A stretch of 41,293 bases of DNA from an uncultured Candidatus Melainabacteria bacterium (lineage in GTDB: Bacteria > Cyanobacteriota > Vampirovibrionia > Gastranaerophilales > Gastranaerophilaceae). The position numbers and the translations under genes were made by a program. Below are positions 1-41,293 of the stretch, piece after piece. The notes under the pieces were generated by a model. It had not been told where the DNA came from and ran no database searches. It worked only from the letters and a program-made list of their open reading frames with translations. Each line of letters begins with the position of its first letter. The stretch's first letter is position 1. The stretch spans positions 1-41,293 of the forward strand of contig CATNBA010000014.1 of NCBI GenBank assembly GCA_950096985.1. The letters are read 5' to 3'.

Positions 1-132
1 TAATAGTTTTTGATTATTATAATTATAGCAAAAACAAGCTATTTTATTTCAGTAATCGCTTTAATTCATAAAATTTATTAATTTCGTTTAACAATCGGTT
101 CGAATTAAAATCTATTACCTGCCCCATTTTTT

Positions 133-159
133 AAAGACGTTTCTAAAACGTCTTTTTTT
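133..159 (+). terminator. Intrinsic terminator, rightward
   Basis: A 10-bp perfect stem (AAAGACGTTT / AAACGTCTTT) with a 3-nt loop runs into a seven-T tract on the plus strand. It would stop a rightward transcript entering from beyond the left edge. It lies just past the 3' end of the leftward helicase gene and has no T tract in that gene's direction beyond TTT. Positions 1-132 hold nothing I can identify. Confidence 0.75.
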
Positions 160-164
160 GTTGC

Positions 165-2996
165 TTAAAACAAGCTTAATTGTTCAGAGTTATCTTTTTC
201 AACAAATTTTTTATCAAATTTGCTTAACTTAAGCAAATCTTCTTTAATTTTTACCAGAAACGGTGAAATTGTAAGATTTTTATATACTCCAAGCCATTTT
301 CTTTTTATAGCATGAGTTAAAAATAATCTTTCTTTTGCCCTTGTCATTCCTACGTATAAAAGACGACGTTCTTCTTCAATTTCGTTTTGTTCTTTTGCAC
401 GGTACAGAGGAATAATTTCATTTTCTAATCCTGCAATAAAAACACAGTTAAATTCAAGCCCTTTAGAAGAATGCAGGGTCATTAAAGTAATTCTGTCTGC
501 CCTTTTATCTAAAGTATCAGCCTCTGTGAGCAAGGAAACCTGATGAATAAATTCATTTGTATCTCTACAGCTTTGTGAAAGATTTAGAAAATATTTTAAA
601 ACATAATCATCAATTTTATCTTTAAATTGCTCAGAAAGAGCTATTATCTGTTGATTAATCGGAGTTTCACAGTTTAGCCGGTTAAGAAGTTCTCTGACCG
701 CTTTTTGTTCGCACAGAACATCATTGGATAGCTTTACATATGGCATTCCCGACCTTTTTAATGCATCAATTATTGGCGGCAATTGCGAAGAAGTACGATA
801 AAGTATTGCAAAATCCGAGAAAGAATAATTATTTTCTTCACCATCACTTCTGGCACTATCAATAGAAAAGAAGCTGTGCCCGCCTATAAGATTTTCGATT
901 GAACTTACGATAAATTCTGCCTCTGCCCTGTCAGTCGGAGCTGTGTGGATTGTAATCTTTTCATGTGGCTTATTCATAGCAGCCTCAATATTAAAGCAAT
1001 TAATCATCTGATTTGACGCATCTACTATGCTGTTTGTAGAGCGGTAATTATTTTTGAGATTTATTATATGTGTATCAGGATAATCTTCTTTAAAGTTGAT
1101 GAAAAATTTTGCATCACCGCCTCTAAAACCGTATATTGCCTGATTTGGGTCGCCAATTACAAATATATTTCCATTTTTAGGGACTAAAAGACGAATTAAT
1201 TTATATTGATTTTCGTCTATATCCTGATATTCATCTACGGAAACGTATTTAAAAATTCCCTGATATAATTGTAAAATTTCCGAATTTTCTTCAAAAAGTT
1301 TTACGGTAAGATTTATTAAATCATCAAAACTGATTGCATTTTTAAGCAAAGTTTCATCCTTGCAAAGAGCTTTTTCCTGTTCGGACATAACTACAAAATC
1401 AGCATCAGAATGCTTTTTTAAAATTGAAAAGCAAAGTGAGTGGAAGGTGTGTATATTTATGAAATTCGCTTTTTCCCCTACAAGTTTTGAAAGTCTGTCG
1501 CGCATTTCCTGAGCAGCTCTGCGTGTGAACGTTACTGCAAGACAATTTTCAGGAGCAATCCCTTTAGTTATAAGATATTCAATACGTTTTGTAAGAACCG
1601 TTGTTTTACCCGACCCCGGACCTGCTGTAATCAAAAGTTGCGAATGTTCGTTTTCAACTGCATTTTTCTGGTGTTCATCAAGTCCTGTTCTTGTGGGAGT
1701 CGCAGGCGTGGCTCCTTTTTGGGGAAGAGGAATATCTATATTAAGTTTTAGATTTACCGACTTTTTTTTTACAAGCTCATTATTTTCAAAAAGTCTTATA
1801 ACACCGTATTCACCGTCATAGCCTGCTTGTTTGATAACTCTGCCTTCTCTCAATCGTGTGATCCCCTCACCCAGCAGTGTTGAATATCTAGAAATATCAT
1901 CAAGCGGTACATCTTGCAATATTGATAATTCTGACCCAAAAGTATTAATAAGTCTTTCATATTCGGATACGACTGATTTGCTCGATGGTCCGACTTGTAA
2001 AATTTCAGATAAAATTTCCTGTAAAGGTACAAGACTGTATGTTTTACCTGCTGTAATCGGCGGTGTGATAATTTCTTTTCTATCTGAAAGTTCGTTTACA
2101 CGGTATAAAACACCTATAGTTAAAGGCTTTCCGCAAACCGGACATATGCCGTTATATTCTTTTGTTTCTTCAGGTGTAAGACAGATATTACATTTTCTGT
2201 GACCGTCTTCATGGTATTTACCTTCTTCAGGGAAAAATTCTACAGTTCCGTTGTAGCCCTCGCCTGTTTTTAATGCATGCATAATAGAGTAGTAGTCAGG
2301 ATCTATGTTGAATACTGTAGCCTCTCGTGCAAGTTTGGAAGGAGAATGTGCATCTGAATTGGACACAAGTCTGAATTTATCAAGTTTTGATACATGCCAA
2401 TTCATTTCAGGGTCTGAAGAAAGACCTGTTTCTACCGCAAAAATATGGTCTGAGAGGTCGCCATAACAATCTTCAATACTGTCAAAACCTGATTTAGAAC
2501 CGAGTACGGAAAACCATGGTGTCCAGATATGCGCAGGTATAATAAATGAATTTTCGCCGCTTTCCAATACAGTTTCCAAAAGATTTCTGGAATCCAGACC
2601 TAATATAGGACGGCCGTCAGAATTTATATTTCCTATTGCTCCGAGTTTCTGTCTGAAATTTTCAGCAGTTTGTAAATCAGGAACAAAAACAACGTGATGA
2701 ACTTTTCGTGTTTTGTCCCATTTCTTGTAAATTGTTGAAATTTCAACTGATAAAATAAATTTTACTGATGCGCCGATTTCTTTTTCAATTTCCGGTTTAA
2801 GCCTAAATGTACCATTATCAGCTAGTACAAGTTTTTCCTTAATCTCTGCAAACCATGCAGGATGGGTGAAGTCGCCTGTGGAAATAAGGTTTAAACCTTT
2901 CTTTTTTGCCCAGATTGCCAGTTCTTCAAGATTGCAGCTCTTGCTTGTTGCTCTTGAATATTTAGAATGTATATGTAAGTCTGTATAAAAAAGCAT
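165..2996 (-). CDS. EndoQ-like PHP nuclease fused to UvrD/PcrA-type helicase
   Basis: Two-part DNA repair protein of 943 aa. Residues 1-230 are a PHP metal-dependent domain of the Endonuclease Q/TIGR00375 type: DLHIHSKYSRATSK near residue 6, a TGDFTHP motif near 41, PAHIWTPW near 155 and SNSDAHSP near 215. A four-cysteine cluster (CxxC...CxxC, about residues 268-291) fits the EndoQ zinc site. EndoQ nicks DNA 5' of deaminated bases; that activity is known for the family and inferred here. Residues about 440-943 are a superfamily 1A helicase: Walker A GPGSGKTT (about 459), DEYQ (about 590), GDPNQAIYGFRGGD, NYRST (about 650) and VGMTRAKERL (about 884). The helicase part is shorter than free-standing PcrA, which suggests a compact 2B region. 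It is the last gene of an operon with the DedA and M49-like genes, 7 bp after DedA. The start is ATG. Confidence 0.88.
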   Translation of the reverse strand: MLFYTDLHIHSKYSRATSKSCNLEELAIWAKKKGLNLISTGDFTHPAWFAEIKEKLVLADNGTFRLKPEIEKEIGASVKFILSVEISTIYKKWDKTRKVHHVVFVPDLQTAENFRQKLGAIGNINSDGRPILGLDSRNLLETVLESGENSFIIPAHIWTPWFSVLGSKSGFDSIEDCYGDLSDHIFAVETGLSSDPEMNWHVSKLDKFRLVSNSDAHSPSKLAREATVFNIDPDYYSIMHALKTGEGYNGTVEFFPEEGKYHEDGHRKCNICLTPEETKEYNGICPVCGKPLTIGVLYRVNELSDRKEIITPPITAGKTYSLVPLQEILSEILQVGPSSKSVVSEYERLINTFGSELSILQDVPLDDISRYSTLLGEGITRLREGRVIKQAGYDGEYGVIRLFENNELVKKKSVNLKLNIDIPLPQKGATPATPTRTGLDEHQKNAVENEHSQLLITAGPGSGKTTVLTKRIEYLITKGIAPENCLAVTFTRRAAQEMRDRLSKLVGEKANFINIHTFHSLCFSILKKHSDADFVVMSEQEKALCKDETLLKNAISFDDLINLTVKLFEENSEILQLYQGIFKYVSVDEYQDIDENQYKLIRLLVPKNGNIFVIGDPNQAIYGFRGGDAKFFINFKEDYPDTHIINLKNNYRSTNSIVDASNQMINCFNIEAAMNKPHEKITIHTAPTDRAEAEFIVSSIENLIGGHSFFSIDSARSDGEENNYSFSDFAILYRTSSQLPPIIDALKRSGMPYVKLSNDVLCEQKAVRELLNRLNCETPINQQIIALSEQFKDKIDDYVLKYFLNLSQSCRDTNEFIHQVSLLTEADTLDKRADRITLMTLHSSKGLEFNCVFIAGLENEIIPLYRAKEQNEIEEERRLLYVGMTRAKERLFLTHAIKRKWLGVYKNLTISPFLVKIKEDLLKLSKFDKKFVEKDNSEQLSLF

Positions 2997-3003
2997 TTTA
3001 CTC

Positions 3004-3630
3004 CTATGATTCTTTTAAATGTTTTACATGTTTGTAAATATAAATACATCCGAGTATGCCGAATATAACAACAATTGCTATATCGAATTTGTGCCAGATG
3101 TGTTTAAAAGCATCCATGTTCTGCCCCATTTTTACACCGACATACACAAGCAGGTAACTCCATACAAGCGAACCTAAAAATGTTAGTGTGAAAAATATTC
3201 TTTTTTTAGCTCTTAAAATTCCCGCAGGAAGTGAGATAAAAGTTCTTACAACAGGCAGCATTCTGCATATAAAAAATGCCCAGTCGCCGTATTTTTCAAC
3301 CCATTTATCAGCTTCTTCAAGGTCTTTGTGAGAGATTAAAAAGTATTTGCCGTATTTTTCTACAAATTTTCGACCGCCAAAGTATCCCAGATAGTATGAT
3401 GGTATTGAGCCTAAAACGCAGCCGAATGCGCCTGCCAGTGCAGCAACATGAAAATTCATTTCACCTTTGCTTACAATATATCCGGCAAACGGTAATATTG
3501 CTTCACTAGGTAATGGGATATTACATGATTCTATTGCCATAAGCAAGCTTATTCCCCAAGGTCCCATGATATTGATTACATGTTCTATAAAATTGATTAA
3601 AAATGCTAAAATTGAGTTTATTAATTCCAT
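3004..3630 (-). CDS. DedA family membrane protein
   Basis: A 208-aa polytopic inner-membrane protein of the DedA/SNARE-associated (VTT) family, whose members are implicated in phospholipid scrambling and envelope homeostasis. The diagnostic features are ESCNIPLPSEAILPFAGY near residue 34, the Gly-rich GSIPSYYLGYFGG stretch near 75 and the FICRMLPVVRTFISLPAG motif with conserved arginines near 120. Hydrophobic segments lie at about 10-30, 60-80, 115-140, 145-170 and 180-200. The length is normal for the family. It starts 3 bp after the stop of the M49-like gene and ends 7 bp before the EndoQ-helicase gene, so the three genes are probably co-transcribed. The specific lipid substrate cannot be read from sequence. 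Confidence 0.88.
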   Translation of the reverse strand: MELINSILAFLINFIEHVINIMGPWGISLLMAIESCNIPLPSEAILPFAGYIVSKGEMNFHVAALAGAFGCVLGSIPSYYLGYFGGRKFVEKYGKYFLISHKDLEEADKWVEKYGDWAFFICRMLPVVRTFISLPAGILRAKKRIFFTLTFLGSLVWSYLLVYVGVKMGQNMDAFKHIWHKFDIAIVVIFGILGCIYIYKHVKHLKES

Positions 3631-3633
3631 TTC

Positions 3634-5358
3634 TTATTCCTTTAAAAGTTTTTGCGCTAGTTCGCTTTCAGTACGTCCGTTTAATGTTTTATTTATCTTT
3701 TGAAGTTTTTGTGCAATAAGTTCAAGATTATCTGTCCAGATAAAATTATCCAAAACATATTTTTCTGCTTTTTCAAAATCGCCTTCTATTTGAATTCTGA
3801 CAATTTCAGACAACATTTCTTTTGCAATAGGAACGACTTTCTCAATATTAACGTGAATTTTTCCGTCAATAATATCGTATGCGCCGCGTTCTGCGAAATA
3901 TTTATTTTGCATGACTGTACGAACTCTATGTGCCTGACTTAAAGTCGGTTTGGATTTTAAGAAGTTATCAGCAATTGTTGTAACGATAATTTGTTTGCGT
4001 TGTTCTTCTGTGTACATACCGAGTTCTGTTAATAAGTCAACAAATGCCAGCGCGCCCATATCGGCTTTATTTTCTTCGATGATGTTTCTATACTTGCCGA
4101 GAGTTTCACAAGCCTTTTTAGGTCCGAGAGAGTGTGCATTTTCGTGTCCGATTGTAAACCAGTGATCAGCCTCATCCAAATAATATTGATGTTGTTCTTT
4201 ATCTAAAATCTCATCAAGTCTTTCCTGTAATTTTTTCATATCGCTTATGAAACGAATTTGTCTGTGATAAACGTTACGTCTGCCGCCCCCAATTGTAAGC
4301 GACAATTTATCGTCATTTGGTAAGTTTTCAGCCAGCGTAATTCCGCCTCTATATTCTCCGACATCACCTGTAACAGCAACCAAATCAACGTCAACCATAG
4401 TTTGTTTGGCATCTTGGTTTGGATTAATATTTTGTTCGTATTCATCGCTGAACGGCATATTTTGTGCAAGTGTCGGTAAATACTGTTTTATTGCCATTAA
4501 AGCTTCTGTGCCTTTTTTGTTTACAATTCCTACACGGCCGCCCAAGAAATCCTTCGGAATTGGTGAAATTCTATGTTTTTCCAAAAGCTCTGAAAGCTCT
4601 TTGTTTTCGACAATTGTACCTGTCATTTCATCTTCATAGTTTTCACGTGTAATTGTAAATTCAAGCGGAGTATCTTGCAATGTCGCCCATTTTTTATCAG
4701 CATAAGCATCCAACATCGGATCAGCCGTTCTTAAAGCTTTAGCCTGTAATTCAAGATATTCGTTAAAATCAGAATTAGTAGAAACTTTAGATGCAAGTTC
4801 CAATTCGTCCGCCATTTTTGCAAAATCGTTTTTAAATTTGTCAATATAATCAGTGCCTTTAAGGTATTCCCCGTCACGTTCAACTACTGAGCGCTGAGTT
4901 AAGATTTTTTTTACTTCTTCAGTTTTGCCTTCATTTAACATTTTAGTCAATATAGCGTGGAATTCTTCTTTTGACAAATCCTCAGGATAAACGCCTTTGC
5001 CCGGCATTTCAACTATGCCTTTTGCAAGATTAATTTTATTTGACATTGTGTCAATTGCGTTGATGCCTTTTTGTGCATCAAAAAGAATTTTTGTAAGTTC
5101 TGCTTGTTTATTGCCTTTTTCGATTTCTCTTTCTAAAAATGCTTTAAATTCTAAATTATGATGACAGTCAATCTGCATGTTAATTTTTTCTAAAATATAA
5201 GCCGCTTTTACAAGGTGTTTCAGAGCTTCTCTGTCGCCCTGAGCAAGTTCTAAATATTCAGGCGCATCTGCTTTTAACATCTTTTTAGTCATTAGGTAAT
5301 CTTTATGTGTACGTTTTTCCAATTCTTCCATGGAAAGATTAAATTCAAACTCTCTCAT
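3634..5358 (-). CDS. M49 (dipeptidyl peptidase III)-like zinc metallopeptidase
   Basis: A 574-aa soluble protein without signal peptide. About residues 403-410 read GHENAHSLG, a HExxH zinc motif, followed about 20 residues later by EENKAD, which fits the second zinc-ligand glutamate of the M49 family (EExxAD/E pattern). Upstream, the stretch ITLAENLPNDD...GGGRRNVY resembles the M49 NLPN...G.KNV region. Classical DPP III enzymes have HExxGH; the shorter HExxH spacing points to a divergent bacterial M49 branch, so the substrate (dipeptides off peptide N-termini) is only inferred. The N-terminal third is helical and charged and is not recognised. The start ATG has AGGAG upstream and an extended -10 promoter close by; it leads the operon with DedA and EndoQ-helicase. 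Confidence 0.62.
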   Translation of the reverse strand: MREFEFNLSMEELEKRTHKDYLMTKKMLKADAPEYLELAQGDREALKHLVKAAYILEKINMQIDCHHNLEFKAFLEREIEKGNKQAELTKILFDAQKGINAIDTMSNKINLAKGIVEMPGKGVYPEDLSKEEFHAILTKMLNEGKTEEVKKILTQRSVVERDGEYLKGTDYIDKFKNDFAKMADELELASKVSTNSDFNEYLELQAKALRTADPMLDAYADKKWATLQDTPLEFTITRENYEDEMTGTIVENKELSELLEKHRISPIPKDFLGGRVGIVNKKGTEALMAIKQYLPTLAQNMPFSDEYEQNINPNQDAKQTMVDVDLVAVTGDVGEYRGGITLAENLPNDDKLSLTIGGGRRNVYHRQIRFISDMKKLQERLDEILDKEQHQYYLDEADHWFTIGHENAHSLGPKKACETLGKYRNIIEENKADMGALAFVDLLTELGMYTEEQRKQIIVTTIADNFLKSKPTLSQAHRVRTVMQNKYFAERGAYDIIDGKIHVNIEKVVPIAKEMLSEIVRIQIEGDFEKAEKYVLDNFIWTDNLELIAQKLQKINKTLNGRTESELAQKLLKE

Positions 5359-5379
5359 ATAAAATCTCCTTTTTTTATG

Positions 5380-5388
5380 ATTATAACA
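5380..5388 (-). promoter_or_regulatory. Extended -10 promoter for the M49-like/DedA/EndoQ operon
   Basis: On the minus strand the sequence reads TGTTATAAT, a perfect -10 with the extended TG motif. It lies about 15 nt upstream of an AGGAG ribosome site and the ATG at 5358. No clear -35 hexamer is visible, which is usual for extended -10 promoters. Confidence 0.6.
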
Positions 5389-5454
5389 TAAATGAGTGTA
5401 AAAAACACCTTATTTAGTTTTGTAAAATCTTTGCGGTTAGAGGGTTGCGGGCAC

Positions 5455-5483
5455 TTGAAAAATATGTTAAAATTTGTTACAAT
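5455..5483 (+). promoter_or_regulatory. Sigma-70-type promoter of the phosphodiester glycosidase gene
   Basis: TTGAAA (5455-5460), a 17-bp spacer and TACAAT (5478-5483) form a near-consensus promoter. The predicted start near 5490 leaves an untranslated leader of about 105 nt before the ATG at 5597. Confidence 0.7.
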
Positions 5484-5507
5484 AGTAGTAGGAAGTTCTT
5501 AAAAAAA

Positions 5508-5596
5508 GGTTTTGATTTTAAGTTTCCGATGAGTGTTATTCCCCGCACCACTCTTAAATCAAAAAGGTATCCGGTTACGAAAATCTTGGTGACACT
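5508..5596 (+). promoter_or_regulatory. Structured 5' leader, candidate cis-regulatory RNA
   Basis: The leader can fold into a long stem: TTTTGATTTTAAG (5510-5522) pairs with CTTAAATCAAAA (5553-5564) with one bulge. Inside it a second short stem, GAGTG (5531-5535) with CACTC (5549-5553), presents a loop containing CCCCGCAC. A single-stranded GGTATCCGGTTACG segment follows, then only a weak GGTG ribosome site before the ATG. The CCCGCACC loop recalls part of the ydaO/c-di-AMP riboswitch, but the rest does not match that consensus, so no class is assigned. Confidence 0.35.
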
Positions 5597-6874
5597 ATGG
5601 ATACAATGATTTGCAATGAAAAAGATTATAAAAAGATGATTGAAACTGCTGTGAATGTTTCAGTCATCGGAGTTTTAATTTTGTGTCAGGGGCTGCTGCC
5701 TATTCACGCAGGAAATTTAAAGGTTGCGCAAGTTACAGCTCCTGACTTTGATACAGGACAAATTAAGATGCGGATTCTTAATGAATTTTCACCCGAAATC
5801 CGCAGGCAAAATTTTGATACAATGGTACGGCAAAAATACCCTAAAGCTGTCATAACAGATGTAACAGGCGGGGTAAAGCATATTAAACTTACAAAGTACT
5901 ATGCAGGTAAGCCCGTAAGAATAAATGTTGTAGAAGTTGATATGAAACTGGCAAAAGATTTGGAGCTTGCCCCCGCCTTATCCTCAAATTCAACCTTAAA
6001 AAGCAGACGAACAATTTCAACAATAGCCAAGAATAATAATGCTGTAGTAGCCTTAAACGGGACATATTTTAAGCCTCAAACAGGCGTTCCTCTGGGAACT
6101 TTAATGATTAACAAAAAAATATACACGGGTCCTATATATGACAGAGTTGCAATGGGTATTTTCGATAACGGTTTCGATATTGCCAGAGTGCAGCTTAATG
6201 CAAATATTAAAGGCAGCGGACATACAATAAAAGTTCATAATATTAACCAGCCCAGAATGCTTTCAACTTACGTTCTTGCTTACACTCCCGACTGGGGTAA
6301 AACTTCTCCATATGCCCCAAAATACGGAATGAATTTGGTAGTCCAAGATAATACTATTACAAAAGCATCTGCAAATCCTGTTGAAATTCCTCAAAACGGG
6401 TATGTGATTTCTGGTCCAAAAAGCATCTTAAATCCTCTTTTAGACAAAAAAGATGTTAAACTAACCGTTAATACTTCACCTGAATGGAAAAATGTCAAAC
6501 ATATTATAAGCGGCGGTCCTTATCTTCTTAAAGATAATGAAGTTTTTGTTGATATGACAGCACAAAAGTTGGGAGCAATAGGCGGTCGAAATCCCAGAAG
6601 TGCAATCGGGTATACTGCTGATAACAACTTAATCCTTGTGGCTGTTGACGGTCGTGAAGGTAGTTCAATCGGTATGACTTTGATGGAACTTGCAAACTTT
6701 ATGAAACAAATTGGTTGTACAAATGCCATGAACCTTGACGGCGGCGGGTCAACAGTTATGTATATTAACGGGCAAATAGTGAATAAGCCTCATCAAAAAG
6801 GCGGTATACCGCTTTCCAATGCAATAATTCTACATAAATCAACGGCGGTTAATGTTCTGACCGATAATATCTGA
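5597..6874 (+). CDS. Exported phosphodiester glycosidase family protein (NAGPA domain)
   Basis: A 425-aa protein with a basic N-terminus and a hydrophobic stretch at about residues 20-37 ending in HAGN, consistent with a signal peptide or membrane anchor. The remainder matches the phosphodiester glycosidase family (N-acetylglucosamine-1-phosphodiester alpha-N-acetylglucosaminidase-like, PF09992): VALNGTYFKPQTGVPLG near 150, GGRNPRSAIGYT near 330 and NAMNLDGGGSTVMY at about 376-389. Members hydrolyse sugar-phosphodiester links in envelope glycans; the substrate here is unknown. It is a single-gene unit with its own promoter and structured leader. Its last 36 bp overlap the 3' end of the oppositely oriented Tic20-like gene. 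Internal ATG codons shortly after the chosen start keep the exact N-terminus open. Confidence 0.85.
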   Translation: MDTMICNEKDYKKMIETAVNVSVIGVLILCQGLLPIHAGNLKVAQVTAPDFDTGQIKMRILNEFSPEIRRQNFDTMVRQKYPKAVITDVTGGVKHIKLTKYYAGKPVRINVVEVDMKLAKDLELAPALSSNSTLKSRRTISTIAKNNNAVVALNGTYFKPQTGVPLGTLMINKKIYTGPIYDRVAMGIFDNGFDIARVQLNANIKGSGHTIKVHNINQPRMLSTYVLAYTPDWGKTSPYAPKYGMNLVVQDNTITKASANPVEIPQNGYVISGPKSILNPLLDKKDVKLTVNTSPEWKNVKHIISGGPYLLKDNEVFVDMTAQKLGAIGGRNPRSAIGYTADNNLILVAVDGREGSSIGMTLMELANFMKQIGCTNAMNLDGGGSTVMYINGQIVNKPHQKGGIPLSNAIILHKSTAVNVLTDNI

Positions 6875-7246
6875 TATCCAAGGAATGTAGCTGTATTTGC
6901 CAAGAAAAGATGTACCTGCAAGATAAATTAATACTGAATAAATTACAATTTGAATTAAAGAATATCCCAGCAGCATTGGCATATTAAGCAAAAATGCTAT
7001 TTGAGCTACAAGTTTGTTTATTAATGGTATAAAACTAAGAATATTTGATAGAAAACCAATAAACAACGACAACACTGTAAATCCCAGAGAGATAAAAATC
7101 GATTGAAAAATATGATATTGCAAAAACGGCTTTAAACGGGCATTAGTGAATAAGCTTACAATAAGCCATATAAAACCGACCATACCCATTGTAAGATAAG
7201 AGAGTGGTGCAACTATTCTTTCAATCATACTTGGCATTTCGCGCAT
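6839..7246 (-). CDS. Tic20-like small membrane protein
   Basis: A 135-aa protein with about four hydrophobic helices (roughly residues 12-30, 45-68, 78-98 and 100-115). The layout and the C-terminal GKYSYIPWISDIIG resemble the end of cyanobacterial Tic20/Ycf60 proteins (G.YP.IP.ISD), as does the KPFLQYHIFQSIF segment after the first helix. In plastids Tic20 is part of the protein import channel; the bacterial function is not established. The start ATG has AGGAG 9 nt upstream and lies 2 bp after the TPR gene, so it is co-transcribed with it. Its 3' end overlaps the convergent glycosidase gene by 36 bp. Family assignment is by resemblance only. Confidence 0.6.
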   Translation of the reverse strand: MREMPSMIERIVAPLSYLTMGMVGFIWLIVSLFTNARLKPFLQYHIFQSIFISLGFTVLSLFIGFLSNILSFIPLINKLVAQIAFLLNMPMLLGYSLIQIVIYSVLIYLAGTSFLGKYSYIPWISDIIGQNINRR

Positions 7247-7248
7247 TT

Positions 7249-8295
7249 TTATGCTCTCCTGTCAATGTATTCATCAAGAACTTGTGTATAAACCAATCTG
7301 TATTCATCGTTTTCAGGCGCGATATTTATTGATGAGCGATAAGATGCGATTGCATCTTCTGTCTCACCTTTCAAATAATGAGCGTTGCCCAAAAGCATGT
7401 AAGTTTCGGCACTGTTTGGTTTTAGCCTCAAACATTCTCTATACAAATCAATTGCCAAATCAAGGAAATTAAAGTTTGTATAAAGGTTTGCGAGTAAAGT
7501 TTGAGCATCAATTTCTTTTGGACATACACCAACTGCGCGCTTGTACATTTCAACAGCCATATCATATTCGCCAAATTCAGAAAGAGCAATCGCATAGCAG
7601 ATATATGCTTTATAGTTATCGCCTTCCATTTGTAATGCTTTTTCAAAATAGTTGTAAGCTTTTTCACGTTCTCGCATAAGTGTTAAAGTATTACCTATGC
7701 AAATAGCGACAATTTTGTTATCAGGATTAAGCACAAAAACCTTTTTATAAAGTTCTAAAGCTGTTTCATAATCAAATAACTTAAAGCACACGTTACCCAT
7801 GTCAATTAATGCTGTAAGGTTTTCAGGATCCAAAGATAAGGCTTTTTCATAATAAGCTTTAGATTCAATATAATCTTCATTGTCTTGATATAAAAGTGCA
7901 ATAGCATTGTATATTTCAGGATTTGTTGAATTTAAATCAATTGCTCTGTTATAGTAAAACAGTGCTTTTGGAAAGTTTTTCCATTCAGCAAAAACATTTC
8001 CCATATTATAATAAATTAAGAAGTTTTTAGGATTAATCTCTAATGCTCTGTTGTAATATGAAAGAGATTTTCTAAAATCTTTTTCATAGAACCACATAGT
8101 ACCCATCCCGACTAATGCCTGAATATCATCAGGTTTGATAGTCAAAAGACTTTCAAGTACAGACATTACTTTATCATAATCTTCAATTTGAAGATAAAGC
8201 TCTGAAAGTTTGTGGTAATTTTCCACATTCTGCGGGTCTTTTGCCATATCTAATACTAGTTCGTTAATTTGGTTATTAATTTCTTCTCTGCTCAT
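7249..8295 (-). CDS. Tetratricopeptide repeat (TPR) protein
   Basis: A 348-aa soluble protein made almost entirely of 34-residue TPR units, about nine or ten of them from residue 20 onward. The repeat signature is clear: A..Y..GN....G....A...Y..A....P, for example IYYNMGNVFAEWKNFPKALF and TYMLLGNAHYLKGETEDAIA. TPR proteins are scaffolds for protein-protein contacts; the partner is not evident. No signal peptide or transmembrane helix is seen. The ATG is preceded by AGGAAAAT and by a promoter (TTGCAA-16-TAAAAT). It is the first gene of a two-gene unit with the Tic20-like protein, 2 bp apart, which suggests a shared role at the membrane. Confidence 0.92.
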   Translation of the reverse strand: MSREEINNQINELVLDMAKDPQNVENYHKLSELYLQIEDYDKVMSVLESLLTIKPDDIQALVGMGTMWFYEKDFRKSLSYYNRALEINPKNFLIYYNMGNVFAEWKNFPKALFYYNRAIDLNSTNPEIYNAIALLYQDNEDYIESKAYYEKALSLDPENLTALIDMGNVCFKLFDYETALELYKKVFVLNPDNKIVAICIGNTLTLMREREKAYNYFEKALQMEGDNYKAYICYAIALSEFGEYDMAVEMYKRAVGVCPKEIDAQTLLANLYTNFNFLDLAIDLYRECLRLKPNSAETYMLLGNAHYLKGETEDAIASYRSSINIAPENDEYRLVYTQVLDEYIDRRA

Positions 8296-8328
8296 TTTAA
8301 TTTTCCTAAAATACTCTTTTCATAGTTA

Positions 8329-8356
8329 ATTTTACACTATTTTTAATATTTTGCAA
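8329..8356 (-). promoter_or_regulatory. Promoter of the TPR/Tic20-like operon
   Basis: On the minus strand TTGCAA (8351-8356) and TAAAAT (8329-8334) are separated by 16 bp. They lie about 35-60 bp upstream of the TPR gene start at 8295. Confidence 0.5.
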
Positions 8357-8373
8357 TAATGTTAAGTAAAATA

Positions 8374-8399
8374 AAGAAAAAGCCCCTGAAAAGGAGCCA
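8374..8399 (-). terminator. Intrinsic terminator after rpiB-rsfS
   Basis: On the minus strand GGCTCC and GGGGC(T) form a GC-rich stem with one G-T pair around a TTTTCA loop, followed by TTTTTC. It lies about 10 bp past the rsfS stop. Confidence 0.7.
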
Positions 8400-8409
8400 G
8401 TTTACGTTA

Positions 8410-8802
8410 TTAATATTCTCTGTAATCTTTTGAAATTTCTTTCCATTCGTCTTCAGATACGCTGAAAGCATTGCTCCAGAATTTTTCAATGGCATATGTT
8501 TCGCGTTCGTCTTTATGGAGTATATGAACGATTACATCACCGTAATCAAGTAAATTCCATCGGTTTTTTGTGTCGTTTTCCATTCTGATTGGTGAACGTT
8601 CAAAAAATTCCTTTATTTTTTCTTTTGTGTTGTTCATTAAAGCTTTGACTTGTGGTGTGGAGTCTCCGGTTACAATTACAAAATAATCCGCTAATGATGA
8701 AACATTGCTGATATTTAAAATTGTAATATCCTTACCCAACTTATCGTCAAGTGTTCCCGCTATAATGCAGGCCAATTTTTTTGAATCAATGTCTTTTGTC
8801 AT
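8410..8802 (-). CDS. rsfS: Ribosomal silencing factor RsfS
   Basis: A 130-aa protein of the RsfS/DUF143/Iojap family, which binds ribosomal protein uL14 and blocks joining of the subunits when nutrients are scarce. Recognisable family stretches are ILNISNVSSLADYFVIVTG (residues 26-44), NRWNLLDYGDVIVHILHKDERETYAIEKFW (about 82-111, given as the W.LLDYGDV.VH.F family pattern) and the absence of any extra domain. The length is normal. The ATG has AAGGAA upstream. It follows rpiB by 9 bp and a terminator lies just downstream, so rpiB-rsfS is a two-gene operon. In many bacteria rsfS sits by nadD, so the rpiB pairing is less common. Confidence 0.93.
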   Translation of the reverse strand: MTKDIDSKKLACIIAGTLDDKLGKDITILNISNVSSLADYFVIVTGDSTPQVKALMNNTKEKIKEFFERSPIRMENDTKNRWNLLDYGDVIVHILHKDERETYAIEKFWSNAFSVSEDEWKEISKDYREY

Positions 8803-8811
8803 ATTTTTTCC

Positions 8812-9246
8812 TTATTCGATAGTATCAATTCTTCGTTTATGTCTGCCGCCTTCAAATCCTGTTTTTAGCCAAATATCAACAATATCAAGCGCAAGGTGTT
8901 CACCAATAACGCGTTCGCCCAAGCATAGAACATTTGCATTATTGTGTGCTCTGCAAACTCTTGCTGAATATGTATCCCCGCATAAAGCCGCTCTAATCCC
9001 GCGAACTTTGTTTGCAGCAATAGACATGCCGATACCTGTTCCGCAAACAAGAATGCCTCTGTTATATTCTCCTGATGATACTTTTTTAGCAACTTCTTTT
9101 GCAATATCAGGGTAGTCACAAGATTCTCTAGTGTGTGTACCAACATCAATAAACTCTATATTACGGGTTTTTAAATAATCCATAATAGCTTCTTTGTAAT
9201 GAAACCCGCCATGATCAGAACCAATAACTACCTTTAAATCTTCCAT
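8812..9246 (-). CDS. rpiB: Ribose-5-phosphate isomerase B
   Basis: A 144-aa enzyme of the RpiB/LacAB family that interconverts ribose-5-phosphate and ribulose-5-phosphate in the pentose phosphate pathway. Visible motifs are VVIGSDHGGFHYKEA at the N-terminus, GTHTRESCDYPDIA, the active-site loop VCGTGIGMSIAANKVRGIRAA and AHNNANVLCLGERVIG. The start is set at the ATG at 9246 because AGAGGTG lies 6-12 nt upstream and the protein then begins MEDLKVVIGSDH, matching family length. A longer frame reaches 9303 but covers the promoter. Its own promoter is at 9275-9303. It is co-transcribed with rsfS. Confidence 0.95.
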   Translation of the reverse strand: MEDLKVVIGSDHGGFHYKEAIMDYLKTRNIEFIDVGTHTRESCDYPDIAKEVAKKVSSGEYNRGILVCGTGIGMSIAANKVRGIRAALCGDTYSARVCRAHNNANVLCLGERVIGEHLALDIVDIWLKTGFEGGRHKRRIDTIE

Positions 9247-9274
9247 ATAAACACCTCTTTCTGTTACTTGCTTT

Positions 9275-9303
9275 ATTATACACATAATATTTGTACTTGC
9301 CAA
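9275..9303 (-). promoter_or_regulatory. Promoter of rpiB-rsfS
   Basis: On the minus strand TTGGCA (9298-9303) is 17 bp from a perfect TATAAT (9275-9280). The predicted start lies about 20 nt before the ribosome site. This placement argues against the longer rpiB reading frame. Confidence 0.75.
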
Positions 9304-9314
9304 GGTGTTTTAAT

Positions 9315-9349
9315 AAAAATTAAAAAAGCCGAACGTTTTTCGCCCGGCT
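9315..9349 (-). terminator. Intrinsic terminator of the 9359-10423 gene
   Basis: On the minus strand AGCCGGGCG pairs with CGTTCGGCT (two G-T pairs) around an AAAAA loop and is followed by TTTTTTAATTTTT. It starts 10 bp after the stop codon of the Gly-rich protein gene. Confidence 0.8.
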
Positions 9350-9358
9350 TTTAAACTT

Positions 9359-10423
9359 TTAATATCCAGTGCCCTTACCTGCTAAATCACCTGTTTGTAA
9401 TAACTGGTTGTTATAAATTATATATTTTTGCGATGGGTCATTTGCTTTTTGATATACATTATATTTTTTACCATTATAATCAAATGTCTCTTGTGTTAAT
9501 GTATACGTAAATTTATTTCCACTTCTGGATGATATTACTTCAATTTTTGCCGGTGCTGTTGTTTTATCATCATGACCGTCTTTTTGATTCCAGGTTAGTT
9601 TTGAGGTTCCCTGGCGAGCATTAATGTCTTGTGTTTGACCAGAATCATCATGAACTTTAGTTATACTAATATTTGAAAAATCTGTATAAGCATTTGGTGT
9701 CGTAGTCGCAACTGCCTGTTGATTTATTGCAGGTTGGTTGCTTATATTTCTCACTGCAGCATATAGATCTGATATAGTTCTGAAAGTAGTTCCGGCTTCA
9801 ATGTTTCCGCCTCCGGTTTTAACTTTATATTGTTTGTAATCAGGATCATTTTTATCTTCTATAGCTTCAATTTCGATACCAAAGTTGGGCTTATATATTT
9901 GATTGAATTTCGAGACTTCTTCTTTAACTTCAGCTAAATCATCTCTTATTTCAGTTTTGATTTCTCCGGCACCGTCATCACCACCGCCAAGTTTATTCAA
10001 CAACTCATCCGGTGATTTACCGCGTATTTGTTTACCGTCTTTTGTTACACAAACGTATGTGTCGCCCACTTTAGAGAATGTATTTTTTGGATACAACGTT
10101 TTGAGTGATGCAAATTCATCTGTTGCTGTGTCGGCTTTAGCAGCACCTCCGCCGCCGCCACCGCCGAACATTCCGAGTATGCTGCCAAGGAGTGAAGTCC
10201 CAAAGCCTATGCCCATCATCCAATTCATCCATTTCGGAGTACTGCTGCCACCATCGCAACCGCAATGCCCATAATCGTAGCATCCTCCAAAATTGCCTAT
10301 ATTGTTATTAATAATAGTTTGGCTTGGAAATACATTTACACGCGTATTTCTAAATTGTCCCGGCATTAAATTGTATGTTAGCGGTCGTCGTCCGCCGCCT
10401 GACCATCCTGTAATATTATACAT
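9359..10423 (-). CDS. Orphan Gly/Cys-rich protein A with a repeated ~35-aa unit
   Basis: A 354-aa protein of no family I recognise. Residues 1-95 are rich in Gly, Asn, Trp, Met and Cys (GGCYDYGHCGCDGG near 46, WMNWMMGIGFG near 65) and end in a seven-glycine run after a weakly hydrophobic stretch; no classical signal peptide is present. A unit of about 35 residues then occurs twice, at about 114-146 (SKVGDTYVCVTKDGKQIRG...DELLNKL) and about 192-226 (YKQYKVKTGGG...ISDLYAAVRNI). A related unit lies in the next gene. The C-terminal half is Ser/Thr/Asn-rich and beta-like. It is monocistronic, with a strong terminator, a GAGGAG ribosome site and a promoter module shared with two other genes. A surface or envelope role is a guess. 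Confidence 0.8.
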   Translation of the reverse strand: MYNITGWSGGGRRPLTYNLMPGQFRNTRVNVFPSQTIINNNIGNFGGCYDYGHCGCDGGSSTPKWMNWMMGIGFGTSLLGSILGMFGGGGGGGAAKADTATDEFASLKTLYPKNTFSKVGDTYVCVTKDGKQIRGKSPDELLNKLGGGDDGAGEIKTEIRDDLAEVKEEVSKFNQIYKPNFGIEIEAIEDKNDPDYKQYKVKTGGGNIEAGTTFRTISDLYAAVRNISNQPAINQQAVATTTPNAYTDFSNISITKVHDDSGQTQDINARQGTSKLTWNQKDGHDDKTTAPAKIEVISSRSGNKFTYTLTQETFDYNGKKYNVYQKANDPSQKYIIYNNQLLQTGDLAGKGTGY

Positions 10424-10447
10424 GGCCTGCTCTCCTCTATTTATGCT

Positions 10448-10520
10448 CTCTTATATATATAAAGTATATATAACTTGCAAAATTTCACAAAAGAGAAGAT
10501 TTCGTTACAATTGTTTACAA
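10448..10520 (-). promoter_or_regulatory. Shared upstream module, copy A
   Basis: On the minus strand the core TATATACTTTATATATATAA (at 10450-10470) has its ACTTT 38 bp before the start codon at 10423. Upstream, two TTGTAA copies (complements of TTACAA at 10505-10510 and 10515-10520) repeat with a 10-bp period, beginning exactly 40 bp from the core. TATACT could act as a -10; no good -35 is seen, which suits an activator-dependent promoter or an alternative sigma factor. Confidence 0.55.
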
Positions 10521-10545
10521 AATAAATGTTTCAAATGCTAAATTT

Positions 10546-11919
10546 TTAAAATTTTTGTTTTCCGAGCATAACATCATCAGCAAGATATTCATTATTACCT
10601 TGTTTCATATGTACCTGTCCATTCTTAAGATATATATCTATCCAAGTTCCACCATTTATTGGTAATAATCTGAATGTCTTATTCTCTTTAGCACCACTAT
10701 TATGATTTGTATATTTCCAATTCATGTCTGCACTAGTAGGATTAAATTTACCTGTTTCATGATGAATTAATGTAAAGTCAGCTCCAAGGCTGCGTTGTCC
10801 TGTAATTTCACAATAATCTAATTTTTTGCATTTAGTATAATCAGGTTTTTCATTGGGACATATAATTGTATATTCTTTTCCATTAATTACAAAAATAGCA
10901 TCATCATCCACAGAACTGTTACCATTTTTCTGATAAATGCAATTTTGTGTTCCTTGATATTTAATGTGTATACCATTCCCATTGTTATAGGTGTATTGCC
11001 CTGTAGAACCATATGACCATTCGTTTTTACTTTTGTTAGCAGTAGTTGCTTCTTTTTTACAATTTTTGGAAGCCCAATCATATGTTGGAATATCAAATTT
11101 ATTCATATCTGCATTTGGTAATATGTCACCATCATTATTGAAAATACTCGGATTTTGTTTAATAATTTTAGATTTTAATTGTTTGTCATCTATATTAGAT
11201 GCTTTCCAATCTTTGATTAGGTAGCTTGCTACTGCTCCAGCAGAATTTTTAACTTGAGATAGATTTTCTTTTGTAAATCTAGCTTTTAAGTAATCACTCT
11301 TTGTTGTTGATGCAATATACCAACCATCGTTTACTTTACGACTATTCTCGGGTGCAGGTGTAGCTGCTTCACGCGCAGCAAATACACCTGCGCCATCAGT
11401 ATCCGCAGTATCATCAACAGGCGCAGTATCGTCATCTCCGCCGTTGTTTGATGTTTCTACTTTTGCAGGTTTTGATTTGAATTTATCAGGATTTGTGTCT
11501 ACGTATTCATTTAAACCATCCATCAAGTCATAAATGCTGTCTGCTTCTACGCGTTGGGTTTTATCTGATTTTAAGTATGCGTAGTATTTATCACCAATTT
11601 TACTGATTTTAAATTCAGTCCAAGTATTTTTTAATTCAGAATATGCTTGTTGTTCTTCTGTTTTTGACAGGTATTCTTCATAAGACATAGGAGCAGTTCC
11701 GCCACCGCCTAATTGCAAACCCGGATAAAAACTACCGCCTTGTTGTGGTGGCGTTGCATAGTTGCTGAACATATTTGTCATGTTATTCATCATGCCAAAC
11801 ATCATTTGATATCCAAACAGTTTATTTAACCAGTTGTTTCCACCACAGCTGTGGTGACCGCCGCAACCCCAGCCCCATGGAACAGGTGACCAGAGGTTAT
11901 TGTTAATAACTCTTACCAT
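10546..11919 (-). CDS. Orphan Gly/Trp/His/Met-rich protein B, related to A
   Basis: A 457-aa protein of unknown family. The N-terminus (1-75) is again odd in composition: WSPVPWGWGCGGHHSCGG near residue 10, then a Met/Asn-rich stretch FGMMNNMTNMF. Residues about 105-142 (FKISKIGDKYYAYLKSDKT...IYDLMDGL) match the repeated unit of protein A. An acidic Asp/Thr/Pro/Ala linker follows (about 155-190), then an Asn/Lys/Tyr-rich region with several possible beta strands and four scattered cysteines. There is no classical signal peptide or transmembrane helix. It has its own promoter module and a GAGGA ribosome site, and lies 91 bp downstream of recG. It is probably a distant paralogue of protein A; the function is unknown. 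Confidence 0.8.
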   Translation of the reverse strand: MVRVINNNLWSPVPWGWGCGGHHSCGGNNWLNKLFGYQMMFGMMNNMTNMFSNYATPPQQGGSFYPGLQLGGGGTAPMSYEEYLSKTEEQQAYSELKNTWTEFKISKIGDKYYAYLKSDKTQRVEADSIYDLMDGLNEYVDTNPDKFKSKPAKVETSNNGGDDDTAPVDDTADTDGAGVFAAREAATPAPENSRKVNDGWYIASTTKSDYLKARFTKENLSQVKNSAGAVASYLIKDWKASNIDDKQLKSKIIKQNPSIFNNDGDILPNADMNKFDIPTYDWASKNCKKEATTANKSKNEWSYGSTGQYTYNNGNGIHIKYQGTQNCIYQKNGNSSVDDDAIFVINGKEYTIICPNEKPDYTKCKKLDYCEITGQRSLGADFTLIHHETGKFNPTSADMNWKYTNHNSGAKENKTFRLLPINGGTWIDIYLKNGQVHMKQGNNEYLADDVMLGKQKF

Positions 11920-11938
11920 ATGTATGTCCTCATTTATA

Positions 11939-12009
11939 CTCTTATATATAAAGTATATAAATATTCAATAATTGCTTATTTCTAAAGCTTGATTTACATT
12001 TATTTACAA
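11939..12009 (-). promoter_or_regulatory. Shared upstream module, copy B
   Basis: The minus-strand core TATATACTTTATATATAAGAG (11939-11959) has its ACTTT 31 bp before the ATG at 11919. TTACAT (11994-11999) and TTACAA (12004-12009), read on the plus strand, again form a 10-bp-period direct repeat starting exactly 40 bp from the core. The distal copy ends 1 bp from the recG stop codon. Confidence 0.55.
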
Positions 12010-12010
12010 T

Positions 12011-14383
12011 TTAAATATCTAAACCGCTAAAAAGCTGTAAGGACGTAACTTCTTTCAGGTATGGATAATCTTCAATATTATGTGATTTTATAAAATCTAT
12101 AGCTTCATTACGTGCTTGTTCCAAGATTTTTGCATCACGTACTATATCAGAAATAATTAAATCGGGAAGTCCGCTTTGGCGTGTACCTAAAAATTCTCCG
12201 GGACCGCGAAGTTGTAAATCTTTTTCCGCGATTACAAATCCGTCGTTGGTTTCAGTCATTATATTAAGACGTTCTTTTGTTTCCTGTGACTTTGTTGCAG
12301 TGTGAAGAATACAATAGGACTGCAAATCATTTCTGCCCACACGACCCCTAAGCTGATGTAATTGTGAAAGCCCGAAGCGCTCTGAATTTTCAATAAGCAT
12401 TACAGTAGCGTTTGGTACATCAACTCCCACTTCTACTACTGTAGTTGATACAAGTATGTCATATTTTTTTGCTTTAAAATCCGTCATAACTTGTTCTTTT
12501 TCATCGTTTTTAAGTTTTCCGTGTAAAAGTCCAATTTTAAATTGCGGAAAAACTTCATTTTGTAATCTTTCAGCTTCGATTGTTGCTGCTTTTGCCGAAA
12601 GCGTTTCGCTTTCTTCAATTAGTGGATAAACTACATAAGCCTGTCTGCCTGCTTCAATTTCGCGCTGAATAAGTTCATAAACCCCTCTGTGCGAAGTCAC
12701 AAGTGATGTTTTAATAGGTTTTCTGCCTTTAGGGAGTTCATCTATAACTGTCAAATCCAAATCTCCGTGAACTGTTAGTGCAAGGGTTCTCGGAATTGGT
12801 GTAGCTGTCATTGTAAGCATTTGAGGGTTTTGTGATTTTTTCTTTAAAACATTTCGCTGACGAACTCCAAATCTGTGTTGTTCATCAACAACAATTGCTC
12901 CGAGGTTATTAAAATCAACATCTTCTTGTATTAGAGCGTGTGTACCAACCGCGATGTGCATTTGTCCATTTTTTAAATCTGTTCTGAATTTTTCACGAAT
13001 ACGTTTACCGTGGCTGCCTAAGAAAAGTCCAACACTTAATCCCATTGGCGTAAGCCATTTTTGAAGATTATTATAATGCTGTTGTGCAAGAATTTCAGTG
13101 GGTGCCATAATTGTTCCCTGATATCCGTTTTCAACGCCTGCAAGAAGCATAATTGCAGCTACAACTGTCTTACCGCTGCCGACATCACCTTGTAAAAGTC
13201 TTGCCATAGGAACATCCGAATTCAGGTCATTCAGTATCTCATTAACCGCTTTTTTCTGTCCGCCGGTAAGCTCAAACGGTAAATTTTTTATAAATTTTTG
13301 TACCAGACCTTCTTCTTGAATTTTCAACGCAAGTGCACAGTGGTTTCCCGAATTTTGTTCTCTAAGTCTTACAAGTTTTAATTGTATTAGAAAAAGTTCT
13401 TCAAAAATAAGTGAAAATCTTGCCTGCTCTAATAATTCCATGCTTTCAGGAAAATGGATTTGTTCTACAGCTGTTTTTTTATTCAAAATTGCGTATTTTT
13501 CACGAATAAAATCAGGCAGCACATTTTCAATCTCGTTTTTATAAACTTGAATTGCGTTAAAAATTGCACGTCTTAGAACTTTAATGCTTAAATCTTCGCA
13601 AACCTGATAAATCGGAACTATTCTCGCTATATTCAGGTTTGAGTTTTTATCTTCCAAAAACTCTCCTGTCATTATTGAATATGTTGGCTTATCTATGGTT
13701 AATTTTTTGTCAAAATTATTTGTTTTTACCGTGCCAGATACCATAATCCCCGCATTTATAGGAAATTGTGCTTTAATTCTTTCTAGCATAAAACGGTTGG
13801 ATTTTGCTTGAAAGAAATTCAAGACAAGTTGACCGCTTTCATCCGCAATTGTAACTTTTACGACAGCAAGTTTATTTTTTGAATTAAACGCCGAAACTGA
13901 TTTTATATAGCCGAAGATTGTAGTATTTTCACCTTCTTTCAAATGGCGGATTAAAGTTCTTGACGAGTAATCGATATGTTTTTTGGGAAAATACATTATC
14001 AAATCTTGAGCTGTGTAAATTCCAAGTTTATTTAATTTATAAGCAATTTTAGGTCCGACACCTTTCATATACATTACATCAGTGTCTTTAGCAGGCTTGT
14101 GTTCACCTTGCGGAACTTCCTTTTGCGGTGTGGTTTCTGATTTTAAAACTTTAATAAGTCTGTCAATGCTTTTTCTGCGTTCATTTACTCCTGCAAAAGG
14201 GTAGTGCTCAAATATTTCGATTAAGACTGCCCATTTCGGATTTTTTTTTGAAAGTTTGTAATATTTTTTAGCCTCATTTGTAATAAATTTTGAAAAAGGC
14301 TGGGTTTTTCCATGGATATCTATATATTTATATTGAATTTCTATTTCTATAGCTTTTTTTAGCTGGTCGATATTGTCAATCAT
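12011..14383 (-). CDS. recG: ATP-dependent DNA helicase RecG
   Basis: A 790-aa SF2 helicase that remodels stalled replication forks and Holliday junctions. An N-terminal extension of about 100 residues precedes a helix-hairpin-helix-like segment (VGPKIAYKLNKLGIYTAQDLIMYFPKKHIDY pattern, about 110-140) and the OB-fold wedge domain (about 145-260). Helicase motifs follow: Walker A LLQGDVGSGKTVVA (about 406), DEQHRFG in place of DExH (about 501, the RecG form), TATPIPRTLALT, and LHQLRGRVGRND (about 683), then the GPGEFLGTRQSGLPD motif. Length and architecture are typical of RecG with the longer N-terminus seen in cyanobacteria-like lineages. The ATG overlaps the stop of the cyclase gene by 8 bp, implying translational coupling. 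Confidence 0.96.
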   Translation of the reverse strand: MIDNIDQLKKAIEIEIQYKYIDIHGKTQPFSKFITNEAKKYYKLSKKNPKWAVLIEIFEHYPFAGVNERRKSIDRLIKVLKSETTPQKEVPQGEHKPAKDTDVMYMKGVGPKIAYKLNKLGIYTAQDLIMYFPKKHIDYSSRTLIRHLKEGENTTIFGYIKSVSAFNSKNKLAVVKVTIADESGQLVLNFFQAKSNRFMLERIKAQFPINAGIMVSGTVKTNNFDKKLTIDKPTYSIMTGEFLEDKNSNLNIARIVPIYQVCEDLSIKVLRRAIFNAIQVYKNEIENVLPDFIREKYAILNKKTAVEQIHFPESMELLEQARFSLIFEELFLIQLKLVRLREQNSGNHCALALKIQEEGLVQKFIKNLPFELTGGQKKAVNEILNDLNSDVPMARLLQGDVGSGKTVVAAIMLLAGVENGYQGTIMAPTEILAQQHYNNLQKWLTPMGLSVGLFLGSHGKRIREKFRTDLKNGQMHIAVGTHALIQEDVDFNNLGAIVVDEQHRFGVRQRNVLKKKSQNPQMLTMTATPIPRTLALTVHGDLDLTVIDELPKGRKPIKTSLVTSHRGVYELIQREIEAGRQAYVVYPLIEESETLSAKAATIEAERLQNEVFPQFKIGLLHGKLKNDEKEQVMTDFKAKKYDILVSTTVVEVGVDVPNATVMLIENSERFGLSQLHQLRGRVGRNDLQSYCILHTATKSQETKERLNIMTETNDGFVIAEKDLQLRGPGEFLGTRQSGLPDLIISDIVRDAKILEQARNEAIDFIKSHNIEDYPYLKEVTSLQLFSGLDI

Positions 14384-16331
14384 TTTTGTTTAACCCTAAA
14401 ACCTCATAGATATCCATCTTTTTTGCTTTACCACGGATTGTAACATCGCCAATTTTTATTACATTAACCAGATGACTTACATATGAGTATGTTGAACTGC
14501 TTATAAGCATATTGGTTTTATAAACTTTGTTATAGCTTTCAATTCTGCTTGCAAGGTTTACCATATCGCCGATTACTGTGTATTCAAGACGTTTTTCAGA
14601 GCCTATGTTGCCTACAAATGCCTCACCTGTGTTAATTCCTATACCGATTTCTATTTTCGGTTTGCCTTCAAAAAGCCATTTTTCTTGAAGTTCTTCAACC
14701 TTTTTTAGCATTGCGCAAGCACATTTGACAGCATTTTGCGGATGGTTGATATCCTGTATAGGTTCACCAAATATTGCCATTACAGCATCGCCTATAAATT
14801 TATTAATTACTCCGTTGTATCTTGTTATTATAGGTTCTATTTCCGAAAAATATTCGTTTAAAATGACAGACACTTCCTCAGCTGTCATTTTTTCAGACAT
14901 GCTTGTAAATCCTCTGATGTCAGCAAATAATACGGTTACATTTGCTTTTTTGCCACCTAATTTAATGTCATCAATGTTTTGTACAACATTTTTCATAATA
15001 TCTTGTGAAAGATATTTCCCCATAGCGTTTTTGATTTTTTCTTTATTTTTACCTTCAAGAATAAATCTGTAAGAATACCCGAAAATCATTGTACTTAACT
15101 GAACTGCAAGAGGAGTTATCACTAATGGTATTGTATTATTATTAAAGCAAATCAGACAGAATATAAAATATAAAACTGCAACAAGAACTAATGACATTAA
15201 TGACTGGATAAAAGTAAGAAATCTTATCGCAGTAAATGTCAATACTGAGAGTAATAATATGATTGCAATGTTCAGAATGTTTGGAAATCTAATTAAAAAA
15301 TCGTTACTTAAAAAGTTATTGAGTATCGTTGCTTGAATATCTACACCGGGGTGATTTAATGATATTGAAGTGTCATGAGCATCCTGAAGACTTAAAGCAT
15401 TCGCTCCTATAATTACGATTTTATTATCAAATTCTGACGGTGATATTATCGGTTTTTTGCCTTCTCTTATTAATTTAACAGAATTAATTATATCGATTGC
15501 CGAATATTTTGTGTGCGAGTATTCGGAATTGTCTTTAAAGCGATAAAATTTTATTTTGTGTTTTACATTGCCTATTGATATATAAATAGGAATTTTTAAA
15601 CCTGTTTTATCAACAATAAGGTATTTATCCGTTAATGTAACTTTATCTGTATTATTGTATTTTAAGTATGTTTCCAATGCGATTGTTGGATAAAAATCCC
15701 CGTTGTAACCTATCAAATCATTTGCAGCTCTTAATTTGGCATCAAAAGGATCTAAGTTCAGGTTAGTTGCTCCTGCATATTTTAAACTGTTGAAATATGG
15801 TTCAGGTAATATCGAAATACTTTTATATTGGCTAAAACGCGAAGTATTTTTTTTTCTTACATCTTCCACATTGATTTTAAATTTTTCCGTAAATTTTTTG
15901 TCATACTGTTGTCCGATTCCCTGATTTTCATAGGGAGAATTTGAAGCCATATATGCGCCAACAAAATTTGGCGATGATTTTACGGAATTAAAAAAGTATT
16001 CATCCGATGATGCAGGATTATTTTTATCTAAAGCTCTTATAATACAGTCAAATACAACAACTTTTGCTTTTGTGTATTTATTAAAATAGTCAAACATATC
16101 GCCGTACAATGATCGTGCCCAAGGCCATCTGTGTTCGGTTAAAGAACGGTTATCTATAACTACAAGTGAAATATTATCACTCCCAACACTTTTGGATGAA
16201 GTGGCTTTGATTAAAGTATCATAAATCGGATTTTCCCAGTAACAAATTGAAACCAATGATATCACTAAAACCAAAAATATGTATAATAATATCGATTTAA
16301 AAAAGAAAGCTTTTCCCTTAAATATTTTCAT
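14376..16331 (-). CDS. CHASE2-domain adenylate/guanylate cyclase
   Basis: A 651-aa membrane signalling protein. One N-terminal transmembrane helix (about 8-28) precedes an extracytoplasmic CHASE2 sensor domain (about 40-340), with typical SLVVIDNRSLTEHRWPWARSLY at its start and GANALSLQDAHDTS near its end. Two or three further helices (about 350-420) lead to a class III cyclase domain (about 460-645). The metal-binding aspartates are visible in LFADIRGFTSMSE (about 469) and FIGDAVMAIFG (about 517), and the domain continues through GDMVNLASRIES. It should make cAMP in response to an unknown external cue; cGMP cannot be excluded. This architecture is common in cyanobacteria. The start ATG has AGGG upstream. 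It overlaps recG by 8 bp and diverges from the KDPG aldolase operon 53 bp away. Confidence 0.93.
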   Translation of the reverse strand: MKIFKGKAFFFKSILLYIFLVLVISLVSICYWENPIYDTLIKATSSKSVGSDNISLVVIDNRSLTEHRWPWARSLYGDMFDYFNKYTKAKVVVFDCIIRALDKNNPASSDEYFFNSVKSSPNFVGAYMASNSPYENQGIGQQYDKKFTEKFKINVEDVRKKNTSRFSQYKSISILPEPYFNSLKYAGATNLNLDPFDAKLRAANDLIGYNGDFYPTIALETYLKYNNTDKVTLTDKYLIVDKTGLKIPIYISIGNVKHKIKFYRFKDNSEYSHTKYSAIDIINSVKLIREGKKPIISPSEFDNKIVIIGANALSLQDAHDTSISLNHPGVDIQATILNNFLSNDFLIRFPNILNIAIILLLSVLTFTAIRFLTFIQSLMSLVLVAVLYFIFCLICFNNNTIPLVITPLAVQLSTMIFGYSYRFILEGKNKEKIKNAMGKYLSQDIMKNVVQNIDDIKLGGKKANVTVLFADIRGFTSMSEKMTAEEVSVILNEYFSEIEPIITRYNGVINKFIGDAVMAIFGEPIQDINHPQNAVKCACAMLKKVEELQEKWLFEGKPKIEIGIGINTGEAFVGNIGSEKRLEYTVIGDMVNLASRIESYNKVYKTNMLISSSTYSYVSHLVNVIKIGDVTIRGKAKKMDIYEVLGLNKND

Positions 16332-16352
16332 TTTTCATATCCCTTTATTTTA

Positions 16353-16361
16353 TGATATAAT
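16353..16361 (+). promoter_or_regulatory. Extended -10 promoter of the eda operon
   Basis: TGATATAAT gives a perfect TATAAT (16356-16361) with the extended TG motif, 24 bp before the eda start codon. The -35 position (about 16333-16338) is poor and lies over the start of the divergent cyclase gene. Confidence 0.6.
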
Positions 16362-16384
16362 AAATTTCAAAAAAAGGATAGTTT

Positions 16385-16993
16385 ATGACAGAAAATTTAA
16401 TTAAACTTTTATCAGAGGAGAAGATTTTTCCTATAATCAGAAGTAAAGAACCGCAAAAAGCAATTGATACTGCTAAAGCTTTAATTGACGGCGGTATTAA
16501 AATACTTGAAATTAATGTGGAAAATCCGAAAATATTTGAGGCAATAGAAGAAGTTTCAAAATATGCAAGAGTATGTGCCGGTGGTATTATAACTTCTATG
16601 CAGGCTGATGCCGCAATTATGTCGGGGGCAAAAATACTGTCTTCACCAATATTTTCTATGAATCTATTAAAGCTTTCAAAAGATAAACAAATACCGTTTA
16701 TTGCAGGAACTACTACTGCTAATGAGGCATATAATGCTTGGAAATCACGTATTCCGTTTATCAAAATTTATCCTATAACAGCTATGGGCGGTACAATGTA
16801 TGTTGAAGACTTACTAAGACCAATGCCGTTTTTGAATATAATGCCATTGGGTAATGTAAAATTAGAAGAAGTTTGTTCATATATTGATGCCGGTGCAAAA
16901 GCTGTCGGGGTTGGCAGAGATTTTTATGACGGATATTCATATACAGAGATAACAAAACGTGCTCAAAAAGTTATCAAAGAATTGAAGGGCTGA
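16385..16993 (+). CDS. eda: KDPG/KHG aldolase
   Basis: A 202-aa class I aldolase that cleaves 2-keto-3-deoxy-6-phosphogluconate to pyruvate and glyceraldehyde-3-phosphate. The N-terminal half shows FPIIRSKEPQKAIDTAKALIDGGIKILEIN as the family pattern, with the catalytic glutamate near residue 41 (ILEINVEN). The Schiff-base lysine is expected in PFIKIYPITAMGG near residue 126, and VGVGRDFYD closes the phosphate site. The length fits the family. AAAGGA lies 9 nt before the ATG. The stop is 1 bp before the start of the sugar kinase, giving an operon with the kinase and csaB. The pairing supports the lower half of an Entner-Doudoroff or uronate pathway. Confidence 0.9.
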   Translation: MTENLIKLLSEEKIFPIIRSKEPQKAIDTAKALIDGGIKILEINVENPKIFEAIEEVSKYARVCAGGIITSMQADAAIMSGAKILSSPIFSMNLLKLSKDKQIPFIAGTTTANEAYNAWKSRIPFIKIYPITAMGGTMYVEDLLRPMPFLNIMPLGNVKLEEVCSYIDAGAKAVGVGRDFYDGYSYTEITKRAQKVIKELKG

Positions 16994-16994
16994 T

Positions 16995-17939
16995 ATGGGC
17001 GAAAAATTAGATATAGTTGCTATAGGCGAAAGCTTGGTTGAATTATCAACTAATGCAAAAATGGCATCAGCCGGTTGTTTGTATAAATACTACGGAGGGG
17101 ATGCTCTTGCCGCTGCAACTGCTGCATTAAGAATGGGCTCTAAAGTCGGATTTATTACCAGAGTCGGTAATGATCCGTTTAAAGACTTTCTTCTTGACAG
17201 CTGGCAAAGTGAGGGACTTGATACCTCTCAGGTAAAACTTTCCAATGAGCCTAACGGAATGTACATCATAGCACGTCCGACACTTGATGAAAAAGAAATT
17301 GTTTATTACAGAAAGAAAATTGCGCCTTCTAAATTATCAATTGATGATATTGATTTGGAATATATTAAAAATTCCAGCGTCCTTTACGCTTCCGGAATTA
17401 CCCAATCACTTTCACCATCTGCTAATGAAGCGGTTGAATATGCCTTTAAAACAGCTAAGGAAAACGGTGTTATGACCGCTTATGATCCCAATTATTATTC
17501 CGCAATTACCACAGCAGATGAGGCAAAGGAAAATTTCACACGCATCAGCTCGTATGTTGATATTTTATTTATGAGTACTAAACATGATGCAATTAATATT
17601 TTAGAATTGGATTCACCAGAAAATATAATTAAGAAACTTTGGGATATGGGAATACAGATTGTAGTATTAAAATCAAGCGATAACCAGGGATATTATACAG
17701 GTTACAATGGAAATATTGTATTTACTGATTTTTATACTACCGAATACGTTGATACAACATGTTCTGGAGATGCTTTTAACGGTGGATTTTTGCATGCCGT
17801 AACTCATGGGTTTACCCCTTTTGAGGCAGTTAAATTTGCTTCTATTGTTGCAGGCTTGCAGGCTAAAGGTATTGGGGCAATAAAATCAATTCCGTATAAA
17901 GAAGAAGTTTATTCTATATATAGAGGCAATAATGGTTAA
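16995..17939 (+). CDS. kdgK: PfkB-family sugar kinase, probably 2-keto-3-deoxygluconate kinase
   Basis: A 314-aa ribokinase/PfkB-fold kinase. The N-terminal part has the AIGESLVELST motif and the GGDALAAATAALRMGSKVGFITRVGNDPF signature region of the family. The C-terminal active-site motif DTTCSGDAFNGGF lies near residue 253-265, with the catalytic aspartate in GDAFNGG. The substrate is not fixed by sequence; the direct neighbourhood of KDPG aldolase makes 2-keto-3-deoxygluconate the best inference, giving KDPG for the aldolase. The start is 1 bp after the eda stop, and the stop overlaps the csaB start by 8 bp. An alternative is a kinase for another sugar, such as fructose. Confidence 0.72.
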   Translation: MGEKLDIVAIGESLVELSTNAKMASAGCLYKYYGGDALAAATAALRMGSKVGFITRVGNDPFKDFLLDSWQSEGLDTSQVKLSNEPNGMYIIARPTLDEKEIVYYRKKIAPSKLSIDDIDLEYIKNSSVLYASGITQSLSPSANEAVEYAFKTAKENGVMTAYDPNYYSAITTADEAKENFTRISSYVDILFMSTKHDAINILELDSPENIIKKLWDMGIQIVVLKSSDNQGYYTGYNGNIVFTDFYTTEYVDTTCSGDAFNGGFLHAVTHGFTPFEAVKFASIVAGLQAKGIGAIKSIPYKEEVYSIYRGNNG

Positions 17940-18939
17940 AATATGTATATCAGGATATTACGGGTTTAAGAATTTTGGAGATGAAAGTATTTTATCAGTG
18001 TTAATCAATCATTTTCAAAATGCTGATATTACTGTATTTTCAAGTAATCCTGATTTTACATCACAGGCATACGGTGTTAATGCTGTAAGAACTTTTGATT
18101 TAAAAAAAGTTCTTGAAACAATAATAAATACAGATGTACTTATTTCAGGCGGTGGCAGTCTTTTGCAGGACGTTACAAGTCTGAAAAGTTTGGTTTACTA
18201 TTCTTTGATAATAGGGTTGGGAATTTTATTTAATAAAAAAGTAATTATTTTTGCCCAAGGAATTGGACCAATTAATAATAAGTTTGCCGGCTTAATAGTT
18301 AAAAATCTTTTGAAACTATGCTCACTTGTTACTGTCCGTGATGAAAACAGTTTAAATTTACTTGATAAATGGGGCGTAAATGCAAAACTGGTATGTGATC
18401 CTGTTTACTCATTGGATGTAACATGTGAAGAAACACAGAATACCGTAGGTGTTCAACTTAGAGATTTTAAAACAATGAACTATAATCTTCTGCATAAAAT
18501 TGCTATGCTTATAGTTACAAACTTTTCTGATAAAAAAGTTGAAATATTTTCATTGCAAGAAGCTCAAGATTATGATTTATGCATTAAATTTCAAAATATA
18601 CTACGTTCATTAAACTCTAATATTCAAACAGAGGTTGTGACTGATAATATTATTGAACGTTTATCAAAGCTTGAATACTTAATCGCGATGCGTTTTCATG
18701 CAATTCTTGTTGCGTTAAAATGCGGAGTAAAAACTTGCGCAATAAATTATGATATAAAAGTAGAAAAGCTTGCTGAAGATGCGTCTTTGCCGCTCATTTC
18801 AATGGACGCGCATGAAAATTTGGATATAATCAATAATAAATTACAAAGTCTCAGCAATGATGAATTAGCTGTGTTTGCTAATTCTAAAAAGTTTGATTGG
18901 TCGGAATTTGATAAATTAATCTTTTTTAAAACCAAATAA
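17932..18939 (+). CDS. csaB: CsaB-type polysaccharide pyruvyl transferase
   Basis: A 335-aa enzyme of the polysaccharide pyruvyl transferase family (PF04230), which uses phosphoenolpyruvate to ketal-pyruvylate a cell wall polysaccharide; in other bacteria this creates the anchor for SLH-domain surface proteins. Recognisable stretches are ISGYYGFKNFGDESIL at the N-terminus, TDVLISGGGSLLQD near 65, VIIFAQGIGPI near 103, VTVRDENSLNLL near 135 and AMRFHAILVALKCGVKTCAINYD near 250. It is translationally coupled to the sugar kinase (8-bp ATGGTTAA overlap). Its last 24 bp overlap the 3' end of the convergent EF-hand protein gene. No SLH protein is seen in this window. Confidence 0.88.
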   Translation: MVKICISGYYGFKNFGDESILSVLINHFQNADITVFSSNPDFTSQAYGVNAVRTFDLKKVLETIINTDVLISGGGSLLQDVTSLKSLVYYSLIIGLGILFNKKVIIFAQGIGPINNKFAGLIVKNLLKLCSLVTVRDENSLNLLDKWGVNAKLVCDPVYSLDVTCEETQNTVGVQLRDFKTMNYNLLHKIAMLIVTNFSDKKVEIFSLQEAQDYDLCIKFQNILRSLNSNIQTEVVTDNIIERLSKLEYLIAMRFHAILVALKCGVKTCAINYDIKVEKLAEDASLPLISMDAHENLDIINNKLQSLSNDELAVFANSKKFDWSEFDKLIFFKTK

Positions 18940-19980
18940 AGACCTTAAATTTTTTCTATATGTTGTGTCAAAATTATTACTGTTTTTATTTCCAATTAGT
19001 GTTGACCAGTTAGAATATTCTTCTGATTTAATGATACCGTCTTGACCGCCGGAATTAGTATCGAATGTTGCGATTGCTCCGCCCAACTCGTGCCAGCTTA
19101 TGCTGTCACTATTATTTGCATCGAGTTTTTTGAACGCAGTTCTTGCCCTTGTTTCGGCTTCTTGTTTGACTGCATCATCAGCATCTTCTTCAAGTTTTGA
19201 TAATTCAAATTGAACAAATTCTTCTTCACTTACTAAGCCGTCATTATCTGTATCGATGTTGGCTAAATATGATTTTGCTAGCTCACTAATTGCTGTTTTA
19301 TATGTTCCTCTGCCATCGGTTCTACTGTCAAATCCTTCAATTTTTAAATTTTTACCGGCTATAGCTTGTCCTTTATCATTAGTAAGTGCATCTAAACTGT
19401 CGTTAAGTTTTTGACCGCTTGTTTTATCAGCTCCTGTTACAGCTTCGTCATCATAGTTAAGCTCCGGCAATTCAACTGCTTGTTGCGGCGTTGTATACAA
19501 TCCGTTAAATGCTGTACCGGGTTGTGTATTCATCTGCATCTCCATAGCAAGCTGTTGTCCCCACTGATATGCCATCATATTGCCCATTTGTGTATTATAT
19601 GGATTACATCCCATGCTGGACATATTATTCAGCATGCCCATGCTGCTATACATACCCATGTTTGGCATGCTGTTCATTCCAAACATATTAAATCCCATAG
19701 TCGGTATTCCCATATTATACGGAGAAAATCCATACATATTCATGTTACCGCCAAATCCGAATGAATTACATCCGCATCCGCCAAATATGCTGCCATTGCT
19801 ACGTTTCATGTCATGTATTATAGTTCCTGTTAAACCTACGCCAAAAGCAGTCATGCCGGTTATAGCCATACCCTTTTGGATATTACCGTTATTCCAGCCT
19901 GTTTTGAAAGCATTCCCGACTGATTTGCCGGCATTGCCCAATCCTTTGCCTATGCTGCTAAAAAATGGTCGTAAATTCAT
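18916..19980 (-). CDS. Orphan protein C: Met/Gly-rich N-terminus and EF-hand C-terminus
   Basis: A 354-aa protein. Residues 1-60 hold Gly/Lys/Asn-rich sequence with a weakly hydrophobic stretch (AITGMTAFGVGLTGTIIHD). Residues about 65-165 are extremely rich in Met, Gly, Asn and Ser with four cysteines (GGCGCNSFGFGG, then many NMG/SMG units). The C-terminal third has EF-hand calcium sites: DTDNDGLVSEEEF (about 240), DANNSDSISWHEL (about 288) and DTNSGGQDGIIKSEEY (about 308, with an insertion). No classical signal peptide is seen. It carries the same upstream core as proteins A and B and a GGAG ribosome site. The 3' end overlaps csaB by 24 bp. Calcium binding is well supported for at least the first site; the role is unknown. 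Confidence 0.8.
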   Translation of the reverse strand: MNLRPFFSSIGKGLGNAGKSVGNAFKTGWNNGNIQKGMAITGMTAFGVGLTGTIIHDMKRSNGSIFGGCGCNSFGFGGNMNMYGFSPYNMGIPTMGFNMFGMNSMPNMGMYSSMGMLNNMSSMGCNPYNTQMGNMMAYQWGQQLAMEMQMNTQPGTAFNGLYTTPQQAVELPELNYDDEAVTGADKTSGQKLNDSLDALTNDKGQAIAGKNLKIEGFDSRTDGRGTYKTAISELAKSYLANIDTDNDGLVSEEEFVQFELSKLEEDADDAVKQEAETRARTAFKKLDANNSDSISWHELGGAIATFDTNSGGQDGIIKSEEYSNWSTLIGNKNSNNFDTTYRKNLRSLFGFKKD

Positions 19981-20002
19981 AATTCTCCATGAGTTATATA
20001 CG

Positions 20003-20072
20003 ATATATATATAAAGTATTTAATATAGGAGAAATTGCATTTAATATAAATTTTATTAACATTTTGTAATAA
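20003..20072 (-). promoter_or_regulatory. Shared upstream module, copy C (degenerate)
   Basis: The minus-strand core AATACTTTATATATATAT (20003-20020) has its ACTTT 33 bp before the ATG at 19980. At exactly 40 bp from the core the plus strand reads TAACAT (one mismatch to the TTACAT of copy B), and 10 bp further TAATAA, a weak match. A GCAA lies at the same distance from the core as in copy B. Confidence 0.42.
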
Positions 20073-20105
20073 AAAAAGAACTCTCTCTATTAAGAGTTCT
20101 TTTTA
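20071..20105 (-). terminator. Intrinsic terminator after tRNA-Leu
   Basis: On the minus strand AAGAACTCT pairs with AGAGTTCTT and is followed by a run of seven Ts. It begins within 10 bp of the tRNA 3' end and also insulates the promoter module of protein C. Confidence 0.8.
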
Positions 20106-20109
20106 ATTT

Positions 20110-20194
20110 GCCCTGGGCCAGACTTGAACTGGCACTGGATTTAACTCCAACCGGATTTTAAGTCCGACGCGTCTACCGATTCCGCCACCAGGGC
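20110..20194 (-). tRNA. tRNA-Leu (anticodon UAA), intronless
   Basis: The 85-nt minus-strand sequence folds as a class II tRNA: a 7-bp acceptor stem GCCCUGG/CCAGGGC, a D arm with GGUAGACGC, an anticodon loop CUUAAAA placing UAA at positions 34-36, a long variable arm (UUGGAGUUAAAUCCAGU) and a T arm with GUUCAAGUC. No CCA is encoded. The anticodon loop is continuous, so the group I intron found at this site in most cyanobacteria is absent. Confidence 0.95.
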
Positions 20195-20226
20195 TTATTT
20201 AATTGTCATTTATTTTCAACCTCTTT

Positions 20227-20255
20227 ATAGTATCTTAAACGTGTTTAATTGTCAA
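20227..20255 (-). promoter_or_regulatory. Promoter of tRNA-Leu
   Basis: On the minus strand a perfect TTGACA (20250-20255) is 17 bp from TACTAT (20227-20232). The predicted start is about 25 nt before the mature tRNA 5' end. The -35 abuts the stop codon of the patatin gene. Confidence 0.75.
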
Positions 20256-21458
20256 CTATTTCAAAGGATAAAGGTATAAATATTTTTCCAGTTCATTAAT
20301 TTTATTTATCAGATTTCTATTAATCTTTGTTACTTCTGTTTTAATTAGCGTTTCATTATTAAGCTTTGCTTTTCCGAACAACGGCGGGTATTTTATGTTT
20401 TGTATAAACATGTTTTTAAATGTTTTGATTTCTTTTAAATCTTCAAGATCAATTATATCTTTGTAATTACATAAATCCATGAATAAATCACCAAGCTGAA
20501 TTTTTGCTTTAAATATATTATTAGAGTTGATAAACTTTTGGATTTTATTAACATGCGCTTGAATTATTTCGTAGTGATTTTTGATTTTAGCTTTTTTTAC
20601 GGGAAGTATTTGTGTGAAATAAGTTATTGTTTGTTCATAACCTGATTGAATTAATTCATTACGTTTGTTTTCGTTCAGATTAAAGTCAACAACAACGGTT
20701 TTCCCTGTATTAAATACAATATAATCAAATTTATCTTTATTTGCATACATGTCAGTCACAAATGACGTTGACATTGATGTCATGCAGCTGTATACAGCGT
20801 TTGCATAGTCAATACCGGAAATATTGTTGCTGTCGTAATAACCTTCTAAGCGTAATTCTAAAATTCTTTCATGACTGCTCATAAGATTGTTTGACAACTT
20901 CCACATCGGCCAACTTTTTTGTAAATCCCCGTCCACAAGCAGTGTTTTATTATATTCAATAGGTTTCATTAAGCCTGGCATACAAGATGAAATTCTTATT
21001 GCTGAGGCTATTTCATAATCAGGTGTTTCAAATTTAGAAAATTCTTTGCATTCAAAATTAGAAAGATTTGTTGTTATGATAATTAAATTCTTATCAATAT
21101 CTTTAAATGTTACAGCTCTGTTTTCACCTTTTTTATATTTATCGCCGTAGAATTTTTTTTCAATGAGTTCTCTTAACCATTCAAGAAAAACTCCCCCTTT
21201 ACTTAACGCAAATAATGGTCCAATACCTATTGCAATGTCTCTGAATAGTTCAAAATTAACTTTTGAAAATACATGTTTAAGTTCTTCAGAAGTATATCCG
21301 ATAGCGAGTAATGCAGCAAAGACAGAGCCGACTGATGAACCTGCAAATGTATCGGACATAATGCCTAATTCTTCAAAGGCTTTAATAGCTCCTATATATG
21401 CGACTCCTCTTATTGCTCCGCCGCCAAATAAACAGGTATATTTCAAATTATTTTCCAT
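20256..21458 (-). CDS. Patatin-like phospholipase
   Basis: A 400-aa protein with an N-terminal patatin lipid acyl hydrolase domain (about 8-200). The oxyanion loop GGGAIRG (about 12-18), the nucleophile elbow GSSVGS (serine near 42) and the aspartate in LVDGDLQ (about 174) make the Ser-Asp dyad; the family normally has DGG or DGA, so DGD is a minor variant. The last 200 residues are helical and unrecognised. It is predicted to release fatty acids from membrane lipids. It follows the GT-C-like gene by 18 bp. Only a weak GGGA ribosome site sits directly before the ATG, so it may rely on coupling to the upstream gene. Confidence 0.88.
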   Translation of the reverse strand: MENNLKYTCLFGGGAIRGVAYIGAIKAFEELGIMSDTFAGSSVGSVFAALLAIGYTSEELKHVFSKVNFELFRDIAIGIGPLFALSKGGVFLEWLRELIEKKFYGDKYKKGENRAVTFKDIDKNLIIITTNLSNFECKEFSKFETPDYEIASAIRISSCMPGLMKPIEYNKTLLVDGDLQKSWPMWKLSNNLMSSHERILELRLEGYYDSNNISGIDYANAVYSCMTSMSTSFVTDMYANKDKFDYIVFNTGKTVVVDFNLNENKRNELIQSGYEQTITYFTQILPVKKAKIKNHYEIIQAHVNKIQKFINSNNIFKAKIQLGDLFMDLCNYKDIIDLEDLKEIKTFKNMFIQNIKYPPLFGKAKLNNETLIKTEVTKINRNLINKINELEKYLYLYPLK

Positions 21459-21476
21459 ATCCCAATTATACTACGA

Positions 21477-22934
21477 TTAAAATTTTATGTCAGTATTAAA
21501 TAGATTTTTTTTGTAATAATTCAAATCATCAGAAGGTTGTTTAAATTCCCGATTACTTTTAGATACAGGCAAGAATACACCGAAAACTTTTCCTTCATAA
21601 ACAGCTTTCCATTCTTTGTCCTCTTTTAATTTATTATAAATAGGGTAATAATTTTCAATTATCATTACGTCCGGCGGGAAATATTCCAGTGTTTCATGCC
21701 AGTTAGGATTTACAAGAAAAAATTCTTTGAGCATGGGTACCATATAGTCGTAATAAACTTCTTCATATCTTCCGTCCATAAATATTAAATTATTCGGATA
21801 AAGCTTGTATGAAACATAACTGCCAAGTCCGAAATTTACAAGTATTTTACCCTTTAAATTATTTTGTTTCACAAATTCTACTTCTTTTATCGGGTATGCA
21901 TCCATTCCCAGAGGTATAGAAAAATCTTTAATGGCAAATGTAAGCATTGAAATAAATATTAACGCATAGCATATAATTTTATCTTTAAATTGTGGCAAAT
22001 CTTCATAAACAAAACATAATGATGCGATTGCAAAGAATGGTAATAATTTAACGTGTGTTATTGCCAGATATAAAGTTGCAGTAAGTATAATGTATTTTAC
22101 TTTGTCAATTTTTTGCCAATTTGTTTTTTTGATTTGCAAAAATTCAATTCCACACACAACAATCATAAATATTTTGAATATTATATACTTAAACATGTAA
22201 TATTGGGAGAATATCCCCCACCATTCCATAATGTATGGTCTTTTCATTGTGTTTGCCATCAGTAAAAATTTAATATAGTCGTATCCCCACGGATTTATGA
22301 ATAAAACAAGACAAGATACTGCAAGAGTTATTAAATATTTTTTGAAAGGTTTTTTATTGAGGAATTCACCTAGAGCATACATGGCAGTAAGTCCCAGACC
22401 TGCTACAACTCCGCCATGAATATTGTTCCAGAGCAAAATGATTACAGGTACAAGATAGAGAAGTTTGTTGTTCCCCAATCTTACTTTTTCATAGATATAA
22501 ATAAATACTGTGAACAGTAAAAAACTGAACATATGGCATCTTATTGGCGAATTAAGGTTTGGCATTACTGCAATAAGTGCAAAAAAGTAAAACAAAATAT
22601 TATATGGACAAATGTTTGTTCTTAATTTTATAACTCTTGATGCGGTAAAAAATATACCAAAAAGCATAAAAGCTTGAAGTACAATAAGGCTGAACGGACC
22701 GAAATATTTTAGAAAAAAGTAAAATATTACACCGGCACCCCACTCATGATCCCACCAAGTATGAACCGGAGTGTATGATAGAAAATCCTGAGTTAATACA
22801 TGCCCCCCATCAATTACCCCCATGCCTGCGATTAATCTTGCCCACAGGTCAAAATCATAGTTATTTGTAGTCATTGAATATGCTAAAATGAGCAAAAATA
22901 ATGTAATATAAAATAATAAAGCTTTCTTCTGCAT
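21477..22934 (-). CDS. GT-C-like polytopic membrane protein
   Basis: A 485-aa protein with about ten hydrophobic helices spread over residues 5-345 and a soluble C-terminal domain of about 130 residues. The first periplasmic loop contains NYDFDLWARL...DFLSYTPVHTWWDHEWGAG, matching the pattern of uncharacterised GT-C glycosyltransferase-like proteins (FWWHL..G......DPFSYT....W..HEW), where acidic residues would bind a lipid-linked sugar donor. The C-terminal part (GKILVNFGLGSYVSYKLYP...FMDGRYEEVY) is also typical of these proteins. Donor and acceptor are unknown. The ATG lies in the loop of a perfect 12-bp hairpin and has no ribosome site upstream; the next in-frame ATG would give MTTNNYDF. 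Confidence 0.65.
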   Translation of the reverse strand: MQKKALLFYITLFLLILAYSMTTNNYDFDLWARLIAGMGVIDGGHVLTQDFLSYTPVHTWWDHEWGAGVIFYFFLKYFGPFSLIVLQAFMLFGIFFTASRVIKLRTNICPYNILFYFFALIAVMPNLNSPIRCHMFSFLLFTVFIYIYEKVRLGNNKLLYLVPVIILLWNNIHGGVVAGLGLTAMYALGEFLNKKPFKKYLITLAVSCLVLFINPWGYDYIKFLLMANTMKRPYIMEWWGIFSQYYMFKYIIFKIFMIVVCGIEFLQIKKTNWQKIDKVKYIILTATLYLAITHVKLLPFFAIASLCFVYEDLPQFKDKIICYALIFISMLTFAIKDFSIPLGMDAYPIKEVEFVKQNNLKGKILVNFGLGSYVSYKLYPNNLIFMDGRYEEVYYDYMVPMLKEFFLVNPNWHETLEYFPPDVMIIENYYPIYNKLKEDKEWKAVYEGKVFGVFLPVSKSNREFKQPSDDLNYYKKNLFNTDIKF

Positions 22935-22946
22935 AGAAGAAAGCTT
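22919..22946 (-). promoter_or_regulatory. Perfect hairpin enclosing the start codon of the GT-C-like gene
   Basis: AAGCTTTCTTCT and AGAAGAAAGCTT form a 12-bp perfect stem around a 4-nt loop; on the minus strand the loop is ATGC and carries the start codon at 22932-22934. Downstream sequence is TTTATTATTTTATATT, so the same hairpin could also act as a weak terminator or attenuator after the small gene at 22972-23247. Confidence 0.5.
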
Positions 22947-22971
22947 ATCATAAAATTAATTTGATTAAAAC

Positions 22972-23247
22972 TTACGCAGCCTTTATTTCTCTGATTAAGT
23001 ATTCAGCAACCCATTCAAAATCTTTATTGGCTTGCGCTGCTTGTTCAAGATATTTAACGGAAGCATCACCAATTCTGATTAAAGTCATAGCCACAACACC
23101 TCTTTTGATACCTCTGACAATCTGTAATTGGTCAACTAATTGAGGAAGTGCTGATGCACCTATATTTACCAACTCATTTTCAAGCTGATTTTTAGTTATG
23201 TTGTCTGCATTTTCCAATTTTGAAAGAATTTCGTTTACTGTTTCCAT
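22972..23247 (-). CDS. Small helical-repeat (HEAT-like) protein
   Basis: A 91-aa acidic protein of alternating helices. The stretch NIGASALPQLVDQLQIVRGIKRGVVAMTLIRIGD resembles a HEAT or PBS-lyase-type repeat (IG..A...L...L......R..A...L..IGD), so it probably acts by protein-protein contact. The start is placed at the ATG at 23247, which has GGAG about 9 nt upstream; a frame-compatible ATG 15 bp earlier overlaps that ribosome site. A TATAAT lies 35 bp upstream. It is 37 bp ahead of the GT-C-like gene with the hairpin in between. Confidence 0.72.
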   Translation of the reverse strand: METVNEILSKLENADNITKNQLENELVNIGASALPQLVDQLQIVRGIKRGVVAMTLIRIGDASVKYLEQAAQANKDFEWVAEYLIREIKAA

Positions 23248-23281
23248 TATAAAAATCTCCATTTATCTAATCTATATTCTG

Positions 23282-23287
23282 ATTATA
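23282..23287 (-). promoter_or_regulatory. -10 element upstream of the helical-repeat gene
   Basis: On the minus strand a perfect TATAAT sits 35 bp before the ATG at 23247, preceded by AGTT. No convincing -35 is present. Confidence 0.4.
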
Positions 23288-23466
23288 AACTAAAAAATAG
23301 CATGTTTTTGATTTCCTTACATAATCTTAATAAGGATATAAAGATTTTTATTACGAAATGTTAACTTGTGCTGTTAAATCATTAAAGTTTTATAGTAAAT
23401 AAACCGATATACCATATTGAAAGTTACTAAGTTAACATAAATATCATAGGAAAGGACAAAAAGACC

Positions 23467-25428
23467 ATGGGAATGGCGGCAGGACAAGCAAGATTATTAT
23501 CAATAACATCTCGTATGTCTGATAATGAGTTAAGAGCTCAGATTATCAACAATAACAAGATGCGTCTTGCTACACAAAGCTCACAGGCAAGTGAAGCTTA
23601 TGTTATTGCGCTTAATGAAGCTCAAATGATGTTTACTAACTATGATAAAGATAATAATAAATCTTATCAAAAACTTACTCATAAAGCTTTAACTTCATAT
23701 AATCCATATAATAATCAGTATATTATAACAAATGCATCAGGTAATGTTCTATTATCTGAAAAAGATGCAATTAATTATAAAAATGCTAATGGTGATGTAA
23801 AAGAATTCTTAAAAGCATACGGACTTGAAGAAACAACTTCTTATTGGGAAAGTCTGGATGTATATTCTGATGGAGATAAAATTCAATATAAGACAGATTC
23901 TACTGCTGACGGTGTTGATTGGATTACAAAACCAGACGGATATAAGGGAACTGTAACTGAATATCTAAAAGATTTATATGAAGGTACATACGAGGGAGAT
24001 AATGGTACGCCTAAAATTCATCCTGGATATATGGATGCAGTCTCTTCAAATGAATATTATACATACTCAAAAGCTTTAGCAAATTATAATGAAAAATATG
24101 ATGCCGTATTAACTACTATTAAAGCAGGTATGGATAATAAATTAAATGATTTATTAAAAGGCTTAGGAAATCCAAATGACTGGACTGCAGATAATGTAGA
24201 TAATAAGATGTCAAGCTTAAAAACTGTTTTAGAGAATGCTAAAACATACATTGTTCAAGGTGCTCCTCAAAACAGTAATGCTTTAGAATTGCTAAGTTCT
24301 TTATCGAAAAAAATAGATAATAATTCGGGAGCAGATAAGATTATTGGTACTTATACTCAAGATGATTGTATAATCGAGAAGGATGCTTTGGGTACTACTT
24401 TAACTCTTAAATATAAGAATGAAGATGGTTCTGCAGGAGGTGTTATATTATCAATTTCAAAAATTGGAGTAGCTTATACAGGTCAGCGTAATGATGCTGA
24501 TGGAAATATGCAACAAGCAGACTACGATGGAAAAGAGTTAAAATATAATTATAATGATGCTGATGGAAATATACTACAAACTATCACAACTACTGGTTTA
24601 AATTTCGAAAAACTTTTAAAATCAAATACTTCATTTACAATTGAAGACAAGGTTCCAAATACACTTGAAAATAAAAAAAGTGTATCGCAGGAAGTCTATG
24701 ATCAACTTAAAGCATCTATTTATAGCATATGGGAGCCTATGCACAAAACAGGCTCTAAGTTTGACTTCATTGACACAAACAGTGATGAATATAAAGATTT
24801 TCAAGAAGCAGCAAAGGCTCTTGGAGCTGCGGTCGGCTTAAATACTGTTAATGATGATGAATATTTTGAAATTGGTAATATTGATTTTATTCAAAATAAA
24901 CTGAAGGGTTCTAATGGTAATTCAGGTGCTTTCCAAAAAGTTTATGATGCCTATATATTAGATTGTATTATGAATACATTCGGCGAGCCAAAATATACTT
25001 GGATTGACAAGAATAACCCTAATGAAAATGGCGAAACTAAAGCTCAATGGTATGAAAACCTATTTGAGCGTATTCAAAGAGGCGGATATAAAGTATTACA
25101 AGATGGACTTGCTTCAAGCAATGAATGGATGCAGTTTGCCTTTGAAAGCGGTATTATAACTATGGAACAGGTTGATGCTAACAAAAATTGGCAGCCGTTA
25201 ATATATTCGAATTGTTCTGATATTACAGAACAAACTAATGATGCAGCTATTGCAAAAGCTGAAGCTGAATACAAATCTGCTATGAATAAAATTGAGAACA
25301 AAGATAAACGTTACGATTTAGAATTGAAAAATATCGATACTGAACACAATTCATTACAAGTTGAGTACGATTCTATCAAAACTGCTATTGATAAAAATAT
25401 TGAACGTACATTTAAGCTTTATTCTTAA
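23467..25428 (+). CDS. Orphan protein D with conserved-type helical ends
   Basis: A 653-aa protein. The N-terminus MGMAAGQARLLSITSRMSDN opens about 60 residues of amphipathic helix rich in Ala, Gln, Asn and Leu. The C-terminal 60 residues form a charged helix with heptad character ending in KNIERTFKLYS. Between them is a long Asn/Asp/Tyr/Lys-rich region with no recognised domain and only isolated EF-hand-like text (YDKDNNKSYQKLT). I recall similar N-termini in Gastranaerophilales proteins, but no function. Helical ends around a variable middle recall flagellin or hook-associated proteins; this is analogy only. AGGAAAGG lies 10-20 nt before the ATG. It is monocistronic; the 219 bp upstream contain TTGAAA and AT-rich -10 candidates but no clear promoter. 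Confidence 0.8.
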   Translation: MGMAAGQARLLSITSRMSDNELRAQIINNNKMRLATQSSQASEAYVIALNEAQMMFTNYDKDNNKSYQKLTHKALTSYNPYNNQYIITNASGNVLLSEKDAINYKNANGDVKEFLKAYGLEETTSYWESLDVYSDGDKIQYKTDSTADGVDWITKPDGYKGTVTEYLKDLYEGTYEGDNGTPKIHPGYMDAVSSNEYYTYSKALANYNEKYDAVLTTIKAGMDNKLNDLLKGLGNPNDWTADNVDNKMSSLKTVLENAKTYIVQGAPQNSNALELLSSLSKKIDNNSGADKIIGTYTQDDCIIEKDALGTTLTLKYKNEDGSAGGVILSISKIGVAYTGQRNDADGNMQQADYDGKELKYNYNDADGNILQTITTTGLNFEKLLKSNTSFTIEDKVPNTLENKKSVSQEVYDQLKASIYSIWEPMHKTGSKFDFIDTNSDEYKDFQEAAKALGAAVGLNTVNDDEYFEIGNIDFIQNKLKGSNGNSGAFQKVYDAYILDCIMNTFGEPKYTWIDKNNPNENGETKAQWYENLFERIQRGGYKVLQDGLASSNEWMQFAFESGIITMEQVDANKNWQPLIYSNCSDITEQTNDAAIAKAEAEYKSAMNKIENKDKRYDLELKNIDTEHNSLQVEYDSIKTAIDKNIERTFKLYS

Positions 25429-25446
25429 GCTCTCACAGTAACTAAT

Positions 25447-26754
25447 TTATATTATACGATGTGGTCTGGTTAACAGTTGAGCATCAACACGCTCTTTAAT
25501 CGCTCCTACAGGTTCAAAATATGGAGAAACTGTCATTACTTTTGCTGCAATATCAGGATAATAGTAAATAAATCTTAATTCACTTGAAGTTAAAGGCTTT
25601 TGAGTGTGTACGTTAGCATAACGTGCAAGTTCTAAGATATTGCGAGCCTCATGTTCGTCTTTAAATTCAAGTTCAAGGTTATCGTATACATTTCTAAAAC
25701 CTTTAATTCCGCCGTATTCACCGGTTGTAATCATTCTGCCTGTTTCAATAATTTCAGGCTCTCCCCTTCCGAGTTCTTCAAAGTCATAAAGTTCATAATT
25801 CCTTCTGTCTTTTAAAGCTCCATCAGCATGAATACCTGATTCGTGTGCAAATGCGTTATCACCAACAGCTGGCTGATTTATAGGGATAGGCACTCCAAAT
25901 GCATATGCTGTATATTTTGCAAGTTTCCAGGCCTTACTCAAATCAATATTCGGGTCAATATGATATTTGTTCTTAAATCCAGCAGATTTAAGGATTGCAA
26001 GCAGGCAGGAAACTAAATCTGCATTACCTGCACGTTCTCCCATGCCGTTAATTGCGGTATTAATATAGGCATCAACACCGGCATCAATTGCTGCACGTGC
26101 GCCCATCACAGAACATGCTGTTGCCATGCCTAAGTCATTATGAAAATGCATTTCGATTGGCATTTGAACTTCTTTTGCAATTTTATAAATTCTTTCATAT
26201 GTTGTCTGCGGGTCTTCAAAACCTAATGTATCACAGTATCTGAAACGTCTTGCCCCTGATTTTTTAGCCTCTTTTGCAAATCTGATAAGATATTCCAAAT
26301 CGCTTCTGGAAGCATCTTCCGCGTTAACTCCTATATCCTGTGCCCCTAATGAAACTGCACACTCAACTGCATCACATGTAAGGTTTATAATATCTTGAGG
26401 AGTTTTCTTGCCCATGTATTTCCCGTTAATCATCTGATCTGACGTTGATTGGGATAGGTTAATATTTTTTAATTTCGGCACATTTTTAAAAGAAAGTTCA
26501 ACATCTGATGCTATGGCTCTCATCCAACCTGATAGTCTTGTTGTAGAAATTACGTTTCTTTCAACAAGTTCAAGGTTGCCATTTAGGTAATTTATTTCGT
26601 GTTTTGTTGTCGGAAATCCAAACTCTGATTGAGTAATTCCCATATCGTCTAGCATTAAATTAATAATCGTTTTTTGTAATTTTGCAAGACCTAATCTTGA
26701 GGTCTGTACTCCGTCCCTGTTTGTAACATCTACAAAATAAATCTTGTTTGTCAT
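25447..26754 (-). CDS. Homocitrate synthase / isopropylmalate synthase family enzyme
   Basis: A 435-aa Claisen-type condensing enzyme of the DRE-TIM metallolyase family, which adds the acetyl group of acetyl-CoA to a 2-oxo acid. Near the N-terminus is DVTNRDGVQTS (the D.T.RDG motif). The metal-site histidines are in MHFHNDLGMATA (about 203), followed by INGMGERAGNADL and the ESGIHADG motif (about 300). The C-terminal regulatory domain of LeuA is missing, and the length suits homocitrate synthase or Re-citrate synthase rather than full LeuA. Substrate choice among 2-oxoglutarate, oxaloacetate and 2-oxoisovalerate cannot be settled here. AAAGGAG lies 4-5 nt before the ATG. It diverges from a TPR gene through overlapping promoters. 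Confidence 0.82.
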   Translation of the reverse strand: MTNKIYFVDVTNRDGVQTSRLGLAKLQKTIINLMLDDMGITQSEFGFPTTKHEINYLNGNLELVERNVISTTRLSGWMRAIASDVELSFKNVPKLKNINLSQSTSDQMINGKYMGKKTPQDIINLTCDAVECAVSLGAQDIGVNAEDASRSDLEYLIRFAKEAKKSGARRFRYCDTLGFEDPQTTYERIYKIAKEVQMPIEMHFHNDLGMATACSVMGARAAIDAGVDAYINTAINGMGERAGNADLVSCLLAILKSAGFKNKYHIDPNIDLSKAWKLAKYTAYAFGVPIPINQPAVGDNAFAHESGIHADGALKDRRNYELYDFEELGRGEPEIIETGRMITTGEYGGIKGFRNVYDNLELEFKDEHEARNILELARYANVHTQKPLTSSELRFIYYYPDIAAKVMTVSPYFEPVGAIKERVDAQLLTRPHRII

Positions 26755-26782
26755 TTTACTCCTTTAAAAACCCGTAATAAAC

Positions 26783-26811
26783 TTGCTTTTTTATATAATA
26801 TTATTTACAAT
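26783..26811 (+). promoter_or_regulatory. Rightward promoter of the 530-aa TPR gene
   Basis: TTGCTT (26783-26788), 17 bp, TACAAT (26806-26811). The leader is about 33 nt and contains no Shine-Dalgarno sequence near the ATG at 26851. Confidence 0.6.
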
Positions 26812-26826
26812 GTAGACAGGTGTCAA
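26798..26826 (-). promoter_or_regulatory. Leftward promoter of the condensing-enzyme gene
   Basis: On the minus strand a perfect TTGACA (26821-26826) is 17 bp from TAATAT (26798-26803). The -10 lies inside the spacer of the rightward promoter, so the two promoters physically overlap. Confidence 0.7.
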
Positions 26827-26850
26827 GCATCTTTATAGAATATTAATATT

Positions 26851-28443
26851 ATGACTAATACAAAACAACTGGAAAAAAAGATTAATAAAGAGTATAAAAC
26901 AGGCAATGTTAAAAGCGCGATAGAACTTTGCCAGATAGGTTTGCAGGAAGATCCTACAAATGCTGATTTGCATGTCAGACTTGGTGATTTATATTTAGCA
27001 TGGCATTTGGATATTTATAATTCATGCCGGTATATAGACGAGGCTATCACTGAATACCAACGTGCTTTGGAAAGTTATATTGACTCTGCCGAAATATATT
27101 TTAAAATAGGGCAGGCTCATTATTTTAAAGGTGATTTGGATAAAGCAATTAATTATCTTGATACAGCTATTTCTAAGAATAGTAAATTAGGCAAGGCTTA
27201 TTATCTTTTGGCTGAAACGTATACTAAAAAAGCAAGATTTTTAGAGGCATCTATGAACGCGAAAATGGCAATAAAAGTTATGCCGTTTGCAAATTCTTGT
27301 GCTCATTTTCTTCTTTCAAATCTTTATAATGTGTCATCTGCAAGAAGTTTTAAAAATTGGATATTATCAAAATTTGAATATGCTCTATCATTGGCGACTT
27401 TGCCGTTTGATAAAATTGCATTGGGAAATGTTGCAAAAGCGCTTTCATATATTAAATTTTTCCCTGTTCTGGTAAAAGGTGCATATCAGGTTCATACAAA
27501 TAAACTTAATGAAGCTTTGGAAACATATTCTGATGCTATTGAAAAAGCTCCCGGTTTCTTACCTTTATACTGTCTGCTTGGCGATATATATCGTTCATTG
27601 GGACAGTTTGATGATGCTATTACAGAATACAAAATGGCAATTTGGCTTGATTGTTTAAACATTCAGGCATACAGACATTTATGTCTTGCTTATGAAGAAC
27701 AAGGAGATTATGACAGCGCTGTTGAAATTTATGAAAAATTAATTCAAATTATGCCAAACATGCCTGATGTTCATTCAAATCTTGCAAATATTTTGTATGT
27801 CAAAGGTGATATCGACGGCGCAATTTCTCATTTCCAAACAGCAGTTACTTTAAATCCGAAAAAACAATGGACAAGTATTGTAAATCAGACTTTAGGATTT
27901 GTATATCAGGAGGCAAAACAGGATTTGAATGCTGCAATAAGTTCTTATCAGAGTGCTTATTTACAAACACCTAAAGATATTGATATTTATGTAAATTTAG
28001 GTAGCGCGTTTTATGATAAAGAGGATATTGAAAACGCTTTGCAAGTCTATAGAAATGCTCTTGATCTTGACCCTGAAAATGCTAAAATTCATTGCAACCT
28101 CGGCTTTTTATTCTGGGGTAAAGGTGATATTGATGAAGCTTTGAAGGAGTATGAGCTTGCGATTCAATATGACCCGAATTACGACATTGCCTATAATAAT
28201 ATGGGTGTAATTTATCTTGATGATTTGGGCAGAGTAAAACAGGCAATGGAATTATTTAAAAAATCCGTTGAATGTAATCCGAATTATGCACTTGCTCACT
28301 TTAACCTTGCCCGTGCAATTTCAATTACTGGCGATAAGATTGAAGCTGCAAAACTTTATCAAATTGCGCAAGATATAAATAAGATTACAAACGAAATCGA
28401 CCCGCAGGATATTTTGGATAAGATTAACGGATTATTTGAATAG
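26851..28443 (+). CDS. Large TPR protein
   Basis: A 530-aa soluble protein with about twelve TPR units in two blocks. The first spans about 35-150 (YFKIGQAHYFKGDLDKAINYL). A hydrophobic, non-repeat segment of about 60 residues follows (around 155-215, LSKFEYALSLATLPFDK). The second block runs from about 220 to 510 (LYCLLGDIYRSLGQFDDAIT; IHCNLGFLFWGKGDIDEALK). It is presumably a scaffold; partners are unknown. It is monocistronic, reads away from the condensing-enzyme gene, and lacks a Shine-Dalgarno sequence. Confidence 0.92.
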   Translation: MTNTKQLEKKINKEYKTGNVKSAIELCQIGLQEDPTNADLHVRLGDLYLAWHLDIYNSCRYIDEAITEYQRALESYIDSAEIYFKIGQAHYFKGDLDKAINYLDTAISKNSKLGKAYYLLAETYTKKARFLEASMNAKMAIKVMPFANSCAHFLLSNLYNVSSARSFKNWILSKFEYALSLATLPFDKIALGNVAKALSYIKFFPVLVKGAYQVHTNKLNEALETYSDAIEKAPGFLPLYCLLGDIYRSLGQFDDAITEYKMAIWLDCLNIQAYRHLCLAYEEQGDYDSAVEIYEKLIQIMPNMPDVHSNLANILYVKGDIDGAISHFQTAVTLNPKKQWTSIVNQTLGFVYQEAKQDLNAAISSYQSAYLQTPKDIDIYVNLGSAFYDKEDIENALQVYRNALDLDPENAKIHCNLGFLFWGKGDIDEALKEYELAIQYDPNYDIAYNNMGVIYLDDLGRVKQAMELFKKSVECNPNYALAHFNLARAISITGDKIEAAKLYQIAQDINKITNEIDPQDILDKINGLFE

Positions 28444-28475
28444 GGAACGTGCCGTTCCATCCGTCATATTGTATT

Positions 28476-28500
28476 TTGGAATTAAAGTCCAAGTTTGATT
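28476..28500 (+). terminator. Possible weak terminator after the TPR gene
   Basis: TTGGA (28476-28480) pairs with TCCAA (28488-28492) and is followed by GTTTGATTTT. A second hairpin, GGAACG/CGTTCC, sits just before it at 28444-28458. Neither is a textbook terminator. Confidence 0.3.
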
Positions 28501-29226
28501 TTACTTGTAAATTTTATTTCCTATTTGAACCTGTGTAACATACATATCTTCGCAAGCGCCAGAACCACGGCTTGAAGCGTTTGTGTCAGTGCGAGACATG
28601 CTGGTTTTTGCTACAAGTTCACTTTTGTCAGTGTAAATATCAACAAGATAGCCGTCAAGTTTTATAATATCGTTCTTTTTGATTTGTAAAAGTCCGCCCA
28701 TAACATTGGTGTTTGCAGGTATCATGTGAGTATGTGCAATATGTGATGTTATGTAGCCTGAACCCCAAGGACTTGAACCATCCCAGCGGTAGTATAAAAT
28801 TCGAGCTTGACCAAGTGTTTTTTTAGAATTAAATTTGATATGTTTATAAAGTTCTTTTTTATCTGCTGCCAAATCTCCCCATGCAAGTCCCAAATCAAGC
28901 AGGGCAACATCATCAAATTTGTTTCTCATTATATCTCTAAACCAAAAATTATTGTTTTTAGCAACAACAAGTGCGGAAATTGAATATTCTGCCTGCGGAC
29001 TAAGTGCATAAAGTCCGCGTTCTCCATAATATTTAATATATTTTGCATTCTTAAGATCTGTTTGTAAAGGATCTTTAGAGGTATCAATAGTGTTTTCTTT
29101 TACGACTGTTGCTTTTGGAAAACTGTATTTTATTCTAAACATTAAATCGCCAAATATAGAATTTATTACAATTATCAAAAGTATAATTACACAAATCTTA
29201 CAAAACCAATCCCAAATCTTATCCAT
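28501..29226 (-). CDS. Membrane-anchored protein of unknown function
   Basis: A 241-aa protein with one N-terminal transmembrane helix (about 8-28) and an extracytoplasmic domain. Visible stretches are GLYALSPQAEYSISALVVAKN (as a LSP.A.YSI pattern), the acidic/aromatic LLDLGLAWGDLA, a cluster HIAHTHMIPAN, then DGYLVDIYTD and SMSRTDTNASSRGSGACEDMYV. I have seen this arrangement in uncharacterised proteins of other bacteria but know of no assigned function. It shares one nucleotide with the sensor kinase stop (TAATG), so the two are translationally coupled, which may mean the protein senses or modifies the same envelope signal. It is the last gene of the long leftward run. Confidence 0.75.
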   Translation of the reverse strand: MDKIWDWFCKICVIILLIIVINSIFGDLMFRIKYSFPKATVVKENTIDTSKDPLQTDLKNAKYIKYYGERGLYALSPQAEYSISALVVAKNNNFWFRDIMRNKFDDVALLDLGLAWGDLAADKKELYKHIKFNSKKTLGQARILYYRWDGSSPWGSGYITSHIAHTHMIPANTNVMGGLLQIKKNDIIKLDGYLVDIYTDKSELVAKTSMSRTDTNASSRGSGACEDMYVTQVQIGNKIYK

Positions 29227-30983
29227 TAAACTATGCTTTCTTCAACTGTGCAAATTGGTAAAATAATCCCAAAAGTTGCACCTTTGCCAATTTCAGAATG
29301 TACAAAAATTTTACCGCTATGATATTTTTCAATTGTTGTTTTTACAAGGTGTAAGCCCAAACCTGTGCCTTTTATCGTATGAATATTATTTTCAACCCTG
29401 TAAAATCTGTCGAAAATCTTTTTCTGATGTTCCGGTGCAATTCCGCATCCTTGATCTGTTACAGTAAGTTCAATCTCATCACCTTTTTTGTTCAAATTAA
29501 CTTTTATTTCTCCATTTTCAGGTGAATACTTAATCGCATTTGATAAAAGATTAGTCAATGCGCGCTCAATTCCGTCATAATTAAACAAAAACTGAGGAAT
29601 ATTTTCTTCCTTGGTTACGGAAATTGTTAAATTGTGCTCATTAGTAAGTCTTTGGACATGTTCAACACTGGTATTTACAACTTCATCAATACTGTTTAAA
29701 GATTTTTCCATCTGCGCATTAGCTTCCATTCGTGAAAAGTCAAGAATATCATTAACCATGCCGTTTAATCTTATAATTTCCTGGTTAATAGTTCCTATAA
29801 ACTCTTTTTGAGTTTCATAATCAAAATCATTACCATAGTTATAAAGTGTGTCTATGTAGCTTCTTAAAACTGTTACCGGAGTTCTTAATTCATGGGATAC
29901 ATTTGATATAAATGTTGAACGCATTGCATCCATTTCTGCCTCTTTTGTCATATCAATAAGAACAATAATATAGCCGACATAGTCTTTATTGCGGGTAAAC
30001 ATAGGTGAAATAATGGATTTAATTACTCGTTTGTCGACTTGAATATTAAATTCAAGCGGTTTTTTCTCCATAACAGCAAGAGGAGTATCTTTAAATTCTT
30101 CAATTTTATCTTTAAAGCAGTAACTGCCTTCAGTGTCAATGTAATTTTGAATTTTGGTATCAAGCATCTGATTTTCTTCTAAATCCAAAAGCTGATGAGC
30201 GTGATTGTTAACGAGAACTACGCTGTCATTGTTATCGCAAACTACAACTCCGTTTGCAATACTCATAAGAACTGCTTCAAGCTTGTTACGTTCAAGAGTT
30301 AGCTGTTCAATATTTTGTTCTTCGTAAATATGCAATTTGTTTGACATATCATTAAATGCATTAAATAATTCTTTTACTTCAGAGCTTACTTCTTTGTCTT
30401 GAATTGTAAAACCGAATTCACCGCTTGAAATTTTATGTACACCTTCATGTAATATTCTTAGCTCTCGTGTGATAAGGTAAGTATTAATTAATATAACAAA
30501 TGCAAATACAATCCAAGCAACAGAAAATACAAATAAAAGTGAAGCTCGTGTAGTTGCGGAAATCTGTGAAATTATACTTCCGGAAAGTCCAACGGTAACT
30601 GAACCTGCGTTTTTGTTATCATCAGTAATCATTGGAGAATTTACAGTAATGCTTGGTGATTTTGGATTTACTGATTTATGTGCATCGGTTTTGTAAATTA
30701 GTTTACCATCAGCATCTCTAAACTCTATAAAAACAATATCATCATGCGAAGCTACAATTGTGTCTGCGTGAGATTTTAAAGTTTCATGTGAAGATGCAAG
30801 TTCGGTGCATTCAATAGCTAGTGCTCTTGAAACAATTTGTCCGAAATTCTGGTAACCGTAATTAAGCTTTTTTTGGATGTTAAAAATCGCAAAAACAGCG
30901 ATTGCAACAATTAGAACCGTACTTAAAATAAGCCCTGATATAATCAGTCGGTTTTGTGTGGTTAAACTTACCTGTTTTGTCAT
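29226..30983 (-). CDS. PhoR-type sensor histidine kinase with HAMP and PAS domains
   Basis: A 585-aa membrane kinase. Transmembrane helices at about 13-33 and 147-168 bracket an extracytoplasmic sensor of about 110 residues. HAMP follows (about 170-222), then a PAS domain (about 232-335), HisKA with the phospho-accepting histidine in SNVSHELRTPVTVL (about 364), and HATPase with the N box LLSNAIKYSPENG (about 476), G1 DQGCGIAPEHQ (about 512) and G2 GTGLGLHLVK (about 541). No response regulator gene is adjacent, so its partner lies elsewhere. It is 22 bp downstream of the flavoprotein gene, has only a distant weak ribosome site, and is coupled by TAATG to the downstream membrane protein. Confidence 0.93.
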   Translation of the reverse strand: MTKQVSLTTQNRLIISGLILSTVLIVAIAVFAIFNIQKKLNYGYQNFGQIVSRALAIECTELASSHETLKSHADTIVASHDDIVFIEFRDADGKLIYKTDAHKSVNPKSPSITVNSPMITDDNKNAGSVTVGLSGSIISQISATTRASLLFVFSVAWIVFAFVILINTYLITRELRILHEGVHKISSGEFGFTIQDKEVSSEVKELFNAFNDMSNKLHIYEEQNIEQLTLERNKLEAVLMSIANGVVVCDNNDSVVLVNNHAHQLLDLEENQMLDTKIQNYIDTEGSYCFKDKIEEFKDTPLAVMEKKPLEFNIQVDKRVIKSIISPMFTRNKDYVGYIIVLIDMTKEAEMDAMRSTFISNVSHELRTPVTVLRSYIDTLYNYGNDFDYETQKEFIGTINQEIIRLNGMVNDILDFSRMEANAQMEKSLNSIDEVVNTSVEHVQRLTNEHNLTISVTKEENIPQFLFNYDGIERALTNLLSNAIKYSPENGEIKVNLNKKGDEIELTVTDQGCGIAPEHQKKIFDRFYRVENNIHTIKGTGLGLHLVKTTIEKYHSGKIFVHSEIGKGATFGIILPICTVEESIV

Positions 30984-31005
30984 AATGAAATTATATCACC
31001 TTATA

Positions 31006-32379
31006 CTATCTGGCGCAAATTGTTCGTGCAACATGAACACCTGATGCTGAAGCTTGAATAAGTCCTCTAGTTACGCCGGCACCGTCACCTATTGCAAATA
31101 AGTTTTTTACACCTTCTGTTTCAAGTTCGTTTGTTAATTTAACTCTTGCTGAGTAGAACTTAACTTCAATACCGTAAAGAAGTGTGTATCTTGATGCTGT
31201 TCCCGGACAAACTTTATCAAGAGCCTGAAGCATCTCAATAATACTTGTCATTTGTCTGTAAGGAATAACAAGGCTCAAATCTCCCGGAGTTGCGCAGGTT
31301 AGTGTAGGTTTAATAATGCTTGATTTAATTCTTTCCGGAGTTGAACGTCTTCCGTCAAGCAAATCACCGAAACGCTGAACAAGAATTCCGCCGCCTAACA
31401 TGTTTGCTAACCTTGCAATATGCTGTCCGTATTGAATTGGTTCTTTGAACGGTTCTGTAAATTTTTCGCTTACCAGCAATGCAAAGTTTGTATTATTGGT
31501 TGTTTTCTCTGCATAACTATGCCCGTTTACTGTAGAAATACCATTGTAATTTTCCTGAACAACTTCTCCATTCGGGTTCATACAGAATGTTCTCACTTCG
31601 TCACCGAATGTTGGAGAATGATAAATCAACTTTGATTCATATAATTTGTCCGTTAACGGTTCAAATACAGGTGCAGGAAGCTCTACACGTACACCTACGT
31701 CAACTGCATTGTTAACCATACCAATTTTATTTTTTGCAAATTCTTGTGTAAGCCAATCTGCACCTTCTCTGCCCGGAGCAATAATTGTATATTCAGCACA
31801 AATTGTTTCGCCATTATCAAGAACTATACCTTTAACCTGCTCGCATTCTACAAGCAGTGATTTTACAGAAACATTGTTGATTATAGTAATTCTTTCATCA
31901 AGAAAATCTTGCATATTTTTTAAAACTTGCAAACTTCTTTCTGTACCAAGGTGTCTTACAGGAGAATGTACAAGTTTTAATTCAGCAAGTGCAGCTTGTC
32001 TTTCAAGTTCTCTAAATGTGTTCATGTCAGTACCGAAAACTTCGTCAGTAGCTCCGAAATCAAGATATAATTGGTCAGAATAAGCAATTAAATCCTCAAC
32101 TTTTTTTCTGTCCATATAATCAACGAGATGACCGCCTACATCAGGAGTTAAAGTTAGCTTACCGTCAGAAAATGCACCGGCTCCGCCCCAGCCGCATAAA
32201 AGACCGCATTTTTTGCAAGTAGGGCATTTATCGTAACCTTCTCTAAGCAGGCAAGTACGTTTTTCAATTTTTTGACCTTTTTCTATTAAAACAACTTTCC
32301 ATTCAGGTTTTAATTTGGTAATTTCTAAAGCCGTAAAAATTCCGGCAGGACCTGCTCCGATAATAGCTACATTATACAT
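31006..32379 (-). CDS. NAD(P)/FAD-dependent oxidoreductase, COG2509 type
   Basis: A 457-aa flavoprotein. The Rossmann FAD motif VAIIGAGPAGIFTALE is at residues 4-19. A cysteine-rich stretch follows (CLLREGYDKCPTCKKCGLLCG, about residues 43-63), then WGGAGAFSDGKLTLTPDVGG, which is the signature of the uncharacterised COG2509 FAD dehydrogenases. The C-terminal part contains NLFAIGDGAGVTRGLIQASASG, the second FAD contact. The cysteines could bind a metal or an iron-sulfur cluster, but this is unproven. Substrate unknown. GGAGATATGAG precedes the ATG. It sits 78 bp below the FKG-motif gene and 22 bp above the sensor kinase. Confidence 0.88.
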   Translation of the reverse strand: MYNVAIIGAGPAGIFTALEITKLKPEWKVVLIEKGQKIEKRTCLLREGYDKCPTCKKCGLLCGWGGAGAFSDGKLTLTPDVGGHLVDYMDRKKVEDLIAYSDQLYLDFGATDEVFGTDMNTFRELERQAALAELKLVHSPVRHLGTERSLQVLKNMQDFLDERITIINNVSVKSLLVECEQVKGIVLDNGETICAEYTIIAPGREGADWLTQEFAKNKIGMVNNAVDVGVRVELPAPVFEPLTDKLYESKLIYHSPTFGDEVRTFCMNPNGEVVQENYNGISTVNGHSYAEKTTNNTNFALLVSEKFTEPFKEPIQYGQHIARLANMLGGGILVQRFGDLLDGRRSTPERIKSSIIKPTLTCATPGDLSLVIPYRQMTSIIEMLQALDKVCPGTASRYTLLYGIEVKFYSARVKLTNELETEGVKNLFAIGDGAGVTRGLIQASASGVHVARTICAR

Positions 32380-32457
32380 CTCATATCTCCATATATTTAG
32401 TCAACCAATTAAATATAACCCGAACATACTTAATTTAAAAGGCATTGTAAGCATTTG

Positions 32458-33015
32458 TTAAGGAGTGAATAAAATATCACTTAATTGCATTTTGAAACTT
32501 GAAAGACCGTATTTTCCATTACTTTTCATATTAATATTTAATGTAACCGGACGCATCGAATTTGCAGCATTTTTTAATCTTAGTGCTGTTGATGTCAAAA
32601 TTTGTGAAATTGTATGTCCGTATTTTTTTTTCGCTATTATTAAATCCAGACTATCATGAATTCTTCTTTCATGACAAACTTGTTTTTCTTTTCCAATATC
32701 TTTGCCAAGTTTATTGACTAATAACGCCTGTTCGCCCGTTGCAAGAAAATTCCCGCGCCTATCAATAAGACATCTAAAAAAGTCGGAAGGTTTTGATTTT
32801 TCGGGGTAACCGCCTTTTTTATACTGCGGATCAAATTTTGAAAATAATTCAGCAATAGCTTTACTTTGTGTTTTTTGGGGCTGAATTAGTGCAGCAGTAA
32901 GCTGTCGGCTTGCAGATCTTACTAATTTGGGGTCTAATGTTTCATGACCGTCGACAAATACTCGTATTGGTACAATGCCTTTGAAAGCGGGACTGTTGTT
33001 TACTGCAGAAATCAT
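32458..33015 (-). CDS. Orphan FKG-motif protein
   Basis: A 185-aa basic protein of unknown function. It starts MISAVNNSPAFKGIVPIRVF, and an FKG or FxG motif about ten residues in is something I recall from many uncharacterised Gastranaerophilales proteins. A middle segment (FFRCLIDRRGNFLATGEQA) is beta-hairpin-like, and the rest is mixed helix and strand. There is no signal peptide or transmembrane segment. AGGGG lies 8 nt before the ATG. It sits between an M10-like protease and a flavoprotein gene with 48-78 bp gaps, which may hold minor promoters. Confidence 0.7.
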   Translation of the reverse strand: MISAVNNSPAFKGIVPIRVFVDGHETLDPKLVRSASRQLTAALIQPQKTQSKAIAELFSKFDPQYKKGGYPEKSKPSDFFRCLIDRRGNFLATGEQALLVNKLGKDIGKEKQVCHERRIHDSLDLIIAKKKYGHTISQILTSTALRLKNAANSMRPVTLNINMKSNGKYGLSSFKMQLSDILFTP

Positions 33016-33062
33016 AATTTTACCCCTTTTTAACTATATAAAACACCTGAAAATTTTTTTTG

Positions 33063-34379
33063 CTATAGTCTAAACGGTTTGGTTTTTGTTACTTTTGCAT
33101 GTTGAATATTTGTAATCAATTCTTTAATTTCATCGGTATTCATTATTTTTTTTGCTTCATTTGCGTATGCTAAAGCTTTATCGAGTTCACCAGAATTCAT
33201 ATAAATTGCAGAAAGATTATAAAGGCACATATATCGTTCACTTTCGGTTTTTGAAAGTTCATAAGCTTTTTGTATAGCTTTGACTGCATCATTATTTTTA
33301 CCCAGTTCAGCATAGGCAATCCCCATATCAATATAGCCGCCGGCAATTTCAGGTGCATTTTTGACATACATTTGCGCTTCTTTTAATTTTCTTGATGAAA
33401 TATCTTTAGCAGTTCCAAGGATAATAGGAGCGTATACCAGCCCTTTTGTGTTAATCTTTTCACTGTTTGTAATTGTAGGAATTAATTTATATAAAAGTTT
33501 TATTGTATTAATATCCTGTGAAGACAGGTATTGAAAAGAACTGCGATACGGAGTATAAAAATTCTTATTATCGGATGACATATACATTAAATCTTCGGAA
33601 CTGTAGCTATGTCCCATTATACCGAGTGCATGCCCTATTTCATGCAAGGTAGTGTTATAAAGTTCCTTATCAGACAAAAAGTTGCCGTATGGGTCTTTTG
33701 CATAAAGCACTATAGTCATTTTATTCAAAAATTTCCCTTTAAAATCAGGAGTTGTATAACCTACAACATATCTGCATAAATCATCGGTACATATATCATC
33801 AGGCAAGGGTTTTATTTTAACAATAATATTTGCATCCGACAGATTTTTTACAGGAGCAAATTTTAAAAACTGTGTTGAAATTTCCCACTGATTAAAAGCT
33901 TTATAAATTTCTTCGTTGTAATATGGCGGTGTTTGAATTCCGCTATTGTTAATAATTGCAATTTTTAGCGGGAATTTTTCACTGTCCCAACGCATAATTC
34001 CCTTATCCATAGGTGCTTGTTCAATATAATTGTCACCAATATTTCGCATTACATTATTACGCCACTCAGAAATTTTATTTTCAGCTAAATCTTGAGCACT
34101 GTCATTAGTTGAACTTGATGCAATTTCAAATAACTCTTTTTGTACTGTAATTGTCGGAGAAAGTGTTAATAATGATTTTACGTAATAATACCTGTAATCT
34201 TTATTGTTTTTATTTAAAAGATAAGAATTTCTTAAATTATTATGAGCTTTGACATAATCTTGCTTTTTCAAAGCAGCTTTACCCTGATAAAAGAAATAAA
34301 CAGGAGCAGATTTGAAAACAATTACAAACAATATTGCAATTGAGCAAATAATTATAGTAAGTTTTCTGTCCTTACTCAT
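33063..34379 (-). CDS. Membrane-anchored matrixin-like (M10) metalloprotease with TPR
   Basis: A 438-aa protein. One transmembrane helix near the N-terminus (about 6-25) should anchor it with the catalytic part outside the cytoplasm. A short TPR-like segment follows (about 28-75). The protease domain carries HEIGHALGIMGHS (about 246), the full HExxHxxGxxH zinc site of the metzincins, and a Met-turn candidate in DLMYM about 15 residues later. The C-terminal 130 residues hold about three TPR units (AGGYIDMGIAYAELGKNNDA). The start is taken as the ATG at 34379, not an upstream TTG, because its ATGAGTAA overlaps the scpB stop by 8 bp, a typical coupling. Target unknown. Confidence 0.85.
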   Translation of the reverse strand: MSKDRKLTIIICSIAILFVIVFKSAPVYFFYQGKAALKKQDYVKAHNNLRNSYLLNKNNKDYRYYYVKSLLTLSPTITVQKELFEIASSSTNDSAQDLAENKISEWRNNVMRNIGDNYIEQAPMDKGIMRWDSEKFPLKIAIINNSGIQTPPYYNEEIYKAFNQWEISTQFLKFAPVKNLSDANIIVKIKPLPDDICTDDLCRYVVGYTTPDFKGKFLNKMTIVLYAKDPYGNFLSDKELYNTTLHEIGHALGIMGHSYSSEDLMYMSSDNKNFYTPYRSSFQYLSSQDINTIKLLYKLIPTITNSEKINTKGLVYAPIILGTAKDISSRKLKEAQMYVKNAPEIAGGYIDMGIAYAELGKNNDAVKAIQKAYELSKTESERYMCLYNLSAIYMNSGELDKALAYANEAKKIMNTDEIKELITNIQHAKVTKTKPFRL

Positions 34380-34887
34380 CTTTGATGCCTTTGTCGATTT
34401 CAAGTATTTTTACAAGAGAGCGAGTATCGCCTTTAAGTTTAAAATATTCTTTAAATTTTGGTGTTGTTTTCAAATTAAAACTTCTACCGTTTTTGTCGCG
34501 TGTTTTAGAAATTAGTCCTTTATCGACAAGTTCTTTAATATGGTCATAGGCTGTCGAGCCGCGAAGTTCGATTAAAGCTGTCTGCCGTAAAGGTTCTTTT
34601 AATGCAATAACGGACAATGTTCTTAATGCAGCAGGTTTTAAGTCAACAGGGCAGAGAAGTTCTACAAGATCCATATGTTCTTCTTTAACCTGTAAAATAT
34701 ATCCGTTTTCATCATCGATTTCCAAAGCACCATCACGTGACGCATAATCCATAATAAGCTCCAGAATAGCTTCTTCAATTTTTTCGGTTTCTTCATCAAG
34801 TATTGTCGCAATTTCATCTAATGAAATTGCTCTTGCCGTAATAAACAAAACGGCTTCAATTCTAGATTTTAACACTTGTATCGTCAT
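34372..34887 (-). CDS. scpB: Segregation and condensation protein ScpB
   Basis: A 171-aa winged-helix kleisin-associated protein that dimerises on ScpA in the SMC condensin complex. The family signature is IEAVLFITARAISLDEIATIL near the N-terminus, then PAALRTLSVIALKEPLRQTALIELRG...DHIKELVDKGLI in the second winged helix, and GRSFNLKTTPKFKEYF. The ATG at 34887 is preferred over a GTG three codons earlier, since AGGGTGA sits 5-8 nt upstream of it. It overlaps the end of scpA by 26 bp and the start of the M10-like gene by 8 bp. The length is slightly short, but the core is complete. Confidence 0.92.
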   Translation of the reverse strand: MTIQVLKSRIEAVLFITARAISLDEIATILDEETEKIEEAILELIMDYASRDGALEIDDENGYILQVKEEHMDLVELLCPVDLKPAALRTLSVIALKEPLRQTALIELRGSTAYDHIKELVDKGLISKTRDKNGRSFNLKTTPKFKEYFKLKGDTRSLVKILEIDKGIKDE

Positions 34888-35677
34888 TTTGTTCACCCTT
34901 TACAACGTAGAGATCGGAATAAAATTCATCCTGTTTAAGTTCATAATCAGTTTCTGCAGTAAGGAACAATAATGCAATATAAGCACTGATTTTGTCCATA
35001 CCGAGAAGTGTTAATTCGTTTAATTCAATTTGTTCATTGCTTTCAAAAATTTGTGAAAGATTTTCTTTTAATTTAATAACGCAAGTTTCAATATATTCTT
35101 CGTGTGCAAGATTAACAATATCATCAGGTGTAAGTCTTGAATATGATTGAACTCTGCGTTTAGCACGTTCATGAGCACTTTTTAAAGACTGTTTCTGCTC
35201 GAGTTTTTCATAAAATTCTAATTGACGGATTAAGTCTTTCAAAGTTACAACACGATTGTGATTAAGTCTTACACTGGTACGTCTTTGCAATACTTCGTCA
35301 ATAGAAATTACATTGTTTGTGGGCACATAATCGTCTTCTGGATAATCAACGATAAATCCGTCGTCATCAAACTGCGGTTCGTTCTCTTGTGTTTCAAACT
35401 GCATTACATCAATGCCTTCAAGTACGTTTGATTTAAGTTTTAAAAGAACAGCTGCAAAAAGAAAAGTTCTGCCGGTAACTCGCAGGTTTTGCGATTTCAT
35501 CTGAACCATGTGCGCAAGGTATTTATCGGTAACATCGACAATATCAATATTCCAAGGGTCAATTTTACCGGATTTAGCCATTTCGACTAAAATTCCGATA
35601 CCTTCACTTTTGGCTTTGCCGTCTTTTGACAAACCTAAATCAGGTAAATCTAAATTGTAATTTAATGCTGTACTCAT
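34862..35677 (-). CDS. scpA: Segregation and condensation protein ScpA
   Basis: A 271-aa kleisin that bridges the SMC head domains. The N-terminal domain shows the family pattern LVEMAKSGKIDPWNIDIVDVTDKYLAHM (about 31-58) and TFLFAAVLLKLKSN; the acidic linker (FDDDGFIVDYPEDDY) and a C-terminal winged-helix region with FLTAETDYELKQDEFYSDLYV follow. Length is normal. It starts 3 bp after the smc stop and overlaps scpB, so smc-scpA-scpB form one coupled operon that yields the whole condensin complex. Confidence 0.93.
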   Translation of the reverse strand: MSTALNYNLDLPDLGLSKDGKAKSEGIGILVEMAKSGKIDPWNIDIVDVTDKYLAHMVQMKSQNLRVTGRTFLFAAVLLKLKSNVLEGIDVMQFETQENEPQFDDDGFIVDYPEDDYVPTNNVISIDEVLQRRTSVRLNHNRVVTLKDLIRQLEFYEKLEQKQSLKSAHERAKRRVQSYSRLTPDDIVNLAHEEYIETCVIKLKENLSQIFESNEQIELNELTLLGMDKISAYIALLFLTAETDYELKQDEFYSDLYVVKGEQNDDTSVKI

Positions 35678-35680
35678 ATC

Positions 35681-38600
35681 CTACTCTTCGTCCCTTAGTT
35701 TGATGCCCGTAACTTTGGTTATACCCTTTTCTTTTTGAGTAACACCAAGAGTTCTGTTAGCTGATTCTATCATAGGACGCCTGTGACTAACTACTATAAA
35801 TTGCGTATCTTTTGACTGGTTCTGCACCATTTGGGCGATACGCTCTACATTCATTGTATCCAAACTTGCATCAACTTCGTCAAACGCATAAAAAGGTGAC
35901 GGCATATAACGCTGAATTGCAAATACAAAAGCAAGCGCTGTAAGGGATTTTTCTCCGCCTGACATACTTTCCAAACGCTGAAGTTTTTTATCTCTCGGTT
36001 GGGCTTCAATTGTCATACCGCCGGATAAAGGATCTTCAGGAAATTCGAGTTTAAGCTCGCCTTCACCTTCTGACAACTGATGAAATACTTCTTTAAAGTT
36101 TTCATTTATGTTGTTGTAAGTTTTCATAAATGTTTCTTTTTTAAGCTGTTCATAGCCCTGCATTCTTTCCAAAATCTCTTTGCGTTCTTTAGAAAGAGTT
36201 TCAATCTGTTCTTTGATTGAAGTTTGTCTTGAAAGAACTTCGTCATAAGCCGTTAAAGCTTTCATATTAACGTCGCCGAGTTCCTGCATACGCTTTTCTA
36301 GTCGCTGAATTTTTGATGTAATTTCTTCTATTGAAATTTCAATCGGTTCAAGCTTGTTAATCTCAACACCTGCATCAATAAGTTCTTTTGTTGCCGTTTC
36401 AAGTTCAGGCTCAAGTTGCTTTCTGCGTGCTTTGAAAGATTCAATCTGCTCGGCTATTCGCTCAATATCAGCAACTCTGATGTGTTTTTGTTTTTCCAGC
36501 TCAATAAGTTCAGAGTTGATGTCATCGCGTTCTTTTAATAATTTACCGAGTTTTTCTTCAATCTGAACAATTTGTTCATGAAGTTCTTCCATTTTTTTGT
36601 TCAGGTTGACAATATCTGCTTTATATCGGGTTTTATCTTCTTCAAGTTTTACGTTGTTGTGTTCAATTCCTACAATTTCTTCCTGTTTGGTTTCGATTAA
36701 GTTTTCATGGAAAGAAATCTGGCGGTTAAGCTCGTTTTTGTCATTTTCAGCATTCATTAATTTCGTCTGCAAACGTTTAATTTCGCTTTCAACGCCTTCT
36801 GTTTTTTCTTTTAAATCTTTTAAATCTTTGTCATTAATGAGTTTTTCAACTTCTTCAATTTGTTCCTGACAAACAGCCATATCATCATAGATTTTTACAT
36901 TCTTTTCTTCAAGCTTGTCGAGTTTTTTGTTTAATTCAACGATTTTAGGCTCAGAAACTGCAATGAAATCAGCTTTTTCTTTCAAAATATTTTCGCTGTT
37001 TTCGTAATTTCTGTTCATGTTGTCAAGTTCGACTTTAGATTTTGAAAACTCGCTCATAGCATCAGAATACTTGCTTCTGACATCTTCAAGTTTTTCCTCT
37101 AATGAGCGTTTTTTATTTTCTAAAGAACCTAATTTTTGCTCCATTTCTTTCAAACGGTCTTTAAATTTGTTAAGTTCATCATCGTCATTCTGGCTGAAGC
37201 TCAAACCTGTGCGCATTCTTGCACCGCCTGTCATAGAACCTGATTTTTCCAATAACTCGCCAGAAAGCGTTACCATTCTGTATTTGCCGATAAGTTTTTT
37301 AGCGCACTCAATATCTTCAACAACAATAGTATCGCCTACAGCATAGAAAAACGCGTCAATATATTCATCGTCAAAATCAACAAGGTTAATCGCAAAATCA
37401 ATTACTCCCCTGTCTTTTGGCAGCTGTAATTTTGTCGGTGCTTTTTTGATTTTATTCAAAGGAATAAATGTTGCTCTGCCTGCGTTTGATGATTTCAAAA
37501 GTTCAATTGCAACTGATGCCACATGTTCATCATCCACAACAACATGCGCCATACGTCCGCCGAACGCGACTTCCATTGCAACAGAATACTCTTTATCAAC
37601 AGTTCCGAGCTGTGCTAAAGGAGCATGAACTCCGCGCAATTTTGCATTCATAATCGTATCGATTGCACGGCCGAAATTTGCATCTTCGGCGGCCTGCTTT
37701 TTAGCTTCCATTGTCGAAATCTTACGGTATGCCATTTGAATGTTATAATTCAAATCGTTTATTTCGTTTTTGGTAGTATCAAGATCATGCAAAGATGATT
37801 GCTGAATGGTTTTGAAATCGTCCATTTCTTTTTGAAGCTGTTCCACCAGAGTTTTCTTTAAATCCTGATTTGATGCAAAATTTGCTTTCATTTCATTAAG
37901 TTCTGCAAGTTTTGTTTTTGCATCGTCTAGTTCTTTTTGAAGATTTTTAAGCTCGTTTTCTAGCGGTAATTTGCTTTGAATAAGTTTTGTTTCTTCGTCT
38001 TTTAAATCTTCAAGCTGTTTTCTTAGACGATTTCTTTTTTCTATATGCTGGTCTGCAGTTGCATTCAAGCCTGTCATATCTTCCAAAATCTTTTTCAATT
38101 CAGCTTCGCGGGTTTTTGTATTTTCTTTAATAACCGCAATTTCGTCATCTTTCAGCTTAATTTTAAGCTTGAAATCCTCAATTTTCTTTTTAAAGCCTTC
38201 AATACCATTTTTGGCATTTTCAATTGAGCGCAAACCGTCATGAATTTGTTTATCTGCATAGTTAGAAGCGTTGTTTTTACGGTCAATTTCACCTTTTATT
38301 GCTTCTTCTTGTTTTTTTAATTCAATTTGCTGCGCTTCGCCTTTTTCTTTTACAAGTTCCGAAACTTCCTGATATTTTTGTTTAATAAGGCTTAAACGTT
38401 CATCTAAGTCTTTGTTTTTAACTTCTTCTTCTTTTTTCTTTTTGGTAAATTCTAAGATATTTTCGTGTGCGCGTTCTAGATTTCTTTTCAAATCAAAGAA
38501 ACGAACCTTGTTAATCTGGCTTTCAAGTCCTGTTTTTTCTTCACGCAATTTCTGATATTTTAATGCGACTTCGCGTTCTTCTTTTAGTTCTTCAAGACGT

Positions 38601-39181
38601 TTGTCAACTTCGTTTAAAATAAATGTAGAACGTTCTACGCGCTGTTCGACAGTTGTTAATTCATTTGTCGCCTGCTCTATTCGTCTGTCAAAGTCTGCAA
38701 TTCCAGCGATTTCGTCAATAATTTTACGTCGGTTTTTGGGCGAGCAGTTTGTAATCCCCATAACATCGCCCTGCATCATTACGTTATAGCTGTTAGGGGT
38801 TACATTGTATTTTTCTAATAAAGCATGAACATTAGTAAGAGTAGATACGCTGTCATTTATATAATATGTGCTTGCATAACCTTGAGAAGTCTTGCGGATT
38901 TTGCGTCCGATTGTTAAGTCATCCCCGTTTTCGGTGTCGCCGAATGTTACTTTTACAAAAGCTTCATTGCGTTTTGTATAAGTTGAAATAAAGTGTGATA
39001 GGTTTTCCGCGCGGAGTTCGCTTGCATTGGCAAGTCCTAGCGCAAAAAGCACGCTGTCAATAATGTTACTTTTTCCCGAACCGTTAGGTCCTGAAACGGT
39101 AGTAAAACCTTTCAACAGGGGAATTTCTGATTTATTCGCAAATGATTTAAAATTATCTATCTCAAGTTGTTTTATGTACAT
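35681..39181 (-). CDS. smc: Chromosome segregation ATPase SMC
   Basis: A 1166-aa condensin subunit. The N-terminal head has IDNFKSFANKSEIPL and Walker A GPNGSGKSNIID (about 31-42). Long coiled coils run from about 170 to 500 and 670 to 1000. Between them is the hinge (about 505-665), with GVHAPLAQLGTVDKEYSVAME and the SGSMTGGARMRTG segment. The C-terminal head carries the ABC signature MSGGEKSLTALAF (about 1074) and Walker B FYAFDEVDASLD (about 1104). It is full length and intact. There is no Shine-Dalgarno sequence; the predicted transcript start lies at or 1 nt before the ATG, so the mRNA may be leaderless. It heads the operon with scpA, scpB and the M10-like protease. Confidence 0.97.
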   Translation of the reverse strand: MYIKQLEIDNFKSFANKSEIPLLKGFTTVSGPNGSGKSNIIDSVLFALGLANASELRAENLSHFISTYTKRNEAFVKVTFGDTENGDDLTIGRKIRKTSQGYASTYYINDSVSTLTNVHALLEKYNVTPNSYNVMMQGDVMGITNCSPKNRRKIIDEIAGIADFDRRIEQATNELTTVEQRVERSTFILNEVDKRLEELKEEREVALKYQKLREEKTGLESQINKVRFFDLKRNLERAHENILEFTKKKKEEEVKNKDLDERLSLIKQKYQEVSELVKEKGEAQQIELKKQEEAIKGEIDRKNNASNYADKQIHDGLRSIENAKNGIEGFKKKIEDFKLKIKLKDDEIAVIKENTKTREAELKKILEDMTGLNATADQHIEKRNRLRKQLEDLKDEETKLIQSKLPLENELKNLQKELDDAKTKLAELNEMKANFASNQDLKKTLVEQLQKEMDDFKTIQQSSLHDLDTTKNEINDLNYNIQMAYRKISTMEAKKQAAEDANFGRAIDTIMNAKLRGVHAPLAQLGTVDKEYSVAMEVAFGGRMAHVVVDDEHVASVAIELLKSSNAGRATFIPLNKIKKAPTKLQLPKDRGVIDFAINLVDFDDEYIDAFFYAVGDTIVVEDIECAKKLIGKYRMVTLSGELLEKSGSMTGGARMRTGLSFSQNDDDELNKFKDRLKEMEQKLGSLENKKRSLEEKLEDVRSKYSDAMSEFSKSKVELDNMNRNYENSENILKEKADFIAVSEPKIVELNKKLDKLEEKNVKIYDDMAVCQEQIEEVEKLINDKDLKDLKEKTEGVESEIKRLQTKLMNAENDKNELNRQISFHENLIETKQEEIVGIEHNNVKLEEDKTRYKADIVNLNKKMEELHEQIVQIEEKLGKLLKERDDINSELIELEKQKHIRVADIERIAEQIESFKARRKQLEPELETATKELIDAGVEINKLEPIEISIEEITSKIQRLEKRMQELGDVNMKALTAYDEVLSRQTSIKEQIETLSKERKEILERMQGYEQLKKETFMKTYNNINENFKEVFHQLSEGEGELKLEFPEDPLSGGMTIEAQPRDKKLQRLESMSGGEKSLTALAFVFAIQRYMPSPFYAFDEVDASLDTMNVERIAQMVQNQSKDTQFIVVSHRRPMIESANRTLGVTQKEKGITKVTGIKLRDEE

Positions 39182-39188
39182 ATTTTTT

Positions 39189-39218
39189 ATTTTAGCGGAC
39201 GTTATACATGCGTGTCAA
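39189..39218 (-). promoter_or_regulatory. smc promoter
   Basis: On the minus strand a perfect TTGACA (39213-39218) is 18 bp from TAAAAT (39189-39194). The expected start, 7 nt past the -10, falls at about 39182, directly at the smc ATG. Confidence 0.65.
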
Positions 39219-39240
39219 AATATTAAATAAATCTTTACGT

Positions 39241-39269
39241 TTGATATTTGAAGGGTTTAATGGTATCAT
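39241..39269 (+). promoter_or_regulatory. Promoter of the toroid-protein gene
   Basis: TTGATA (39241-39246), 17 bp, TATCAT (39264-39269). The expected transcript start is at about 39276, the A of the start codon, and no ribosome site is visible. Confidence 0.6.
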
Positions 39270-39275
39270 ATACTC

Positions 39276-41150
39276 ATGTTTAAAGAGCAAAACGACAATG
39301 AAAGAGAATATTTTAATCAGGATTTTACTCCTGTTAATGATTTATTGAAAAGAGTTCGCTACTGTCTTGTAACAGGAAAAAAACTTGATATTGATGATTT
39401 GGATTTTACGGGAATTGTTGAGTTTGAACGCTCACAGACTCTTGTTTATCTGACATTGTTTCAGTCAGGTAGAAAATCTATCAGATATGGCAGTAAAAGA
39501 GCAACTTTTGCCGAAACTTTAAACCGTGACATTGAAATGCTCCATAAAAACAGACAATTTTCGGATTTTACAGTTGATGACGAAAATAAATGCCGTATAA
39601 TGCTTGAATTTGTTATAGACAGAAAACAAATTTCTCCAAAAGAGTTAAACTCCGAACGCTTTGATAACGGAAGGTTTGAAATTGGTATAAACGGCTTAGA
39701 ACTCCGTAAAGACGGTATTTCTTATTATTACATGCCTACAGATGCAATTACCTTATCTCATATGGGGCTTCGTGCAGTTTTGCAAACCCTTGTTAAACGC
39801 ACTCCTATCGGCAAAATGACGAATAAAATCTCAGAACGTCTTGAAATTCTTGCTCAATCAAAAGAATATGAATATTACCTTTTTAGAAGTCGTGCTTTTG
39901 TTACATATAAAGACAAATGTATTCCGCTTTACCGCGGTAACGTAAGATATACCGAGTTTGATTATGATACACTTTATAGTCAAATTATACAATCTGTAGA
40001 CTGGTGTCTTGATAATATGTATGATGACGGCAGATTTTTGTATTATTACGACTGCTGTGAGGATAATTACAAAGATCATGAACACCCGAACCGCCCAATC
40101 GATAATCTATATTACAATGATTTGCGCCACTGCGGAGGAATTATTGCACTTTTAAGGGCTTATCAATTAACTGGTGATGAAAAATATATTACTGCCGCTA
40201 AAAAAGCTCTTGATTGGAGCGTATCGGTTTCAAAACCGCATGATACGCAGTGGGGAACTGCTTATTTTGCTTATTACAACAATAAAGGAAAACTCGGTGG
40301 GACAGGTGTTCTTCTTGTTGCAATGATGCAATACTACTTAATTACCGGTGATGACACCTATATTGACTATATTAAAGGTTATACACGCCATGTTATGAGC
40401 AGAGTATATGAAAACGGTGAACTTTTGGGTTATTACATTCATCCTGCTTTTCAAGACGGAAAACCGCTTATTAATATGAATGATGAAGAAAGGAAAGCAA
40501 CTTTCTCATTCTATTACCCAGGTGAGGCACTTCTCGGTCTCGGGCTTTATGCAAATAATTTTGATGATGAACTTGCAAAAGAAGCCCGCAGAGTTGGTGA
40601 AAAAGCATTGGATTGGATTGTTGAAGAAAGACCTAAAATCTATGCAGATTTATTCACCGCACTTCCGTCTGATGCTTGGCTTATGCAGGCAATTGAGGAA
40701 TGGGCAAAAGATGAACATTTCAGAAAAGAAAATTATATTAATTTTGTGTTTACTGATGCGAATACGATGATTGAAAAAACTTACAAACACGATGACAGCC
40801 CGTATATTGACTATGACGGCGGATATTATTACGAGTATGGTGACCACTATTTCCCTGACGGAGCACGTTCTGAGGGGCTTGTTGCAGCTTTTTATCTGGC
40901 AAGATTTTTAGGGCATGAAGAATTAGCCGAAAAATTACTTAAAGCCTGTAAAAACGTAGCAATGTGTCAGTTTCATTTGTATAATTCTGAAGAAAGCAGT
41001 TATTCGCATAAAAATCCTGAACGCTCAGTCCGTTCTATAAGATTCAAGGCTACACGCCAATGGGTTCGTGTGGATTCCATACAGCACGTTTCCTGTTTCT
41101 TTGCCCGACTTTTTATGGCAGAGAATAATTTTTCTAAAAAAAAGGACTAA
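39276..41150 (+). CDS. Predicted alpha/alpha-toroid (six-hairpin glycosidase-like) protein
   Basis: A 624-aa soluble protein without signal peptide. From about residue 225 the sequence shows repeated helical hairpins typical of (alpha/alpha)6 barrels: HCGGIIALLRAYQLTGDEKYITAAKKALDW as a family-like pattern, GGTGVLLVAMMQYYLITGDDTYIDYI, FYYPGEALLGLGLYANNF and GARSEGLVAAFYLARFLGHEELAEKLL. Such folds occur in unsaturated glucuronyl hydrolases, C5-epimerases, thioredoxin-linked YyaL proteins and terpene cyclases. Candidate acidic residues sit in YYYDCCEDNYKDHEHP (about 250) and in the PDGARSEG loop (about 530). The first 220 residues are not recognised. The substrate is probably a sugar polymer but is not proven. 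It diverges from smc and is probably leaderless. Confidence 0.72.
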   Translation: MFKEQNDNEREYFNQDFTPVNDLLKRVRYCLVTGKKLDIDDLDFTGIVEFERSQTLVYLTLFQSGRKSIRYGSKRATFAETLNRDIEMLHKNRQFSDFTVDDENKCRIMLEFVIDRKQISPKELNSERFDNGRFEIGINGLELRKDGISYYYMPTDAITLSHMGLRAVLQTLVKRTPIGKMTNKISERLEILAQSKEYEYYLFRSRAFVTYKDKCIPLYRGNVRYTEFDYDTLYSQIIQSVDWCLDNMYDDGRFLYYYDCCEDNYKDHEHPNRPIDNLYYNDLRHCGGIIALLRAYQLTGDEKYITAAKKALDWSVSVSKPHDTQWGTAYFAYYNNKGKLGGTGVLLVAMMQYYLITGDDTYIDYIKGYTRHVMSRVYENGELLGYYIHPAFQDGKPLINMNDEERKATFSFYYPGEALLGLGLYANNFDDELAKEARRVGEKALDWIVEERPKIYADLFTALPSDAWLMQAIEEWAKDEHFRKENYINFVFTDANTMIEKTYKHDDSPYIDYDGGYYYEYGDHYFPDGARSEGLVAAFYLARFLGHEELAEKLLKACKNVAMCQFHLYNSEESSYSHKNPERSVRSIRFKATRQWVRVDSIQHVSCFFARLFMAENNFSKKKD

Positions 41151-41163
41151 CTGTAAGTTAGTC
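41134..41163 (-). terminator. Intrinsic terminator for a leftward gene entering from the right edge
   Basis: On the minus strand GACTAAC pairs with GTTAGTC (7 bp, loop TTACA) and is followed by CCTTTTTTTT. It overlaps the stop codon of the toroid-protein gene but has no T tract in that gene's direction. Confidence 0.72.
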
Positions 41164-41221
41164 AGGAAAAAAGGGAAAGGAAACAAAAATATATAATGAA
41201 GCTTAAAGCTTCAAAAAGTTT

Positions 41222-41293
41222 TTAAGTAAGTGTTACATTCCAGTCTTGCTCTCTGGCGCTACCCGAATGTTTTGAATGTAGATTCAGTGTTCT
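41222..41293 (-). CDS. 3' end of a leftward gene, cut by the window edge
   Basis: The minus strand is open from the right edge to a TAA at 41222-41224, giving 23 residues that end in SAREQDWNVTLT. The piece is too short to assign to a family. The case for a real gene is indirect: a palindrome (GAAGCTTTAAGCTTC, 41198-41212) and a good leftward terminator at 41134-41163 lie within 90 bp downstream, and no rightward feature explains them. Confidence 0.4.
   Translation of the reverse strand, partial: RTLNLHSKHSGSAREQDWNVTLT

Follow-up and report, generated by a model that had tools for sequence, protein, structure and literature searches.

In E. coli promoters of the PhoB/OmpR class II type, a dimer of an OmpR-family regulator occupies direct repeats that lie one helical turn apart, and the box overlaps the -35 element. 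The group 2 and group 3 sigma factors of cyanobacteria are RpoD-like alternative sigma factors that go with a TATACT-like -10 element. The RpaB/HLR1 switch of cyanobacteria has, to our knowledge, hitherto been known only for the light and redox control of photosynthesis. The published HLR1 consensus for RpaB reads KTTACAWW-NN-KTTACAWW (PMC13421787, PMC11633204), and activation by RpaB has been reported for HLR1 located at about -66 to -45 (PMC13421787). A box that covers the start goes with repression instead. Homologs of RpaA, RpaB and NblS have been reported in Melainabacteria, without an assigned function (PMC3787301, PMC4040986, PMC5877343). That these non-photosynthetic bacteria retain the three regulators, which were considered typical of photosynthetic cyanobacteria to the point of being diagnostic, was recognised in 2013, with the remark that they "may have another function" (PMC3787301; PMC4040986).

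Here, we analysed a 41,293-nucleotide stretch of DNA (the window) from an uncultured Candidatus Melainabacteria bacterium of the order Gastranaerophilales. Two genes in the window, located at 9359-10423 and 10546-11919, are preceded by closely similar promoters. We consider it probable, with a rough probability of 0.6, that these promoters represent an RpaB-activated composite promoter class, which is read by an order-specific sigma factor and is specific to Gastranaerophilales.

Promoter architecture in the window

A first-pass annotation of the window had described near-identical AT cores upstream of the two genes. This understates their likeness, as the 17-bp core TATATACTTTATATATA is identical in both, with no other exact copy in the window and six occurrences in the 1.65-Mb genome. 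The direct repeat TTGTAA-N4-(T/A)TGTAA, also described there, is indeed located upstream of each core (10505-10520 and 11994-12009, minus strand), again with no other copy in the window, and AAGAG and ATAAAT are found in the leaders of both genes. Shuffled windows contained 0.1 cores and 0.1 repeats per window (at most one of each). As claimed, repeat and core are equally far apart in both promoters. The value of 40 bp given for this distance depends on the bases counted; from first base to first base it amounts to 50 bp, and 33-34 bp separate the two elements. The window contains the following features of the two promoters and of a third promoter of the same class:

10504-10521, minus strand: HLR1-type box TTTGTAAACAATTGTAAC, predicted RpaB site of gene 9359-10423; exact consensus match
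10481-10486, minus strand: -35-like element GAAATT (a variant of GCAATT), 13 bp before ATACTTTATA
10454-10470, minus strand: core TATATACTTTATATATA, extended -10 region; exact match
10424-10453, minus strand: leader with AAGAGAG, CATAAAT and ribosome site; start predicted from the geometry at about 10450 ± 4
9359-10423, minus strand: P0001, orphan gene, 354 aa, Gly/Asn-rich start
11993-12010, minus strand: HLR1-type box ATTGTAAATAAATGTAAA, predicted RpaB site of gene 10546-11919; exact consensus match
11970-11975, minus strand: -35-like element GCAATT, 13 bp before ATACTTTATA
11943-11959, minus strand: core TATATACTTTATATATA, extended -10 region; exact match
10546-11919, minus strand: P0002, orphan gene, 457 aa; orthologs keep the whole promoter
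20010-20038, minus strand: third window promoter of the class, GCAATT-N13-ATACTTTATA, preceding gene 18916-19980
18916-19980, minus strand: gene of the third promoter, 354 aa, Met/Gly/Asn-rich start, EF-hand domains

On the opposite strand, the two boxes agree exactly with the 18-bp HLR1 direct repeat. Thereby, GTTACAATTGTTTACAAA is the reverse complement of the box at 10504-10521 and TTTACATTTATTTACAAT that of the box at 11993-12010, and each fits KTTACAWW-NN-KTTACAWW. Between box and core, both promoters have a -35-like G(C/A)AATT at a distance of exactly 13 bp from ATACTTTATA. The earlier statement that there is no good -35 hexamer holds for TTGACA only and needs to be corrected in favour of a conserved -35-like element; GCAATT or GAAATT at 13 bp is the genome-wide signature. 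If transcription begins some 36 bp downstream of the first base of GCAATT, this element falls at -36 to -31; for gene 10546-11919, the predicted start would be near 11939. Relative to the start guessed from the geometry, the box would span roughly -70 to -54 and lie a little further from the start than the published -66 to -45.

The products of the two genes resemble little that is described. No Pfam or NCBIfam family matched P0001, a sequence search found no relative of solved structure for the P0002 family, and a fold search with the predicted structures of P0002 and P0001 (mean pLDDT 62 and 41, from shallow alignments) gave no significant match. Orthologs of the window genes with 25-47% protein identity, among them those of P0002, retain the whole promoter.

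A promoter class of the genome and the order

The genome is AT-rich, and with two mismatches the bare core occurs 22 times in it compared to 13 times in the control, which makes it too weak a marker of a regulon. This problem was solved by the two-element pattern. GCAATT-N13-ATACTTTATA, with one mismatch, has 28 sites in the own genome and none in the reversed control. A random occurrence at AT-rich background sites, which the first-pass annotation had named as the outcome that speaks against a regulon, is thus ruled out; together with the shuffled windows, these counts reduce the probability that chance in AT-rich intergenic DNA explains the pattern to practically nil.

When strong core matches are oriented by the core, they lie directly before start codons and have the box, GCAATT, ATACTTTATATA and the leader as common modules. 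A model built from 14 strong promoters, using sequence only (model R1), retrieved 28 own-genome promoters at E<0.01, 14 of them training sites, with E-values that are rough. Among the 30 best loci, 26 are located just upstream of an ORF on the same strand; no clear ORF follows at two of the others, and the remaining two are situated at the ends of contigs. Two class promoters without a clear downstream ORF, L049 (C5:3686-3761) and L055 (C2:93365-93431), possibly belong to further small RNAs.

As the genes of P0001 and P0002 lie next to each other and P0001 is in part similar to some P0002 orthologs, their promoters could be alike merely through tandem duplication. This explanation is highly improbable and already refuted by about 30 unlinked class promoters that precede unrelated proteins.

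A further possibility is an ordinary housekeeping promoter, in which TATACT would serve as the -10 element with no special factor and the rest would be AT-rich leader. TATACT agrees in five of six positions with the sigma-70 -10 hexamer and is well placed for a start at the core end. Conservation, however, extends far beyond the -10 element, comprising GCAATT, a precise spacing and ten positions of ATACTTTATA; moreover, reversed controls are near zero, and the housekeeping-like promoters of this genome look different (TATAAT before the sigma factor gene L070 and before L071). We therefore regard a housekeeping promoter as quite unlikely. GCAATT-N13-ATACTTTATATA differs from the usual sigma-70 promoter: the canonical pattern TTGACA-N16-18-TATAAT was not found, and GCAATT-N13-ATACTTTATA stands in its place. 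We know of no described cyanobacterial promoter with GCAATT-N13-ATACTTTATATA.

The class is not confined to the genome under study. With one mismatch allowed, GCAATT-N13-ATACTTTATA has 15-35 sites per genome in the 37 further genomes of the family (controls 0-3), and 1-19 sites in 22 genomes that represent each of the six remaining families of the order. The exact two-element pattern, with a spacing of N12-16 allowed, was searched in a class-wide sample of 194 genomes. It is present in all 97 of 97 own-family genomes (1-41 sites each), with four sites in one sampled genome from another family of the order; outside the order, three of 96 genomes from other orders contain a single site each, and the reversed control gave two matches in the 194 genomes. 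The spacing is exactly N13 in all but six of the listed exact-pattern sites. The promoter class belongs to the order Gastranaerophilales, becomes sparser beyond the family and is almost lacking in the sister orders.

Candidate regulator and sigma factors

Statistics on the upstream repeat were obtained from 62 promoters of the own and related genomes. The spacing of half-site pairs peaks at 10 bp (15 cases, compared to at most four for the next spacing). Such pairs occur in 19 of the 62 promoters versus 2.4 ± 1.6 in shuffled sequences (largest value 9), and 13 of these 19 have the pair beginning at position -51 relative to the core. The repeat is strand-specific, with TGTAA in 29 sequences versus 11.3 ± 2.6 and TTACA in 10 versus 8.0 ± 2.4. 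Many class promoters possess one good half-site only, or halves of the CTTAAT type, which differ from HLR1. Across the own genome, the HLR1 pattern WTGTAAMNNWWTGTAAM has 20 sites versus 3 in the control, most of which precede genes of the same kind. About eight belong to class promoters, and several others are located upstream of similar orphan genes where the core is absent. The core is missing from roughly half of the exact HLR1 sites, so that the two modules can occur apart.

A suitable regulator is encoded in the genome. The L023 protein (L023:1486-2235) is an RpaB ortholog, scoring 364.8 bits against NF045944, the NCBIfam RpaB equivalog (cut-off 330). Apart from two incomplete proteins, there are two other full-length OmpR-type regulators, which score 203.5 and 214.0 bits, below that cut-off. 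In the recognition-helix region, L023 is identical to a Synechococcus-labelled RpaB at 17 of 17 positions, compared to 47% for its own paralogs. The RpaB query shows 97-98% identity to proteins from Candidatus Gastranaerophilales MAGs, 61-69% to those of Cyanobacteriia-labelled genomes and at most 49% to other OmpR-type proteins, which places the window in a gut Melainabacterium (Gastranaerophilales). RpaB is also found in relatives without the core and hence cannot explain the core.

In the mechanism that we propose, a dimer of the RpaB ortholog would bind the direct half-sites (T/C)(G/T)TAA(C/A/T) of the HLR1-type box, whose 10-bp period would place it on one face of the DNA. Downstream of the box would follow the -35-like GCAATT and, exactly 13 bp on, ATACTTTATATA as the putative melting region, then a short leader and the start codon. 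From its position about 50-70 bp before the start, RpaB may recruit or stabilise an RNA polymerase whose sigma factor would be RpoD-like and specific to the order (L072 or L069). Dozens of genes would thereby be switched on, most of them coding for orphan proteins without a Sec signal.

The genome encodes eight sigma factors, among them the primary sigma factor L068. In a phylogenetic tree, the neighbours of L070 come from orders that lack the promoter; L069 and L072, in contrast, cluster only with members of the order. Several branches are long, and the depth at which L072 meets a long-branch protein from another order is probably an artefact. No close orthologs of L069 or L072 were found outside the order. 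L069 and L072 are the candidates for the cognate sigma factor, L069 being as order-specific in the tree as L072. L070 was rejected in this role, as its probable orthologs occur in orders without the promoter. Autoregulation of L072 was rejected as well, since the promoter 700-850 bp upstream of its gene drives a small RNA instead.

These data also bear on an alternative, namely that the class is solely an alternative-sigma regulon, with a dedicated sigma factor reading GCAATT-N13-ATACTTTATATA and a regulator other than RpaB, RpaA-like or another member of the OmpR family, acting on the repeat. Two elements at a fixed spacing, common to about 30 unlinked promoters, are a feature of alternative-sigma promoters, and a fixed spacing of 13 bp is typical of sigma recognition; L069 and L072 would be available, as would the further OmpR-type regulators. 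Another OmpR-family protein, e.g. the RpaA homolog reported for the group, could bind the repeat. Against this stand the exact HLR1 match of both window repeats and the fact that the L023 protein alone scores above the RpaB cut-off and has retained the recognition helix of RpaB. We thus judge this alternative to be rather unlikely and favour activation by RpaB together with an order-specific sigma factor.

Products of the candidate regulon, a small RNA and known systems

The original proposal of an activator-dependent or alternative-sigma promoter serving an unknown gene family largely stands, with the box now assigned to the RpaB/HLR1 type. The genome scan and the list of downstream genes gave about 30 promoters with the same three modules before orphan genes. 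What has to be given up is the restriction to Gly/Met/Cys-rich proteins: the products comprise domain proteins and many unrelated orphans, and Cys is not enriched. Most regulon products had no family match in a Pfam search. The domains found are a VanY-type (D-Ala-D-Ala) carboxypeptidase domain (L043), a CHAP-like domain below cut-off (L062), EF-hands (gene 18916-19980 of the window), an HD domain (L067) and weak HEAT repeats (L041). Within the first 40 residues, the fraction of Asn/Gln/Ser/Thr/Pro is 0.364 in regulon proteins versus 0.233 in 23 other window proteins (p=1.2e-5). A Sec-like hydrophobic start is present in none of 35 regulon proteins versus six of 23 others, by a crude test with a small control. 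The products are likely surface, envelope or exported proteins.

The genome contains parts of a flagellar-type export apparatus (FlhA, FliH, FliF, FliE), and it is a guess that regulon proteins are exported by this route. On contig C28, beside the full FlhA, a gene (L286:7156-8634, minus strand) encodes the C-terminal half of FlhA only (FHIPEP positions 312-654), possibly a soluble substrate-docking protein. Several regulon proteins (L263, L271, L064, L044) show an F-x-G motif (NLSFRG, NPNFTG, SPQFQG, ENPFKG) within their first 40 residues, which is perhaps an export or sorting signal. Small orphan proteins of 108-129 aa (L282, L269 and L285:16214-16543), one of which neighbours flagellar genes and two of which follow HLR1 boxes, represent a possible structural or secreted family.

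Outside the window, the same promoter class precedes an approximately 60-nt small RNA (L206:428-490, plus strand; about 21827-21890 of contig C7), situated between folE2-like and thioredoxin-like genes near the sigma factor gene L072. Its AAAGCTCTCTCTTCTTATTTAAACGGATAGGCCTTGA-loop-TCAAGGTCTTTTTT is conserved nearly letter for letter across genera, with copies in L207-L215, L217 and L089; an Rfam search of the small-RNA loci gave chance-level matches only. The CU-rich 5' end could pair with the AAGAG/ATAAAT leaders of a subset of mRNAs, including those of both window genes. As a general rule such pairing was rejected (mean z only -0.3 over 75 leaders), and it stays a lead for this subset. A wider scenario, in which an ancestral RpaB/HLR1 switch runs an order-wide secretome and envelope regulon in dark, anaerobic gut cyanobacteria via an order-specific sigma factor and a co-regulated conserved small RNA pairing with AAGAG...ATAAAT leaders, is offered as a tentative and somewhat doubtful extension.

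The candidate RpaB regulon provides a concrete target list for a regulator left without a function in Melainabacteria. It suggests that the HLR1 box either predates the control of photosynthesis or was redeployed. As the promoter class can be scanned for in hundreds of uncultured genomes, it also offers a way to find exported orphan proteins.

Compared to the known systems, the class shares with the PhoB/OmpR class II promoters of E. coli the direct repeats with one-turn spacing, which precede a core promoter that is weak or deviates from the consensus; unlike there, the box ends well upstream of a strictly conserved -35-like element, without overlap. RpoD-like alternative sigma factors and a TATACT-like -10 element are reminiscent of the group 2/3 sigma regulons of cyanobacteria. 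The likeness to the cyanobacterial RpaB/HLR1 (NblS-RpaB) regulon comprises the exact KTTACAWW-NN-KTTACAWW repeat, an RpaB ortholog with the same recognition helix and, as far as the predicted start holds, a box located roughly 50-70 bp before it, close to the published -66 to -45 (PMC13421787). In contrast to that regulon, the host is a non-photosynthetic gut bacterium that lacks the known targets, an unusual core promoter is coupled to the box, and the half-sites are often relaxed to CTTAAT. Instead of the photosynthesis and light-stress genes of cyanobacteria, orphan proteins, which are probably exported, and wall hydrolases are found downstream. Hence, the promoter class of Gastranaerophilales would work like the cyanobacterial RpaB regulon rather than being that regulon.
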